In this document: piece by piece, positions 1 to 63,647 of the stretch
Layout of the letters: each line of letters starts with the position of its first letter
Position numbering within the stretch: the first letter of the stretch is position 1
Origin: Burkholderiales bacterium
Lineage (GTDB): Bacteria > Pseudomonadota > Gammaproteobacteria > Burkholderiales > Usitatibacteraceae
Direction: 5' to 3'
DNA: 63,647 bases
Assembly (NCBI GenBank): GCA_025360815.1
Contig: JANYBL010000075.1
Coordinates: 1-63,647, forward strand
Notes under the pieces: model-generated
Seen by the model: the letters and a program-made list of their open reading frames with translations, nothing else
The model's database searches: none
What the model was told of the DNA's origin: nothing
Program-made: the position numbers and the translations under genes

Positions 1-161
1 AGCATATTGAATCCTTTGATAAAGTTTTCAGAATAAAAGTGACACGATAGTCACTGATTTGTAACAGGGCATAGTCTAGGCGCGGGCACTTAGTTTGGCA
101 AGCGCATGGGACGACTGTCTTATTAAAAAGTTGCTGCAGACGTAGTGCTATAAAAGGAGCG

Positions 162-1043
162 CTAAACCGACACCACCATCTTAATCGCCAGCCCCACCAA
201 GAACACCATGAATACCTTCTTTAGGGTGGCTACCGGCAGGCGGTGTGCGGCCTTTGCTCCAAGCGGCGCGACCAAGAAGCTGGTGATAGCGATGCCGATG
301 AAGGCAGGCAAATACACATAGCCTACGCTCCATTGCGGTAAATTGTGATCCGTCAAGCCAGTTATGACGTAGCCGACGGTTCCGGCTAATGCGATAGGGA
401 AACCAACGGCGGATGAGGTGCCGATCGCTTCGTGAATTTTTACATTGCACCACGATAAAAATGTAATCGTTAAAACCGCGCCACCGATGCCGGCCAAACT
501 GGATGCAAAGCCCATCAGCGCGCCGAACAATAAAAGTCCCGCTTGGCCGGGCAAAGTGCGATTTGGTACTGTTCGTTGCGGTGGTGTTTGGGGTGGGTCG
601 AGGGGTAGTTGCTGGGGTGATTTTTCCGCGGACGGCGCGTCAGGCGCGGGCTTAATGCTAAATATGAGCTGTGCTGCGAGGAAGCAAATAAAACCGACAA
701 AAAAATATTTCAAAAACGTAGTGCTCGAAAAATAGGCGAACACCGTACCGGCCAATGTGCCGACCAAAATGCCGGGGGTCATTTGCTTGACGACGCGCCA
801 GTTGACCGCACCGTGTGCATGATGCGCCCTTGCACTGGCAAACGCGCCAGGCAAAATAGTTGCCAGTGACGTTGCCAGCGCCATGTGAATCACATGTTCG
901 TTCGAGAAGCCAAATTTGACGAACATAATTGAAAGGACAGGAACCATCACTGCGCCACCGCCGATTCCTAACAGTCCCGCAAAAAAACCGACGAAGACGC
1001 CGACGGCGAGATAAATCAGGAGATAGGTGGGATCGAAAAGCAC
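162..1043 (-). CDS. TauE/SafE-family membrane transporter (sulfite/organosulfonate exporter type)
   Basis: A 293-residue inner-membrane protein of the TauE/SafE (DUF81) family, whose members export sulfite, sulfonates or related anions; the substrate here cannot be told. The family's two internal halves are visible: each starts with a glycine-rich motif in a hydrophobic helix (GIGGG at residues 26-30 and GIGG at 185-188). Between them lies a proline-rich, hydrophilic linker at about residues 131-166 that is longer than usual and probably cytoplasmic. The start MLFDPTYLLIYLAVG leads straight into the first membrane helix, as expected. The gene lies downstream of the EVE gene on the same strand and may be read from the same transcript. 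No sulfur-metabolism gene is adjacent, so the substrate name is family inference only. Confidence 0.85.
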   Translation of the reverse strand: MLFDPTYLLIYLAVGVFVGFFAGLLGIGGGAVMVPVLSIMFVKFGFSNEHVIHMALATSLATILPGAFASARAHHAHGAVNWRVVKQMTPGILVGTLAGTVFAYFSSTTFLKYFFVGFICFLAAQLIFSIKPAPDAPSAEKSPQQLPLDPPQTPPQRTVPNRTLPGQAGLLLFGALMGFASSLAGIGGAVLTITFLSWCNVKIHEAIGTSSAVGFPIALAGTVGYVITGLTDHNLPQWSVGYVYLPAFIGIAITSFLVAPLGAKAAHRLPVATLKKVFMVFLVGLAIKMVVSV

Positions 1044-1107
1044 CAGAGGGCGAATTCAGTTGGCGGGCAAGAGCGTGCGTGGTGTGTACGGGCTATTAGC
1101 GGAAAAG

Positions 1108-1572
1108 TTATTTTTCTTCAGCCAGTTTGGAAATGATTTTCCATTCTGCGGGTGTGACGGGCGTGATCGAAAGCCGATTGCCTTTTTGCAAAATCCGCAG
1201 ACTTTCAAGTTTCGGGTGCGCACGCAACTCTGGCAAACCAACGAGCCGCGTTTTTTTGATTAGCTGCACATCGACGTTAAACCACCGCGGCGTCTCCCGG
1301 GTTGCTTTCTCGTCGAGATATTTGTTCTTGGGCTGAAACTGGGTTTCGTCGGGATAGGCGGCACTCACGACCTGAGCGAGGCCGGCCACGCCGGGCTCCG
1401 GGCATGATGAGTGATAAAACAAAACGCCATCGCCAATTTTCATTTGGTCACGCATGAAATTGCGTGCTAAATAATTACGGACACCGTACCACGGCACGGT
1501 TTGATGCGGCAGATTGGCGAGATCATCGATAGAAACATCGGAGGGTTCCGATTTCATGAGCCAATAAGCCAT
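1108..1572 (-). CDS. EVE domain-containing protein
   Basis: A 154-residue single-domain EVE protein of the PUA-like/YTH-related fold, thought to bind modified bases in RNA or DNA. Typical features are the start MAYWLMKSEPSDVSIDDL, WYGVRNYLARNFMRD at residues 28-42, and GDGVLFYHSSC at about 48-57. The frame stays open upstream to 1635, but that extension runs into the 6S RNA gene, and the conserved family start is the ATG at 1570-1572, which I chose. It lies directly downstream of the 6S RNA gene. In gammaproteobacteria zapA and ssrS are followed by ygfA instead; an EVE gene in this place fits betaproteobacteria. The exact role is unknown. Confidence 0.85.
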   Translation of the reverse strand: MAYWLMKSEPSDVSIDDLANLPHQTVPWYGVRNYLARNFMRDQMKIGDGVLFYHSSCPEPGVAGLAQVVSAAYPDETQFQPKNKYLDEKATRETPRWFNVDVQLIKKTRLVGLPELRAHPKLESLRILQKGNRLSITPVTPAEWKIISKLAEEK

Positions 1573-1599
1573 ATTTTTTGAGAGGAAAATAAGAAAAAT

Positions 1600-1774
1600 C
1601 TGCTTTAGTGTTCGCTTAGGCCGCACCTTGAACAATAGGGTTCAAGGGTGGATGCCGACCGGATGCCATTAGGTTCGTCCGCGTGGGACGATCACACAAG
1701 CACCACTTGGGCCAGGATCCATCGACATAAGTCATTGGTCCAAAGGATGTAGACCTAAGCGAACAATAAAACAG
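1600..1774 (-). ncRNA. ssrS: 6S RNA
   Basis: 6S RNA mimics an open promoter and sequesters sigma70 RNA polymerase holoenzyme in stationary phase. On the minus strand the two ends form a long closing stem: 1754-1774 pairs with 1600-1620 at 20 of 21 positions, around CGCTTAGG/CCTAAGCG. Near the 3' end is the 6S hallmark hairpin, CACCCTTGAACC followed by GTTCAAGGTG (about 1622-1648), which closely resembles the E. coli 6S hairpin. The 3' end runs into a T-rich tract (ATTTTTCTT) suited to termination. Position between zapA and the EVE gene matches the known ssrS locus. The ends are set from the stem and are accurate to a few bases. Confidence 0.88.
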
Positions 1775-1958
1775 ACTGTGGAACATTTTTAAGCCGACTG
1801 CATCGTCCAACCTGCCAAATCTGTTACTCAATGTACGTATGCACGTCTTCGCTACTCATTGCCAATTTGGGCTGCTCGCGACGGTTTCTAAAGGTTTCCC
1901 GTGAAGAACGAGAAGCATGAAAGCGCGTTCAAAATGAAAAGAATGCTAATAGCGGCGA

Positions 1959-2378
1959 TTAAAAAAGTTTTTCCTGATCCGCAAGCGCTCGCTCAATCAT
2001 ACCTTCCATCTCTTGCATTTTACGCTTGACGTAAGCTTCGTCAACGGAAATATGTTGTGATTTTTCGGTATTTTTTTCAGCGCTCTTGCCAGCGACGCCA
2101 TTTGGCTGATGCAAATGGTCGTGTGCGATATTAAGCGCGGCCATAATCGCGATACGTTCATTGCCGACAACTTTTCCGGAATCGCGAATTTCTTTCATTT
2201 TTTTGTTGAGCAGGTCAACGGACGCGATCAATTGTCGCTCCTCGCCATCCGCCGCTGCCACGCGGAATTCACGTCCCATGACATTGATGGTGATGCCTTT
2301 TACGGCGAGCGCCTCTTTTTTATCCTTAGCGGCCTTACTACTTTTAGGGTCGTGCATAGGTTCAGATGTTGGGCTCAT
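1959..2378 (-). CDS. zapA: Cell division protein ZapA
   Basis: ZapA binds FtsZ and bundles protofilaments at the division site. The 139-residue product has the ZapA core: a beta strand with INVMGREFRVA at about residues 31-41, then ERQLIASVDLLNKKMKEIR and the helix GNERIAIMAALNIAHDHL, followed by a C-terminal coiled coil ending in ALADQEKLF. An N-terminal charged extension of about 28 residues and a low-complexity section (GKSAEKNTEKSQ) make it longer than E. coli ZapA. The start overlaps the stop of the upstream TIGR02449 gene by four bases (ATGA), so the two are translationally coupled. The 6S RNA gene follows downstream. Confidence 0.9.
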   Translation of the reverse strand: MSPTSEPMHDPKSSKAAKDKKEALAVKGITINVMGREFRVAAADGEERQLIASVDLLNKKMKEIRDSGKVVGNERIAIMAALNIAHDHLHQPNGVAGKSAEKNTEKSQHISVDEAYVKRKMQEMEGMIERALADQEKLF

Positions 2379-2584
2379 GATGACTCGCCCTCTACTTCCG
2401 GAATCTGTACGAGCAGCGTTTCAAGCCTAATCTTGGCGTGATCTAATTTTTCGGAAAGCCGTTTGACTTCATCAGATTTTGACGCGACCGACTGGCGCAG
2501 TTCGTTATTCTCAGCGCGCAAACGATGAAACAGCGTGACAAAGTGAGCAAGCTTTTCTTCTAGATGTTGAATTTCAGATTCCAT
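2375..2584 (-). CDS. TIGR02449-family short coiled-coil protein (ZapB-like)
   Basis: A 69-residue, almost wholly coiled-coil protein: a heptad pattern of L, I and V runs from MESEIQHLEEKLAHFVTLFHRL to about residue 60. It matches the TIGR02449 family of proteobacterial proteins encoded just upstream of zapA. By size, coiled-coil nature and linkage a division-related ZapB-like role is often supposed, but sequence similarity to ZapB is weak and the role is inference. It overlaps zapA by four bases. The spacer to the divergent PAS-GGDEF-EAL gene (2585-2784) must hold the promoter of this operon; no clear -35/-10 pair was found by eye. Confidence 0.8.
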   Translation of the reverse strand: MESEIQHLEEKLAHFVTLFHRLRAENNELRQSVASKSDEVKRLSEKLDHAKIRLETLLVQIPEVEGESS

Positions 2585-2784
2585 TCAGTGAATGTAGCGG
2601 AAAAAGCCTTGTTAGGTCAATGGTTAAGCGCGGAAAGTGAAGGTTTTATCGTAAATCGTAATTGCCCGTTATGCTGGGTTCCTAAAACAGCGCTTTGCTG
2701 TCAGAATAGGGGAGTGCACGCAAAACATATTCTTTCAAAGACAACTGTGGTTGCGACCAACACGTAAATCGGACTGTCGATTAA

Positions 2785-4881
2785 ATGAGTCCTCACTACA
2801 CACCTTTTCAGCCAATGCATGGCAGCTCAGCAGCTGCAACCGCTGCGACGCCAGAGCAGCAACTTCGATTGCTGGCGGACAACTTGCCGGCGCTGATCGC
2901 CTATTTTTTATCGGATAGCATGAAATGCCAATTTGCTAACGAGGCTTACGCTGCCACCTACGGCTTCACGGTTGCGTCGATTATCGACAAAACCGTTCTT
3001 GAAGTTGTCGGGGCCGACGCATATATCGCTATTCACCCTTTTATCTTGCGGGTAATGAATGGGGAAAGCGTCAGTTATGAGCGTCTGCTTGAGCTGCCGG
3101 ATGGTGGCACCAAGACCATCGAAGTAAACCTTATTCCGCAATTTGTAGAATTTGCTGACGGCAGCAAACCCATTGCCGCCTTCGTGTTGATAAACGACAT
3201 TAGCAAATACCGGCTTGTTGAGCAATCGATTCGCGACAGTGAAGAACGTTTTCGCAAATTCGCCGAGGCGACCAATGAAGGCATCGTCTTTTTTGAAAAC
3301 GGTATTATTACTGACGCGAATGAAGCGCTGGCGCAATTGGCGAGGCTGCCGGTTGCCGACTTGATTGGCCGCCCAAACCTCGATTTTGTGGCGCCCGATT
3401 CTCGCGAGACTGTGACCCATAATGTTCGCACTGGCTTCGAAAAGGCCTATGAGGCCACGCTATTACGCGCGGATGGAACCATGGTGGCAGTTGAGTTCGT
3501 CGGCAAAGTGATTGTGCGAAATGGAAACACATTGCGCATGACTATCGTCCGCGACATCAGCGATCGCAAGCAGGCGGAAGCGCGCATTCAGTTTTTGGCG
3601 CACCACGATATTTTAACAAGCCTGCCTAATCGCGCCATGCTGATGGATCGCTTGCAAGTGATGCTTAATGTCGCCAAGCGGCAAGGAACATTGGTTGGCG
3701 TGATGTTTATTGATTTGGATAATTTTAAATCGATCAATGATTCGCTCGGCCACTACGCGGGCGATCAGCTGCTCAAGCGCCTGGCGCAACGGCTTCAGGG
3801 CTGTTTGCGAAATGTGGATTTAATCGGCCGCCTGGGCGGCGATGAATTTTTGGTGATTGTTACCGGCATTGAGAGAGCAGAAGACATTACGCCGGTCGCC
3901 CAAAAAATCGTGGAGGTCATCGGCGATTCGTTTGTTATGGATGGCCAAACGCTTGCCGTAACGGGGTCCGTGGGCATCAGTGTTTTTCCCAAAGACGGGG
4001 AAGATACCGATACCTTGGTTCGGAACGCCGATTCGGCGATGTATCTTGCAAAAGAACACGGACGCAATAATTTTCAATTTTTTATCCCTAGCTTGAGCCA
4101 GTCCTCGGTGGCCTCTAGATCGCTAGAATCCGGCATGCGCCGCGCGATTCAAAACGTTGAGTTCGTATTGCATTACCAGCCTGAAGTGCTTTCCAAAACC
4201 GGCAAAATTAGCTCGGTCGAGGCGCTGATTCGTTGGCAGCACCCACAATTAGGTTTGCTCGGCCCCGACAAATTCATTTCAATTGCGGAGCATCGTGGCC
4301 TCATTATGCCGATTGGCCGCTGGGTAATTAACGAAGCCATTCGTCAGTGCAAGGCGTGGCTCGATCTGGGTATTCGCGTGCCCGTTGCAGTCAATATTTC
4401 GGCAGTACAGTTTAAGCAAAAAGATTTGGTCGAAGTGATTGCGGAAAATTTGCGCGATCACGGGCTACCGGGGGAATTGCTCGAACTGGAGCTAACGGAA
4501 AGCTTGTTTCTGGAGGATGTTGCGACCATGACCATAACGTTGGGTAACCTTAAAAAATTGGGTGTCACATTAGCGGTTGATGATTTTGGTACGGGCTATT
4601 CTTCGCTCGCTTATTTGAAACGCTACCCGATTGATAAAATAAAAATTGACCGTTCATTCTTGAGCGGTGTTCCGAATGACCCGGATGATGTTGCGATTAC
4701 AGCTGCCATCATTAACCTTGCCGAAAACCTCGGCTTGACGGTTGTGGCAGAGGGCGTCGAGACCGTTGAGCAGGCGACTTTCCTAGAGCATTATCGCTGC
4801 GATTATATCCAGGGTTATCTAATCTCCCGGCCGTTGCCGCCGGATCAAATATTGGACTGGATGCAGCGGCGATCTAGTTAA
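2785..4881 (+). CDS. Two-PAS diguanylate cyclase/phosphodiesterase (GGDEF-EAL)
   Basis: A 698-residue cytoplasmic sensor for cyclic-di-GMP turnover with no membrane segment. Domains in order: PAS at about residues 25-145, PAS with a PAC-like end at about 152-262 (TIVRDISDRKQAEARIQFLAHHD), GGDEF at about 270-435 and EAL at about 455-695. The GGDEF signature is intact (351-355), with an intact RxxD inhibitory site (RNVD, 342-345) five residues before it. The EAL half keeps EAL (479-481), the NIS strand and DDFGTGYSSL, so both activities look possible. It is monocistronic and divergent from the zapA operon. The signal sensed by the PAS domains is unknown. Confidence 0.92.
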   Translation: MSPHYTPFQPMHGSSAAATAATPEQQLRLLADNLPALIAYFLSDSMKCQFANEAYAATYGFTVASIIDKTVLEVVGADAYIAIHPFILRVMNGESVSYERLLELPDGGTKTIEVNLIPQFVEFADGSKPIAAFVLINDISKYRLVEQSIRDSEERFRKFAEATNEGIVFFENGIITDANEALAQLARLPVADLIGRPNLDFVAPDSRETVTHNVRTGFEKAYEATLLRADGTMVAVEFVGKVIVRNGNTLRMTIVRDISDRKQAEARIQFLAHHDILTSLPNRAMLMDRLQVMLNVAKRQGTLVGVMFIDLDNFKSINDSLGHYAGDQLLKRLAQRLQGCLRNVDLIGRLGGDEFLVIVTGIERAEDITPVAQKIVEVIGDSFVMDGQTLAVTGSVGISVFPKDGEDTDTLVRNADSAMYLAKEHGRNNFQFFIPSLSQSSVASRSLESGMRRAIQNVEFVLHYQPEVLSKTGKISSVEALIRWQHPQLGLLGPDKFISIAEHRGLIMPIGRWVINEAIRQCKAWLDLGIRVPVAVNISAVQFKQKDLVEVIAENLRDHGLPGELLELELTESLFLEDVATMTITLGNLKKLGVTLAVDDFGTGYSSLAYLKRYPIDKIKIDRSFLSGVPNDPDDVAITAAIINLAENLGLTVVAEGVETVEQATFLEHYRCDYIQGYLISRPLPPDQILDWMQRRSS

Positions 4882-4970
4882 TTTTTGTCGGTAGCAATAC
4901 GAGGTACCGCTTAAAGGTCGGGCTAAACAGAAGCGCTACGACTTTCGCGATTGTGAAAATTTAAAATTTG

Positions 4971-6185
4971 CTACTGCGAAAGTTCAAACTGTTCCAGCAA
5001 ACGCGTTTCATTTTGTAGGCTATCAAAGCCATTCACGCGAACAAATGCGGTGCCGTTTGCACGCACACTTACCTCGGCCCATGCATACATCGTATCAAAC
5101 GGGTTTTTGCTCGTTCCTGCTTTGATTGAAAGCGGTGAGCCTGCCGAGCCAACTATAACCTGCCACGATCTGCCGCCAGCCGCGCGAGTCGGTTGTGATG
5201 AATGGTAGACGTGCTGATGACCGCAAAAATAGGTCGCGTTATACGTTTCTATCGCAGCCCAAAAGCGCTCACGTAATCCAGCGCGCGAACCAAAGCCATC
5301 TTCAATGCGCGTTTTTTTGGAAGGCATCGCTTCTTTGTCTGTCGCCTTATCCATCGCTTTGTCCTTAGCCCCGACTACCTCAACAAAATAAGTAAACGCC
5401 GGCTTATGGCCGAACACGTAAAAATGCTTGACGCCCCGTGCTTTCGCTGCAGCTAGGTCCTGTTCTAGCCACACGACCGGTGCCGACTCGTCGAAGCCGA
5501 CTGGATCAGTGTTGATGATCGCCATATGAATATTGCCAGCATCAAATGAATAGCTGAGTTGCCGCTGATCGGTCGTAATGCCGTCCGCACCGATTTTGGG
5601 TGTGTTCTCAATATTCCAAGCGGCGAGCGTTGTTTTTGTCGTTCTTGCCCATCGTGCAGAATCAACAATCAAATCGCCCATGTTGTCGCGCCAGGCGTTC
5701 TCATGGGTGATGAGTGCTCTTTTCTCGGGCATACCTTCGGCGTTTTTAAAAGGCATTTGCACTTCGTGATTGCCCGGAACTGGCACCACGTAGGTGCCGC
5801 GCTCCATCAAGCCAACCACCATGCCGCGCCAAAACGCATATTGGCGATCAATCACCGCCATATCTTGCGTATAGCCATTAATCATGTCGCCGTTAAAGAC
5901 CAGCGCTTGGGGCTTCTGCGCTTCGATCTCACTTAGGATGCGGCTCCAGATGCCGGTCGCCTGAAGCCAGCGCTCGTCCTGCGCGGTGTTACCCACCGCA
6001 TTCGCCTGCCCTCGGCTATCGCCAACCGTCGCAAATTTGAAAACAACTGGCGAGGCAATGGCCGCTTGCAAAGGCGCTGCATTGCCTGCGGGCAATGCAG
6101 ATTGCGAAGACAGCCCCGTTTGGCAACTTGCTAAGGAAAAGCAAACCGCGGCGGCTGAAACAAATAAACCTAAACTTTTTTTCAT
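4971..6185 (-). CDS. Lipoprotein metallophosphoesterase (calcineurin-like)
   Basis: A 404-residue secreted metallophosphoesterase. The N-terminus is a lipoprotein signal with lipobox LASC (Cys21). The dimetal motifs are all present in order: GD at 55-56 (TVGDSRGQ), GD at 99-100 (FNGDMING), GNH at 138-140, GH at 259-260 (FGHKPAF) and GHQH at 322-325. It should hydrolyse phosphate esters in the periplasm or at the outer membrane; the substrate is not evident. It lies 45 bp downstream of the TonB-receptor gene on the same strand, so the two may form an uptake pair. A stretch at about residues 273-288 repeats the pattern xxDK every four residues (12-bp DNA repeat at 5329-5364) and looks like an expansion in a surface loop. 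Confidence 0.85.
   Translation of the reverse strand: MKKSLGLFVSAAAVCFSLASCQTGLSSQSALPAGNAAPLQAAIASPVVFKFATVGDSRGQANAVGNTAQDERWLQATGIWSRILSEIEAQKPQALVFNGDMINGYTQDMAVIDRQYAFWRGMVVGLMERGTYVVPVPGNHEVQMPFKNAEGMPEKRALITHENAWRDNMGDLIVDSARWARTTKTTLAAWNIENTPKIGADGITTDQRQLSYSFDAGNIHMAIINTDPVGFDESAPVVWLEQDLAAAKARGVKHFYVFGHKPAFTYFVEVVGAKDKAMDKATDKEAMPSKKTRIEDGFGSRAGLRERFWAAIETYNATYFCGHQHVYHSSQPTRAAGGRSWQVIVGSAGSPLSIKAGTSKNPFDTMYAWAEVSVRANGTAFVRVNGFDSLQNETRLLEQFELSQ
5329..5364. repeat. 12-bp degenerate tandem repeat inside the phosphoesterase gene
   Basis: Three units of 12 bp (gcttctttgtct, gtcgccttatcc, atcgctttgtcc) run in frame and give the protein repeat AKDK-AMDK-ATDK. It is one of several 12-bp-period repeats in the window. 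Confidence 0.65.
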
Positions 6186-6230
6186 TTGTTTCTATTCCGT
6201 TCCGAGCGCGACTCGCCGGCGATTTTCGTT

Positions 6231-8522
6231 CTAGAAATCAGCTTTCACTGAAACCTGAAAACTGCGTGGTGCTTGATAAGTATACTGATCGCCTGCCAAG
6301 GTTTTACCAGTGCTAATGGAAGTCACTTTTTGCTGGTTCAGCAAATTGAACACATTCAATTGTAACCTGAGTGATTTGAAACCCTCTGTCGTGCTTTTGA
6401 AGGTGTAGGAACCGCTCAGATCAACATTATTGTAAGCGGATAGTTTGTAATATTCATACGATGCAGCGCTGGCCGCACTGTAATCTTGCATATGGTTTGC
6501 GCCGGTGCGCTTATAGACAAAAGATCCTGCCCATGGTCCGCTGCTGTAAATAGCGCCCAATGCGGCTGTCATTTCGGGTGCTTTGGCGATCTGTTTGCCG
6601 GTGTCGAGAGCTGTCGCACGGTTTACTGAGCCATTACCGTACAGCGCGAAGCCGCTACCCAGTAGATACGTCACTTGACCCTCAAACCCTTTGTAAGTCG
6701 CGCCGCCCAAGTTGATGAAGGCTGCTGCGGTGCCGGCGAGGCCGTTTGAAACATATTTATTTTTGAACTTTATTTCATATATATCAGCATCCCAAACCAA
6801 ATTTCCGGACTTGCCCACGATCCCGAGTTGGTAGTTTGTCGAGAGTTGCGGGTCGCTACTGTTTTGGGTCGGGTTGGCTATGTAGAACGATTTTAAATCG
6901 GGGATCTGAAAGCCTTGTGCGTACTGTGCATAAACGGCAAGGCCGCTGCCCAATTGCTGATTGATGGTCAAAAATGGCAATGCTTTTCGATAGTCGACCG
7001 AAGCGATTTGCGGCAAGCGCGTGGTTTGGTTCACTGGCGCATTGACCGAGCGGGTGATGCTCAGCAGCTTCACGCCCGGCGTGACCGATGTGTTGCTGGT
7101 AGCTTGCCATTCAAATTCTGCGTACGGCTGCAGGTTTTTGATCGATGACTGCTGGTCAAACAACACGCTAGGGAACTGTACCGGCGTCGGCTTAGTTTCG
7201 CGCGGGTCGCGAATATTGCCAAGCGATAAATCAAGATCATATTGATGACGGTCGGTATCGGAATGTTCGATCCATGCACCAAAGCGCAACTGGCCGGCCG
7301 TAAATTGTTTGGCCGCGTTAAAGATACCGCCATACACGCGATATTTATTTTGCTTATCAATGCCGGGGATATTCTTGTTGCCTGCGCCGCCGATCTTAGT
7401 GCCGGGTGCGGTGAGGCCGGTTGGGTCGGTCGAGGAAATGGTTTGGTTGTTATAGGAATAAGTATAAATTTTCGCTTCGGTTGACCAGCTATCGTCCCAC
7501 TGTGTTTTGAGGTTGACATATTCAAAATCAGTATCTTTTGCGGTGTAGTTAAAGCCGCGGTAGTTGAAGCTGGTCGGGTCATCGTTTAAGCTAAAATTTT
7601 TGCCGAATTTCGCAACTTGGTCGAGCGTCGGCCCGCTGTTGTTGTCGGGCTGAGTGTATTTTATTTTATTGACGGAGGTGAACAAGGTCAGCAGCGAGGA
7701 GTCGCCAACTTTGCGCTGATACTTGCCGGTCATGTTATCGCTGCTGATTTTGTTCAGCGTTAAATAACCATCGGACTGCAAGTGTTGGAAATTCAACTGT
7801 ACGGTTGCGTTGTCCCAGTCGGCAATCTTGCCGGTTTCAAGCGACGCGCCAAACAACACAGTATTCCAAGTACCCGCCGAGCCAAACACGCTCACTGCAC
7901 GTGTATCAAGCGGCTTTTTTGAGAACAATGCGATCGTCCCACCGAAGGTGGCAAAGCCCAAATTGCTGGCATTGCCCGGCCCCCGATCTACCACCGCGCC
8001 GCCAATAACTGATGCCGGAAAAAACGAGGTGGAATGATGTGCGGGGTTATTGGTGTCCCCCCATGGGATTCCATCAAATGTGATGTTGTATTGGTCATCA
8101 CTAAATCCGCGCATTGAGGTCTTAGTCTCGCTTAAACCGGGGCCGTTTGCAGAGTCACCAGACATGCTTGGCGCGACGTTAACGACGCGGCTGTATTCAG
8201 CCGTCGGTGCGACCGAGCTTTCGATAAACTCACGGGTAATAATCGATTGGGGCTGTGTCGCCTCCAAGCTTGCTTGGGTGGGTGCTAGTGAGGATGCCGT
8301 ACCTTTGTCGCCATCGCGGTATGCGCCACTTTTTGCCGTTACGGTGATAGTTTCAATTTTGGTTGGCTCTTTACCCGCTTCTTTTGACTTGGCAGATTCT
8401 GCCGAGGTTGGTTTGGCAGCGTCTTTGGCTTCTTGCGCCAGCGCTGCGGGAACAGAAGACATGGCGAGCAGCGCGGCGGCAACGGCAGATGGAAGAGTGG
8501 CGCGGCGGATTGAGATAGGCAT
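6231..8522 (-). CDS. TonB-dependent outer-membrane receptor
   Basis: A 763-residue TonB-dependent receptor. It has a Sec signal peptide (about 1-29, ending AALAQ), a Lys/Ala/Glu-rich linker, a TonB-box-like ETITVTA at about 58-64, a plug domain with the SMRGFSDDQYNITFDGIPWGD region (about 140-165), and a barrel ending in the aromatic residue expected for insertion (VKADF). An RBS-like AAGGA precedes the ATG. The ligand is not evident. No Fur box or cobalamin riboswitch was seen upstream, so iron or B12 uptake is not supported. The phosphoesterase downstream suggests a phosphorylated ligand, but that is inference from context only. Confidence 0.9.
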   Translation of the reverse strand: MPISIRRATLPSAVAAALLAMSSVPAALAQEAKDAAKPTSAESAKSKEAGKEPTKIETITVTAKSGAYRDGDKGTASSLAPTQASLEATQPQSIITREFIESSVAPTAEYSRVVNVAPSMSGDSANGPGLSETKTSMRGFSDDQYNITFDGIPWGDTNNPAHHSTSFFPASVIGGAVVDRGPGNASNLGFATFGGTIALFSKKPLDTRAVSVFGSAGTWNTVLFGASLETGKIADWDNATVQLNFQHLQSDGYLTLNKISSDNMTGKYQRKVGDSSLLTLFTSVNKIKYTQPDNNSGPTLDQVAKFGKNFSLNDDPTSFNYRGFNYTAKDTDFEYVNLKTQWDDSWSTEAKIYTYSYNNQTISSTDPTGLTAPGTKIGGAGNKNIPGIDKQNKYRVYGGIFNAAKQFTAGQLRFGAWIEHSDTDRHQYDLDLSLGNIRDPRETKPTPVQFPSVLFDQQSSIKNLQPYAEFEWQATSNTSVTPGVKLLSITRSVNAPVNQTTRLPQIASVDYRKALPFLTINQQLGSGLAVYAQYAQGFQIPDLKSFYIANPTQNSSDPQLSTNYQLGIVGKSGNLVWDADIYEIKFKNKYVSNGLAGTAAAFINLGGATYKGFEGQVTYLLGSGFALYGNGSVNRATALDTGKQIAKAPEMTAALGAIYSSGPWAGSFVYKRTGANHMQDYSAASAASYEYYKLSAYNNVDLSGSYTFKSTTEGFKSLRLQLNVFNLLNQQKVTSISTGKTLAGDQYTYQAPRSFQVSVKADF

Positions 8523-9009
8523 GACAAAAATCCTTATTGATAGGAAAAATAGTATGAGAGGACTGGAGAACCGTAGGAACGCCTAAGCTGATTCGGCCGG
8601 CTGATTGCCGCATACCCAAGAACAACAATCAGTGATTGCTGTGCAAAGGCGCGGCAGATTTTTTATAATGGCTTTTTTTGTGGCGTCTATGCTGATTAGT
8701 CTATGTATGGCACATGACGAAGGTGTGACGATTGCGTGACAATTAAAATTGGCAGAGCGGATCACGTTGCAGTGGGGCTGCCGATATCAACCGTCAAACC
8801 TGCCCAACCCGTGACCGTCCTCACGAAAGTTACAAATCTGCGTTGCACAGATCCATCTACGAATAAACGCGCACGCCCGAACAGCGCTTCCACTGGCTTG
8901 CGAAGGCGTCAATTATTCAAGCGCCGGGCCATACTGGGTTTGTTGCCGCGCGCTTCGCGGTTGGGTTGTTACCTTGTTACGGTGCTGCGGTGTTGCGGCG
9001 CGAGCGCGA
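8523..9009. other. Spacer between the TonB-receptor gene and plsY
   Basis: About 490 bp without a gene I can support. It must hold the promoter of the TonB receptor on the minus strand. A consensus TATAAT at 8664-8669 lies on the plus strand but has no good -35 and no gene behind it. Near plsY there is a GC-rich hairpin (CCGCG/CGCGG around 8948-8963) without a T-run. No riboswitch or regulator box was recognised. Confidence 0.5.
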
Positions 9010-9615
9010 CTATTTTTTAGCACCCACTCTTGATTCTGTGCCGTTGGTGAGCTTGGCAATATTATCTTGATGCCGCCAAATGAGGATTGCGCACATCGCA
9101 AGAGCAGCGAAAAAATAAGGCGTAAACCCAAAAAGATAAAACGTAAACAGTGGGGCAAAAACGGAGGCAGCGAGCGCACCCAATGATGAGTAGCGCGAAA
9201 TAGCCACAACCGCGATCCAGACGGCGAGTGTCGCAAGGCCTAACCAAAGATTGATCGCTATTAGGATGCCAGCGGCGGTGGCAACACCTTTGCCGCCCTT
9301 AAATTTAAAGAAAATCGGGAATATGTGGCCCATAAAAACCGCGAACGCAACGCAGGCCAAAACCGCTTCGGTTAATCCGAATTCAGCTTGATAGCGCTGC
9401 GCCAGCCAGAGCGCAAACCAGCCTTTGGCGGCGTCGCCGATGAGTGTAAGCAGCGCAGCGGCTTTTTTGCCGCTACGCAATACATTAGTAGCACCGGGGT
9501 TACCTGAGCCATAGCTGTGCGGGTCCGGCAATCCAAACAGTTTGCTGACAATCACGGCAAACGAGAGAGAGCCGATTAAGTAGGCAAGAATGATCGAAAT
9601 TAGGGCGTTAGTCAT
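9010..9615 (-). CDS. plsY: Glycerol-3-phosphate acyltransferase PlsY
   Basis: PlsY transfers an acyl group from acyl-phosphate to glycerol-3-phosphate, the first step of phospholipid synthesis, in the inner membrane. The 201-residue, five-helix protein has the three family motifs: [13 protein letters not shown] (about 36-48), [12 protein letters not shown] (about 103-114) and a late SRYSSLGAL segment. Length and start ([28 protein letters not shown]) are typical. It is divergent from folB with about 80 bp between starts, an arrangement common in beta- and gammaproteobacteria. Confidence 0.95.
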
Positions 9616-9694
9616 AGTCGTACTTTACAATAGAAAATAATTTTGAAACCAAGCCGTATAAATTACCAAAACCACACCAACCGACAGAGCCAAA

Positions 9695-10084
9695 TTGGAC
9701 ACTATTTTTATTCGCGAACTGCGCGCTGAAGCATGGATTGGCATCTACGAGTGGGAAAAATTAAAGCCCCAAACGCTGGACTTCAATCTCGACATTGGCG
9801 TTGACACCCATCAGGCGGGCGCCTCTGACAATATTGGCGATACCGTTGATTATGGCAAAGTCGTCGAGCGCATCCGTGCGGATTTGAAAGACCAACATTT
9901 TCATTTACTAGAAGCCTTGGCAGAACATATTGCTGGTGTGGTGTTGCACGACTTTAATGCACGCTGGATAAAAATCAGTGTCGCCAAGATCGCCCATATG
10001 CGTGGCGTTAAGCTGGTTGGGGTGACAATTACGCGGGAGCGAACAGGCGTTCTTGCTGGCGTATCTTCAATGGCTCGGACCTAG
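9695..10084 (+). CDS. folB: Dihydroneopterin aldolase
   Basis: FolB cleaves 7,8-dihydroneopterin to 6-hydroxymethyl-dihydropterin in folate synthesis. The 129-residue product shows the family's IGIYEWEK motif (about 16-23), the GDTVDYGKVVERI stretch and the HLLEALAEHIA segment with the conserved Glu. The start is TTG at 9695; there is no ATG that would keep the conserved first strand DTIFIRELRAEAWIG, so the weak start is likely real. Divergent from plsY. Confidence 0.93.
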   Translation: MDTIFIRELRAEAWIGIYEWEKLKPQTLDFNLDIGVDTHQAGASDNIGDTVDYGKVVERIRADLKDQHFHLLEALAEHIAGVVLHDFNARWIKISVAKIAHMRGVKLVGVTITRERTGVLAGVSSMART

Positions 10085-10235
10085 TAAATTTTGCCGCAGC
10101 TGGATGTGGTTGCCGATTCATGTTGCCGAGGAAACGAACCATATGGAATTCATCTTGGGGCTCGCCATCTACCACAAGATACCGTTTTTTATTCCCAAAA
10201 GTGTTCTCAAAATGATCTCGGAGAGCCGAAATGTT

Positions 10236-11636
10236 CTAAACAACCTTCCCCGGATTCATAATTCCAGCCGGATCAAGCGCTCGCTTAATTGCGCGCATCA
10301 TGTCCATCTCAACGATGCCTTTATGTTGCTTGATTTCTTCGCGCTTCATTTGCCCTAGGCCGTGTTCCGCACTGATGGAGCCATGCATATCATCTAACAA
10401 GTCATAAACAATTTTGTTTGCTTCCTTCGTCTGTTCCGGCGTGGGCGCGGTGCCGGGAAAGCTCAGGTTATAGTGCAAATTGCCGTCGCCGATATGGCCG
10501 AAACAAATGACTTTTGCAGAGGGAAATGCCGCCATTAATTTCGGTCGGGCAATATCAATAAACTGACCAATGCGGGAGATTGGCAGCGAGATATCATGTT
10601 TGACACTTTTACCATTCAGCTTTTCGGCCTCGGGAATTTGTTCGCGGATCGACCACATCGCTTTGGATTGCGCCTCGGATGTCGCAATCACTGCATCGAG
10701 CGCCTCGCCGTTTGCAAATGCTGGCTCTAGTGCGGCTGATAGCGCTTCTTCTAGCGGCGAATTTTTAATCGTGTCAGTCAGCTCAATTAGCACTTGCCAA
10801 TCATACCGTGCAGTAAATGGCTCAATAGTCGCAGAAAAATGCTTCACAACGCCGTCAATGCAAACCCGCGACATCAGTTCAAACCCGACTAAGCGATCGC
10901 CGAGCGCGTCACGAATCGCTTTAAGCAACGTCACAGAGTCGCCTGCATTCCGCAACGCAACCATTGCCGTACAGGTGCGCTGTGGCGCGGGATAAAGCTT
11001 TAGCACCGCGCCAGTGATGATGCCGAGCGTCCCCTCTGCCCCCATTAGCAAATGCTTTAGATCGTAGCCGGTATTGTCTTTACGTAGTGCTTTTAAGCCA
11101 TGCCAGATGCGGCCATCCGGCATAACGGCTTCGATGCCCAAAATCAAATCCCGCGTGTTGCCATAGCGCAAAACGGCTGTGCCCCCCGCATTAGTGGAGA
11201 GATTGCCGCCGATGGTGCAACTGCCCTCAGACGCCATTGACAGCGGGAAAAGTTGGCCGTGTTCGGCGGCCGCCTCTTGAATGTTTTGTAAAATGCAGCC
11301 CGCGTCCACCGTGATGGCGCTATTGGTTAAATCAATTTCACGGATCTGGTTCATGCGGCGAAGCGACAGGATAATAGCGTTGCCGGACGGATCAGGGATA
11401 CCCCCGCCCACCAGGCCGGTATTGCCGCCTTGCGGGACAATAGCTGTTTTGGTTTCCGAACACAGTTTGACGACGGCGGCAACTTCATCGGTGCTGCCCG
11501 GGCGCACGATGGCACGTGCTGCGCCCGTGTAATTGCCGCGCCAATCCGTGAGGTAGGGCGCCGTATCGGTGGTGTTGGTGATGATGCCCGCATCACCAAC
11601 GAGATTTCGAAAAGCAGTGATTAAATCAACGTTCAT
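10236..11636 (-). CDS. FAD-linked 2-hydroxyacid oxidase/dehydrogenase (GlcD type)
   Basis: A 466-residue FAD-binding enzyme of the VAO/PCMH superfamily that oxidises a 2-hydroxy acid such as D-lactate, D-2-hydroxyglutarate or glycolate. The N-terminal FAD domain (about residues 35-215) has PQGGNTGLVGGG and the GNLSTNAGG region; the C-terminal FAD-oxidase domain has the metal/substrate motif HIGDGNLHYN (about 390-399) and ends with ISAEHGLGQMKREEI and MNPGKVV. GlcE/GlcF partners are absent nearby, which favours a stand-alone dehydrogenase. It starts 6 bp after the rfaE2 stop, so the two are co-transcribed, a pairing seen in other betaproteobacteria. Confidence 0.88.
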   Translation of the reverse strand: MNVDLITAFRNLVGDAGIITNTTDTAPYLTDWRGNYTGAARAIVRPGSTDEVAAVVKLCSETKTAIVPQGGNTGLVGGGIPDPSGNAIILSLRRMNQIREIDLTNSAITVDAGCILQNIQEAAAEHGQLFPLSMASEGSCTIGGNLSTNAGGTAVLRYGNTRDLILGIEAVMPDGRIWHGLKALRKDNTGYDLKHLLMGAEGTLGIITGAVLKLYPAPQRTCTAMVALRNAGDSVTLLKAIRDALGDRLVGFELMSRVCIDGVVKHFSATIEPFTARYDWQVLIELTDTIKNSPLEEALSAALEPAFANGEALDAVIATSEAQSKAMWSIREQIPEAEKLNGKSVKHDISLPISRIGQFIDIARPKLMAAFPSAKVICFGHIGDGNLHYNLSFPGTAPTPEQTKEANKIVYDLLDDMHGSISAEHGLGQMKREEIKQHKGIVEMDMMRAIKRALDPAGIMNPGKVV

Positions 11637-11642
11637 GCTTGC

Positions 11643-12131
11643 CTACTGCTTTAGCGCGCGAATTTTTGCCAGCGTCGCCGTCGTCGACCGCTCGAATTGA
11701 AAGTTGATTGCATGGACGGTGCCGCCCCACGATACGACTTCTGCGCCGCCGATAATTTTATCGATCGGCCAGTCGCCGCCCTTGACGAGGACATCAGGGC
11801 GCGATGCGAGGATCCGTTCAATCGGTGTGTCTTCTTCAAACCAGGTCACGAGGCTCACGCATTCGAGCGCGGCAATCACCGCCATGCGATCTTCCAGTGT
11901 ATTGATCGGACGGTCATCGCCCTTGCCGAGCTGCTTCACGGAAGCATCGGAATTGAGCGCCACTATGAGTGATGCGCCTAAAGCACCAGCTTCCGCCAAA
12001 TAGGTGACGTGCCCGCGGTGCAACACATCGAACACCCCGTTGGTGAAAACAATTTTTTTGGCTAGCGACGCCGCGCGAATGGACAACGCGATAGGGTCGC
12101 AGAATTTATGTTCAAAGGATGGTCGCATCAT
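11643..12131 (-). CDS. rfaE2: D-glycero-beta-D-manno-heptose 1-phosphate adenylyltransferase
   Basis: This 162-residue enzyme activates heptose-1-phosphate with ATP to ADP-heptose for the LPS inner core. It matches the C-terminal half of E. coli HldE as a stand-alone protein. The nucleotidyltransferase motif is FTNGVFDVLHRGH with HxGH at 38-41; LNSDASVKQLGKGDDRPIN and LVKGGDW follow as expected. The kinase half (rfaE1) is not in the window. A GlcD-type oxidase gene follows after 6 bp and kup precedes it by 70 bp. Confidence 0.93.
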   Translation of the reverse strand: MMRPSFEHKFCDPIALSIRAASLAKKIVFTNGVFDVLHRGHVTYLAEAGALGASLIVALNSDASVKQLGKGDDRPINTLEDRMAVIAALECVSLVTWFEEDTPIERILASRPDVLVKGGDWPIDKIIGGAEVVSWGGTVHAINFQFERSTTATLAKIRALKQ

Positions 12132-12201
12132 GAAAGTTTACGCGATGCGACCACCGATTGAAATATTGAAATGACTTCTCCGCAACGGTCGTGCAGAGAT
12201 T

Positions 12202-14073
12202 TTAAATCTCGACTTGCGTGCCCAGCTCAACCACGCGGTTGGTTGGTATCCGGAAATAGTCCGACGCCTTGGCGGCAAGGTGCGACATCCACACAAACAA
12301 ATGCTCGCGCCACAACGCCATTCCGCCGCCGGGCGTGGCAATGAGGGTCTCGCGGTTGATGAAGAAAGTGGTCTCCATCATGTTGAAATCCATCGATTGC
12401 AGCTTGCAGTCCGCCAGCATTTTCGGGACATCGGGCTGCTCTTTGAAGCCATAATGTCCCGTCACTTTCCAGAACCCGTGTTTCATGTCCTCAATCCAAA
12501 CATAGTCTTCTTTGGGGACGTATGGAATATCTTCGTTGACAATCGACAAAATAATCACGCGCTCATGAAGTACCTTATTATGTTTAAGATTATGCAGCAT
12601 CGCATTTGGGACTCCATCGGGGTTCACCGTCATGAAAATGCCTGTACCGGCTACTTTATGCGGTGGGCTCGCCGAGATGGAATCAACAAATAATTTAAGC
12701 GGCATTGCGCTTTCATTGGTCACTTTGCGCACGATCTGGCGGCCGCGTAGCCAGGTGCTCATCACCGTAAACATAATGGCGCCGATGACGAGCGGGAACC
12801 AGCCGCCGTCCAAAAATTTAAGCAAACAAGCGCCCATAAACATCACATCATTGCCCGCTAAAATTATTGTTAGCGGTACGACAAGCCATTTATTCCATTT
12901 CCAGATTCGCGTCATCACTACATACAAAAGTAATGTTGCCATCAGCATTGTCATTGTCACCGCGATGCCATAAGCCGCTGCAAGGTTGTCAGAATTTTTA
13001 AATGCGATTACCAAACCTACTACTGAAATCATCATCAGCCAATTTGTAAACGGGACATAGATTTGTCCGACTTCCTTTTCACTGGTGTGGGTGATGGCGA
13101 AGCGGGGCAAATAACCCAATTGAATGGCTTGCTTGGTCATGCTAAATGCACCAGAAATCGTTGCTTGAGAAGCAATGATCGCTGCCGCGGTAGCGAGCAC
13201 AATCATTGGTATCAGCCCCCATGCCGGTACCATCTTATAAAATGGATTCGATACTGCACTCGCGTCGGCAAGCACGAGCGCACCTTGACCAAAATAGTTC
13301 ATCAGCAAAGCGGGCCAAACCATCGCAAACCATGCGTAACGGATGGGCTTTTTTCCGAAATGCCCCATGTCGGCGTAAAGCGCCTCGGCACCGGTTACGC
13401 ACAACACAACTGAACCAAGCAACACGAAGGCCAAAAATTTGTACTCAAGCAAGAACTCAATACTGTAGAGGGGATTTATCGCCGCCAGAACAGCCGGGTT
13501 CTTGTAAACTTGGGCAATACCCAGTGCAAAAATAATGGCAAACCATACGACCATGGTTGGGCCGAATAATTTGGCAATTGCCGCTGTGCCATGTCGTTGT
13601 ATTGCAAATAGTGCGATGACGATACCCACCACAATTGGCACAATGAATTGCTCAAGCGATGGGGAAACTTCTTTTAACCCCTCTACCGCGCCCAATATTG
13701 AAACGGCGGGTGTAATGACGGCATCGCCAAAAAACATGGCGGCCCCAAATATTCCTACAACGATCACCCACCAACGTGCTCGTGAGCTAAATGAAAAGCA
13801 GCGTTGGGCCAGTGCCGTCAGTGCCAAAATTCCGCCTTCGCCTTTGTTGTCGGCGCGCATCATGAAGATCAAATATTTAACCGTCACGAGCGTCATGAGC
13901 GACCAAAACATCAGGGATAAAATTCCCAGCACGGTCGCTTCATTCAGCGGTATGCCATGCTCAGGTTTAAAAGACTCTTTTAGCGCGTACAAAGGACTGG
14001 TGCCGATGTCGCCAAAGACCACGCCGATGGCACCGATCGTTAATGCACTGAGTTTTTGTTTAGAAGTATTCAT
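12202..14073 (-). CDS. kup: Low-affinity potassium transporter Kup
   Basis: A 623-residue K+ uptake permease of the KUP/HAK/KT family. It has the N-terminal signature GAIGVVFGDIGTSPLYALKE (about residues 13-32), some twelve hydrophobic segments up to about residue 450, and a cytoplasmic C-terminal domain. Length and start are typical. The 560-bp region upstream of its start holds no other gene before the tRNA. No partner potassium genes are nearby. Confidence 0.95.
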   Translation of the reverse strand: MNTSKQKLSALTIGAIGVVFGDIGTSPLYALKESFKPEHGIPLNEATVLGILSLMFWSLMTLVTVKYLIFMMRADNKGEGGILALTALAQRCFSFSSRARWWVIVVGIFGAAMFFGDAVITPAVSILGAVEGLKEVSPSLEQFIVPIVVGIVIALFAIQRHGTAAIAKLFGPTMVVWFAIIFALGIAQVYKNPAVLAAINPLYSIEFLLEYKFLAFVLLGSVVLCVTGAEALYADMGHFGKKPIRYAWFAMVWPALLMNYFGQGALVLADASAVSNPFYKMVPAWGLIPMIVLATAAAIIASQATISGAFSMTKQAIQLGYLPRFAITHTSEKEVGQIYVPFTNWLMMISVVGLVIAFKNSDNLAAAYGIAVTMTMLMATLLLYVVMTRIWKWNKWLVVPLTIILAGNDVMFMGACLLKFLDGGWFPLVIGAIMFTVMSTWLRGRQIVRKVTNESAMPLKLFVDSISASPPHKVAGTGIFMTVNPDGVPNAMLHNLKHNKVLHERVIILSIVNEDIPYVPKEDYVWIEDMKHGFWKVTGHYGFKEQPDVPKMLADCKLQSMDFNMMETTFFINRETLIATPGGGMALWREHLFVWMSHLAAKASDYFRIPTNRVVELGTQVEI

Positions 14074-14631
14074 GATGGGCGCGAAAGATTGCCCCCCGAA
14101 CGGGCGGCGGTTAGAGAGTGGCGTGTTTGCATGCGGGATTGAACGCGATTCGACGGGGGAATGATGTCGGCGATGCTAAGCGACGCGGCGGGCGTGCATA
14201 GAAACGGGAAGGTGCGCGCTGAATGCGAACAAAGCGATAGATTTGTACGCTTTCCAATTAGGCGCGGGGTGGTTCTGGCGGCAGGTACAACACCGCTAAG
14301 GGTTTGTGGGTACACAGATTAAATTTTATGCTATTAAATATCGTAAGGAAATTTATCCGTACGGTATTGTTTAGCGTCAGCACAACAAACCGAATTAAAA
14401 AGAGTCTATTGAGCAAATACGATGTGGGCGAGACTATGCTGCGGCGCAACATAATTGTCAAGACCTGTCGGTCAATAATCTGTTAAAAATAGAATATCCC
14501 AGAAAAGTTGAATAAAAACAAATGGTTGATGCGCGTCCGCCAAAAGGCGCCCCATCATTATTGATTGACAAAGCCGGTTGTCAATGCCAGACTTCGACCT
14601 TGTTGAATTCCATCAGAAACGCAAAAAAGTT
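14074..14631. other. AT-rich spacer between kup and tRNA-Met
   Basis: About 560 bp with no supported gene. The part nearest kup must contain its promoter (minus strand). The 14320-14520 stretch is clearly more AT-rich than its surroundings. A perfect inverted repeat lies at 14564-14585. No riboswitch was recognised. Confidence 0.45.
14564..14585. repeat. Perfect 8-bp inverted repeat upstream of tRNA-Met
   Basis: ATTGACAA-agccgg-TTGTCAAT, arms of 8 bp around a 6-bp centre, about 47 bp before the tRNA. The left arm contains TTGACA, a consensus -35 element, so this could be the tRNA promoter overlapped by an operator-like palindrome. No good -10 was found at the right distance. Confidence 0.45.
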
Positions 14632-14708
14632 GGCCGATTAGCTCAGCTGGTTAGAGCGACGGAATCATAATCCGCAGGTCCCCCGTTCGAATCGGGGATT
14701 GGCCACCA
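14632..14708 (+). tRNA. tRNA-Met (CAT), elongator type
   Basis: A 77-nt cloverleaf with encoded CCA. The acceptor stem is GGCCGAT/ATTGGCC with one G-U pair. The D arm has GCTC/GAGC, the anticodon CAT lies at 14666-14668, and the T arm is CCCCG-TTCGAAT-CGGGG. The ACGGAATCATAATCCG anticodon arm resembles the elongator Met tRNA of many proteobacteria. Initiator tRNA is excluded by the paired acceptor end, but a lysidine-modified tRNA-Ile (CAT) is not fully excluded. Position 27-43 is an A-C mismatch. Confidence 0.92.
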
Positions 14709-14717
14709 ACTGATTTC

Positions 14718-14745
14718 ACGGGTCGCAGTTTGCGGCCCGTTATTT
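14718..14745 (+). terminator. Rho-independent terminator of tRNA-Met
   Basis: A 9-bp stem ACGGGTCGC/GCGGCCCGT (one G-U pair) with a 5-nt loop, followed by TATTTATT, ten bases after the tRNA end. Confidence 0.7.
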
Positions 14746-14853
14746 ATTGTGATGTTGTTTCGATGTTGTGTCGGTGTGCTGTGCCGATGCTGTGATTAAC
14801 AGAATTCGTTTCTTAACCTGCCCGGGCTATCCCCCGCGATCCAGGAGCCAAAC

Positions 14854-16305
14854 ATGACCATCCAAGCCGAACCACTCTCAAATCCCGCCGTCGCTAGCGT
14901 TCAGGCGTCTCCCGTATCGCCCAAAAAGCTCTTCATCAAAACTTTCGGTTGCCAGATGAATGAATACGATTCGGACAAAATGGCTGATGTGCTGCACGCT
15001 TTTGAGGGTTTCGAGAAAACCGACAAACCCGAAGACGCCGATCTCGTCTTGCTCAACACTTGTTCAGTGCGTGAAAAAGCGCAAGAAAAAGTGTTCTCCG
15101 ATTTAGGTCGCCTTCGCGAACTAAAATTAGCCAAGCCGGGCATGATGATCGGTGTTGGCGGCTGTGTTGCTTCGCAAGAGGGTGAGGTGATTGTCAAGCG
15201 TGCGCCGTATGTGGATTTGGTATTCGGCCCGCAAACGCTACATCGCCTGCCGCAGATGATTAAAGTCCAGCGCGATACCGGCAAATCGCAGGTAGATATT
15301 TCGTTTCCTGAAAACGAAAAATTTGATGATCTACCACCAGCGCGTGTCGAGGGCGTAACTGCGTTTGTGTCGATTATGGAAGGCTGCTCAAAATATTGCA
15401 GCTTCTGCGTGGTGCCGTACACGCGAGGCGAAGAAATTTCCCGCCCGTTTGAATCGGTAATGGCCGATATCCACCAACTCGTGGCCAAAGGTGTACGCGA
15501 AGTCACGCTGTTGGGACAAAACGTGAATGCCTATATTGGCGCAATCGGAAACACGGGTGAAAGCGCGGACGGAAACCCGGAAGAGGGGGGCGAAGCAGAT
15601 TTTGCGTTGCTGCTCGCCAGCATTCACGCTATTCCCGAGATCGCCCGCATACGCTATACGACGTCACATCCGCTTGAATTCACGCAGCGGCTAATTGATT
15701 GTTACGCGAAACTGCCAAAGCTGGTTTCCCAACTTCATTTACCGGTGCAGTCTGGCAGCGATACGGTGCTCGCAGGCATGAAGCGCAACTACACCGTGAT
15801 TGAGTATAAATCCATCATCCGCCGGCTTCGCGCGGTGCGCCCCGATATTTCGATTACCAGCGATTTCATTATTGGTTTCCCAGGGGAGTCCGATGACGAT
15901 TTCGAAAAGACCGTGAAGCTCGTTCAAGAAGTCGGCTTTGATGGCAGCTTTTCGTTCATCTATTCACGGCGTCCCGGTACGCCGGCGGCGAGCCTCAATG
16001 ACGACACCCCTTATGCAGTGAAGCTGAAGCGCCTGCAACGCCTGCAACGGGTGTTGGAAGAGCAGGGCACGGCTATCTCCAACGCAATGGTCGGCACTGT
16101 GCAACGCGTGCTGGTGGAAGGTTTTTCAAAACGCGATGCTACTGAATTGACGGGACGCACTGATAACAACCGCGTGGTTAATTTTGCCGGCCATCCGCGT
16201 TTAATCGGGAGCTTTGTCGAGATGAAAATCACCGAGGCGATGCATTGGAGTTTGCGGGGCGATGTTATTACAACCGAGACCGTGCTAGAAGCTGCAACAG
16301 CATGA
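14854..16305 (+). CDS. miaB: tRNA-2-methylthio-N6-dimethylallyladenosine synthase MiaB
   Basis: MiaB is a radical-SAM methylthiotransferase that adds a methylthio group to i6A37 of tRNA using two [4Fe-4S] clusters. The 483-residue protein shows the N-terminal cluster cysteines (Cys33, Cys70, Cys104), the radical-SAM CxxxCxxC (178, 182, 185), the core and a C-terminal TRAM domain. AGGAG lies ten bases before the ATG. Between GQNVNAY and DFALLL (about residues 228-249) it has a Gly/Glu/Asn-rich stretch that seems longer than in relatives. It overlaps phoH by four bases. Confidence 0.95.
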
Positions 16306-17315
16306 AAACGCCGTCGCTGGAATTTAGCTTTAAGCCTATTGATAATCGTCGGCTGGCAGCGCTTTGTGGTTCGCTTGATGAGAACTTGCGCCAGATTGAA
16401 AATGCACTGAGTGTATCGATCGCACGCCGTGGCGAGAAATTTAATGTTTCCGGCGACCGTGAAAAAATTGAATTGGCTGCGCAGGCCCTGAATAAATTTT
16501 ATGCAGGAGCGAATCGCGGATTAACGATCGAGCAAGTGCAGTTGGGGCTGGTGGAACTGACGCGTGTCGGCAATGCTGCCGATGCGAAGTTTGCGAAGTC
16601 CGCAAAAAATGAATCCGCCAGCTATGAAGATCCGGAGAACGCGCCCAACAAAATTGGTTATCACACCAAGCGCCCCGACCTGCGGCCACGCACCGATCAC
16701 CAAGCGCAATACATTAAACAAATGCAGACCCATGACATCACCTTTGGTGTCGGTCCCGCCGGTACCGGAAAAACATTCTTGGCGGTGGCTTGTGCGGTAG
16801 ATGCCTTTGAACGCGACCAGGTGAAGCGCATTTTGCTCACGCGCCCCACCGTGGAGGCGGGCGAACGATTGGGCTTTTTGCCGGGTGACTTATCGCAAAA
16901 AGTGGATCCCTATTTGCGTCCGCTTTACGATGCGCTTTATGATTTGCTTGGCTTCGACAAAGTGCAGCGTATGTTCGAGCGCAATCAAATTGAGATCGCA
17001 CCCTTGGCGTTCATGCGTGGCCGCACGCTCAATCAATCGTTCATCATATTGGATGAAGCGCAGAACACCACGCCCGAACAAATGAAAATGTTTTTAACGC
17101 GAATTGGGTTTGGCTCGAAGGCCGTGATTACCGGCGATGTAACGCAGGTCGATTTGCGTCATGGGACGTTGAGTGGCTTAATCGATGCCCGCAACGTATT
17201 GCACGGCGTACGTGATATTGGCTTCACAATTTTTCAGGCAAATGATGTAGTACGCCATCCGTTGGTGCAGTCAATTGTGACCGCCTATGAAGCGCACGGA
17301 AGGCACAACCGATAG
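16302..17315 (+). CDS. ybeZ: PhoH-family ATPase (YbeZ)
   Basis: A 337-residue PhoH-like ATPase, associated with YbeY in ribosome and RNA quality control. It has an N-terminal KH-like part, then Walker A GPAGTGKT (about 152-159), [19 protein letters not shown], Walker [22 protein letters not shown] and GDVTQVDL. The ATG at 16302 overlaps the miaB stop (ATGA) and gives the typical length; an in-frame upstream start at 16245 would lie within miaB. Normally ybeY follows directly, but here two other genes intervene (17728-21008). Confidence 0.93.
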
Positions 17316-17727
17316 CAATTTTGTAAATTTTCATGCCACATTTTGTCAAATAAATATATTTTCAAAAGCCCTTGACAAGGTTTGCAGAAAGCGTAAATTG
17401 TTGCAACGCACAACAGGATATGTGCGAACAACAGTATGCAAATCCCGCTACCAGCCTTGTATTTGAGGCATTTCAAATCATTCTCGACAAGAGAGACGCA
17501 GAAATTGTGCGTATGCAACATCGCCGGTAAGCAAGCGCATGAGCAGCTGCCGGCTAATTTGCTTATGGTTGCCAAACACCACGCCTTTACGACTTCACAA
17601 ATCGTATTTTTCGGCGCACATACCCCGCAAGAATATTACTGCTGACGGCGTTCGACTGGTGGCGCCTTTGCTCGCCATCACACTGCGGGCAACTCACTTT
17701 TTTTATTTCACATTTTTGGAGGATTCC
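17316..17727 (+). other. Leader region of the SPFH gene
   Basis: About 410 bp without a supported gene between phoH and the SPFH gene. It contains a good sigma70-type promoter at 17372-17399 and would leave a leader of roughly 320 nt before the SPFH start. No terminator was seen for miaB-phoH. The frame of the SPFH gene is open upstream to 17539, but that extension has no RBS and is not conserved-looking. Confidence 0.5.
17372..17399 (+). promoter_or_regulatory. Candidate sigma70 promoter
   Basis: TTGACA at 17372-17377, a 16-bp spacer and TAAATT at 17394-17399. It would separate expression of the SPFH and aldolase genes (and perhaps ybeY) from miaB-phoH. Confidence 0.5.
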
Positions 17728-19788
17728 ATGGGAATCGGCTCTTTAGGAAGGTTCATTTCTGTTTTTCCAGCGATATCATTTTCAATTTTTGTTGTATTGG
17801 TTTTGCTGTTCATTTACTTGAGCAGCATGATCCGCTATATCCCGAACAATCGTCTCGGCGTGTTGGAAAAAATGTGGAGCAGTGGTGGCTCCATCGACGG
17901 CGGCTTAATTGCCCTGAAGGGGGAAGCTGGTTTTCAGCCAGAAGTGCTGCGCGGCGGATTTCATGTATTTATGCCGTTTCAATATCGGATCCACCGCGTC
18001 CCGTTGGTTACGATTCCGCAAGGTCAAATCGGCTATGTGTTTGCCCGAGATGGCGCTGCCATGCCTGCAACACAGACGCTAGCCTCGAACGAGAGCGCAT
18101 CAGATTTTCAAGACGTGCGTGCGTTCCTACAAAACGGTGGGCAGAAAGGCCCGCAACGCAAAATTTTGCGCGAGGGCAGCTATGCAATTAACCTCGCGCA
18201 ATTCATTGTGCTGACCATGGATCGGCGCTATGCGATCAGCATGGAAGCCAATGATGGCGCGCTATTCGAGCAAATGTCAGGCATTATCAGTCAGCGTAAT
18301 GGCTTTGAACCCGTCGTGATTAAAGACGCAGATGATGTCATCGGCATCATCACCGTTCACGACGGACCTGCCTTGCCAGAAGGCGAAATTATCGCCCCCA
18401 CAGTGGGTCAGGATTCGACCAAAGCCGCGCTATTTCACAACAATTTTCAAGACCCGGAAAAGTTTTTGCGCGCTGCTGGTTTTCGGGGCCGTCAGCATCA
18501 GGTTCTGGTTGACGGCAGCTATTATTTAAACCGGCTTTTTGCCACTGTGGAACTGGTGAAAAAAATTGTGATCGAAGTCGGCACCGTCGGCGTGGTCGTC
18601 TCCTACACGGGCAAGCAGGGGACGGATACTTCCGGCGACAAATATCGCCATGGTGAATTGGTTGAGCCCGGTACACGTGGCGTTTGGTCGCGCCCGCTGT
18701 TGCCTGGCAAATATGCGTTCAACACCTATGCAGGCAAAGTGATTCCAGTGCCCACCACCAACTTCGTCTTGAAGTGGGTGAAGGAAGCGGTTGGTACGCA
18801 TCGCCTCGATGAAAATTTATCTGAAGTCGCGCTCATCACCAAAGATGCGTTCGAGCCAACCCTGCCGCTTTCGGTCGTTGTGCATATCGACTACATGAAA
18901 GCGCCGCTGGTCGTGCAACGTTTTGGTGATATCAAGCGTCTTGTTGAGCAGACACTGGATCCCATGGTGTCCGCCTACTTTAAAAATATCGCCCAAACCA
19001 AAACGCTGATTGAGCTGTTGCAAGAGCGCAGCGACATACAAGAGCGTTCCGGTGACGAAATGCGCGCCAAATTCGCTGCGTACAGCTTGGAGTTGCAAGA
19101 AGTATTGATTGGCACACCGCGTTCCGATGCTTCGCATGGCGGGATTGAGCAAATTTTGACGCAACTGCGCAATCGGCAAATCGCCGTTGAGCAGGTTGAA
19201 ACCTATAAGCTGCAAGAACTTGCGGCAGTGCAGGAGCGTACGCTGCGCGAAAAGGAGGCGTTGGCGACACAACAAGTCAACATCACCGCATCCGCGCTTT
19301 CGATTCAGGTGCGCGAGAACGAAGGTAAAGCCAAATTGGCGCAAGCGCGACAAGAGGCCGATACTATTTCGGTCATTGCACAAGCGAATGCGAATCGCGT
19401 GCGCGTGGAAGGTGAAGGTGAGGCCGATCGTATTCGCGCGGTTGGTTTTGCCGATGCTGACAAAACCAAAGCTATCGGAATGGCGCAAGCGGAGGCTACC
19501 GCGAAGCAAGTCGAGGCTTATGGTGGCCCGCAGTATCAACTAAACAGCACCGTGCTGTTACGCATGGCGCAAGCGATAGAAAATGGCCGGCTACCGTTGG
19601 TGCCGCAGATCGTCATTGGTGGAAACTGCGGCCAGGGAGGTGCTGGCAAAGATGGGCCATCAAACTCCGGCAATCTAGTGGAGGCCATGCTGGCGATGAT
19701 GATGAGCAATAAAATAAACGATGGCGCGGGCGGCGGAATACTTGCACCGACCATAGCGCCAACTATGGCGGCGGCTGCAAAAATTTGA
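17728..19788 (+). CDS. SPFH/band-7 (flotillin-like) membrane protein
   Basis: A 686-residue membrane-scaffold protein of the SPFH superfamily. One N-terminal membrane helix (about residues 10-33, ISFSIFVVLVLLFIYL) is followed by a long SPFH region and, from about residue 490, an Ala/Glu/Gln-rich helical section (AQANANRVRVEGEGEADRI) typical of flotillins, then a Gly-rich tail. Such proteins organise membrane microdomains; the partner here is unknown. The ATG at 17728 was chosen because GGAGGA lies 7 bp before it and it starts the membrane helix. Two unusual inserted segments (about 108-150 and 190-260) precede the canonical SPFH core. A NfeD partner gene is absent. It sits between phoH and ybeY, where no such gene is expected. 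Confidence 0.85.
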   Translation: MGIGSLGRFISVFPAISFSIFVVLVLLFIYLSSMIRYIPNNRLGVLEKMWSSGGSIDGGLIALKGEAGFQPEVLRGGFHVFMPFQYRIHRVPLVTIPQGQIGYVFARDGAAMPATQTLASNESASDFQDVRAFLQNGGQKGPQRKILREGSYAINLAQFIVLTMDRRYAISMEANDGALFEQMSGIISQRNGFEPVVIKDADDVIGIITVHDGPALPEGEIIAPTVGQDSTKAALFHNNFQDPEKFLRAAGFRGRQHQVLVDGSYYLNRLFATVELVKKIVIEVGTVGVVVSYTGKQGTDTSGDKYRHGELVEPGTRGVWSRPLLPGKYAFNTYAGKVIPVPTTNFVLKWVKEAVGTHRLDENLSEVALITKDAFEPTLPLSVVVHIDYMKAPLVVQRFGDIKRLVEQTLDPMVSAYFKNIAQTKTLIELLQERSDIQERSGDEMRAKFAAYSLELQEVLIGTPRSDASHGGIEQILTQLRNRQIAVEQVETYKLQELAAVQERTLREKEALATQQVNITASALSIQVRENEGKAKLAQARQEADTISVIAQANANRVRVEGEGEADRIRAVGFADADKTKAIGMAQAEATAKQVEAYGGPQYQLNSTVLLRMAQAIENGRLPLVPQIVIGGNCGQGGAGKDGPSNSGNLVEAMLAMMMSNKINDGAGGGILAPTIAPTMAAAAKI

Positions 19789-19805
19789 CGGCTTGTTGTA
19801 AAAGG

Positions 19806-19837
19806 AGCGGCGACGATGAAAAATGGCCGCCGCTTTT
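19806..19837 (+). terminator. Candidate terminator after the SPFH gene
   Basis: Stem AGCGGCG (19806-19812) with CGCCGCT (19828-19834), a 15-nt loop and a following TTTT. The loop is large and the T-run short, so termination may be partial. Confidence 0.45.
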
Positions 19838-19895
19838 GTATGCTCAATTTTGCGACCTGCTATATTGTGAGCTTCATTTATTACGAGTTGCAAAA

Positions 19896-21008
19896 ATGGC
19901 TTATAACCTTGGACAACGCGCCGATTTAAGACGGGCGTGTACAACAATTGTTTCTGGTCACACGCCACAAAAACCCGGTGAGGAATTCATTCGCATCGGT
20001 GAATGGTGTCGACACAATGGCTATGATGCTGATGTTTATGGTGCCGGAAAATTACTGAACGGTTTTGAATCCAAGGTCGCTAAATTGCTGGATAAGCCTG
20101 CTGGCTTATTCATGCCTAGCGGCACCATGGCCCAGCAAATTGCCATTCGCATTTTTTCGGATCGAGCCAACATTTCTACCATCGGCATGCATCCCACCTG
20201 CCATTTGGAGATTCATGAGCAAAAGGGTTATGAGTTTTTGCATGGTTTGAAATCCTGGCATATCGGGAATTACGCCAAGCCCATTGTGGCAGATGATATT
20301 ACCAACCTTGTGCAACGCATCGCAGCATTGGTTCTTGAACTACCTTCCCGTGAAATCGGTGGACAATTGCCCACCTGGGATGAGCTTAACGCGATAAAAA
20401 CAGCCTCCGTCAAGCGTGGCATCAAATTATGCTTAGATGGCGCACGGTTGTGGGAAACCAGCGCGTTTTACCAACGCAGCTATGCAGATATCTGTGCGGG
20501 TTTTGATTCTGTTTATGTGTCGTTCTACAAAGGTATCGGCGGCATGGCGGGCGCAATGCTGTTGGGTGATGATGAGTTTATTGCCGAAGCCAAAATCTGG
20601 CAGCGCCGTAGCGGTGGAAATTTGGTGCAACTGCACCCGTATGTGGCGAGTGCTGCGATGAAATTTGACGACCGCCTCGCGCGGATGCCGACTTACTTTG
20701 AGCGCACGCAACAATTTGCGAAGTCGATCGCGAGCGTTGATGGCCTTGTCGTTAACCCGAAGGAAGTGCAGGCCAATATGCTGCACGTACATTTTCCGGT
20801 GAGTGTTGCCGCGCTCGAATCCGCACGTGACCAAATTGCTGCCGAAAATAGATGTTGGCTCGGCAATCCGCGTGGTGCATCAGAAGTGCCGGGTTGGTCG
20901 TCAATGGAAATATATGTAGGCGAAAACTTGATGGCGTTGGATGATGATTTTGTGCGGGCACACTTTGCGAAGTGTTTAGCGTTGGCAAAAAAGCTGAATC
21001 ATGATTAA
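19896..21008 (+). CDS. Threonine aldolase-like PLP enzyme (beta-eliminating lyase family)
   Basis: A 370-residue fold-type I PLP enzyme related to low-specificity L-threonine aldolase. The PLP lysine is Lys212 in SFYKGIGGMAGA. DGAR (181-184) supplies the conserved Asp, and the Ser-Gly motif MPSGTMAQ lies at 73-80. The N-terminal part is longer than in LtaE, and the His-rich HPTCHLEIHEQ replaces the usual sequence, so the substrate may differ. The ATG at 19896 is favoured by the family-like start; the frame is open further upstream but overlaps the terminator. It overlaps ybeY by eight bases, so the two are coupled. Confidence 0.82.
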   Translation: MAYNLGQRADLRRACTTIVSGHTPQKPGEEFIRIGEWCRHNGYDADVYGAGKLLNGFESKVAKLLDKPAGLFMPSGTMAQQIAIRIFSDRANISTIGMHPTCHLEIHEQKGYEFLHGLKSWHIGNYAKPIVADDITNLVQRIAALVLELPSREIGGQLPTWDELNAIKTASVKRGIKLCLDGARLWETSAFYQRSYADICAGFDSVYVSFYKGIGGMAGAMLLGDDEFIAEAKIWQRRSGGNLVQLHPYVASAAMKFDDRLARMPTYFERTQQFAKSIASVDGLVVNPKEVQANMLHVHFPVSVAALESARDQIAAENRCWLGNPRGASEVPGWSSMEIYVGENLMALDDDFVRAHFAKCLALAKKLNHD

Positions 21009-21522
21009 AAAATCAACCATCAGCATCCAGTGCGCAAGCCGACTTCCTCATGTCCCCAGCGAGCGACAATTCAAAAAATGGATTGCGGCTGCACTCGCGA
21101 GTTTTTCAACGGCAGCAATCAAGGGAACAACGAAGGGAACCGCGAAGCCAACGCTGAAGCCCGGGGCGGGATTAGCTGAACTGACGTTGCGTATTGTGAA
21201 CGCTGCCGAGGGTCGCAGCCTAAATTCCGCCTTTCGCAGCAAGGATTACGCAACAAACGTGTTGACGTTTGTTTATCATGAAAAAAAATCACCCATCCTA
21301 ATAGGCGATTTGGTATTGTGCGCGCCGATTGTGGCGAAAGAGGCGCGCGAGCAAGGCAAACCCCTTGCCGCGCACTATGCGCACATGACGGTGCATGGCG
21401 TGTTGCATTTGGCAGGCTTTGACCATGAAACAGATCAAGACGCCGCGATCATGGAGGGGCGCGAGGTGAAGGTCTTGGCAGCACTAGGATTTGAGAATCC
21501 GTATGCCGACGAACTTGATTGA
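21001..21522 (+). CDS. ybeY: Endoribonuclease YbeY
   Basis: YbeY is a single-strand endoribonuclease for 16S rRNA 3'-end maturation and ribosome quality control. The 173-residue product has the zinc motif HGVLHLAGFDH (His132, His136, His142) and the fold core NVLTFVYHE. Residues 39-55 hold a Lys/Thr/Gly-rich segment (KGTTKGTAKPTLK), coded by a degenerate 12-bp repeat at 21121-21168, that lengthens the first loop. The start overlaps the aldolase gene. A corC-type gene normally follows ybeY, but here a DUF885 gene converges instead. Confidence 0.92.
   Translation: MIKKSTISIQCASRLPHVPSERQFKKWIAAALASFSTAAIKGTTKGTAKPTLKPGAGLAELTLRIVNAAEGRSLNSAFRSKDYATNVLTFVYHEKKSPILIGDLVLCAPIVAKEAREQGKPLAAHYAHMTVHGVLHLAGFDHETDQDAAIMEGREVKVLAALGFENPYADELD
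21121..21168. repeat. 12-bp degenerate tandem repeat inside ybeY
   Basis: Units aagggaacaacg, aagggaaccgcg, aagccaacgctg and aagcccggggcg lie in frame and code for the Lys-x-Thr/Gly segment. Confidence 0.65.
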
Positions 21523-21601
21523 ATTCACGCCACCCAGCTCCGATATCGCCGTGCGGGCACTTTGGCAGGCCGGTCTCGATGCTTGCCCAATTGGCCTTAT
21601 C

Positions 21602-23410
21602 TTAGAGCCCCATCATTTCACGAATATATTTCGGCGCAATCGTACCAAAGCTCATCATGGTGTCGTGCATTTCTTTCAGTTTTCCATTGCCGTTTTTGGC
21701 CTCAAAAGCGTGGCGCAAATTATTAACTTCGGTATTGCCGATGTAATAAGTTGAAAGCTGCGTAGAAGTTAATAACGCACGCCGCCATTTACCAGCGGCT
21801 TCGCGCTCCTCCTGAAAGCCCTCATTGACCATTAAATCCATCGCTTCGCGTTCACTCATATTGCCGGCGTGGATTTTTTGGTCGATGATTGCGTTGAGGA
21901 TAAGGCGTAGCCGCATTTTCAATTGCTGCATTTTTACCGCTGCACCACCATAGCCATGCTCGACCATCATCTGTTCGGCATAGGTTCCCCAGCCCTCGGC
22001 AAACGTCCCGCTGTTGATAATACGGCGCACAAGTGTCGGCACGTTTGCTTTGTTGGCGATCACACCCTGCACGTAGTGGCCTGGCATGGCTTCATGCACC
22101 GTTAAATCTTTGAGCATCGAACGATTATCTTCGCGGAAGTAGGATTCTACTTGTGCGGGCGTCCAATCTATTGGTGCTGGTGAAATAGCATAAAACGTGG
22201 CGCCATTTTTTTCCAATGCGCCAGGCGCGTCGCAGTACGCCATCGCAACGCCGCGTTGGAATTCTGGCATGACAATCACCTTGACAGGATCAGTTGGCAG
22301 CGTCAGCAGGCTTTTTTCGCGTATAAATGAGGCGGCCTCTGCCAGATCCGCCTCGGCAAGTTGGACGACATTGTCGTTGCTCGGTCTGTCGTCGCTCAAA
22401 CGCTGAAGAACTGCGCGCATCAGGACTTTGCGATCGCTTGGGACTTCCGATTTGTCTTTAAATAATTCACGATACAGCGGTAGTGCGGTGTCGTACATGG
22501 CATTCTGGGTTTTGATCAAATCAGCCTCGGCCAAACGCAATATTTCAGCAGGCGCGATATCGGATTCCAGTGAGTAGCGTAATTTCCTCTCGTAATTGGC
22601 AACACCCAAGCGCGGATTGCGGGTCGAGCGCGGCAGCAAATCGGTCTTCAGCCAAGTACCGTAAGCCTCAAGCGCCGCAATTGCCTTCGCCCGAGATTGC
22701 GCAAATTCGGCGGCTAATTTTGGCTTCGCGATGGGCGCCAATTTTAAGTGAAAATCCAGCTCGTCTTTCACCAAAGAAATCGCGCCCTCGTTTTGCGAAA
22801 TGGCCGTCTCGGTAAATAATTTTGGCGGATTTTTTAGGTTTGCTTTGGCAGCGGCTAATTTAGCAGGAACCGCATCCAGCCTTGCTTTCACGGCATTTAG
22901 CCGTTGTGGAAGCGGCGCAAAATCTCGTGCCAGCAATAAATAGATGCCATTGGCGGGGTTGTAGCCCAGTGGATCCCATTGGTAGTCTTTGATCACGTCA
23001 ATCGACAGTAAGCTGTTTTCAATATCGGCGTGAAGAATACGGTAGTCAATGCTATAAGCGGGCGATAACTTGGCGTATGGGATTGCGGCCAGCGCCTTCA
23101 ATGTGCGGTGAAAAAGTAATGCATCGTGCCGCACGCCGTTGGCTGAAAGATCGTTGCTCAAGCGATCAAACCGATGATCGCCCAATTGCGTGGCGGACTC
23201 AGGATGCGTTGCCAGATATTGTTCAATGTAGCGGGCGGCAATGCTGGCGAATTGTTGATCAGCCGTTTTTCGAATTGGTTGGGTTGGCGTTCCCTGGGTC
23301 GCGACCACCGCTGTTTTTGCCACCGCCGGTATGCAGGTCAATAGCGCCGCGCTTAAGGCAACTGGCAAAATGAGCAGACGGCATCGAATGGAATTTCGTG
23401 ATTGGAACAT
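21602..23410 (-). CDS. DUF885-family exported metallopeptidase-like protein
   Basis: A 602-residue DUF885 protein with an N-terminal signal peptide (about 1-31, ending PAVAKTA). The zinc-binding motif HEAMPGH (HExxPGH, about residue 439) and a following EGWGTYAEQMM with a Glu ligand are the marks of this family, which resembles M3/M32-type carboxy- or oligopeptidases. A periplasmic peptidase role is therefore likely, substrate unknown. The gene is convergent with ybeY and leaves an 80-bp spacer. Confidence 0.88.
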   Translation of the reverse strand: MFQSRNSIRCRLLILPVALSAALLTCIPAVAKTAVVATQGTPTQPIRKTADQQFASIAARYIEQYLATHPESATQLGDHRFDRLSNDLSANGVRHDALLFHRTLKALAAIPYAKLSPAYSIDYRILHADIENSLLSIDVIKDYQWDPLGYNPANGIYLLLARDFAPLPQRLNAVKARLDAVPAKLAAAKANLKNPPKLFTETAISQNEGAISLVKDELDFHLKLAPIAKPKLAAEFAQSRAKAIAALEAYGTWLKTDLLPRSTRNPRLGVANYERKLRYSLESDIAPAEILRLAEADLIKTQNAMYDTALPLYRELFKDKSEVPSDRKVLMRAVLQRLSDDRPSNDNVVQLAEADLAEAASFIREKSLLTLPTDPVKVIVMPEFQRGVAMAYCDAPGALEKNGATFYAISPAPIDWTPAQVESYFREDNRSMLKDLTVHEAMPGHYVQGVIANKANVPTLVRRIINSGTFAEGWGTYAEQMMVEHGYGGAAVKMQQLKMRLRLILNAIIDQKIHAGNMSEREAMDLMVNEGFQEEREAAGKWRRALLTSTQLSTYYIGNTEVNNLRHAFEAKNGNGKLKEMHDTMMSFGTIAPKYIREMMGL

Positions 23411-23910
23411 ATGAAAATTCTCCCGCGAATGGATATTAATATCAGGTGCGATTGGGTCATCAATAAGGACTTTAACGCTTAATTTACTAGTAATGTGGAT
23501 TCAAGTCTGACATGACCTGTACCCAAAGCGCCCAAAGCGCCCAAAACGAACGATACCAAATTGCGGCACCACTTAGTGTCGGGCACAAAAAAAGCAGATT
23601 GCGCACCACATTAATAGTGGCGCGTTCACGATTGCTCGTGGGCTTCGCCGCCATCGAGGACAGTTTAGCTGTCGCGCCATTCCAGCGCAGGACATGAGCG
23701 AAGCGGGAAGGCCAGCAATAGTTTGTGCATTGCCAACGAAGTGCTTATCAAGCACTTGCGATTACAAAGAGATCGCATTGCAGTTCGCGCTTCGATCTGG
23801 CGCGCCGCGATCCGTCAAGCGTTCCAATGAGCGAAAATTCCCGTTTTAATTTTTGTTACTTCAGCCCATTGACGCATTTTCTTCGCACTTTCTTCGCGTT
23901 TAATATGCAT
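23411..23910. other. Spacer between the DUF885 gene and the cytochrome lipoprotein gene
   Basis: About 500 bp with no supported gene. It holds three 9-bp tandem units (cccaaagcg, 23522-23548) and a perfect 8-bp hairpin at 23739-23757. The promoter of the DUF885 gene must lie near 23420-23480 on the minus strand. Confidence 0.45.
23739..23757. repeat. Short perfect hairpin
   Basis: AAGTGCTT-atc-AAGCACTT, 8-bp arms with a 3-nt loop. No T-run follows on either strand, so it is not a standard terminator; the function is unknown. Confidence 0.5.
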
Positions 23911-24600
23911 CTATTTCGCATCGACCGCCTGTAAATAAGCCGCCACCGCCTGCATATTCTTCGCCGTTAAATCATGGGCGATTTGCTTCATCACCGCACC
24001 TTCCGGCCGTTCATCCGTTCGCTGAAACACCAGCAATTGTTTAACGAGGTAATCGGCATGTTGGCCGGCCACGCGAGGAAACGGGCCGTTGCCTTGTCCC
24101 TGTTCACCGTGGCACGACGAGCAGGCAGGAATGCTTTTTGCGGGAACACCATTCTCAAAAATCTGCTTGCCTTCGCTCATGATGACGGGCACGCCGGATG
24201 CGCCCGCTTTTGGTACTTGCGATGCGAAATAAGCAGCCAGGCCATTAATTTGCGCGTCGCTCAAGTTTTTGCTTAGTCCCCACATGTACTCGAATCCGGC
24301 GGGATCAATCCGATTGTGGCTCTTGAAACCATTGAGTTGGGAAACGGTATAGGCCTCGCGTTGGCCTGCCAATTTCGGAAAATTCGGCGAGGTGGCGTTG
24401 CCGTCCACGCCGTGACAGTTTGAGCACACTTGTAGCGCGATCGCCTGGGCGGGAATAGCGGGGTCGCCTAGGGTTCGCGAACGCTCCGTGGTTGCGCATC
24501 CGGCAACAACGGTGGCGAGCACGATGGCAACGATTGAGCGCTTTGCATCCACGGTTGCGGTATGAATCGTGTTCGTCGCCGGTTTAATTTTCGTTTTCAT
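23911..24600 (-). CDS. Diheme cytochrome c lipoprotein (c4-like)
   Basis: A 229-residue protein with two cytochrome c domains: CSNCHG (heme 1, residues 59-63 for CxxCH) and CSSCHGEQGQGNGPFPR (heme 2, about 155). Each is followed by the class-I pattern of Pro-Lys-LAGQ or PRVAGQH and a distal Met region. This resembles cytochrome c4. The N-terminus carries a lipobox (VVAGC, Cys35) after a hydrophobic helix, so it is probably a membrane-anchored periplasmic electron carrier. The ATG at 24600 has GGAGAG upstream; longer in-frame starts lack an RBS. It is read after the cytochrome-porin gene with a 122-bp gap containing 9-bp repeats. Confidence 0.88.
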   Translation of the reverse strand: MKTKIKPATNTIHTATVDAKRSIVAIVLATVVAGCATTERSRTLGDPAIPAQAIALQVCSNCHGVDGNATSPNFPKLAGQREAYTVSQLNGFKSHNRIDPAGFEYMWGLSKNLSDAQINGLAAYFASQVPKAGASGVPVIMSEGKQIFENGVPAKSIPACSSCHGEQGQGNGPFPRVAGQHADYLVKQLLVFQRTDERPEGAVMKQIAHDLTAKNMQAVAAYLQAVDAK

Positions 24601-24722
24601 TGTGGCTCTCCAAAGAATCAACATAGACTGATATTTTTGTAGGGCATGCCCTCGCATTCTTGCGGGGGCATTCACCACTGCCGCCACTAATGCCACTAAC
24701 GCCGCCGGAACCGAACGCACCA

Positions 24723-26147
24723 CTAATAGGCACCCCAAATATAGAGAAATACGGTGTTGTTATCCTTGGCGTTTCGGCCAAAACCATCGTAGTTGTGAGA
24801 CGCGCCGTTGAATTTATTGAACATCGTGTATTGCAATCCGATCCGCGCATATTGAACGGGCGTCCAGAACAATTCCGTCGTCCAGCCGCGCGTTTCCGGA
24901 TTCCCAGCCAGATTGCCAACAATGGCTTCTGATCCGTCGATTAACCTGCCGGTAGCGTCGATGGCTGATGTTTGCAGCGCAGCATTTGAACTTCCCTTCA
25001 CATCGAAATAGGAAAGCGTCGTGCCGACCTTTGCATGATAGACATACGATGCTTTTGCTCTAATCATTCTGAGCGTGTCAGATGCGTTCGTGAGCGGCAA
25101 TCCTAGCGCGCCATCCGGGTCTAGCGGATGCGGCTGGTTCGCCACAGAATCGGCGTAGGTCACACGCTCATGAATATAGCTTGCGGTCGCTGTGAACGCA
25201 TGCGGATCCAAAATATATTGGTATTGGCCATCAACCCCGAAGTCTCGGTATTGGTTGACCGAGCCGACAGGGCTCAGCGGGTCCGGGTATATTTTTGCGT
25301 TCAATCCCAAAACCCCGACCATGCCGCTGTGTGCCCCCCAATCATGACTGAGGGCGAGCCGCCAGTACGGATTGGCACCTTTTAATATTTGCTGATCACC
25401 GCGTGTCGCGTTGAATCCCTGGCTCATAAACGACCAGAAGCCGTTGGCCGTACGGTACGCTGCCAGTTCTGCATATAGCGTCTTATTCCAAAATGCATAA
25501 CCACCTATACCCGCTACATTCTGTGCCAAGCCGCCTGCCAAGATGGGCGTCGTTGCTGGGCCTGAGCTCCCGGGAGTGGTGTTGTAGCCCCAGGCTGGGA
25601 CGCTATTCCACACATCCTGAACGGTTGGGTTGTTGTTCATCGTGGCGCCGATGATGAGATCGTTACTCGAGTTGATATACCGGTCGATAGCGCGAATGTC
25701 CAAATTGTCAGAACTGGAGTGCCCGGTCCAATGCGAGTCTGATGGGCTCTGTGCATCGTAATTGTTATAGGTAACCTGCACAAACGCACCCACGTTATCG
25801 GTCACTTTGCCAGCGACAAAAATGCTCGCCGTCGAAAAGATTAGGTTGCCGTTTTTGGGAAAAATGGCAGGGTCAACATCCGTCGTATTTTTCGTTTTGT
25901 TGTAGCTCGCCACCGCCATCGCTGAAATCGGTAAGGCACGAGTGCCAATCGTGTAGCCAGTGAGTTTGAACAACCGACCATAAGGCGTAAGTTCGGGGAA
26001 TTGTCCACCCGCATGGCAGGCAACGCAGTTTTGTCCAGTCTGACGGGCGAATGATGGCACGGCATTGGCTGCCAGCGGAATCATTAACGCAGGCGCTAGA
26101 AAAATTCCCAGCCAGGTTCTAAATTTCGCGGCCGCTATTTTTCGCAT
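24723..26147 (-). CDS. Monoheme cytochrome c fused to an outer-membrane barrel (Cyc2-like)
   Basis: A 474-residue exported protein. A signal peptide (about 1-29) is followed by one heme motif, CVACH (41-45), within PSFARQTGQN and then FPELTPYGRLFKLTGYT. The remaining 400 residues are rich in alternating aromatic/polar strands and glycine-asparagine turns, and the protein ends in an aromatic residue (YIWGAY), as outer-membrane barrels do. This layout, one N-terminal heme plus a porin-like barrel, is that of Cyc2, the outer-membrane iron oxidase. Similarity was judged by eye, and it could instead be a related cytochrome-porin of unknown substrate. The ATG at 26147 was chosen because GAGG precedes it and the signal peptide starts there; the frame is open to 26375. 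Confidence 0.7.
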   Translation of the reverse strand: MRKIAAAKFRTWLGIFLAPALMIPLAANAVPSFARQTGQNCVACHAGGQFPELTPYGRLFKLTGYTIGTRALPISAMAVASYNKTKNTTDVDPAIFPKNGNLIFSTASIFVAGKVTDNVGAFVQVTYNNYDAQSPSDSHWTGHSSSDNLDIRAIDRYINSSNDLIIGATMNNNPTVQDVWNSVPAWGYNTTPGSSGPATTPILAGGLAQNVAGIGGYAFWNKTLYAELAAYRTANGFWSFMSQGFNATRGDQQILKGANPYWRLALSHDWGAHSGMVGVLGLNAKIYPDPLSPVGSVNQYRDFGVDGQYQYILDPHAFTATASYIHERVTYADSVANQPHPLDPDGALGLPLTNASDTLRMIRAKASYVYHAKVGTTLSYFDVKGSSNAALQTSAIDATGRLIDGSEAIVGNLAGNPETRGWTTELFWTPVQYARIGLQYTMFNKFNGASHNYDGFGRNAKDNNTVFLYIWGAY

Positions 26148-26223
26148 ATTGATGATCCTCAAAAGACGCAATTTAAAATCTGGGCTTCTGCTGGAAACAG
26201 TACCACCATCAATTTTCTTGCTT

Positions 26224-26237
26224 TTGATCGATATCAA
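26224..26237. promoter_or_regulatory. Perfect FNR/Anr-type binding site
   Basis: TTGATCGATATCAA matches TTGAT-N4-ATCAA exactly. It sits in the 287-bp space between the divergent cytochrome-porin (start 26147) and YncE-type (start 26435) genes. Its centre is about 83 bp before the cytochrome-porin ATG, which would allow a class II site at -41.5 with a leader of about 40 nt. CRP/FNR-family relatives such as Dnr recognise the same sequence. Confidence 0.6.
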
Positions 26238-26434
26238 AGTCCTCTCAGTTAGCGAACCGATCCCGCCCGGCCGCGATGCGATTGCCGAGCCTCGGCTATC
26301 GCCGATGTTTTTGCACGGTCGCTTGCATGGCAGCCGGCGCGGGTCGTAATCGAAAAATGATTTGTGCGACATCATTTACAGGGCCTGATTTTCTATCGTA
26401 TGCTCAACAACCTTCAATATTTCGGAGTCTCCGC

Positions 26435-27532
26435 ATGAATCTCTGCATGAATCGACTGCTAGCCAAGCTCCTTGCCATTGCGTTTGCGCCGTGGATATTC
26501 AATGCTTGCACCACGACATTGCAGCCCGACAATTCACAAACCCATAAAGTAGCTAATACAACGGCAGATATCGTATCCCCCAACTTCCGCATCACTGAAA
26601 CCGTCAAGTTGCCCGGCGCAACGCGCTGGGATTATCTAACGCTGGATAGCGCAGCACATCGTCTCTACCTGACGCGCGGGGATTCAGTAGATGTATTTGA
26701 CACCGTCGCCAAGCGTATGGTCGGCAGCATCGTGGGCACCAAAGGGGTACATGGTGTTGCGTTAGCGCCGGCGCTCAACCGCGGCTTTACCAGCAATGGC
26801 GGCAATGACACGGTGACGGTGTTCGCGCTTGATACGCTGAAAACGATGGCCACCGTCGCCACCGATAAGCGCCCCGATGCCATCATCTTTGATCCATCGA
26901 CGCAGCGCATATTTACTGCCAACGCGGCGGGCGAAAGTCTCACGGCTATCGATGCCATTACGTTAGCCCCCATTTGCAACATCAAGCTTGATGGCAAGCC
27001 TGAGTTCATGGCCGTCGATAATAACGGGAGACTATTCGTCAATATTGAGCCGAAAAATCAAATCACGGCGGTCGATACCGTTAAGCTCGACACCACGGTT
27101 AAATTTGATCTTTCTGCTGTTTGCGATGAGCCGGCGGGCTTGTCGGTCGACATCGCCACGATGCGACTTTTTGCGGGTTGCCACAATCAAAAAATGGCAA
27201 TCGTTGATGGCAATACGGGCAAGGTGCTGGCTGCGCCGGCGATCGGCAGAGGCAGCGATGCCACTGTTTATAATGACGCACTCAACATGGCGATCAGCTC
27301 GAACGGCGAAGGCACGCTGACCTTTATTGGTCAGGCGGTGAACGGTAGCTACTTGGTCAAGCAAACACTCGCGACGATGCCGGGCGCGCGTACGATGGCG
27401 CTTGATTCTAAAACCCACCAAATATATTTGGTCGCTGCCGAATACGAACCAGCCACAACGGGCGCGGATGGCAAGCCAATGCGACCCAAAGCAAAGGCCG
27501 ATTCATTTACTTTGATAACGGTGGGGCCGTAG
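26435..27532 (+). CDS. YncE/YVTN-type beta-propeller protein, probable lipoprotein
   Basis: A 365-residue exported protein built of repeated seven-bladed-propeller units: DSAAHRLYLTRGDSVDVFDT, PALNRGFTSNGGNDTVTVF, DPSTQRIFTANAAGESLTAID and similar blades spaced by about 42 residues. Such YncE-like proteins bind DNA or partners, or act as scaffolds; no catalytic motif is visible. The N-terminus is a hydrophobic signal followed by Cys25 (FNAC), a weak lipobox. The start at 26435 has GGAG 7 bp upstream; a second ATG at 26447 is possible. It is divergent from the cytochrome-porin and its 3' end overlaps that of the tlpA-like gene by 26 bp. Confidence 0.8.
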   Translation: MNLCMNRLLAKLLAIAFAPWIFNACTTTLQPDNSQTHKVANTTADIVSPNFRITETVKLPGATRWDYLTLDSAAHRLYLTRGDSVDVFDTVAKRMVGSIVGTKGVHGVALAPALNRGFTSNGGNDTVTVFALDTLKTMATVATDKRPDAIIFDPSTQRIFTANAAGESLTAIDAITLAPICNIKLDGKPEFMAVDNNGRLFVNIEPKNQITAVDTVKLDTTVKFDLSAVCDEPAGLSVDIATMRLFAGCHNQKMAIVDGNTGKVLAAPAIGRGSDATVYNDALNMAISSNGEGTLTFIGQAVNGSYLVKQTLATMPGARTMALDSKTHQIYLVAAEYEPATTGADGKPMRPKAKADSFTLITVGP

Positions 27533-28103
27533 CGGGTTCGGCGCTAAGTTGGTTGGTCGCGGCAGCAGGTACGGTTTCGCCAACTGCCAACGCGGCATTG
27601 ATTTCCGCTACGATACTGTCAAGTGAGCCCTCGCCGTAGCCGCGATGGACAGATAGAATTTTGCCATCGCGCCCGATCATCACCATGTGCGGGATGCCGT
27701 TAACGCCGTACGTTTCGGCGGCGCGGTGGCCGTAATCGTGGCTCATCATCAGCGTCAGTGACGACAATATTTTTGCCACCTTGCGAAATTGATCCCGCTC
27801 TTCGGTATTGATCGCCACGACCTGGATGCGACCTTTGCCCGCTAACTGTAGCCCTTCCAAAATCGGCAACTCTCGCTTGCAAGGCCCGCACCACGAAGCC
27901 CAAAACGTCATCACTAATACCTTGCCCGCGAACTGTGTCGTGTTGATCGGCTGACCGTCTAGGTTCAAACCCAGCCATGGCGGCGGCGTATCACCGGCGG
28001 CCAATATTGGTTTGGCGAGCGCGGGTGGGATGACCAATGCGCATGTGAACGCCCATAAACTCAGGGCTACGATAGCTTGAATGAATCGTCGAAGGATCCG
28101 CAT
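27507..28103 (-). CDS. TlpA-like periplasmic thiol-disulfide oxidoreductase
   Basis: A 198-residue thioredoxin-fold protein of the TlpA/ResA/AhpC-TSA type with an N-terminal signal or anchor (about 1-30) and the redox motif WCGPC (71-75, FWASWCGPCKRELP). The cis-Pro loop lies in YGVNGIPHMVMIG. Members reduce periplasmic disulfides, for example for cytochrome c maturation, which would suit the neighbouring cytochromes; that link is inference. Its 3' end converges with the propeller gene and overlaps it by 26 bp. Confidence 0.88.
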   Translation of the reverse strand: MRILRRFIQAIVALSLWAFTCALVIPPALAKPILAAGDTPPPWLGLNLDGQPINTTQFAGKVLVMTFWASWCGPCKRELPILEGLQLAGKGRIQVVAINTEERDQFRKVAKILSSLTLMMSHDYGHRAAETYGVNGIPHMVMIGRDGKILSVHRGYGEGSLDSIVAEINAALAVGETVPAAATNQLSAEPATAPPLSK

Positions 28104-28265
28104 TTAAACCTCGAAAGTAAGTAAATAAGTAAAGCGGTTGCGATAAATAAACCCGTGCAACAGCCCGTCCGAAGCCGAAACGCTTCGCCAGTACTGGTGT
28201 TTGAGGCATTGGGCTGTTTCTGGTGGAGCTCGCGCAATTCGTGGCGCATCGCTCCTCCATCCCCG

Positions 28266-29954
28266 CTAGGGTTGTACAACCGAAAATCCAACAGGTGCGA
28301 TACCCGCATTATTCACCACGGTTGGCTCCGCACCATTGGCATTCATCAGCCAAAGGGTCAATGTGCCATCCGGTCGCAGCCACAGAACATCAGAAATGCC
28401 ATCGCCATTGAAATCGCCGGCGCCATAAAACTGCCAAGTCGGATCAGCGCGTAGGTTTGCGTAAAGCAGTGTGCTGATGAGGACTTGCTGGTCACTGCTC
28501 GTGCAGTTCGCATTGGGGTCATCAAAATTCGCAGTCGGCACGGGCAATGGCAGATTATTCGCGTTTAGTGACATCAACGCAATGCCGCCTTGTGTGTTGC
28601 GAAACAATATATCGCCACGACCGCGGCCGGTAAAATCGGCCAGTTTTAAAACGACGTATCCAGTAGGAACGCTGCCCACGTTGAAGTTGGCGCAGGTGCG
28701 GTTGGTGGTTGCCATCAGTGCGCGAATATTGCCTTCGGGACTAATGTAGATCATGTCTGCTGCGCCATCGCTGTTGATGTCAGCAGCGCCCAGCAGCTTC
28801 CAACTCAGCGGTGCGCCGCCGCGCTTACGCACTTGCGGCTCAGACGTCGGATTCGTAAACCAAATGTAGGAAACCCCAGTGTCGCGCGGGTCGTCAGCCA
28901 CGTAGCGCCACGCCAAATCGGCCAAGCCATCGCCGTCCAAATCGCCCACGGCCTGCACATTCCAAGCCATTTTTACCTGCCGAACGATACGCTGTTTCGC
29001 GGGCGAGAAATCAGGCCAAAATACAACATCACCTTTTTCGCCCTGCGTGGTGTTTTGGAACGCCAAATCAGCACGGCCATTGCCGTCAAAATCGCCCACA
29101 CCCACCAGCCTAAAATTGGGACCGGGATCAGCTTGCAGGCTGAATTGGAAAGCATTGTTAACCAACCGACCCACTTGCAGTTGATTGGCAACGGTGGCTG
29201 TTGAGTTTGAGCGCACCAGTACTTGCTCTCTGCCTTTGCCATCGATATCGACTGCCGCCAGCGGTAAACGCCCCACCTTGTTGATATAAGCGAAGTTGGA
29301 TTTTAAAAAAGTGGCACCAGTGGGCAGTGAAATCAAAGGCAAATCGGTAAAGGTGTTGTTTATAAAATAGGTGGGCAAACCAGCAATTGCATCAACCACC
29401 GCCATGCCATCAGGCGAGACTTGACCAAACACAGTAAAGCCGCCATTTTGTGCGTCCAAATTCATGGCGTTATTATCGAGATTAATAAACCATTCCGAAG
29501 TGGCGCTATTGGGATCACCACCAACTTTCGCCATGGCGATGGTGCCGCGCAGGTTGGATCGGCTTGCGCTAAATTCATTTTTAACAGGCACGTTTGGAGG
29601 GATTGCGACGACGTTTTTGGCCACATCATCCCAGTTGTAGCCGCCGCCCTGAATAATGAAACCCGGTACGCTGCGGTGAACAATCGAATTATTGTAACTA
29701 CCGTTGTTCATGTACCTCAAAAAATTGGCCACGGTCAGCGGTGCGCCGGTGTCTTGCAAAACGACGTCGATCGCGCCGAGTGAGGTCTGCATGCGTACCG
29801 TGGTTGCGTCAGCCGGTAGCGTGACCAGAAATGCAGACGCAACCAGAAATGCGAACGTAGCGGAACGCGCAGTTAAAAGCGCGGCGTCTTGTTGACTGAG
29901 GATTGCTTGGTCGAAAATTTTAGAATGGACAAATTGAATAACGATACGAAACAT
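28266..29954 (-). CDS. Exported cyclophilin-type prolyl isomerase fused to FG-GAP/VCBS repeats
   Basis: A 562-residue fusion. A hydrophobic signal (about 33-50) is followed by a cyclophilin domain at about 52-220, recognisable from VRMQTSLGAIDVVLQDT, NFLRYMNNGSYNNSIVHRSVPGFIIQGGG and GFTVFGQVSPDGM. The rest (about 235-560) is at least six FG-GAP/VCBS units with calcium-type loops: DIDGKGREQVL, DFDGNGRADLAF, DLDGDGLADLAW, DINSDGAADMIY, DFTGRGRGDILF and DFNGDGISDVLW. The repeats probably form a propeller for adhesion or protein binding. The N-terminus has about 32 residues before the hydrophobic helix, so the true start may be downstream. It has no operon partner. Confidence 0.85.
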   Translation of the reverse strand: MFRIVIQFVHSKIFDQAILSQQDAALLTARSATFAFLVASAFLVTLPADATTVRMQTSLGAIDVVLQDTGAPLTVANFLRYMNNGSYNNSIVHRSVPGFIIQGGGYNWDDVAKNVVAIPPNVPVKNEFSASRSNLRGTIAMAKVGGDPNSATSEWFINLDNNAMNLDAQNGGFTVFGQVSPDGMAVVDAIAGLPTYFINNTFTDLPLISLPTGATFLKSNFAYINKVGRLPLAAVDIDGKGREQVLVRSNSTATVANQLQVGRLVNNAFQFSLQADPGPNFRLVGVGDFDGNGRADLAFQNTTQGEKGDVVFWPDFSPAKQRIVRQVKMAWNVQAVGDLDGDGLADLAWRYVADDPRDTGVSYIWFTNPTSEPQVRKRGGAPLSWKLLGAADINSDGAADMIYISPEGNIRALMATTNRTCANFNVGSVPTGYVVLKLADFTGRGRGDILFRNTQGGIALMSLNANNLPLPVPTANFDDPNANCTSSDQQVLISTLLYANLRADPTWQFYGAGDFNGDGISDVLWLRPDGTLTLWLMNANGAEPTVVNNAGIAPVGFSVVQP

Positions 29955-30150
29955 GAAAGGGGACTTTTAGAATAAGTAACATTAAATAAGTGGCGGCAAA
30001 AAACTGTCACCATATAGAACAATAGCGATCAACGGATAATTGGGTGTTTGAGCTGGTAGAAAGATTGGTTCGAAACCCTGCTCTGGCTGGGGATTGTGGG
30101 GCAACAATGCTTTGACCGCCGCTCCGGTACTCGTGTTTGTGTGCAAAGTT

Positions 30151-31011
30151 TCATCGTCCGTAAGCGGCCGCTAATCCTACAAACACAACAGCCCCCAAAT
30201 AATTATTATGCAAAAAAGCGTTAAAACATTGGCTAGGGTTACGTTCTCGAATCAAGATGTAATGATAGACCGCAATCGATGCCGCCGCGGCCAAGCCCAT
30301 CCAAAAAGGCCAGCCCAGGCCAATCGTTTTGCCGACGACTGCGAGCGCAACGAGCATCGCCACATTGCAAAACATTACCGCGGCCACATCATATTTCCCA
30401 AACAAGAGTGCGCTGGTTTTGATGCCGATTTTAATATCGTCATCGCGATCGACCATTGCGTACTCCGTATCGTAGGCGATGGTCCAAAACGTATTTGCTA
30501 GCAGCAGCCACCACGCTAATGCGGGTACGTTACCTGTTTGTGCCGCAAACGCCATCGGGATGCCAAAGCCAAACGCAATACCAAGATAGGCTTGCGGCAT
30601 GACAAAAAATCGTTTGGTGAACGGATAGCTTGCCGCTAAGAAGGCAGCAGCAAAAGAATAATAAAGGGTAAGCCGATTCAGGAAAAAGACCACCAACAAA
30701 AACGCGACGAGCGCCAGCGCAGCGGCAACCATCAACGCCTCATGCGGTTGAATTTGCCCAGCCGCCAACGGCCGCTCGGCGGTGCGTTTGACGTGGCCAT
30801 CAAAATCACGATCCGCGTAATCGTTAATCGCGCAGCCCGCCGAACGCATCAGAACGGTGCCCAGTATGAAGACCAACAACACCACCGCTTCCGGCCTGCC
30901 GTTTGAGGCAATCCAAAGCCCCCACATCGTCGGCCACAGTAGCAACAAAATACCGACAGGACGATTTAGACGGACCAATTTCGCGTAGAGAATAAGCTTT
31001 TTTTGAATCAT
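30151..31011 (-). CDS. ubiA: 4-hydroxybenzoate octaprenyltransferase
   Basis: UbiA prenylates 4-hydroxybenzoate in the inner membrane, the second step of ubiquinone synthesis. The 286-residue protein has the two Asp-rich motifs [23 protein letters not shown] (about 62-84) and [20 protein letters not shown] (about 185-204) and eight or nine membrane helices. It overlaps the end of ubiC by four bases, so ubiCA is an operon. Confidence 0.95.
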
Positions 31012-31616
31012 GATTCTTCCGCATTGCTATCGGCGCCCGGCACTGATAAAAAAACCTCAGTGACGAGCAACGCACGGCCTTGCTTTACAAATACGCTGCG
31101 CCGCGCCCAGATTGTTTTATCAGCAATGTTTGTAACCTTGGCCGCCCGTTGAAACAGCGGGTGGCGGCAATCTATTTTTTTGTATTCCATCGGCAACCGT
31201 GCAACCGTCGGATCATGAAACAACATCTCGGCCAACGGCCTTGAACCCAAATGCGAGAGTCCGCGCCAAGCGCCGCGCAGATCACGCTTTGCCAATACGC
31301 TGTGCGCAAATACGAGGGGTCTATTGCCGGCTCGTAACACGACCTCGCGCACCACGGCAAGCTCGCCGAGACGCAAACGTAGGTCTCGGCGTTCATCGCG
31401 ATTGGGCAATTGTAAATGTTGAATTAACCGAACCAGATTGAATTGTGGCGGTGGTGGCAGTGGCTGTGGTTGCGGTGGCACTCGCGTTTGCGCTTGTGAT
31501 GGTGGCTTTGATATACCCGAGATGATCCGGGCGGTCAGCGATCCGCGATCCGTCAGCCATGTGTGCAGCGGGTGCGGGTGCGGCGGTGGCGCACTGTGCC
31601 ATGCGTCTAATCGCAT
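31008..31616 (-). CDS. ubiC: Chorismate pyruvate-lyase
   Basis: UbiC converts chorismate to 4-hydroxybenzoate and pyruvate, the entry to ubiquinone synthesis. The 202-residue product shows [12 protein letters not shown] near the start, then [26 protein letters not shown] with the catalytic Arg, and RPLAEMLF. Odd features are an N-terminal HPHPL stretch and an inserted Pro/Gln-rich segment ([12 protein letters not shown], about residues 46-57) where the enzyme normally has a short turn, coded by GGT/GGC-type microsatellite DNA at about 31440-31500. The ATG at 31616 was preferred to a TTG at 31634. Overlaps ubiA. Confidence 0.9.
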
Positions 31617-31638
31617 GAGGCGAAGGGTTCTCAACGAT

Positions 31639-33834
31639 TCAAGCTTTCAAATAATGTTGGCGCGAACCCAGCCAGCGGGCGAGGTGTTTGTCTGCGGCCA
31701 TACTATCGTGTTTTAGCAGCCAATCTGACGCATTCCGCGCAGCTTCGAGCAAATCAATATCACGCTCAATGTCAGCAAAGCGCAGCAACGGCGCACCCGA
31801 TTGGCGCGCGCCCAAGTGCTCGCCGGGGCCGCGCAATAATAAATCCTGACGCGCGATTTCAAAGCCGTCGGTGTTTTCGAAAATGACTTTCAGCCGCGCC
31901 CGCGCGATCTGGCCAACCGGCTGGTGGTACATCAAAATACACATACTTTGCTTCGCGCCTCGTCCTACACGGCCCCGGAGTTGGTGCATTTGTGACAATC
32001 CCATCCGCTCAGCGTGCTCAATCACCATCAGTGATGCATTCGACACATCAACGCCGACTTCAATCACCGTGGTCGCCACCAGCAATTGAATGTCGTTTGC
32101 CACAAAGGCGGCCATCACCTCGTTTTTCTCGGTGGGCTTCATCCGACCATGCACCAGCCCAACTTTCAAATCGGGAAAGGTAGTTTGCATATTGACGTAA
32201 GTGTCCACCGCCGTTTGCAATTGCAGTGTTTCCGATTCTTCAATCAGCGGGCACACCCAATACGCTTGCGCGCCCTTCGTACCATCCAGCCCCGGCTGAC
32301 AGGCTAAGCGAATCCGCTCAATCACTTCATCACGTCGCGAGTCGGCAATCAGCTTGGTGACAATCGGCGTGCGACCCGGCGGCAATTCATCAATCACCGA
32401 GACGTCCAAATCGGCAAAATAACTCATGGAGAGCGTGCGCGGAATTGGCGTCGCGCTCATCATGAGCTGATGCGCCTCTTGCGATTCAGTGGCGTTTGCT
32501 TGCATTTTCCCGCGCGCTTTTTCTCTCAAGGCTAAACGCTGCCCCACGCCGAAGCGATGTTGCTCATCGACAATCGCCAAGCCTAGATTGGCAAACGAAA
32601 CGCCGTCTTGAAAGAGTGCGTGCGTGCCAATCGCCAACTGCGTTGTACCAGCCGCAATTTCGGCAATGGCTTCGCGTTTTTCTTTTGCTTTTAAGCTGCC
32701 GGTGAGCCATGTCACCGTCACGCCAAGCGGCGCCAACAAGCCGGACAATTTTCGATAATGTTGCTCGGCCAAAATTTCTGTCGGCGCCATCAACGCTGCT
32801 TGAAAGCCGTTCTCAATCGCCTGCGCGGCCGCCAATGCCGCGACCACGGTTTTGCCGGAGCCAACATCGCCTTGCAACAAACGCTGCATCGGGTGTGGTG
32901 CCGCTAAGTCCGTCGCGATCTCGTTCGCGGCGCGTTGCTGTGCATGGGTCAGTGCAAATGGCAAAGCCGCTTTAAACGCTTTGGTAAGTTTATTTTTAGT
33001 CGCCAATCGTGGTGCTGATTTGGCATCGCGGGCTGCGCGGGCCTTTTTCATCGCCAATTGTTGCGCCAGTAATTCATCAAACTTAATGCGCCGCCAGCCG
33101 GGATGCGTCCGTTCCATCAAGCTCGCTTGCGGCACGCTTGGCGGTGGCCGGTGCAGGGTCACCACGCTGTCGGCAAAATCATTCAACCGTAATTTTTGCC
33201 TTAGGGTTTCTGGCAGCGCATCATCAAACGCGCCCTTGGCCGTCAAGTTCGCTAGCGCTTTATCAATCGCCTTGCGAATCACCAACTGCACTACGCCCGC
33301 TGTCGTGGCATAAACCGGGGTGAGCGCTTCAGGAACGGGATCGCCGGCGGCCACTAGCTTGTAGCGCGGGTGCACCATTTCCGCACCGCAAAAACCGTGT
33401 TTCACCTCGCCAAACAACCGCAGCCGTTTGCCAACCGCCAGCTGTTTTACTTGGCTACCGTAAAAATTTAAAAACCGTAAGGAGATGACGTCATCGCCAT
33501 CTTGCGCCTGCACCACTAATTGTCGGCGCGGGCGGTAGGTAATCTCATTGTGAATGATCTCGGCCTCGAATTGGCAAGCCACACCGGGCAGCGCATCTCG
33601 GATACGGGTGATGCGAGTTTCATCCTCATAACGAATTGGCAAATGCAGCGCAAAATCCCAATCTCCGCGAAGGCCGATCGCGGCGAGTTTTTGCGTGACC
33701 GATGTGGTGACAGGCGAAGCGACGGGCGGGGCGGCTTTGGCAGCGGTGTGTGCCTTCGTTTTAGCGGTTGGCTTAGACGATGGCGCAGATGATTTCTTGA
33801 TGGTTGGAGTAGCGGGCACGCGGTCGGTCAACAA
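31639..33834 (-). CDS. recG: ATP-dependent DNA helicase RecG
   Basis: RecG reverses stalled forks and migrates Holliday junctions. The 731-residue protein has an N-terminal wedge/OB domain (about 50-240), helicase motifs Walker A GDVGSGKT and DEQH (AIVDEQHRFGVGQR), motif III MSATPIPRTLSM, motif VI HQLRGRVGRG, and the C-terminal TRG-like region. The first 45 residues are a low-complexity Ser/Lys/Ala/Pro tail not typical of the family, and the start codon at 33834 is TTG, so the true start may be further in. It lies 22 bp upstream of ubiC on the same strand. Confidence 0.94.
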   Translation of the reverse strand: MLTDRVPATPTIKKSSAPSSKPTAKTKAHTAAKAAPPVASPVTTSVTQKLAAIGLRGDWDFALHLPIRYEDETRITRIRDALPGVACQFEAEIIHNEITYRPRRQLVVQAQDGDDVISLRFLNFYGSQVKQLAVGKRLRLFGEVKHGFCGAEMVHPRYKLVAAGDPVPEALTPVYATTAGVVQLVIRKAIDKALANLTAKGAFDDALPETLRQKLRLNDFADSVVTLHRPPPSVPQASLMERTHPGWRRIKFDELLAQQLAMKKARAARDAKSAPRLATKNKLTKAFKAALPFALTHAQQRAANEIATDLAAPHPMQRLLQGDVGSGKTVVAALAAAQAIENGFQAALMAPTEILAEQHYRKLSGLLAPLGVTVTWLTGSLKAKEKREAIAEIAAGTTQLAIGTHALFQDGVSFANLGLAIVDEQHRFGVGQRLALREKARGKMQANATESQEAHQLMMSATPIPRTLSMSYFADLDVSVIDELPPGRTPIVTKLIADSRRDEVIERIRLACQPGLDGTKGAQAYWVCPLIEESETLQLQTAVDTYVNMQTTFPDLKVGLVHGRMKPTEKNEVMAAFVANDIQLLVATTVIEVGVDVSNASLMVIEHAERMGLSQMHQLRGRVGRGAKQSMCILMYHQPVGQIARARLKVIFENTDGFEIARQDLLLRGPGEHLGARQSGAPLLRFADIERDIDLLEAARNASDWLLKHDSMAADKHLARWLGSRQHYLKA

Positions 33835-33904
33835 AATGAAAAGCTTGCCATATTGTACCGCTGTGGTCAGGGCATTTAAACAGATTGTTTAGAACCGCAA
33901 ATTG

Positions 33905-34321
33905 TTATCGCGCTGCAGCCGACAGTACCAGCACCCCGTCAATTTCAACTTGTGCGCCGCGCGGTAAAGCGGCCACCCCCAAGGCGGCCCGCGCCGGGTA
34001 GGGTTGCGTGAAATAGGTTGCCATAATCTCATTAACCTTGGCAAAGTTGCCGAGGTCGATCAAATAAATATTCACTTTGACCAAATCATTGAGGCTGCCA
34101 CCGGCTGCTTCACAAACCGCGTTGAGGTTATCGAATACTTGTTTGGTTTGCGCTTCGAATCCATCCACCAAGGCCATCGTGACCGGATCGAGTGGAATTT
34201 GTCCGGAAAGATAAACGGTGCTCAACGCAGTACCCGCTGCGCTGCTCACACGAACTGCTTGTGAATAAGTACCAATGGCGGCGGGGGCGTTCGGTGCGGA
34301 GATAATGGTTTTCATGGTCAT
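33905..34321 (-). CDS. ridA: RidA-family reactive intermediate deaminase
   Basis: A 138-residue YjgF/YER057c/UK114 protein. RidA deaminates reactive enamine/imine intermediates released by PLP enzymes. The core matches: [23 protein letters not shown], and [21 protein letters not shown], including the conserved Arg of the active site. The ATG at 34321 overlaps the spoT stop by four bases; a second ATG two codons on is equally possible. Linkage to spoT is common in betaproteobacteria. Confidence 0.92.
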
Positions 34322-36726
34322 TTTTGGTTAGTTTTATTTTCGGCCTTTTGTTCTGCCTTTGAGTCTTTTGCAAGCCCCGATTTCACCCGGGTTAAGCGCA
34401 CCACTTCGGGCAGGTTGCGCATTTGTCGAATCACGCTCGCCAAATGCATGCGATTTTTGACCTCGAGCGTGAATTGCAGCTTGGAATATTTTTCGTCGGT
34501 TGATTGCAGATCGCCCATTTGCACATGCACGATGTTGGAATCTGCGCTCGCAATTTCGGCCGCCAGTTTCGCCAACACACCGCGCCCCTCGGCCACCAGC
34601 AAACGGATATCGACTTTAAACAGTCGATCAATGGTTGGATCCCACTGCACATCAACCCATTTTTCCGCACCCGTTTTGAAGGGATGAATGACGGGGCAAT
34701 CATGGGTGTGAATCAGTAAACCTTGACCGCCCTTCATTTGCCCAATAATCGGATCGCCCGGAATAGGGCGGCAACACGGGGCAAACTGTACAGCCATGTC
34801 CTCGGTACCGCGAATCACCAGCGCTTCTTTGGGGCGATGTTCGGGGTTATCGAGATCGGCGACGGCAAACAGTTTGCGAGCAGCCACCATTGCCAACCGT
34901 TTGCCCAAGCCGATTTCGGTGAGCACTTCTTCTTTCGTTTTGGCGGAGTCGCCTTTGAGCAACCGCTGCCAATGGTTTTTGCCAATATCGTTCGGCGCAA
35001 AATTCAGCGAATGTACCGCTTGAATCAACAGCAATTCGCCCAGCTCCACGGATTCGGCCAATTGCGTGGTTTTCAAATAATGGCGGATATGCGAGCGCGC
35101 ACGGCCCGTCGCGGCATAGTTGAGCCAAGATGGGTTTGGGCGGCCCGTTTCGTCAGTGATGATCTCGATCCGGTCGCCGTTTTTAAGCCGGTTACTAAGC
35201 GGTACGATCTCATCGTTGATCTTCGCACCGACCGCGCGGTTGCCAACATCGGAGTGAACCGAATACGCGAAATCAATCGGCGTGGCACCCTTGGGCAGGG
35301 ATGAAATTTTACCTTTCGGTGAGAACACATAGACCGCGTCCGGAAATAGATCGACCTTAATGTGTTCTAAAAACTCCAACGCATCGCCCGTGCCGGATTG
35401 GATTTCGAGCAGCGATTGAAGCCACTGGTGCGTCTTTTGCTGCATGTCCGAAAGTGACGTGCTTTTCTCATCCAGCGTTTTATAGAGCCAATGCGAGGCT
35501 ACGCCCGCTTCGGCTATCTTGTGCATATCGGCAGTGCGGATTTGCAGCTCAATCGGCGTGCCGTACGGGCCAAACAACGTGGTGTGGAGCGATTGGTAGC
35601 CATTCGCCTTGGGGATCGCTACATAGTCTTTAAATTTTCCGGGGAAAGGTTTGTAGAGCGTGTGTAGTGCGCCCAATGCCACATAGCAGGACGGCATGTC
35701 TTTAACGATAATGCGGAAACCGTAAATATCCAGGACTTCTGAAAACGAAATCGATTTTTCCTGCATCTTTTTATAGACCGACGATAAATGCTTCTCGCGC
35801 CCGGTCACATTAGCTTCCAGATTGAATTCCTTGAGCCGGTTTTTGATGCCGTCGAGAATTTTGCTCACCACTTCGCGACGATTCCCGCGTGCGGCTTTGA
35901 CCGCTTTTTCCAGCACCGAAAAACGGTTCGGATGCAGGAAACGAAATCCCAAATCTTCAAATTCGTAATAAACAGCGTTTAAGCCCAGCCGGTTGGCAAT
36001 CGGCGAATAAATTTCCAGCGTTTCCTTGGCCACGCGCTCTTGTTTGGCTTGGTGCACCGCGTCCAACGTTCGCATGTTGTGCAACCGATCTGCGAGCTTA
36101 ATGAGGATAACGCGAACATCCCGCGCCATCGCCAGCAGCATTTTTCGGAAGTTCTCGGCCTGCGCTTCTTCCAAGGTCGCAAACTGAAGTTTGTCGAGCT
36201 TTGATACGCCATCAACGAGTTCGGCAACGGCTTTGCCGAACTGCTTGGCGATGTCATCTTTGGTGGTGGGTGTGTCCTCGACCACATCGTGCAAAATCGC
36301 CGCGATTAACGCTTGCGCATCCAAATGCCATTGCGCCAAGATCGTCGCGACGGCAAGCGGGTGGGTGATGTAGGGTTCGCCTGATTTGCGGGTTTGGCCT
36401 TCGTGGGCCGCGCGAGCCACCTCGAAAGCAGCTTCGACGTTGGCAACATCAGCCGGTTTGAGATAAGTCGAAATCAGCTGCTTTAACGCAACCGCATTCG
36501 CCTTGATATCATCGAGGGCATTCGCGTTTGTAACGCGATCAATGACACCCGGGTGGGAGCCCATGTGGGGCCTAGTTTGCCCGCCAGATGGCATCGGTAG
36601 TCCAGGCGTGTCGTGCGGCTTGGTTCGTGAAGGACGGCTGCTGCGTGCGGCAGATTTGCCGCCCTGAGCAGGGGCCGCAGAGGCGGGGAATGCGGAGGAC
36701 GGGACGTTTGACATCGAGTTTTCCAT
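34318..36726 (-). CDS. spoT: Bifunctional (p)ppGpp synthase/hydrolase
   Basis: An 802-residue RelA/SpoT homologue that makes and degrades the alarmone (p)ppGpp. The HD hydrolase domain is intact (His122 in [16 protein letters not shown] with HD at 146-147). The synthetase domain has [20 protein letters not shown], the TGS domain [23 protein letters not shown], then a Cys-rich CCRPIPGD region and a C-terminal ACT domain. The first 60 residues are a low-complexity Ser/Pro/Arg-rich tail, so the start may be later. It is 24 bp after rpoZ and coupled to ridA. Confidence 0.94.
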
Positions 36727-36750
36727 CGTGCCCGCCCACCGGCTTGTCGT

Positions 36751-36972
36751 TTACAGCTCGACAGCGTGCGGAATGACTGGTTTCAGAATCTCGACGCCGA
36801 TATGACCGGCGGCAATTTCGCGTAGTGCAACAACGGTTGGTTTGTCGCGACCCGCATCGACATATGGCGCGGCACCGAGGGCCAGTTGGCGAGCACGAGT
36901 GGTGGCAACCAAGGTCAGTTCAAAGCGGTTCGGAATCAACTTAACGCAATCATCAACAGTAATACGAGCCAT
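36751..36972 (-). CDS. rpoZ: RNA polymerase omega subunit
   Basis: Omega helps beta' fold and, with DksA, forms a ppGpp-binding site. The 73-residue product has [30 protein letters not shown], the standard start, and a [19 protein letters not shown] core. The ATG at 36972 with GGAG upstream is preferred to one six codons earlier. It is between gmk and spoT, the conserved order. Confidence 0.95.
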
Positions 36973-37005
36973 TTCAACTACTCCAATCAAAAATCAGGGA
37001 ACAAA

Positions 37006-37049
37006 AACCACATCCACTAAAGTGCTTGTAGCGGCTTGGTGGTTTGTGG
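37006..37049 (-). terminator. Candidate attenuating hairpin between gmk and rpoZ
   Basis: On the minus strand AAACCAC and GTGGTTT form a 7-bp stem followed by a short T-rich stretch. The loop is about 30 nt, so it is a weak terminator at best. Confidence 0.25.
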
Positions 37050-37110
37050 CATAAATCGAGCAATAAATAAGAATCCGTCGTAATTTGTAGCGAGAACAAG
37101 GATTCAGGAT

Positions 37111-37737
37111 TCAGTTCGGCGGAATTAACCCGGCATGTTTGGCAATCTGCCGTACTGCGGTGAGCCGCAGCGATCGCACAACTGCCATCAAATCGGCCAA
37201 AGCAGTCGCAAAGTCTTGATTGATAATAACATAATCCGCGTTGTCGATATGACGTAAATCCTCGCGGGCCGCTGCGAGGCGGCGTTCAATCACGTCGGCG
37301 GCATCCTTTCCGCGCTTGACCAAACGCTCACGCAGCACCTCGATGGAGGGTGGCAAGATATAAATATAGGTCATATCGGGGAACAATTTGCGCACCTGGC
37401 GTGCGCCCTGCCAGTCGATTTCAAGCAGCACATCAGACCCGAAGGCGCGCCTAGCCTCAATCCAGCGCCTCGATGTGCCGTATAAATTTCCGTAAACTTC
37501 AGCGTATTCTAAGAATTCACCTTCCGCAACCAGCACCATAAACCGCTCGCGTGTCACAAAGCGGTATTCGCGACCCTCTTCCTCGCCCGGACGGGGCGCG
37601 CGGGTGGTGGTGGAAATGGAGAGTTGGATTTCGTTGTCCTCGGCCAAAAGCGCGGCAACCAAGCTTGATTTGCCCGCACCGGATGGGGCAACAATGCAAT
37701 AAAGGCAGCCATTGACTTTGGATTGTGGGTTGGACAT
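37111..37737 (-). CDS. gmk: Guanylate kinase
   Basis: Gmk phosphorylates GMP to GDP. The 208-residue protein has the P-loop VAPSGAGKSSLV (about 12-23), the GMP-binding STTTRAPRPGEEEGREYRFV stretch and DVLLEIDWQGARQVR. Upstream yicC ends 22 bp before it. The order yicC-gmk-rpoZ-spoT is conserved. Confidence 0.95.
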   Translation of the reverse strand: MSNPQSKVNGCLYCIVAPSGAGKSSLVAALLAEDNEIQLSISTTTRAPRPGEEEGREYRFVTRERFMVLVAEGEFLEYAEVYGNLYGTSRRWIEARRAFGSDVLLEIDWQGARQVRKLFPDMTYIYILPPSIEVLRERLVKRGKDAADVIERRLAAAREDLRHIDNADYVIINQDFATALADLMAVVRSLRLTAVRQIAKHAGLIPPN

Positions 37738-37759
37738 GATGATAAAATGTTAGTGCTTG

Positions 37760-38671
37760 CTATTCGATATTCTGAATCTGCTCGCGCATCTGCTCAATGA
37801 GAACCTTCAATTCCACCGATATTTTCGTGGCATCGGTCGAGACTGATTTAGAGCCCAGGGTGTTCGATTCGCGGTTTAGCTCCTGCATTAAAAAATCGAG
37901 GCGTTTACCAATCACGCCGCCGCCTTTGAGCACCCGCCGCACTTCTGCCACATGGGCGGTAAGGCGGTTCAATTCCTCGGCCACATCAATGCGCGACGCG
38001 AATAACACCACCTCTTGCTTGATACGATCGTCGGTCCCCGCGACAGCATAGGCATCACTGAGTTTTTGCATGAGCTTTGCCTGATACGCCACTACTAGTT
38101 GCGGGATCAAGGGCGTTACTTCGCTGACCAGCACATCGATACGATCCAGCCGCTCAATCAGCATGGCAGCCAATTTATCGCCTTCCCGAGAACGGGTGGC
38201 GTTCAGCTCATCAATTGCATGACGCAGCAAGGCGAGTAATTTGTCTTTGGCTTCATCGGTGGCGATGGCCTCTGCCGCCATCACGCCCGGTGCATGCATC
38301 ACTTCCCAAACGGACAGAGGGCGCGCTTCAAATTTTTGCAGAATCGATTTTTGTAGCTCGGCTAAGGCGCCTAGTGCGACATCGTTGGGGGTTAGGGTTT
38401 CACGCGAGGCAACGGGTGTAAAGGTAATGCGGCAGTCTACTTTGCCGCGAGAGAGTTTGGCGGCCACCAGTTCCCGCATCACCGACTCGAGTGAACGTAA
38501 ATCTTCCGGCATCCGCGTTTGGAATTCGAGGTAGCGATGGTTTACTGATTTCAAATCCAGCGCAAAACGACCATCTGGCACTTCGCCGCTAACCGACGCA
38601 AATCCGGTCATACTGATGATTGGTAATATTGGCGAAGCAGATCCAGACGGGGAATGTGGTTTAGTGGCCAT
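37760..38671 (-). CDS. yicC: YicC-family endoribonuclease
   Basis: A 303-residue YicC protein (now regarded as an endoribonuclease family). It has the typical early SMTGFASVSGEV motif, KSVNHRYLEFQTRMPEDLR and the C-terminal RLDFLMQELNRESNTLGSKS with the catalytic-type acidic and Arg residues. The frame is open upstream to 38863, but the ATG at 38671 yields the usual length and places the SMTGFA motif close to the N-terminus (residue 20 on). Divergent from the Ser/Thr kinase gene. Confidence 0.93.
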   Translation of the reverse strand: MATKPHSPSGSASPILPIISMTGFASVSGEVPDGRFALDLKSVNHRYLEFQTRMPEDLRSLESVMRELVAAKLSRGKVDCRITFTPVASRETLTPNDVALGALAELQKSILQKFEARPLSVWEVMHAPGVMAAEAIATDEAKDKLLALLRHAIDELNATRSREGDKLAAMLIERLDRIDVLVSEVTPLIPQLVVAYQAKLMQKLSDAYAVAGTDDRIKQEVVLFASRIDVAEELNRLTAHVAEVRRVLKGGGVIGKRLDFLMQELNRESNTLGSKSVSTDATKISVELKVLIEQMREQIQNIE

Positions 38672-39185
38672 GGAATCAGGAAAATTGAAATAGATAGAAA
38701 GTGAGGGAGCGATGAAACTGAAGTCGTGCACCCAGATTGTGCGCTCAGATCGTGCCCCCTCCATAACACATGCAAAAAGTAGCGCAAAATAGCAGGTTGA
38801 TACATCCGTCGCACGTTGACGATTCGGAAGGTGCGGGTCGGGCGCGGGCTGGGCATAGAGCAACTTTTTTACAACGAACCCATAACCCGAAAGAATTATA
38901 ACTTACCCATTGCCAACGTTCGCCCATTTGCCATTTCACACACGCGTATTTGAGCAGGACTTTTTAATGCGTCAAGACGATGGAATTTGTGGCGCGGGAT
39001 ATAGATGGGTTTGAAACGAATTGCGAGGCGGATGGTGATGCTAATCGTGACGCAAAATGCAATGCCAAACATAGTGCCTAATTTAGCGCCTAAATTAGCG
39101 CTTAAATTAGCGCCTAAAGCGTTTCCAACCAATAATGGCTTAAAGTACGAACTGACAGCTGAAATCAAAGCAAACACACGTAAAA
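38672..39185. other. Divergent promoter region, yicC / Ser-Thr kinase
   Basis: About 515 bp without a supported gene. It must hold promoters for both neighbours and carries a 48-bp tandem repeat (39071-39118). No clear -35/-10 pair was identified by eye. Confidence 0.5.
39071..39118. repeat. 12-bp near-palindromic tandem repeat, four units
   Basis: Units atagtgcctaat, ttagcgcctaaa, ttagcgcttaaa and ttagcgcctaaa. Each unit is close to palindromic (TTAGGCGCTAA-like), so the array can fold into hairpins about 70 bp before the kinase start. Confidence 0.8.
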
Positions 39186-40187
39186 ATGGCAACACAATCT
39201 AACCAACCGCTGCAAGACGGCTACCAGCTGCAAAACTACACCATCGAAAAAATGCTTTCGTCTGGTGGGTTTTCGATCGTCTATCTGGCGCGTGATGAAA
39301 ATGGCACGCCGGTCGCCATCAAGGAATATTTGCCGGCAGCGCTCGTCATTCGCGGCGGTGGGGCGGATGTGCAAATTAATTCCGATGAGAATTTGGCGGT
39401 GTTCCGGCACGGGCTCAAGTGTTTTTTCGAAGAAGGTCGCTCGCTTGCGACCATCAGCCACCCCAATATTGTCCGCGTGGAAAATTTTTTCCGCGCGAAC
39501 GAAACCGTTTATATGGTCATGCAATATGTGCGTGGCCGTACTTTGCAATTCCATATTCAGCGCCATCGTCTTGAATTTACCGAGAGTTTTATTCGCCGCA
39601 TGTTCACACATTTATTGAACGGCTTGCGCGAGGTTCATGCAAATAAGCTACTGCACCTCGATATCAAGCCCGCCAATATTTACATCACCATGGAAGGCAA
39701 GCCGGTGCTGCTCGATTTCGGCGCCGCACGCCAAGCCTTGACTAGCGATGCGCCAAAATTGCGCCCGATGTATACCGCCGGCTATGCCGCGCCGGAACAG
39801 TATCGAAATTTCGATCAGCTGGGTCCTTGGTCTGATATTTACGCTGTGGGTGCAGCAATGTATTGCTGTATTTCAGGCATCCATCCGCAGCCCGCCAATG
39901 ATCGCGAACTGGAAGATAAACTTGAGCCGTTGCGTGGGCTAGCACGCCAAGCCTATTCAAACGATTTGATCGAGATCGTCGAATGGTGCTTGAAGCTCGA
40001 TCATCTCGAGCGCCCGCAATCGGCATTTGAATTGCAGCGGGCGTTGTTGAGAGACTTTAGCGTTAATCCGGAGACGACTGTCGAGGAAAATGTAGAAGAG
40101 GCTGATGCCATGATGGCCGCGCCCGAAACCACCCTCGGCGCTCTAGGGGTGCGTTTAAAAGCAACCTTGAACCGTAAGATTTTCTAA
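39186..40187 (+). CDS. Serine/threonine protein kinase (Hanks type)
   Basis: A 333-residue soluble kinase. The Gly loop is SSGGFSIVYLA, the ATP Lys is Lys46 (VAIKEYLP), the catalytic loop is HLDIKPANI (Asp159, Lys161, Asn164) and the metal motif DFGAA (177-181), all intact. Domain end is at about 285, with a short acidic tail that lacks a transmembrane helix or PASTA domain. The cognate PP2C phosphatase follows 105 bp downstream, so they are a reversible signalling pair. The targets are unknown. Confidence 0.93.
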   Translation: MATQSNQPLQDGYQLQNYTIEKMLSSGGFSIVYLARDENGTPVAIKEYLPAALVIRGGGADVQINSDENLAVFRHGLKCFFEEGRSLATISHPNIVRVENFFRANETVYMVMQYVRGRTLQFHIQRHRLEFTESFIRRMFTHLLNGLREVHANKLLHLDIKPANIYITMEGKPVLLDFGAARQALTSDAPKLRPMYTAGYAAPEQYRNFDQLGPWSDIYAVGAAMYCCISGIHPQPANDRELEDKLEPLRGLARQAYSNDLIEIVEWCLKLDHLERPQSAFELQRALLRDFSVNPETTVEENVEEADAMMAAPETTLGALGVRLKATLNRKIF

Positions 40188-40292
40188 AACTGTCGTAAAA
40201 ATTTAAACACCCTTCGCCATATTTTAATTTCTGCGCAAGATTCTTAATCTGACGCGATCCCAACCAAAACCAACCAGCTGCCATCAAGCTCA

Positions 40293-41207
40293 ATGCGCTT
40301 TACCATTTTCCAAGATAGTTACATTGGCGGACGCAAGGTCAATCAAGACCGGCTCACCTATAGCTATTCAAAAGAGGTGTTGTTGATGGTGATTGCTGAC
40401 GGCATGGGTGGCCACGCCCGTGGTGAAATCGCAGCCGAAATTGCCGTTACCTCGATCACGAATCGCTTTCAGCAAGAGGCGATGCGCGGCCATCTGCGTC
40501 GGCCAAAAGAATTTCTAGAGTCAGCCATCCATTCTGCACATCGCGCGATCGTCGCTTTCGCAGACGAGCACGATATGCTCGAATGCCCACGCACCACGGT
40601 GGTCGCCTGCATTGTGCAAAACGACAAAGCCCACTGGGCGCATGTAGGCGATTCGCGCTTGTACCTGTTCCGCAATGGAGAACTGGCCGCCACCACGCTT
40701 GATCATTCCCGAGTGCAGCAATTGATGGATGCCGGTGTTATCAACGCCGCGCAAGCCGCTGTCCATCCTGATCGCAATAAAATTTACAATTGTGTCGGTG
40801 GCGTGTTGCCGCCCGGCATCAGTCATTCCGAACCTTGGGAATTGCAGGTTGGCGACTCTATTCTGATGTCCACTGACGGTTTTTGGGCGCAGGTAAATGC
40901 AACCTTCATTGCATTAAAGCTGCAACGCGAAAACATTGTTGAGCTGATTCCCAAGCTGATGGAAGAAGCAGAACGCAAAGCCGGTGCTGAATCGGATAAC
41001 TTATCGGTCATTGCCCTCACATGGGAACATCAAGAAGAAACGCCTGATTCGGCAACCGTGACAGAAACGATTCCGATGGATGGGTTTACCACCTCCGCCA
41101 TGAACACCACCCAGCAACTCGATGCGATCAAAGAAGAAGTCACAGAAGAAGATATCGAACGCGCGATTTCAGAGATTCAAAACGCAATCAAGAAAGTAGC
41201 CAAGTGA
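40293..41207 (+). CDS. PP2C-family protein phosphatase
   Basis: A 304-residue PPM/PP2C phosphatase. It has NQDR (17-20), ADGMGGHARGE (35-45), VGDSRLYLFRNG and STDGFWAQ with the metal-binding Asp residues and a final DNLSVIAL. It is paired with the upstream kinase. The acidic C-terminal tail (about 255-304, EEVTEEDIERAISEIQNAIKK) is a predicted helix outside the catalytic fold. Confidence 0.93.
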   Translation: MRFTIFQDSYIGGRKVNQDRLTYSYSKEVLLMVIADGMGGHARGEIAAEIAVTSITNRFQQEAMRGHLRRPKEFLESAIHSAHRAIVAFADEHDMLECPRTTVVACIVQNDKAHWAHVGDSRLYLFRNGELAATTLDHSRVQQLMDAGVINAAQAAVHPDRNKIYNCVGGVLPPGISHSEPWELQVGDSILMSTDGFWAQVNATFIALKLQRENIVELIPKLMEEAERKAGAESDNLSVIALTWEHQEETPDSATVTETIPMDGFTTSAMNTTQQLDAIKEEVTEEDIERAISEIQNAIKKVAK

Positions 41208-41356
41208 AACTTCCAGCGTGCCCACAGCTTACTGTCGACGAGCAGCGGGCAGCCGCTCTAGGTTTAGCGTTCGAATTCTGCCCGGTCATTCAATCTTGTA
41301 ATTGAGTGCATTCGCAGCGCCTCATTTTTTCCATCCCAATCTAACTTAAGCAAAAT

Positions 41357-42106
41357 ATGCCTCGCTCAAATAATCGCACCGCCCAGCAACTGCGCCCTGT
41401 CACGATTACGCGCCACTTCACCAAACACGCCGAGGGCTCTGTCCTGGTTGCGATGGGTGACACCAAGGTGCTTTGCACGGCGAGCGTAGAAGAGCGTGTG
41501 CCGCCGCACAAGCGCGGCTCGGGCGAGGGTTGGGTTACAGCTGAATACGGCATGTTGCCACGCTCCACCAATACCCGAAGTGATCGTGAGGCCGCACGCG
41601 GCAAACAGACCGGTCGTACGCAAGAAATACAACGTTTGATCGGCCGCTCATTGCGCGCGGTGGTGGATCTGAAAAAGCTGGGCGAGCGCCAAATTACGCT
41701 GGATTGTGATGTTATTCAGGCAGACGGCGGCACCCGCTGCGCGTCAATCACCGGCGCGTTTGTGGCGCTGCATGATGCCATTGATGGTCTGCTCAAAAGC
41801 GGTGTGTTGAGCGAATCGCCGATTGTCGATTTTGTGGCTGCGGTATCGGTGGGCATCACGTCAGTGGACATCAATGCGCAAGCCGGTGCGCATCAAACCG
41901 TGCTTGATCTCGATTACATCGAAGACTCCAGCTGCGAAACCGATATGAATGTGGTGATGACTGGTGCCGGTGCCTTCATCGAAATTCAAGGGACCGCGGA
42001 GGGCACGCCGTTCACACGCGCCGATATGGATGCCCTGATGGGCTTGGCCGAGCATGGCGTGCGGGAACTCATTCTCGCGCAGAAGTCAGCGCTTGGTTTA
42101 ATGTAA
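41357..42106 (+). CDS. rph: Ribonuclease PH
   Basis: RNase PH trims tRNA 3' ends phosphorolytically. The 249-residue protein has [18 protein letters not shown], the phosphate-site Arg region ([28 protein letters not shown]) and [19 protein letters not shown]. Length is full, so it is not the truncated rph of some E. coli strains. rdgB and hemW, which often follow in betaproteobacteria, are absent. Confidence 0.95.
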
Positions 42107-42168
42107 ATTTCAGCCGACACAGTGGCAAATATTGATTGCCGATTCTTCGCGATTGATTTTCCGGAAGT

Positions 42169-43296
42169 TTATTCTGCGAAAGCATATTTCGCCATAAACC
42201 CGCGATCAATCCGGTCTTTCCAGCGCCACACCCAGCGGCCTTCGATGGCAATCTTGCCCCATGAAGCAATCGCATTTTTTTCGCCAGTGCTGACCAAATA
42301 GAGTGAACGGGCTTGCGGCGCATAGGCGGCAAGCGGCTCATCCCGCAAATAGTGGCGCAGGTTCTCCGCGATTGGTGGCCCCGCACGAACCGCATATACG
42401 CCTGATTTTGGGCGCATAAAATTTTGCATTGTCGCGCAATCGCCCGCAGCAAACACATTTGGATGCGAGATTGATTGCAAAAAATCATTCACCAACAAAA
42501 AGCCGCGTTCATCAGTTTTTAAGCCCGATTGCTTTAGCCAAGGTGCAGCACTGGCGCCAGTTGCCGCGATGATCACGTCAGCACCAATGATTTCGCCCGA
42601 TTGTAAATGCACCGCGCCCGCCGAGATGCGCGCAGCAGATTTCCCCGACAATAGCTGAACTTTTTTTTGCGCAAGAATCTTGATTAACCTAGCGCCGACC
42701 CTGCCCGGCAACGTATTGGCCGCCGAGATGAGCGTGATGGCCACGCGTTCTCCAAAAGCATGCTGCATTGCCAACGCCAATTCAACACCGCCAGCACCCG
42801 CACCAACAAAGGCGATTCGTGTCGTCTTGGCCGCGTCCGCCTGCAAAACTGTTTGCTTGATGCGTTCAATTGCGTGGATAAAAGATTCAATGGGTCGAAT
42901 AGAGATCGCATGTTCATCCGCGCCGGGGATCATCGAAAAATCGGCGACGGGACCGGTATCAATTGAAAGCACGTCGAAAGCGATTTTTTCGCCATTTGCG
43001 CAGTCAATAACTTTGTTTTGGAAATCAATATGTGTCGCCGCGGTCTGGTGAAAAATAACGCCCGCCTTTGTTATCAGTGGCTGTAACGGAATCAGGCAAT
43101 CGTCGAGTTGATAATGTCCGGCTACCCAGCCCGGCAACATGCCCGAATACACTTGACGGTCGTAGGGCGAGATCAACGTGACTTCAATATTTTCAAGCGG
43201 GTTGTCCGAAGAAAATGCCCGAAGAGGCGCGCCAATCAATGACTTCAAGACATGTACATGGGCATGTCCGGCGCCCAGCAAGACCAACTTTTTCAT
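42169..43296 (-). CDS. FAD-dependent oxidoreductase (TIGR03169, SelD N-terminal-like)
   Basis: A 375-residue FAD/NAD(P)-binding enzyme of the NDH-2/sulfide:quinone type. The start LVLLGAGHAHVHVLKSL is the FAD motif GxGHxH, followed by ISPYDRQVYSGMLPGWVAGHY, typical of TIGR03169, a family that also forms the N-terminal half of some selenophosphate synthetase (SelD) fusions. A second nucleotide motif is FVGAGAGGVELALAM, and AAGDCATM binds FAD. The C-terminus has no selD domain. The ATG at 43296 is favoured because the Rossmann start begins there. Last gene of the four-gene operon. Confidence 0.82.
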   Translation of the reverse strand: MKKLVLLGAGHAHVHVLKSLIGAPLRAFSSDNPLENIEVTLISPYDRQVYSGMLPGWVAGHYQLDDCLIPLQPLITKAGVIFHQTAATHIDFQNKVIDCANGEKIAFDVLSIDTGPVADFSMIPGADEHAISIRPIESFIHAIERIKQTVLQADAAKTTRIAFVGAGAGGVELALAMQHAFGERVAITLISAANTLPGRVGARLIKILAQKKVQLLSGKSAARISAGAVHLQSGEIIGADVIIAATGASAAPWLKQSGLKTDERGFLLVNDFLQSISHPNVFAAGDCATMQNFMRPKSGVYAVRAGPPIAENLRHYLRDEPLAAYAPQARSLYLVSTGEKNAIASWGKIAIEGRWVWRWKDRIDRGFMAKYAFAE

Positions 43297-43312
43297 GCTT
43301 TGGTTTGACACT

Positions 43313-44059
43313 TCATCGTTTAGTTTGAAAAGCGATATCGCCATACCAAGTTGTAACTTGCTCATGTGTGTCGTCGGTATCGTTACCAATCGCGATGCCG
43401 ATAATGCGTGGTGGCTCTTGACCGAATAACTTGCGAAAATCAGCGGCGACGTCGCGTGTTTCTGTTTGCCATTGCCCGGCCTTTTCGGAGCCGCTTTGCA
43501 ACACCGTTTTTTGCACGCGGTTCGTGTGCGGGCTGGCACGCGTAAAGCCGATGCGGTGCTTGTTATCCCACACATAACACAGCGCCGCTGTCGGCACATC
43601 GCTGCCTGCCACCAACCGTGCCAGCCGAATTTTAGTGCGGTCCATAAACGAAAGTGATTCCAGCGGCACATCAAAAAACACATACACGCGAGCCGCAAAG
43701 TCATCGCCCGATTTTTCATCCATATCGGCGCGGTCAAGTGCCCGGCTCACCTTCCAGCGCCATGTGAGTAGCGGTGAGACCAGTGGATCGATTGAAAATG
43801 GCAGCCCGACACTGCCCGCCGCATTGTTTGATTCCACTCTCAGTACCGTCACCCCCTGGTCATCCACCAGCGAGACCAGGTTGCGTTTAATGTTTGGGAT
43901 CGAAATAAACCGCATTGGCGCCGGTAACGATTGTCCTGGCTTTAGTGACGAAATTGCAGGAATCGTTATTTCCGCCGCGAACGTAAAATCATAAAACGAC
44001 GCGCTAAAAAACGCGCAAGCGATCAGCAACAATATTTTGTGTGGAGCAATTTTTTTCAT
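43313..44059 (-). CDS. DUF3047-family exported protein
   Basis: A 248-residue DUF3047 protein with an N-terminal signal peptide (MKKIAPHKILLLIACAFFS, about 1-29). Conserved stretches are SPLLTWRWKVS, KSGDDFAARVYVFFD and GIAIGNDTDDTHEQVTTWYGDI. The function is not known. The ATG at 44059 is preferred to a TTG at 44083. It starts just after the stop of the TIGR04282 gene and ends 16 bp before the oxidoreductase start, so it belongs to the same operon. Confidence 0.8.
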   Translation of the reverse strand: MKKIAPHKILLLIACAFFSASFYDFTFAAEITIPAISSLKPGQSLPAPMRFISIPNIKRNLVSLVDDQGVTVLRVESNNAAGSVGLPFSIDPLVSPLLTWRWKVSRALDRADMDEKSGDDFAARVYVFFDVPLESLSFMDRTKIRLARLVAGSDVPTAALCYVWDNKHRIGFTRASPHTNRVQKTVLQSGSEKAGQWQTETRDVAADFRKLFGQEPPRIIGIAIGNDTDDTHEQVTTWYGDIAFQTKR

Positions 44060-44060
44060 T

Positions 44061-44720
44061 TCAGTTCGGCCAGTAAAACTCAACCGCAGGTTTTAACGCT
44101 TTCAAACGAACCAAATCTTCCGGGCGATCCACATCCCACAAGGTTTCCATTTCGTCCCACGGTAAGCCGCAGGTTTGAAGATTGCGCCGCTGTTGTTCGA
44201 GCACTGCGGCACTTCCCCAGTCGATCGCATTGAACATGTTCGCATCGGTTCGAGCCGCGCCAATCAGCGCATAGCCCCCGTCATCGGCGGGTGTCAGCAC
44301 GATGTCAGCATGATCTAATTTGCCTGCCGCGGCATTAATATGTTGCGCGGTGAGTGCAGGACAGTCCGCGCCAATCACGATGGCGCGATCAAAATCGAGC
44401 AATGCCCGATCTAACGCGGCCAACATTCTTGCGCCCAAATCGCCATCGCCCTGCGCGGTTAAAGTAACATCGAAATCTTCTTCGCAATCCTCAAAAAAAG
44501 CATGACTGGTATCAGGCGCGCAACAGAGCTCGACCTCGGCGGCATCCGTTCGTTGCGCCGTCTCAATCGCGCGCTCGCTGAGTGCAGTGTGTAGCATCGC
44601 CGCATGTTCAGCGCCGAGCGCAGGAATCAAACGCGTCTTCACCTCGCCCGGCACTGGCGCTTTGGCAAAAATAATCACCACAAAACTCTTTTCCAGCGGC
44701 TCGCCCATCCTAATTCCCAT
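44061..44720 (-). CDS. TIGR04282-family glycosyltransferase (rSAM/selenodomain-associated transferase 1)
   Basis: A 219-residue GT-A-like nucleotidyl/glycosyl transferase (DUF2064). The key motifs are FAKAPVPGEVKTRL (about 16-29), the QGDGDLGARML segment and VIGADCPALT. The ATG at 44720 with AAGGAAATA upstream overlaps the TIGR04283 gene by 11 bases; later ATGs are possible. It follows TIGR04283 in operon with DUF3047 and TIGR03169. Confidence 0.82.
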   Translation of the reverse strand: MGIRMGEPLEKSFVVIIFAKAPVPGEVKTRLIPALGAEHAAMLHTALSERAIETAQRTDAAEVELCCAPDTSHAFFEDCEEDFDVTLTAQGDGDLGARMLAALDRALLDFDRAIVIGADCPALTAQHINAAAGKLDHADIVLTPADDGGYALIGAARTDANMFNAIDWGSAAVLEQQRRNLQTCGLPWDEMETLWDVDRPEDLVRLKALKPAVEFYWPN

Positions 44721-45444
44721 TATTTCCTTGTTCAGAATTTCCATAGTAGCTGCGATGTAGATCGGCTGGTGCAGCGCCGAGCGCATACTGACATCTCAGA
44801 CGCCACATCAGCCCGATCGTTCGCCATACCCCATGCTTTTCCCAGCGGCGGCCAGACGTGATCACCTTCTCCCGCAGGCACAGTGGCGCACTACGTTTTT
44901 TCAAGCGCGACGTGATCTCAACATCTTCCATCAACAACTGATCCGGAAAACCGCCAACCGCATCAAACGCCAACCGCGTCATAAAAATTGCCTGATCCCC
45001 CGTCGCGACCCCCGTCAAGCGTGAACGCCAATTCATAAACCAAGCAATCACTGGCAGGAAAAAGTGCGTGCCTGAAATCGACACATTAAAACGCCCCCAT
45101 GTTCGATTGCAAGTCGGCAGCCTGCGCAAAATAAGTTCGTCAGCACCATCCGGCAAAATAGAATCTGCATGCAAAAACAGGAGTACATCGCCAGTCGCGA
45201 GTGCAGCCCCCGCATTCATCTGCCGTGCGCGTCCTCTTCCCCTTCCCCCTCCCCCTGCCTGCTCCTTAGTGCTCACGATAACCCTATCAACCAACGGTGC
45301 CGCCACCGAGGCGGTACCATCGGCGCTGCCGCCATCCACAACAATTACTTCCACGCCCCGCGCCCGTAACGGCTGCAAACGCAACAACACCGCAGCGATG
45401 TGATGCGCTTCATTAAGTGCCGGAATGATGATGGAAAGTTGCAT
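44710..45444 (-). CDS. TIGR04283-family glycosyltransferase (rSAM/selenodomain-associated transferase 2)
   Basis: A 244-residue GT2-like transferase. It starts with LSIIIPALNEAHHIAAVL, then VEVIVVDGGSADGT and ARQMNAGAALATGDVLLFLHADS, typical of TIGR04283. Between STKEQ and ARQMNAG there is an inserted GGGGRGRGR stretch coded by CCCCTTCC-like DNA at about 45231-45262, which is unlike other members. The ATG at 45444 gives the expected N-terminus. First gene of the four-gene operon. Confidence 0.85.
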   Translation of the reverse strand: MQLSIIIPALNEAHHIAAVLLRLQPLRARGVEVIVVDGGSADGTASVAAPLVDRVIVSTKEQAGGGGRGRGRARQMNAGAALATGDVLLFLHADSILPDGADELILRRLPTCNRTWGRFNVSISGTHFFLPVIAWFMNWRSRLTGVATGDQAIFMTRLAFDAVGGFPDQLLMEDVEITSRLKKRSAPLCLREKVITSGRRWEKHGVWRTIGLMWRLRCQYALGAAPADLHRSYYGNSEQGNNGN

Positions 45445-45558
45445 GCTGCGATTGTAGCGGGGTCTGGCGGGGTTGCTGCGATCCATCTCGATTAGCAGAG
45501 GCGCTGAAGGTCAGGTTTGAAATGCATATGCCGCTGATCGCTAGAGCGCCACCCGCCC

Positions 45559-45587
45559 AAACACAAGTATTGGCGGGGTGTTTGGAG
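45559..45587. repeat. Dispersed direct repeat, copy A
   Basis: AAACACAAGT-(2 nt)-TGGCGGGGT followed by GTTTGGAGC. It matches copy B at 47116-47144 apart from a few bases. In this copy CAAACAC and GTGTTTG also form a perfect 7-bp hairpin. Confidence 0.55.
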
Positions 45588-45621
45588 CATCGCCACTCAA
45601 TAAAAGTTATCCCCGGCGGGT

Positions 45622-46059
45622 TTATCGTGGGGAATCTGTTGATCCACCGGCCCTTGTTACGCTTCGCTCGATGCTTGACTGGTGTTGCTCTTTTCGCAAA
45701 CTCTGTGATTCGCGTTTTGCGTCATGAGGCCTACAGCTGCCACCTGTCCTCGCCTTATGCAATCGGCCGAGATTATCCGTCGTTTCCAATTCACAAATGT
45801 AGGGCGAGCCGAGGGCAGAACCAAAGGAGTGATAGCGAGCATCAAATGTTGGATAAAGATCGGCAGTTATCCAAACCGCGTTTAGCAACGATTCTGGAAT
45901 CTCGGCCTGCAACAACATCCGGTTGAGTTTCGCTCTGAATTCCCGCAAAACTGGTTTCGTAACATCGGGCTTGATTGAAGACGAAAGATTTAAAACATTT
46001 AGCGCTACTGTAGTGACTGAGTGCTGTGCTGCATTAGACACAACACGCCAATTGCCCAA
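45622..46059 (-). CDS. Hypothetical protein, uncertain
   Basis: A 145-residue open frame that I do not recognise. It begins with TTG and has no good RBS; an in-frame ATG at 45918 would give a shorter product from MLLQAEIPESLLNAVWITADLY. Residues 48-100 look protein-like (DARYHSFGSALGSPYICELETTD), while the C-terminus is basic and polar (HDAKRESQSLRKEQHQ). There is no signal peptide or membrane segment. It is the only coding candidate in the 720 bp between the TIGR04283 gene and hemF and could equally be a decayed gene or chance. Confidence 0.3.
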   Translation of the reverse strand: MGNWRVVSNAAQHSVTTVALNVLNLSSSIKPDVTKPVLREFRAKLNRMLLQAEIPESLLNAVWITADLYPTFDARYHSFGSALGSPYICELETTDNLGRLHKARTGGSCRPHDAKRESQSLRKEQHQSSIERSVTRAGGSTDSPR

Positions 46060-46168
46060 TATCCATCTGTGCTGCCATTGCGGCTATTGAAGGAGCCTAA
46101 AAGGTTGCAAGCAATACTGTTCAGCTCTCGTCGGTTCGCCATCATCAATTTATTGAATTGTGGAAAAA

Positions 46169-47071
46169 TTAAACCCAATCCCTCCCCACCAAATACTTCT
46201 CCCCTAACTCGGCCTCTTTAGACCCCACCTGCGGCACATAGTTATACCGCCAGGTAGCCAACGGCGGCATCGACGCCAAAATAGATTCCGTCCGTCCCCC
46301 CGATTGCAACCCAAAATGCGTCCCTCGGTCCCAGACCAAATTAAATTCAGCGTAACGACCACGCCGATAGAGCTGCCAATCACGCTCCGCCTGACCAAAC
46401 GGCGTCGCTAACCGCCGCTCTAAAATCGGCGCATAGGCATCTAGAAACGCATCGCCTACCGCGCGTTTCATGGCGAAGGATTGATCGAATCCGGGCGCAT
46501 GGAAATCATCGAAAAAAACGCCGCCAACGCCGCGTGGTTCTTTGCGGTGTTTTAAATAAAAATAGTCATCACACCATTTTTTGAAGTGCGGGTAATAGTC
46601 GGCCCCGAAGGGATCGAGTGCCTCTTTATTGATGCGGTGAAAATGAATGCAGTCTTCTTCAAAGCCGTAATAGGGCGTGAGATCCATGCCGCCACCAAAC
46701 CAAAACGCATCGTGTTCGGCATCGATTGATGATCTTGCGATGAAGTGGCGCACATTCATGTGGACGGTTGGCGCGTAGGGGTTTTGTGGGTGCAGCACAA
46801 GTGAGACCCCCATCGCCTCCCACGGCCGTCCAGCGATTTCCGGGCGATTGGCAGCAGCAGTGGGAGGCAGTTGTTTGCCGAGCACATGAGAAAATAAAAC
46901 CCCGGCACGTTCAAACACTTTGCCGCCTTCGATGATGCGCGAGATGCCACCACCTCCCTCGTCCCGCGTCCATTCATCGCGTAAAAATTTTCCGCCGTCG
47001 ATTTGTTCGAGCTTGTTGACGATGGCATTTTGCAGGTTAAGCAAATAGTTTTTGACTTCAATGGTGCTCAT
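46169..47071 (-). CDS. hemF: Oxygen-dependent coproporphyrinogen III oxidase
   Basis: HemF performs two oxidative decarboxylations to protoporphyrinogen IX. The 300-residue protein has the HemF signatures [13 protein letters not shown]-like ([15 protein letters not shown]), [29 protein letters not shown] and [29 protein letters not shown]. Length and start are standard. Placement downstream of purD matches betaproteobacteria. Confidence 0.95.
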
Positions 47072-47115
47072 TTTTTACTCCAATGAAGATTACGATAGGA
47101 CAGATATAAAAACTG

Positions 47116-47144
47116 AAACACAAGTTCTGGCGGGGTTTTTAGGG
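47116..47144. repeat. Dispersed direct repeat, copy B
   Basis: AAACACAAGT-(2 nt)-TGGCGGGGT followed by TTTTAGGGC, about 45 bp upstream of the hemF start. Copy A is at 45559-45587; the shared core TGGCGGGGT also occurs near 45464 and 48988. Confidence 0.55.
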
Positions 47145-47221
47145 CGTTTATGCTTGAAGATGCGCTCTGGGCAAGGGGGTCCGGTTGCAGCGGTTATTGG
47201 CTGATGCAATTAGCGCCGCGC

Positions 47222-48505
47222 TTACTTTCGTCCAATTGCCCGCCACCCAATATCACGCCGATACTGCATGCCGTTAAAACGAATCGGCGCCAGCACCTGA
47301 TACGCGCGTTGCTGCGCTTGTTTCACGGTATCACCCAACGCCGTCACGCACAATACGCGGCCACCGTTCGTGACCACCGCACCGTCGCATTCAATCGTGC
47401 CCGCATGGAACACATGATGATCCGCACCATTGGTGGGCAGGCCAGCGATGACATCACCTTTGATCGGCGATGCGGGATAGCCGCCCGCTGCCATCACCAC
47501 GCCGAGTGCCGCACGGCGATCCCACTCGGGCTCGATCTTATCCAGCGTGCCGTCGATGGCGCGCTCGACCAGTGATAAAAAGTCAGACTTCAATCGCATC
47601 ATGATCGGCTGGGTCTCAGGGTCGCCCAAGCGTGCATTAAATTCCACCACGCGCGGTTTTCCGGCGGCGTTAATCATCAAGCCCGCGTACAAAAAACCGG
47701 TGAACGGCGCGCCTTCAGCGGCCATGCCGCGCAACGTCGGCATGATGACTTCGCGCATTACCCGCGCGTGTACTTCGGGTGTGACCACGGGTGCGGGAGA
47801 ATAGGCGCCCATGCCGCCCGTGTTAGGGCCGGTATCGCCGTCGAAAATCCGTTTGTGATCTTGCGTGGACGCGAACGGCAGCGCGTGTGTGCCGTCGCAC
47901 ATACAGATAAAGCTCGCTTCTTCGCCTCCCATAAATTCTTCGATGACAACGCGCGTGGTGCTGCTAGAAACCCCTGCATCGTCGTTAACGTCCGCGAACA
48001 TCATGTCAATCGCGGCAAGCGCCTCATCGAGCGTCATCGCCACGACGACGCCTTTGCCTGCCGCTAAGCCATCCGCCTTGATCACGATTGGCGCGCCCTC
48101 GGCTTCAACATAGTGACGGGCGTCGACGGCGTTGGTGAAGGTTGCGTATTTGGAAGTCGGAATGTTGTGCCGAACCATGAATTGCTTGGCAAAATCCTTC
48201 GATGATTCTAATTGCGCCGCGCGTTGTGTAGGGCCAAAAATTTTTAATCCCGCTGCTTGAAACGCATCCACAACCCCGGCCGCCAACGGTGCCTCCGGGC
48301 CGACAACGGTTAGATGAATTTTTTCATGCTGCGCGAATTTAACGAGGTTGGAAATATCAGCGATATCGATATTTTTTAATCCATCCTGATGCGCTGTCCC
48401 CGCATTGCCGGGCGCAACATAAACAATCTGAACACGTGGATTTTGCGAAAGCCGCCAAGCAAGAGCGTGTTCGCGGCCGCCGGAGCCGATAACTAGTAGT
48501 TTCAT
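47222..48505 (-). CDS. purD: Phosphoribosylamine-glycine ligase
   Basis: PurD (GARS) makes glycinamide ribonucleotide, the second step of purine synthesis. The 427-residue ATP-grasp enzyme has the start MKLLVIGSGGREHALAWRL, GPEAPLAAGVVDAF, VIKADGLAAGKGVV and VEFNARLGDPETQ. All regions are present and the length is normal. Confidence 0.96.
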   Translation of the reverse strand: MKLLVIGSGGREHALAWRLSQNPRVQIVYVAPGNAGTAHQDGLKNIDIADISNLVKFAQHEKIHLTVVGPEAPLAAGVVDAFQAAGLKIFGPTQRAAQLESSKDFAKQFMVRHNIPTSKYATFTNAVDARHYVEAEGAPIVIKADGLAAGKGVVVAMTLDEALAAIDMMFADVNDDAGVSSSTTRVVIEEFMGGEEASFICMCDGTHALPFASTQDHKRIFDGDTGPNTGGMGAYSPAPVVTPEVHARVMREVIMPTLRGMAAEGAPFTGFLYAGLMINAAGKPRVVEFNARLGDPETQPIMMRLKSDFLSLVERAIDGTLDKIEPEWDRRAALGVVMAAGGYPASPIKGDVIAGLPTNGADHHVFHAGTIECDGAVVTNGGRVLCVTALGDTVKQAQQRAYQVLAPIRFNGMQYRRDIGWRAIGRK

Positions 48506-49029
48506 ATTGCAGGAGGTTTCATTCTATTTTCAATCCAAAGTTGCCCAACTTCCAGTTTGTAATTCGTCGACTTCAAACAAGGGAAACCTTTTTGATGAAG
48601 CTGCAAACGCAACACCGCTGTTCGCGTTCAAACGAAGCATGGCATCAGTCTGAACGATCAAAAAAATCACCGGCGCAGATTACAAGTCGTTGATTTGAGC
48701 CGTAAGCGCTCAACATATTTACGACCGTCTTGTTCGCCATAAAATCGCATCAACGAATTTTTAATACTTGCACCAATGAAACGGTTGCGCCTATCAATAA
48801 CGGCCTAGGCGAAGTAAGCAACACTTTTACCTTTCACCCAGTTCAAGCCAATTGACGGCAGAATTTTCAGCGGCTTCGCTGGTAATGTATCAGGGTACTT
48901 GAACAGTGGGCTAGCCCTAAAAGCATCTGCGTTGCACGTAAATACATAACCTGGGTGGCGATAGGCGCGCCTCGCGCGTTGCAAATTTGGCGGGGTTCCC
49001 ATGTGAATATTTTTGTCGGGCAACTAAAA
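48506..49029. other. Spacer between purH and purD
   Basis: About 525 bp without a supported gene. It presumably contains the promoter of purD near 48520-48600. A short open frame at 48805-49023 was judged too weak. A TGGCGGGGTT core shared with the dispersed repeat lies near 48988. No riboswitch was seen. Confidence 0.45.
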
Positions 49030-50589
49030 TTAGTGCCGAAAATGCCGCATGCCCGTCATCACCATCGCAATATTTTTTTCATCTGCCGCTGCAATCACCT
49101 CATCATCGCGCATTGAACCGCCTGGCTGAATCACGGCCGTAGCACCCGCGTCGGCAATGACGTCCAAGCCATCGCGGAACGGGAAGAACGCGTCGCTAGC
49201 AGCAACCGAACCTTTAAGCGTTAGCCCTGCATGCTTGGCTTTGATCGCCGCGATTTTGGTTGAGTCAATTCGGCTCATTTGGCCAGCACCGACACCAAGC
49301 GTCATCCCGTATCGGCAAAACACAATCGCATTCGATTTTACATACTTGGCGACGCGGAACGCAAAGATGAGGTCATTCATTTCATCAACGCTGGGTTTGC
49401 GCTTTGTCACAACCTTTAATTGCGCTACATCAAAATCATCTGCTGTCTGCACCAACAAGCCACCGCCGACGCGCTTCATATCGAATTTGTTTAAATTTTT
49501 GGCGAACGGAATTTGCAACACACGCACATTTTTTTTCACCGCAAACACGGCCAACGCTTCCGCGCTAAACGACGGTGCCAACGCCACTTCCACAAACTGC
49601 TTTGACACCAATTCTGCCGTTGCGCCATCGACCTCACGATTGAACGCGATAATGCCGCCGAATGCCGACGTCGGATCTGTTTCTAGAGCGCGTTGATAGG
49701 CTGTCAACGTATCCGCCGCAATCGCTACGCCGCATGGGTTGGCGTGCTTCACGATCACACAGACCGGCACCTCAAACGAGCGGGCGCATTCCCAGGCAGC
49801 ATCGGCATCGGCGATATTGTTGTACGAGAGTTCTTTGCCTTGCAATTGCCGATAACTGGCGAGCGTGCCGGGTGCTGGATTCGCTTCTTTATAAAACGCC
49901 GCTTGCTGATGCGGGTTTTCGCCGTAACGCATCGCTTGGGATTTTTTGAAGCTTAAATTCAGACTGGTTGGGAACAATTGCGGCTTGTTATCCACATCTA
50001 ATGACGTTAAAAAGTTTGCAATCGTGGCGTCGTATTCAGCAGTGTGGCTAAACGCTTTTTTCGCCAACGCAAACCGCGTGGCGCTTGATACCGCACCGTG
50101 ATTTGCCAACATCTCTTCGATCAAACAAGCGTAGTCTGCCGCATCGGTCACGATTGAAACAAACGCGTAGTTCTTCGCCGACGAACGCACCATCGCGGGA
50201 CCGCCGATATCTATATTTTCAATTGCATCATCAAGCGCCACGTTCGGTTTCGCAATCGTGGCCGCGAACGGGTACAGATTTACGACCACCATATCAATCG
50301 CCGGAATATCGTGCGCCGCCATCGCATCAGTGTGCGTTTTTACGTCACGCCTTGCCAAAATGCCGCCATGAATTTTCGGATGCAGCGTCTTGACGCGACC
50401 ATCCATCATCTCCGGAAAGCCAGTGTAGGCGCCAACCTCCAGCACCGTTAGCCCATGTTCGGCAAGTAATTTTGCGGTGCCGCCGGTCGATAAAATCTCA
50501 ACACATTGCGAGGCCAGAAACTGGGCGAATTCCACCACGCCGGTTTTGTCGGAGACACTAATAAGCGCGCGTTTGATCGGTGTGTTCAT
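49030..50589 (-). CDS. purH: Bifunctional AICAR transformylase/IMP cyclohydrolase
   Basis: PurH catalyses the last two steps to IMP. The 519-residue protein begins with the MGS-type cyclohydrolase domain ([43 protein letters not shown]), then the transformylase part with the GENPHQ motif ([13 protein letters not shown]) and the K-HANPCG motif ([12 protein letters not shown]). The ATG at 50589 is the family start; the frame runs upstream to 50688 into repetitive DNA. Confidence 0.95.
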
Positions 50590-50872
50590 GATTTTTTGGT
50601 GAAGTGGTGTTTGCGTGAGAGATGGGGGCAGGGGGAACGAAAAGCTTAAGGGACGGGAAGGGAAGGGAAGGCACAAGGGAAGACGCAATGAAAGGAGTCG
50701 CAGTCGCAGTCAAGAGAGGGCGTGAAGTAGTTCCAACACATCTAAGCGCCTTAATGAAATCCAGACATCGTGAAATCCAGACATCGAAATTCAAGCACCA
50801 AAAATTCAAAAAAAGCGATCGGTGAGGCGGTGTGCGTTGCCTCACCTCTCTTTTCTTCACGCCTGGCTGAAT
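50590..50872. other. Purine-rich, repetitive spacer between fis and purH
   Basis: About 280 bp. It contains a gggaagggaagggaagg-type stretch (about 50650-50672) and an exact 16-bp tandem duplication (50755-50786). The purH promoter must lie here or upstream of dusB. Confidence 0.5.
50755..50786. repeat. Exact 16-bp tandem duplication
   Basis: tgaaatccagacatcg occurs twice without a gap. Confidence 0.9.
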
Positions 50873-51169
50873 TCATTCAATCCCATGCTGCGTTAATTTT
50901 TTCCGCAACGTATTGCGGTTCAAACCAAGCAGCTCCGAGGCTCTCGTTTGGTTGCCTTCCGCGTGATGCATGACCACCTCCAACAACGGTCGTTCCACGT
51001 TGGCAACAACCATATCGTAAATATCGGTCGCGTCTTCACCGTCTAAATCTTTAAAATATTGCGTCAACATTTTACGAACGCAAGCGGACAATTCGCTATC
51101 CTTTGGTTCGCCCACATGCCGGTGATCCCGCTCATCCCTGCGCGGGGCATTAGCCATACCCTTAACCAT
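50873..51169 (-). CDS. fis: Fis-family nucleoid-associated protein
   Basis: Fis bends DNA and regulates rRNA and growth-phase genes. The 98-residue protein has the Fis core VRKMLTQYFKDLDGEDATDIYDMVVANVERPLLEVVM and the C-terminal helix-turn-helix GNQTRASELLGLNRNTLRKKL (about 74-94). The N-terminal 25 residues are less conserved and a start four codons later is possible. It follows dusB, the classical order. Confidence 0.94.
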   Translation of the reverse strand: MVKGMANAPRRDERDHRHVGEPKDSELSACVRKMLTQYFKDLDGEDATDIYDMVVANVERPLLEVVMHHAEGNQTRASELLGLNRNTLRKKLTQHGIE

Positions 51170-51211
51170 ACTTTTCCTCGACTGCCTTATTGTGGGTGTT
51201 TTGTTACTTTT

Positions 51212-52246
51212 TTAAGCCGCACGCTGCAGTTGGCGCTCGGCATTTTCTTGCGGGTCAAAATCAAAAAAGGTATACCCGGCCATTTCTAAACCGTTTAAGT
51301 AATGCAGCACCGCGACAAATTGGTCGCGAGAACCGATGATCTGGTTCATTGTGTCGCGGAACGCATCGGCACCCGGCCCACCGCGGATATACCAAGCAAT
51401 ATGCTTGCGGGCGATCCGGTAGCCTTTTTCTTCACCATAAAACTGATACAAGTTTTGCAAATGCTCCGCCGCAATCTCGCGCACCTCGGCAACGGTAGGC
51501 GGCGCAAGGTGCGTGCCTGTTTTTAAATAGAAGCCCATCTCACGGAAAATCCAAGGGCGGCCTTGTGCGGCGCGGCCAATCATCACCGCATCAGCCTTGG
51601 TATAGCGCAACACCTCGGCGGCTTTTTCGGGCGAATCAATATCGCCATTCGCCACAACCGGAATTTTCACCGATTCTTTGACTGCCTTAATTGTCTCGTA
51701 TTCAGCCATGCCGTTGTACAAATCTGCCCGGGTGCGGCCATGGACGGCAAGTGATTGGATTCCGTTTTCTTCGGCAATACGGGCAATTGCCAACGCATTA
51801 CGATGTTCGCGATCCCAGCCGGTTCGAATTTTTAGCGTGACCGGAACTTGTACTGCATTGACGACAGCGCTGACGATTTTTGTCACCAGCGCTTCATCTT
51901 GCAGTAGCGCCGAGCCCGCAAAAACATTGCATACCTTTTTTGCCGGACAACCCATGTTGATGTCGATAATTTGTGCGCCGCGTGCCACGTTATAACGTGC
52001 GGCCTCCGCCATCATCTCAGGCGCGGCACCGGCTATCTGCACTACAATCGGTTCGACTTCATTGGCATGGTCGCCGCGCCGGATCGATTTTTCGGTTGCC
52101 CACAACTTAGCGTTCGAGGCCACCATTTCTGACACAGCCATGCCTGCGCCGAGCTTTTTGCAAAGTTGGCGAAACGGACGATCTGTCACGCCCGCCATCG
52201 GCGCGGCGATTAAATTGTTGCTCAGAACGATGTGGCCGATTTGCAT
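51212..52246 (-). CDS. dusB: tRNA-dihydrouridine synthase B
   Basis: DusB is an FMN/NADPH enzyme that reduces uridine to dihydrouridine in tRNA. The 344-residue TIM-barrel protein has APMAGVTDRPFRQL, DINMGCPAKKVCN with the catalytic Cys, HGRTRADLYNG, and VVANGDIDSPEKA. Length is normal. Together with fis it forms the dusB-fis operon. The upstream region has a T-rich repeat on the sense strand. Confidence 0.95.
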   Translation of the reverse strand: MQIGHIVLSNNLIAAPMAGVTDRPFRQLCKKLGAGMAVSEMVASNAKLWATEKSIRRGDHANEVEPIVVQIAGAAPEMMAEAARYNVARGAQIIDINMGCPAKKVCNVFAGSALLQDEALVTKIVSAVVNAVQVPVTLKIRTGWDREHRNALAIARIAEENGIQSLAVHGRTRADLYNGMAEYETIKAVKESVKIPVVANGDIDSPEKAAEVLRYTKADAVMIGRAAQGRPWIFREMGFYLKTGTHLAPPTVAEVREIAAEHLQNLYQFYGEEKGYRIARKHIAWYIRGGPGADAFRDTMNQIIGSRDQFVAVLHYLNGLEMAGYTFFDFDPQENAERQLQRAA

Positions 52247-52296
52247 GGGGTGTTTGGAAAATGGTTGGAATTTTCAAAAAAGCAAAAAGCCAGAAA

Positions 52297-52346
52297 TAAA
52301 AACCGAAAAAAAACCGAAAAAACCGAAAAAAAAACCGAAAAAAAAT
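52297..52346. repeat. A-rich ACCGAAAA repeat upstream of dusB
   Basis: Four CCG cores (52303, 52314, 52323, 52335) spaced by 9-12 bp and separated by runs of A, within a wider A-rich tract at 52275-52380. On the dusB strand it reads as TTTTCGGTTTTT units about 50 bp before the start. The rest of the 314-bp spacer (52247-52560) shows no gene. Confidence 0.75.
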
Positions 52347-52560
52347 CAGATACAAAAAACAGAAAACATTTTAAAAATGGAGCCACTTATTTAAAGTGAG
52401 CCGCCTATTTTATAGGCAATCATGCTCGCCGCAAAATGTTTTTTTAATTTTCGAGAAGTGCAACGCAAGTTGCTGATTATTTGAAGTTGTGCGGTTGCGG
52501 AAAAATGTTTAGCAAGTTGATTGCAGCGGCCTAAAGATGTTTAAAGCCGGTTAAAACAAA

Positions 52561-55500
52561 TCACTGCGGCTTACCAAACCCGCCACCGCCCGGCGTTTGT
52601 AATACAAAGACGTCACCAGCCTGCATTGCGGTCTCATCCGAGGATGCGAGAGGCGTGGTGGTGCCATCGGCTCGCTCGACCCAATTCGCACCCACTGCGC
52701 CTTCGCCGCCACCCGCCATGCCAAACGGCGGCACACGCCGATGCCCCGCCAAAATTGCCGCGGTCATTGGCTCTAAAAAACGAATTTTTCGCAAGGCACC
52801 GTTACCGCCGCGCCACCGGCCTGCGCCACCGGAATTTTTAACAATCGCATGCTCATCCACCCGCACCGGGAAGCGCCACTCAAGAATTTCAGGATCGGTT
52901 AACCGTGAATTGGTCATGTGCGCCTGCACCGCATCACAACCATTGAAACCATTACCGTTGTCAGCATTCATACCTGCCCCCGTGCCACCGGCAACCGTCT
53001 CGTAATATTGCACACGCTCGTTGCCAAACGTAAAGTTGTTCATGGTGCCGCCACTTGCCGCCATCACGCCAAGTGCGCCGATGATGGCATCGGTTATGCA
53101 TTGTGAGGTTTCGACATTGCCCGCCACGGTGGCGGCTGGTGGCTGCGGATTTAACATCGACCCTGCCGGAATAATAATTGTGAGTGGCTTCAAGCAACCG
53201 GCATTTAACGGAATGTCGTCATCAACTAACAGCCGAAAAACATACAGTACCGCCGCATAAACCACCGCCGATGGCGCATTAAAATTTGAAGCAAGCTGGG
53301 GTGAGGTGCCGGTAAAATCAATGATCGCGGTGCGTGCGTCGTGGTTGACCGTGATGCGAACACAAATCACTGCACCGTTATCCATTTCCGATTTAAATCC
53401 GCCGTCCTTGAGTTTGTCAATCACGCGCCGCACACATTCTTCAGCATGGTCTTGCACGTGCTGCATATAAGCATTCACCGTTTCCAAACCGTAGTGCGCC
53501 ACCATACTGCGCAGCGCCTGCACACCTTTTTCATTGGCAGCAATTTGGGCGCGCAGATCAGCAATGTTTTGATCAATATTGCGGGCGGGGTGTTTCCCAC
53601 TGGCTAATCGGGCACGCAGGGCGGCCTCCAACATCACCCCGTTTTCGACCAGCTTGACGTTATCGAGTAGCACCCCTTCGTCATCAATCGTTTTAGAAAA
53701 CGGCGGCATCGAGCCCGGCGTAATACCGCCAATATCGGCATGGTGGCCACGAGAACCAACATAAAATAAAATTGCCCTGCTGTCGCGTTCAAATCCGGGG
53801 CCACGCCCGCCAACAACCTCCACACCAACCTCCGCACCAACCTCCACGCCAACCTCCGTACCATCACCGGTGTCAAAAACGGGCGTAACGACCGTGACAT
53901 CCGGCAAATGCGTGCCGCCGTTATACGGATCGTTGAGCACAAACACATCGCCCGCCCTCATGCGGCCTTTGTTTTTGCGCACTACCGTCTTAATGGATTC
54001 ACCCATCGAGCCCAAATGCACAGGCATATGGGGTGCGTTAGCAATTAAATTTCCTTCCGCATCGAACAGTGCACATGAAAAATCCAGCCGTTCTTTAATG
54101 TTGACCGAGTAGGCGGTTTGCTGCAGCCGCAAACCCATTTGTTCAGCAATCGACATAAACAAATTATTAAAAACTTCCAGCATGACCGGATCAACCAAGG
54201 TGCCGATGGCGTGGCTGACCGCACGCGGACAGGCGCGCTCTAGTACGAGATGATTCAGCGGCGTCACGATGAGCTGCCATTCGGGTTCAACAATAAGGGT
54301 TGAATTCTTCTCCACGATGATGGCGGGGCCGTGAATTGATTCCCCGATTGCGAGCGCTTCGCGCAAAAATATCGGCGCCTGGTGTTGCGTGGCGCCAGCG
54401 GTTAATCCCGCAAACGCCAACGGGGACGCGGCGCTTGGACCGCTTGGAATGATGTTGGCAACGGTGGTCGCTGCATCGTTGGCCGCATCATTTTTGATCA
54501 CGACCTCAACTGACACAGCCTCCACCACGAGGGCGCGCCCGGTCATCAGGAAACCAAAGCGCTGCTTGTATAGCGTTTCGAATGCCTGCTGCATCTCGTC
54601 AATTGGCGCATACGAAACCACTAATGCTGAATCGGTTCCCGCGTATTTTAGGTGCACACGACGAAGGTGCACAAGACGAAGGTGCACAAGACGTGTGCAT
54701 TCAACGTCGGGATCGGCTTCGCCCTGCGCATTGAGCGCGTGAGCTTCAATTGATTGTTCATTCAGTACTGTTAGTGCTTCGGCACAAAGCGCATTCAGTT
54801 CTGATTCGAGAACGGACATATTCTCGGCTGCCAACGCGAGCTCGATGGCACGTTCGCGCATCACGCCAATATTTGCCAGCCCCATTCCATAGGCCGACAA
54901 CACACCGGCTAACGGGTGAATGTAAACCCGCGTCATGCCCAGCTGATCCGCTACAAGGCACACATGCTGCCCACCCGCACCGCCAAAGCAGGCGAGGGTG
55001 TATTCGGTTACATCATGTCCGCGCTGTACAGAAATAAATTTAATCGCGTTGGCCATGTTGGCAACGGCGATTTGCAGAAAGCCCTCGGCCACTTGTTCGC
55101 TGGTTTTGGTTACGCCTGTCGCCTTGTTAATTTCATCGGTTAAGTCGATAAATTTTTCGCGTACAACATCGACATCCAACGGTTGATCGCCGCTTAACCC
55201 AAAAACCCTCGGGAAATGCGCTGGCTGAATTTTGCCGAGCAATACGTTGCAATCGGTGATGGTAAGCGGGCCGCCACAGCGATAGCTGGCGGGCCCCGGG
55301 TTTGCGCCCGCGCTGTCGGGCCCGACGCGATAGCGGCCGTGTTTTTCATATGCATCGAAATGCAAAATCGAGCCGCCTCCAGCGGCAATGGTGTGAATTG
55401 CCATCATTGGCGCGCGTATTCTGACGCCCGCCACTTGGGTTTCAAACTCGCGTTCCAGCGTGCCCGCGTAGTGCGAAACATCGGTGGAGGTGCCACCCAT

Positions 55501-56358
55501 ATCGAAGCCAATGAGTCTGTTAAAACCAGCGGCTTCGCTGGTTCGCACCATGCCAACAATTCCGCCCGCCGGGCCGCTGAGAATGGCATCTTTCCCGCGA
55601 AACGCATCGGCATCCGCCAAGCCACCGTTGGACTGCATAAAAAAAAGACGGGCAGATCTCGGCAAATCGTTAGAAACCTGATCAACATATTGCCGCAAGA
55701 TTGGCGAAAGATAAGCGTCCACCACCGTCGTGTCGCCGCGCGAAACAATCTTCATCAGCGGGCTGACTTCATGCGAAATTGAAATCTGCGTGAACCCGAT
55801 TTCACGGGCGATTTCCCCCACCCGCTGCTCATGCCGGGTGAACCGGTAACCGTGCATCAGGACAATGGCGATTGCCCGAAACCCCAGTATCCATGCGGCG
55901 TTCAGGGCATTTCTCGTTGTCATCTCATCGAGCGGCGTGATGATTTCACCGTGCGCGCCGATCCGTTCGTCGATCTCGATGACATCCGAATATAGAAGCG
56001 TAGGCAACACAATTGCTCGGTCAAAGATGCGCGGGCGGTTTTGGTACGCGATGCGCAATTGATCGCGAAAACCGCGTGTAATCGCGAGCAATGTAGGCTC
56101 GCCTTTTCGTTCCAGCAGCGCGTTGGTTGCGACGGTCGTGCCCATTTTTACGGCATCGATGGCGTCGGCGGGAATTGGCTCATTGTTTTTTAAGCCCAAC
56201 AAATAGCGAATGCCCGCTATGGCGGCATCGGCGTATTGTGCCGAGTTCTCGCTCAGCAATTTATGGGTTGCCAGCGTGCCGTCGGGGCGTCGCGCCACGA
56301 TGTCGGTAAATGTGCCGCCACGATCTATCCAGAATTGCCAGCCGGTTTGAGGGGCCAT
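52561..56358 (-). CDS. 5-oxoprolinase (ATP-hydrolysing), HyuA-HyuB fusion
   Basis: A 1265-residue enzyme that opens 5-oxoproline (pyroglutamate) to glutamate with ATP. The N-terminal hydantoinase A half (about 1-690) has [45 protein letters not shown] and AAGGGSI. The hydantoinase B half (about 720-1265) has DFSCALFD and [15 protein letters not shown] and ends [11 protein letters not shown]. Two in-frame repeats are inserted: RLVHL units (54651-54695) and [14 protein letters not shown] (53814-53861). The ATG at 56358 was chosen ([10 protein letters not shown]); another lies three codons earlier. It could also act on hydantoins. No operon partner. Confidence 0.9.
53814..53861. repeat. 12-bp in-frame tandem repeat in the 5-oxoprolinase gene
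   Basis: Four units beginning CAACCTCC (53814, 53826, 53838, 53850), each 12 bp with changes only in the last three or four bases, coding for the EVGV/EVGA repeats. Confidence 0.85.
54651..54695. repeat. 15-bp in-frame tandem repeat in the 5-oxoprolinase gene
   Basis: Three units of ggtgcaca(c/a)gacgaa-type sequence (54651, 54666, 54681) coding for [10 protein letters not shown] repeats in the HyuA half. Confidence 0.85.
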
Positions 56359-56459
56359 ACATACCATCAAAAGTGTTGTGAAACGTCGTGAAAAATTGCA
56401 ATGAAATTTTTTTCTAAGCGGGTTTTTATAGCCAGCCTGCCCTAGTATCTAACATACTA

Positions 56460-57356
56460 ATGGTTATGCCAAAAATCCTAAAACTAAACATCAACGACGT
56501 GACTGAAAAAGCAGTCGGTACCGAAATTTGGGGCGTTGACTTCACCAGTCGCCCTACCTCGCAAAAGCCGATCACGCTGGCACGCGGCCGCATGGTAGGT
56601 GGCGCGCTGGCGCTCACGGCGGTGCAGCGCCTGCCGACATTCGCCGCATTTGAAGCATGTCTGGTTGAACCCGGCCCGTGGTTGGCGGCATTTGATTTTC
56701 CGTTTGGGTTGCCGCGACCATTTGCGGCTGAAATTGGCTGGCTGAACAACCGGAGTACGTGGGCGTCGATGACCCGAAAGCTAACCACCATCACCCGCCA
56801 AGAGTTAACCGCAAAATGTCGCGCGTATTGCGATGCACGGCCAGTTGGCGCGAAGCTCGCGCATCGCCCGGTTGATCGGCTGGCCGGTTCGAGCTCATCC
56901 ATGAAATGGGTGAATCCGCCTGTGGTTTATATGCTGCAAGAGGGCGCGCCGCGTTTGCTTGCGGCGGGGGTTCATGTTCCAGGGCAGCATGGCGGCGATG
57001 AAAATCGTATCGCTTTGGAAGCCTATCCGGGTTATCTGGCGCGATCAATCATCGGTAAAACGCCCTATAAAAACGATCAACGTGCCAAGCAGACCCCGGC
57101 GCTGACCAACGCGCGGCGCGAGATGATTGTTAAGCTTGTCAACGGTGATTACAGCTTGGGGATTCCGATTGCGGCGACCAAAGCCTTGGTGGCTGCCATG
57201 CAAAACGACGCGAGTGGCGACACCTTGGATGCGGTGCTGTGTGCGTTGCAGGCGGCGTGGGCGTGGCAGCGGCGCAGTGCGGGTTTTGGCTTGCCGCCGG
57301 AACTAGATGCGCTGGAAGGCTGGATTGTGACTGTGCCGTTTTTGCCGGACGCTTAG
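56460..57356 (+). CDS. DUF429 domain-containing protein
   Basis: A 298-residue DUF429 protein, a family predicted to have an RNase H-like nuclease fold. Conserved features are IWGVDFTSRPTSQKPITLARG near the start (Asp in GVDFTS), LAAFDFPFGLPR, EAYPGYLARSIIG with an acidic residue, and DTLDAVLCALQAAWAW near the C-terminus. Acidic residues at these sites suit a metal-dependent active site. The function is not established. Divergent from the 5-oxoprolinase gene. Confidence 0.8.
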   Translation: MVMPKILKLNINDVTEKAVGTEIWGVDFTSRPTSQKPITLARGRMVGGALALTAVQRLPTFAAFEACLVEPGPWLAAFDFPFGLPRPFAAEIGWLNNRSTWASMTRKLTTITRQELTAKCRAYCDARPVGAKLAHRPVDRLAGSSSSMKWVNPPVVYMLQEGAPRLLAAGVHVPGQHGGDENRIALEAYPGYLARSIIGKTPYKNDQRAKQTPALTNARREMIVKLVNGDYSLGIPIAATKALVAAMQNDASGDTLDAVLCALQAAWAWQRRSAGFGLPPELDALEGWIVTVPFLPDA

Positions 57357-57400
57357 CTGTTTCGTGGCAAGGGTACTGAGAATCCGATGAAGCCAAGTGT

Positions 57401-57489
57401 GAAACATCGCATTGAAACATCGCATTGCAACATTGCAGCCATCGTTGCACCTTACAATCAAGTCTACAATCAACGCTACAATCGCGTAT
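57401..57489. repeat. Adjacent 13-bp and 12-bp tandem repeats before the SMP-30 gene
   Basis: gaaacatcgcatt is repeated exactly at 57401 and 57414. Then come three acaatc-led 12-bp units at 57454, 57466 and 57478 (acaatcaagtct, acaatcaacgct, acaatcgcgtat). They lie in the 166-bp spacer before the SMP-30 start. Confidence 0.8.
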
Positions 57490-57522
57490 CGATAATTCCA
57501 CTATTTTTCAAGTCCACTGCCC

Positions 57523-58458
57523 ATGTTCTCAGCCCCGCTCTCGCTCACGACCGACACCGCCTTTGAATTGCCCAGCTACCTGCATGAATCCGGCATCGGC
57601 AATGCATGGGTGGAAGCCAATCTAGGCGGACGCGATGTGTCGAGCTACCTTGATGCGCCGTGTTTTGATGCGAAGGGAAATTTATGGGTGGTTGATATTC
57701 CATTTGGCCGTATTTTCCGTATCACGCCAACCGGCGAATGGGATCTGATTGTCAAGTACGACGGCTGGCCGAGCGGGCTTTGTTTCCACCCTGATGGCCG
57801 CTTGATCATAGCGGATGCGCGGCATGGTCTATTGGCACTTGAGGTTGATGAGCGGCGCATTAAACCGTTTTTGACGCATTATCTATCGCAGCGATTTAAA
57901 GGCGTGAAGAATATTATTTTCGCGGGCAATGGCTCCAGCAATGGCTCCGACAATGGTTCCAACGCAGGCGATTGCTATTTCACAGATTGTGGCCAGACTG
58001 GCTTGCAAGATGCAACCGGTGCTGCATATCGTTTAAAAACCGATGGCAGTGTGCAGCGCTTGTTGGACAACATTCCCGGTCCGCAGGGTTTGGCGTTGAA
58101 TCATGATGAATCGATTTTGTTTATTGCGGCAGCTGGAGATAACGCCATCTGGCAAGCGCCACTAGTGGATAACGGTGTTTCCAGAGTGGGCAAATTTATT
58201 CAGATGAGCGGCGGCATGGGCGCGGGTGCGGGGCCGAACGGCATCGTTGCCGATAGCGATAATCATTTGTTCGTTGCGCACAACGGCTTGGGCACGGTCT
58301 GGCAATTTGATAAACGCGGCGAACCAAAATACAGAATCGATTCGTCGCGTGGCGATTGGACTAACAGCCTGGCCTTCGACCCGAACGATCCGCGCAACAT
58401 CTTCATCACCGAAGCGCAAACCGGCTCGGTGCTGAAGGCGACGTTGCCGATGTACTAA
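57523..58458 (+). CDS. SMP-30/gluconolactonase-like propeller protein
   Basis: A 311-residue six-bladed propeller of the SMP-30/Gluconolactonase/LRE family, probably a lactone hydrolase. Motifs are the early EANLGG, CFDAKGNLWVVDIPFGRI and HPDGRLIIADARHG; NHDESILFIAAAGDNAIW and GPNGIVADSDNHLFVAHNG carry residues of the metal site. No signal peptide is seen. An NGSS-NGSD-NGSN insert (12-bp repeat) lies at about residues 135-147. It precedes kynA on the same strand with an 84-bp gap. Confidence 0.85.
   Translation: MFSAPLSLTTDTAFELPSYLHESGIGNAWVEANLGGRDVSSYLDAPCFDAKGNLWVVDIPFGRIFRITPTGEWDLIVKYDGWPSGLCFHPDGRLIIADARHGLLALEVDERRIKPFLTHYLSQRFKGVKNIIFAGNGSSNGSDNGSNAGDCYFTDCGQTGLQDATGAAYRLKTDGSVQRLLDNIPGPQGLALNHDESILFIAAAGDNAIWQAPLVDNGVSRVGKFIQMSGGMGAGAGPNGIVADSDNHLFVAHNGLGTVWQFDKRGEPKYRIDSSRGDWTNSLAFDPNDPRNIFITEAQTGSVLKATLPMY
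57927..57962. repeat. 12-bp in-frame tandem repeat in the SMP-30 gene
   Basis: Units caatggctccag, caatggctccga and caatggttccaa code for an Asn-Gly-Ser repeat. Confidence 0.85.
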
Positions 58459-58542
58459 ATCCTCACACTTGCGCCCGCACTTGTCCACACATCGGCGCCT
58501 GTTTTAGCAACCACTTTAGCCAACAAATAAACGCGATCAATC

Positions 58543-59385
58543 ATGAGCGATTGTCCACATTCTCCCGCATTGCCCGACGGTGCCTATGCCGATTTTCGCG
58601 AATCGATGTCATACGGCGATTATCTCAAACTCGATCAACTATTAAGCGCCCAACAACCATTATCGGGGCAACACAACGAGCTATTGTTCATCATCCAGCA
58701 CCAGACAACTGAGCTATGGATGAAGCTCGCTTTGCACGAGCTGATCGCGGCGCGCAATCAAATCATGGGCGACGAATTGTCGCCGGCCTTCAAAATGCTG
58801 TCGCGGGTTTCGCGCATCATGAATAATTTGATTCAAGCGTGGGATATTTTGGCCACACTCACACCGACGGAATATTCGTCTTTTCGTGAAAGCCTCGCTA
58901 AATCATCGGGCTTCCAATCGCACCAAAATCGCTCATTAGAGTTTATCTTCGGCAACAAAAATGCAGCGATGTTGAAGCCGTTTGAGCACCGCCCCGAAAT
59001 GCATACGCCGCTCAAAGCGCTGCTTGATGCACCATCTATCTACGACGAGGCCAATCGATTGTTGGCGCGGCGCGGCTTCGTATTGGATAGCGTTGCGACG
59101 CAGCGCAATTGGTCGTTGCCGTATGTGGCCAACGATAGCGTTGTCAAAGCGTGGACCACGGTTTACACCAACCCGAAAGCGCACTGGGATTTATACGAAC
59201 TCGCTGAAAAATTAGTCGATCTCGAAGACTATTTTCGCCAATGGCGATTCCGCCATGTCACCACTGTGGAGCGCGTCATTGGCTTTAAGCGCGGCACGGG
59301 CGGCACCGCGGGCGTGGGCTATTTGCGGGAGATGGTGAACGTCAGATTGTTTCCCGAGCTTTGGGATTTACGGACAGGGCTTTGA
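58543..59385 (+). CDS. kynA: Tryptophan 2,3-dioxygenase
   Basis: A heme dioxygenase that opens the indole ring of L-tryptophan to N-formylkynurenine. The 280-residue protein has the active-site His53 ([13 protein letters not shown]), the [13 protein letters not shown] loop, the heme ligand His238 ([14 protein letters not shown]) and the closing [15 protein letters not shown]. The length is typical of bacterial TDO. kynB and kynU are not in the window, so the kynurenine branch is not clustered here. Confidence 0.95.
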
Positions 59386-59617
59386 GGTGATTGAGTACAC
59401 TATCGGCCGCTAATCTGCGGTCGAGTTTAGTAAACTCCTTGTTGGGCGGGCATCTTTGAGAATAAATGACTGAAGTGCCGCTCCTGCACTAGGGTTTTAT
59501 GTTTCGAGCACGGTTTTGACCCGCTACTTGGTACATTTTTGCTCCGCTATTGACAAATGCCCCGAGGCAGGATCGCCGACCAACCGCAATGGGCACAACT
59601 AACTTAAGGCTCGGTCA

Positions 59618-60052
59618 ATGCATATTTATGTACGGCAAGTTCGCCACGAAGACTGGTCTGAGCTACAACAGATTTTCCTGCTAACGCGCCGGCAGAACTA
59701 TTTGTGGCTGGACTCCGACAATTTTCAGTTGATCGATCTGGATGACCAGACGCGTGGTGAGACTATTTTCGTAGCAGAGGATGGGCGTCAAGAAATTGTC
59801 GGATTCATTTCGGTGCAGGAAGAAGGCGGCTTTATTCATCACCTCTTTGTAAAATCTGATCGCCAACGTTCGGGAGTGGGGAAAGCATTGCTGAGGAATC
59901 TCCCTGGCTGGCTGGAAAGGAAATACACATTAAAATGCATCAAGCTAAACCACAATGCAGCCGCCTTTTATCGAACTTGCGGTTTCACCGAAGCTGGTTT
60001 TGGCACGGCGAAAGACGGGGAATACATCTTATTTGAGCGTGGCAAAGCATAG
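59618..60052 (+). CDS. GNAT-family N-acetyltransferase
   Basis: A 144-residue acetyltransferase. Acetyl-CoA motif A is DRQRSGVGKALL (about 87-98; R/QxxGxG/A), with GFIHHLFV before it and NHNAAAFYRTCGF (motif B) after. The start MHIYVRQVRHEDW is typical. The substrate is unknown. It is the last gene before the RAYT-relic array. Confidence 0.88.
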   Translation: MHIYVRQVRHEDWSELQQIFLLTRRQNYLWLDSDNFQLIDLDDQTRGETIFVAEDGRQEIVGFISVQEEGGFIHHLFVKSDRQRSGVGKALLRNLPGWLERKYTLKCIKLNHNAAAFYRTCGFTEAGFGTAKDGEYILFERGKA

Positions 60053-60142
60053 CCGTCCCGCTTGGAAAAATCGATTGTCGTTCGCGAATACGCAAACCTT
60101 GGCTACGACGTTTTTTTCTCATTTGCTAGGTTAGCGAAAAAC

Positions 60143-60519
60143 GGGGTCACGTCTTGCCTTTTGCCATCACGCCATCACGCCCAGCCTGCTGAACAATGCG
60201 ACTAACCCTTGAGATCGATAGCTTCACGTGATTGGCGACCGCCGTCAGGCTATGTTGCCCTTCCTTCACCGCCGCCAGCATGCCCTGTTCCCGGCTAGTG
60301 TGGGCATCAAGGTAATGCTGAATGGATTGGGTGGCCGTGAAGGGCGGCTGTATCCAGCCATGCCGGTGTGGGCGCAATAACTGCTCCAAGCCAACAAATC
60401 GGCTCCCGCCGGTCACCACGCGAGGTGACGTAATACACGGCACCGGGAAATTCAATGCGCAGGAGGCGGTCATGCGCTAACGATAGCGCAGGGGTTGGCA
60501 AAAGGCAAGACGTGACCCC
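60143..60519. mobile_element. RAYT-relic MITE-like element, copy 1
   Basis: A 377-bp element with 24-bp perfect terminal inverted repeats: left 60143-60166 (GGGGTCACGTCTTGCC then TTTTGCCA), right its reverse complement at 60496-60519. The conserved flank extends outward to GAAAAAC on the left and TTTGG-TTCG on the right. Inside is an internally deleted REP-associated tyrosine transposase. No target-site duplication was noticed, as expected for HUH/Y1 transposases. Confidence 0.82.
60147..60473 (-). pseudogene. Internally deleted RAYT transposase (copy 1)
   Basis: On the minus strand one frame keeps the RAYT N-terminus LLRIEFPGAVYYVTSRGDRR and stops soon after EPICW. A second frame, open for 108 residues, keeps the RAYT C-terminal helix-turn-helix (SIQHYLDAHTSREQG, then TAVANHVKLSISRVSRIVQQ, end AKGKT). 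The HUH and Tyr catalytic region between them is missing. The start codon of the N-terminal frame is also lost here. Confidence 0.78.
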
Positions 60520-60573
60520 TTTGGTTCGAACTAATCTAACTGGTCAAAGAAGCGAGGCAAATTGTGTGCGCAA

Positions 60574-61314
60574 TTAAGCGTCTCGATCAGTCGCAAATAC
60601 AGCGTCCCAAACGGATTTCCCATCGCGCGAGGTTAATCTAAATGTTTGGTCGTCAAGCCAGCCATATTCGCCGCGGGACTCGTGCAAAAAATCATAAAAC
60701 GGGACGTCGGTCGTAGCCAAAAGTTTTTTTCCGACTTCGGTTCCGTCTTTGCGCCAAGCGATCGCAAAAATTTCAATACGATCAATATCGTAGTGATAGG
60801 CAACTTGTCCCCTCATCGTGCGCGTACGATTCCATTTCGGCGCTTTCCAAAAACGATGGAGGTCGATTTTTTCTGCGATTACCTGTGAGTACGCTAGCTC
60901 AAAATTAGTGATCGGCCACCCCTTGGCGCGAGCGACACGAAGTAGCCCTTGGTGAAGGACGTCTAACCGCATCTTTTTTCTCGCCTGCTTTTCAAGTTGC
61001 CAGTAAGCTTGATATTCGAATGGTTCTTCGACCAAAACAACATCTCCAGCCCGCTGAATCGAATCCAAAGCAGCTCGTGAACCAACACACGTTACGACGA
61101 CCTTTGCAGTATCAGAGTCCGTAACTTCAGGCAGGCAAAGCAAGTAATGAGTGGAAATCGCATGTCCCTCGAGATTGAAATCCCGTCGTCTCGCGTAATT
61201 CCACTCGCTGTTGGTATCAACATCACGAAACTTAGCCATCAATTTGGCTTCGCGAAATGTGCGTTGCACTACCAGTAACTCAAACGAGTCGTTCACACAA
61301 AATCCTTTATTCAT
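60574..61314 (-). CDS. Uncharacterised cargo protein
   Basis: A 246-residue protein that I do not recognise. There is no signal peptide or membrane helix. It is mixed alpha/beta with many aromatic residues, for example VVVTCVGSRAALDSIQ, FEYQAYWQLEKQARKK, and a C-terminal YDFLHESRGEYGWLDDQTF. The ATG at 61314 was preferred to a GTG three codons upstream. It follows the SUFU-like gene by 18 bp, so both are one transcription unit. Its neighbours suggest a small defence or toxin-immunity module, but nothing in the sequence proves it. Confidence 0.7.
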   Translation of the reverse strand: MNKGFCVNDSFELLVVQRTFREAKLMAKFRDVDTNSEWNYARRRDFNLEGHAISTHYLLCLPEVTDSDTAKVVVTCVGSRAALDSIQRAGDVVLVEEPFEYQAYWQLEKQARKKMRLDVLHQGLLRVARAKGWPITNFELAYSQVIAEKIDLHRFWKAPKWNRTRTMRGQVAYHYDIDRIEIFAIAWRKDGTEVGKKLLATTDVPFYDFLHESRGEYGWLDDQTFRLTSRDGKSVWDAVFATDRDA

Positions 61315-61332
61315 TTTTCGCACTCGCCGATT

Positions 61333-61887
61333 TCAGCCGGTGAAGAAAAAGAGTGACTTGTCTTGTTCGACAAAGTGATCGATTAAGGCATCATGACCAT
61401 GCGTGTTTCGAATGTTCAGCTCCTTCTCGCTCAATGGGATTACGCAAAAACACTTGATTTCCTTTTGTTGAATTCGAAGCAGATCGGGAACATTTTCCAA
61501 ATCGACAGAAGTCGTAGTCTTCGTCAACAGTAGCGCGTGTGGGTAACCTTCGCTGCCGTCTGAATAATTTGGGATGACAACTACTTCTCCCAGAGAAAGC
61601 TGCAGCGAGTGCTCCCGTTCGTAGTCTTCCAAGTTTGCTAGCATCCTCGCGACCGTTAGTTCGTTGGCTTTTGTGACACCCATAAAGACGTGATTTGTAT
61701 ACGTCGGCAAAGTGAATACGACGAATGCCTTTTCCGCGATATTTTCGATTTCCGCATAGGCTGCGCAGAATTTTCCGGAAAAATTTCCGGACAAACTGAA
61801 ATCAAGAGTATCGACCTCATCGCCAACTGGCAATTGGTCAAATAAATCGACCAAAATGGCAGATTGCATTGTAGTCAACTTTGTCAT
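61333..61887 (-). CDS. SUFU-like (suppressor-of-fused) immunity-type protein, tentative
   Basis: A 184-residue protein without signal or membrane helices. The segments FVVFTLPTYTNHVF, VVVIPNYSDGSEGYPHALLLT and the C-terminal CFCVIPLSEKELNIRNTHGHDALIDHF resemble SUFU-domain immunity proteins of polymorphic toxin systems, especially the IPLSEKEL-type strand and following helix. No toxin gene is adjacent. Its start lies only 25 bp from the end of RAYT relic copy 2, so any promoter must lie within that relic or the first few bases. The family call is a visual judgement. Confidence 0.5.
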   Translation of the reverse strand: MTKLTTMQSAILVDLFDQLPVGDEVDTLDFSLSGNFSGKFCAAYAEIENIAEKAFVVFTLPTYTNHVFMGVTKANELTVARMLANLEDYEREHSLQLSLGEVVVIPNYSDGSEGYPHALLLTKTTTSVDLENVPDLLRIQQKEIKCFCVIPLSEKELNIRNTHGHDALIDHFVEQDKSLFFFTG

Positions 61888-61911
61888 GGAAAACGGAGTC
61901 ACATGAAAAAC

Positions 61912-62297
61912 GGGGTCACGTCTTGCCTTTTGCCATCACGCCATCACGCCCCCACGCCCAGCCTGCTGAACAATGCGACCGACCCTTGAGATCGATAGCT
62001 TCACGTGATTGGCGACCGCCGTCAGGCTATGTTGCCCTTCCTTCACCGCCGCCAGCATGCCCTGTTCCTGGCTAGTGTGGGCATCAAGGTAATGCTGAAT
62101 GGATTGGGTGGCCGTGAAGGGCGGCTGTATCCAGCCATGCCGGTGTGGGCGCAATAACGGCTCCAAGCCAACAAATCGGCTCCTGCCGGTCACCACGCGA
62201 GGTGACGTAATACACGGCGCCGGGAAATTCAATGCGCAGAGGGCGGGTCATGCGCTAACGATAGCGCAGGGGTTGGCAAAAGGCGAGACGTGACGCC
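61912..62297. mobile_element. RAYT-relic MITE-like element, copy 2
   Basis: A 386-bp near copy of element 1 in the same orientation. Left terminal repeat 61912-61935 is identical; the right one (62274-62297) has two changes. It has an extra 8 bp near the left end (an added CCCACGCC-like unit). Immediately outside the left end a degenerate second tip (GAAAACGGAGTCAC, 61889-61902) repeats the border. Confidence 0.82.
61936..62251 (-). pseudogene. Internally deleted RAYT transposase (copy 2)
   Basis: This copy keeps the original RAYT start: MTRPLRIEFPGAVYYVTSRG from the ATG at 62251, followed by DRQEPICW and then the same deletion junction as copy 1. The C-terminal helix-turn-helix lies in another frame and ends early (GGVMA) because of the 8-bp insertion. 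Confidence 0.78.
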
Positions 62298-62659
62298 TTT
62301 GGCTTCGTGCGCGTCATCCCTGCCGATTCTAGGTTCGATATATTTTCAGCCGAGCACGAAATCGCCCGCAATTCCATGACTACAAAATCAGGAATTGACG
62401 GTGATGAAAAGTACAGACAACCCCATCCGCTGGTGCCAACACGGCGTTGGCGTCATGCCTGCCGATTCGTTTGACAGCAATGCCGCGCAAACGACGGGCA
62501 TATCCCGCGCCGCTCATGGGCAACGCATTGTTCAACGAATAAATTTGTATAGCCAGCACATTGTGCGTGCCTCGGATTCGCGAGATTTAATAGCGAAGAT
62601 CGCCATCTGGCGAGCTTTCCCAAGCAAAAATAGCCTAAACGCCGCACCAGCGCTAGAGT
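62298..62659. other. Spacer between relic copy 2 and the toxin-antitoxin promoter
   Basis: About 360 bp without a supported gene. A short direct repeat (GCGTCAT, two or three bases, then TGCCGATTC) occurs near 62311 and 62450. Nothing else was recognised. Confidence 0.4.
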
Positions 62660-62704
62660 TTGATTCTTTCGGCATGATATTGTTATTATAACGTTCGTAA
62701 TAAC
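62660..62704 (+). promoter_or_regulatory. Promoter and palindromic operator of the toxin-antitoxin pair
   Basis: TTGATT (62660-62665), an 18-bp spacer and TATTAT (62684-62689). The -10 lies inside a perfect inverted repeat, GTTATTA (62682-62688) and TAATAAC (62698-62704) around 9 bp. This is where an AbrB-type antitoxin would bind to repress its own operon. The antitoxin start is 24 bp further on, after AGGAG. Confidence 0.6.
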
Positions 62705-62727
62705 ATCGTCTTCTCGCAGGAGCCATC

Positions 62728-62952
62728 ATGTCCGCACTCAAGCTCACCCAGATCGGTAATTCCGTCGGCGTCATTCTGCCGAAGGAAGTGCTCGCGCGTC
62801 TCAAGTTGGAAAAGGGCGATACGGTTTATCTCACCGAGAATCCGGATGGGGTGACGCTATCGCCATATCAGCCCGACTTCGCTGAGCAGGTACAGGCCGG
62901 TCGCGATTTCATGCGCGAATACCGGGACACTTTCCGCGCGCTGGCGAAGTAA
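62728..62952 (+). CDS. AbrB/MazE-family antitoxin
   Basis: A 74-residue DNA-binding antitoxin. The SpoVT-AbrB swapped-hairpin fold is evident: KLTQIGNSVGVILPKEVLARLKLEKGDTVYL (about 5-35). The remaining 35 residues (SPYQPDFAEQVQAGRDFMREYRDTF) should form the toxin-neutralising helix. AGGAG precedes the ATG. Three bases separate it from the doc gene. Confidence 0.9.
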   Translation: MSALKLTQIGNSVGVILPKEVLARLKLEKGDTVYLTENPDGVTLSPYQPDFAEQVQAGRDFMREYRDTFRALAK

Positions 62953-62955
62953 ACG

Positions 62956-63339
62956 GTGAAGTGGAACTGGATCGACAAGCGCGTCCTGCTGTTACTGCAT
63001 GACGAAAGCCTGGCGGAGCATGGCGGTGCGAGCGGGATGCGCGATGAAGGTTTGCTCGATTCCGCACTGGCTCGGCCGCTCAATCTCGTCAACTATGGCG
63101 CGCCGGACCTTGCCGATCTCGCTGCTTCCTATGCATTGGGACTGGCGAAGAATCATGCCTTTGTCGATGGCAGCAAGCGCGCCGCTTTTCTCGCGATCGG
63201 TTTGTTTCTCTACATCAACGGCTATCGGCTAACAGCGCCGCAGCCCGATGCCACGGTAATGATGCTCGATGTCGCCGCGGGCAAAATCGACGAAGCCTCC
63301 CTAGCCGCATGGATTCGGCAACATATGAAAAAACGCTAG
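62956..63339 (+). CDS. doc: Doc/Fic-family toxin (death-on-curing)
   Basis: A 127-residue Doc-type toxin; characterised Doc phosphorylates EF-Tu and stops translation. It matches the Doc family: LLLLHDESLAEHGGASGMRDEGLLDSAL, then SYALGLAKNHAFVDGSKRAAFLAIGLFLYINGY. The Fic loop reads HAFVDGSKR, with Ser where HxFxDGNKR has Asn, so activity may be altered. The start is GTG at 62956, three bases after the antitoxin stop. A chromosomal toxin-antitoxin module between relic copies 2 and 3. Confidence 0.9.
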   Translation: MKWNWIDKRVLLLLHDESLAEHGGASGMRDEGLLDSALARPLNLVNYGAPDLADLAASYALGLAKNHAFVDGSKRAAFLAIGLFLYINGYRLTAPQPDATVMMLDVAAGKIDEASLAAWIRQHMKKR

Positions 63340-63357
63340 CGACGTATCAGGAAAAAC

Positions 63358-63647
63358 GGGGTCACGTCTTGCCTTTTGCCATCACGCCCCCACGCCCAGC
63401 CTGCTGAACAATGCGACTAACCCTTGAGATCGATAGCTTCACGTGATTGGCGACCGCCGTCAGGTATGTTGCCCTTCCTTCACCGCCGCCAGCATGCCCT
63501 GTTCCCGGCTAGTGTGAGCATCAAGGTAATGCTGAATGGATTGGGTGGCCGTGAAGGGCGGCAGTATCCAGCCATGCCGGTGTGGGCGGGATAACTGCTC
63601 CAAGCCAACAAATCGGCTCCCGCCGGTCACCACGCGAGGTGACGTAA
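63358..63647. mobile_element. RAYT-relic MITE-like element, copy 3 (cut by window end)
   Basis: A third copy in the same orientation. Its left terminal repeat (63358-63381) is identical to copies 1 and 2. The window ends inside it, so its right end is unseen. A single-base deletion (CAGGTATG instead of CAGGCTATG, about 63463) breaks the helix-turn-helix frame that copies 1 and 2 retain. The internal deletion junction is the same. Confidence 0.8.

Follow-up and report, generated by a model that had tools for sequence, protein, structure and literature searches.

Three direct copies of a gene-scrap element

The window analysed here, a whole contig (C84) of 63,647 nt from a Burkholderiales bacterium, contains three direct copies of an element of ~0.39 kb with 27-bp terminal inverted repeats (TIRs), all within 3.5 kb and in one orientation. 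Copy 1 (60136..60526) is complete and served as reference; it is read on the minus strand, which is the strand of the transposase gene remnant inside it. Copy 2 (61905..62302, minus strand) is also complete and 95% identical to copy 1, and copy 3 (63351..63647, minus strand) is 98% identical but incomplete, with only 297 bases because the contig ends there, and it is without its right TIR and the start of the gene remnant. Each interval between the copies contains a small gene set (a SUFU-like gene and a neighbour; a MazE/Fic-type pair). A sequence-only reading of this DNA had described three copies of ~380 bp sharing 24-bp TIRs, and the copies and their inverted repeats are indeed present, the repeats measuring 27 nt instead of 24.

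In copy 1 the TIRs lie at 60140..60166 (plus strand, gene-3' side) and 60496..60522 (minus strand, gene-5' side), their 27-nt arms being 96% complementary, and the old stop codon of the gene is found inside the gene-3' TIR as the TGA of GTGACCCC, read on the minus strand. The left and right TIRs of copy 2 (61909..61935, plus strand, and 62274..62300, minus strand) are 89% complementary, with two mismatches in the right 16-mer, and the left TIR of copy 3 is located at 63355..63381 (plus strand). The 16-mer GGGGTCACGTCTTGCC occurs four times exactly in the window and, with up to three mismatches, at six sites, five of them at element ends, against an expectation of 0.44; none of 100 shuffles reached six. 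The likeness of the three copies, and of a further piece on contig C70, begins at the same base (GAAAAACGGGG), and between copies 1 and 2 it ends just past CCTTTGG, beyond which the DNA is unrelated.

Between the TIRs we found pieces of a Y1 tyrosine-transposase gene: a C-terminal helix-turn-helix (HTH) remnant at 60183..60332 (minus strand; 50% amino acid identity to residues 237-286 of the intact TIRYT of genome G095) and an N-terminal remnant at 60397..60468 (minus strand; 83% identity to residues 4-27 of the same protein). Over aligned columns, flanks included, copy 1 is 59.6-64.0% identical to four intact genes. Alignment to these intact relatives confirmed the earlier claim that a RAYT-like N-terminus and a C-terminal HTH are present and the HUH/Tyr core is absent, and it revealed three deletions of 325, 17 and 218-221 nt in place of the single one proposed. 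The edges of all three are identical to the base in each of the three window copies, as the earlier reading had said of its one junction. As the HUH and Tyr active-site region falls within the 325-nt gap, the element is a derivative and not an autonomous TIRtron. The N-terminus is not joined to the HTH as had been supposed, since two small middle pieces (WSSY.AHTG and AWLDTAALHG) are retained between the junctions. The reading frame of the N-terminal piece also differs from that of the HTH piece, which means that there is no fusion protein.

Parent class and distribution

With its shared TIRs, small size, several copies and lack of a transposase, the element has the features of a MITE. The GGGGWSAS motif is present as GGGGTCAC in four of the five TIR ends that the window contains, whereas the right end of copy 2 reads GGCGTCAC, and both gene remnants match the G095 TIRYT, a Y1 gene with a C-terminal HTH. 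By inspection the ends, which read GGGGTCACGTCTTGCCTTTTGCCA, are not palindromic and have no GTAG tag, as REP sequences would. Judged from these sequence features, the parent class is TIRYT/"TIRtron" (motif GGGGWSAS), a TIR-flanked cousin of the RAYTs, and not the REP-associated RAYT that the sequence-only reading had named. Within the genus and the order, G012, G095 and G172 carry intact relatives that have ends of this kind. In G172 the GGGGTCAGGCCTTGCC inverted ends delimit 932 bp that contain an intact gene, and, just as in the MITE, the stop codon is part of the TIR. When 30 TIRYT loci (out of 33 matches) were tested, a paired GGGGWSAS-like TIR was present at 19, nine of which have the stop codon inside the TIR. 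The intact G095 and G012 proteins exceed the PF01797 cut-off and score 79.5 and 82.6, respectively, with NF047646 (REP-associated tyrosine transposase, cut-off 80).

The own genome, a 3.74-Mb draft assembly of 129 contigs in which a gene may have been missed, yielded no intact TIRYT of this subgroup. Its three PF01797 matches comprise two IS200/IS605-type tnpA genes, by eye with a tnpB-like frame alongside, and a gene of another type on contig C21, which shows 40% amino acid identity to the G095 TIRYT and extends off its contig, and which could be whole in the cell; apart from this gene, comparison of the assembly with the G095 TIRYT gave fragments only. No autonomous partner with the same TIRs was found in the assembly, and similar TIRs are present in relatives. 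The full-length source that had been expected was thus not found in the host draft, intact genes with like ends being those of G012, G095 and G172, and mobilisation in trans is what we infer.

A search of the assembly for further copies gave the three in the window, with the same junctions in 3/3, and one partial piece (G000:C70:21133-21322) with the same left end. This piece stops ~2-5 bases from junction 3 and does not count as a fourth intact MITE; it may be a MITE that was cut, or else what remains of the parent. By eye we take the DNA past it to resemble an IS3-type OrfA, and Pfam and NCBIfam searches gave no IS3-type OrfA match in the adjoining DNA. No full-length or differently deleted copy with the window TIR was found in the assembly. 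Copies with different junctions had been named as evidence for independent decay, and contig C15 does carry a mini-TIRYT of ~205 bp with a different junction, but as it has another TIR variant and keeps the HTH end only, we read it as a second, independent derivative. TIR-like sites with up to three mismatches number 30 in the own genome and 15 for a reversed control, and with few of these weak sites followed up, decayed TIRs may be missed here.

No other genome gave a full-length MITE copy among 200 relatives (E <= 0.001), 399 genomes of the order (E <= 1e-9) or 369 of the class (E <= 1e-12), sets that overlap, that each include the own genome and in which scoring was limited to the top 2-3 candidates of each genome. 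Partial matches, mostly to the TIR or the TIRYT start, were seen in 20 others of the 200 relatives, and 72,556 plasmid records contained no match to the MITE. The TIR extended to 21 bases occurs exactly in five stretches among genome contigs (L061-L065), in which a motif screen revealed no TIRYT frame by eye. One of them, L061, has an IS200-like frame at some distance and a TIR-ended unit of ~200 bp with an interior unlike TIRYT (by eye, six frames). Viral contigs gave 17 pattern matches with no relative confirmed, and four exact TIR matches with no TIRYT motif in the surrounding DNA examined.

Probable multiplication of a deleted unit

The identical junctions in 3/3 copies and the end of homology at the TIR ends argue for one already-deleted element that multiplied as a unit, in agreement with the sequence-only reading, which had a deletion derivative made once and then multiplied. 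We consider it probable (roughly 80%) that the element is a MITE whose parent was a TIRtron, in which GGGGTCAC-type TIRs enclose a TIRYT gene, and that it multiplied in its deleted form. The TIRtron would have lost 325, 17 and ~220 nt of its gene, keeping both ends and short coding scraps that would be inactive as protein. A TIRYT produced in the same cell would then recognise both TIRs of the MITE, and the whole 0.39-kb unit would be copied or moved through single-strand HUH/Tyr chemistry that leaves no target-site duplication. The gene for the enzyme may since have been lost, or may be located in an unsampled part of the genome or another strain. The multiplied TIR cores of four genomes that have TIRYT genes (see below) also speak for this reading, whereas the small number of copies (3-4), their clustering, the modest identity to the intact genes and the few cores in most genomes surveyed count against it. 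No target-site duplication was seen at the copies, and to our knowledge none is expected for this enzyme class. The comparison of 10 sister loci gave no clean pre-insertion site, as the six that extend past the tryptophan dioxygenase gene (G003, G004, G005, G007, G008 and G011) are unlike the window beyond 59383; for G006, G010 and G012 the comparison covers DNA no further than this gene.

Three copies in the same orientation within 3.5 kb could also result if a region with a single dead TIRYT remnant had been duplicated locally or had undergone homologous recombination, but this is unlikely given that the homology ends at the same TIR-end bases between unrelated flanks and that a piece with the same left end is present on another contig (C70). 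The direct copies might instead be homologous-recombination sites that bound exchangeable cassettes, with genes moving in and out, as the small gene set in each interval would allow. In genome G002 the toxin-antitoxin DNA matches the window as far as 63341, nine bases before copy 3, and then diverges, a break that would fit such an exchange. However, G002 carries the MazE/Fic-type pair, with a cupin gene (by eye) upstream, and no such TIR in the 3,863 bases read, which shows the pair to be independent of the repeats, and no circular or alternative arrangement was seen, so we regard cassette exchange as very unlikely. It is highly improbable that three full-length TIRtrons inserted first and later decayed to the same form, for although the spread of one deletion among copies by gene conversion is conceivable, three junctions agree to the base in all three, and no copy with this TIR that is full-length or carries other deletions was found in the assembly. 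Least probable of all is an HTH scrap retained as a working small DNA-binding protein controlling the transposase. An open 108-aa frame in copy 1, and the C15 mini-element with nothing but the HTH end kept, would favour it. However, an 8-bp insertion close to the left end of copy 2 changes the frame near its end, a 1-nt deletion breaks it in copy 3 and a stop lies near its end in C15, and HTH profiles match weakly, the best of them (PF13542, E 0.00088) falling below the cut-off.

Size series and relation to known systems

Four genomes of one genus in the same order contain many TIR-type cores (G129 77, G263 32, G320 41 and G039 66; none in any of the four for the reversed control pattern) and all also carry TIRYT genes with open frames, while cores are few (0-12) in 11 of the 15 genomes surveyed. 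A full listing for G039 gave 22 inverted pairs of 49-107 bp, which take up 44 of its 66 cores, together with one full TIRtron of 1071 bp, and the inverted pairs read in G129 span 50-97 bp. TIRs of one type bound TIRtrons of 932 bp (G172) and 1071 bp (G039), gene-scrap elements of 377-386 bp and ~205 bp (C15), and dimers of 49-107 bp, and the MITE stands in size between TIRtron and inverted TIR dimer. Tentatively, and with more doubt than confidence, this series may have caught an intermediate, with inverted-dimer repeats (REPIN-like) arising as a transposing parent lost its interior step by step and every stage could still multiply. The question touched is how REPINs and related inverted-dimer repeats arose from RAYT-like genes, and a multiplied deletion derivative with recognisable gene scraps would be a concrete intermediate for such an origin. 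The element also points to TIR-type tyrosine transposases being able to move units that exceed a REPIN in length, and it might serve as a mini-substrate for assaying TIRYT activity, a test of which is proposed in the 2013 paper (PMC3733652).

In the relevant sections of the papers on TIRtrons/TIRYT with the GGGGWSAS motif (Di Nocera, De Gregorio and Rocco 2013, PMC3733652) and on TnpAREP subclass 2.1 (PMC6006769), a Y1 gene with a C-terminal HTH lies inside GGGGWSAS TIRs, as its remnants do here, and for the TIRtrons the TIRs are at or near the gene ends and also found away from the gene. The TIR families described there consist of TIRs that are single, dimeric or grouped, and deleted gene copies are not among the forms given (PMC3733652; PMC6006769). 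The MITE differs from TIRtrons in lacking the catalytic core while retaining gene scraps, and in being itself repeated as a deleted unit of 0.38 kb. REP sequences and RAYTs were treated in a 2010 paper whose author we take to be Nunvar. In the parts of that paper (PMC2817692) and of Bertels and Rainey 2011 (PMC3116915) that concern them, REPINs resemble the MITE as non-autonomous units with two inverted end sequences that are believed to rely on a trans-acting RAYT, and the REPs at their ends, short palindromes tagged by GTAG, stand close together. The MITE, in contrast, is bounded by 27-bp TIRs, which in copy 1 are separated by 329 nt, and gene remnants can still be recognised inside it. It shares with bacterial MITEs, as internal-deletion derivatives of insertion sequences, the TIRs, a size of 0.1-0.4 kb, the lack of a transposase, several copies and ends like those of an autonomous element. 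Most bacterial MITEs have a DDE insertion sequence as parent, whereas the parent here would be a Y1 HUH-type element with TIRs, and its copies show no target-site duplication.

Structure of the repeated element

The host draft genome comprises 129 contigs (3.74 Mb), of which the window is one complete contig of 63,647 b (C84). It carries three direct copies of an element of about 0.39 kb at 60136-60526, 61905-62302 and 63351-63647. From the positions of the terminal inverted repeats (TIRs) the GGGG-to-CCCC span is 377 bp in copy 1 and 386 bp in copy 2; copy 1 has TIR arms of 27 nt that are 96% complementary, the right TIR of copy 2 has two mismatches, and the TIR 16-mer occurs in the window far more often than expected by chance. 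Copy 3 stops at the contig end and its final 57 bases recur exactly upstream in the window. As a repeat of that kind is a usual stopping place for an assembly, the real copy number may be above that assembled.

In minus-strand order, the components of a complete copy are a TIR, the first part of a Y1-transposase gene (reading RPLRIEFPGAVYYVTSRGDR..EPI in copy 2), two scraps matching WSSYRAHTG and AWLDTAALHG, a C-terminal helix-turn-helix (HTH) and a stop codon lying inside the second TIR. We aligned the element with four intact genes, one from the same genus (G012:C29) and three from the same order (G095:C81, G095:C31 and G172:C1), and found gaps of 325, 17 and 218-221 nt. The 325-nt gap takes in the HUH motif NHYH (aa 60-63 of the G095 protein) as well as tyrosines 113 and 120, one of which we take to be the catalytic residue. 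The five letters on either side of every junction are the same in all three copies. Since the HTH and the N-terminal scraps lie in different reading frames, and the HTH frame is broken in copy 3 by a 1-nt deletion and altered near its end in copy 2 by an 8-nt insertion, the copies are not working genes. A perfect hairpin (7-bp stem, 4-nt loop) adjoins the gene-5' TIR at 60473-60490 and also in copy 2; none was seen there by eye in the four aligned intact relatives.

RAYT-like genes with long flanking TIRs have been named TIRYT, and the whole units TIRtrons, by Di Nocera and co-workers, with the motif GGGGWSAS common to some of these TIRs (excerpts of PMC3733652). According to PMC6006769, TIRYT is probably the equivalent of TnpAREP subclass 2.1, whose members carry an HTH at the C-terminus and have no REPs detected in their vicinity. 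The element ends GGGGTCAC and the HTH agree with this class, and no palindromic GTAG-tagged REPs were seen at the element. Among 150 relatives, 24 gave 33 TIRYT matches, and loci were obtained for 30 of them. Nineteen of the 30 are flanked by a GGGGWSAS-like inverted pair (13 or more of 16 positions matching, at most one motif mismatch), and in nine of these the stop codon lies inside the TIR; under this rule 11 loci are without a pair, among them the G012 gene because its downstream TIR is cut short. The element is best described as a TIRYT-derived MITE with three deletions. The sequence-only reading had recognized a real feature, and its view of three RAYT-derived MITEs sharing one deletion was mostly right; the deletions number three and the class is TIRYT. 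A TIRYT deletion derivative was not found in the accessible parts of the RAYT, REPIN, TIRYT and IS200-IS605 literature, which is a weak negative.

Spread of the copies and the search for a helper

In copies 1-3 and a related piece on contig C70 the likeness starts at one common base, (G)AAAAACGGGG, and between copies 1 and 2 it ends directly after CCTTTGG, while the DNA outside these edges is unrelated. The copies differ only modestly from one another: including six flanking bases per side, copies 1 and 2 differ at 22 of 401 aligned columns and copies 1 and 3 at 11 of 303. The common edges and unrelated flanks argue for multiplication of a TIR-bounded unit and are unlike the pattern of a block duplication.

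Immediately before copy 2 a stray TIR-tip-like GGAAAACGGAGTCAC is present at 61888-61902, so that this copy looks as if it had landed beside an older end. Two minus-strand genes lie between copies 1 and 2 (60577-61902), one for a SUFU-family protein (E 1.3e-6) and one of 249 aa without a Pfam match. Between copies 2 and 3, 62728-63339 holds adjacent genes for a MazE-type antitoxin and a Fic/Doc-family protein, 87% identical to DNA of G002, another genome. In G002 a cupin-like gene stands upstream of this toxin-antitoxin pair; its counterpart in the window is decayed, and two fragments (62306-62329 and 62445-62468) resemble its start by eye.

For the helper in trans that had been presumed, we searched the host assembly with PF01797 and with the G095 TIRYT protein, and an intact gene of this TIRYT subgroup was not found. 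Two of the three PF01797 genes are IS200/IS605-type tnpA with, by eye, an adjoining tnpB-like frame. The third (G000:C21:1-775) is TIRYT/RAYT-like, 40% identical to the G095 protein, and runs off the contig start; it could be complete in the cell, yet it is of another type. By eye, TGACCCC-containing DNA lies about 80 b past its stop. Besides the MITEs, the G095 search also returned a piece on C69 without the N-terminal part, a piece with stops on C38, and pieces on C15 and C70.

The C15 piece (G000:C15:22117-22321) is a second mini-TIRYT of about 205 bp, keeping only the HTH end. Its ends GGGGCCAGGTCTCGCCTTTTGC and GCAAAAGGCGAGACCTGACTCT are another TIR variant, with 3 mismatches in 22 when aligned by eye and 9 in 24 by an unshifted computed count. 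No second copy was seen in the searches made with the G095 protein and related queries. As its junction differs from that of the window copies, internal deletion has probably occurred at least twice in this lineage, with repetition seen for the window type only. The C70 piece (G000:C70:21133-21454; L162:3130-3453) is an HTH end of the MITE/TIRYT that shares one open 107-aa frame with DNA resembling, by eye, an IS3-type OrfA, and the contig ends 132 b beyond the end of likeness.

TIR cores and inverted pairs in relatives

Open TIRYT frames are found in four genomes of one genus of the same order (g16), where the exact TIR core GGGGTCASGYCTTG is abundant (66 in G039, 77 in G129, 32 in G263 and 41 in G320) and the reversed control gave 0 in each. 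This abundance beside open TIRYT genes is indirect support for helper action. Fifteen genomes were searched in all, and in the other 11 the number of cores is 0-12, with one control match in one of them (G238); TIR abundance is therefore no rule for TIRYT carriers. Inverted pairs were counted in G039, where 44 of the 66 cores, all examined, form 22 pairs in addition to one TIRtron. Their starts are 35-93 bp apart (35-39 in 17 of 22), and every pair is oriented like the ends of the gene itself. One 52-bp dimer of G129 has the TIR GGGGTCAGGTCTTGCCTTTTGCC, one base off the window's GGGGTCACGTCTTGCCTTTTGCC, and the G039 TIR GGGGTCAGGTCTTGAGTTTTGC is less alike inside the 3' side of the core.

At one locus (L221, G722:C1 around 328900-329300) a TIRtron whose gene is open is followed 172 bp further by an extra copy of its 5' end (the TIR and the beginning of the gene), which resembles a one-ended product. 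The TIR of the window element, taken to 21 b, was also seen in other organisms (L061, L062 and L063), at the ends of a unit of about 200 bp in one proteobacterial MAG and clustered in two Legionellaceae MAG contigs.

A MITE of this kind is to be expected; here the copies are few and the helper is missing, but as a form lying between a tyrosine-transposase transposon and the minimal inverted dimers of such a transposon the element is a useful intermediate.
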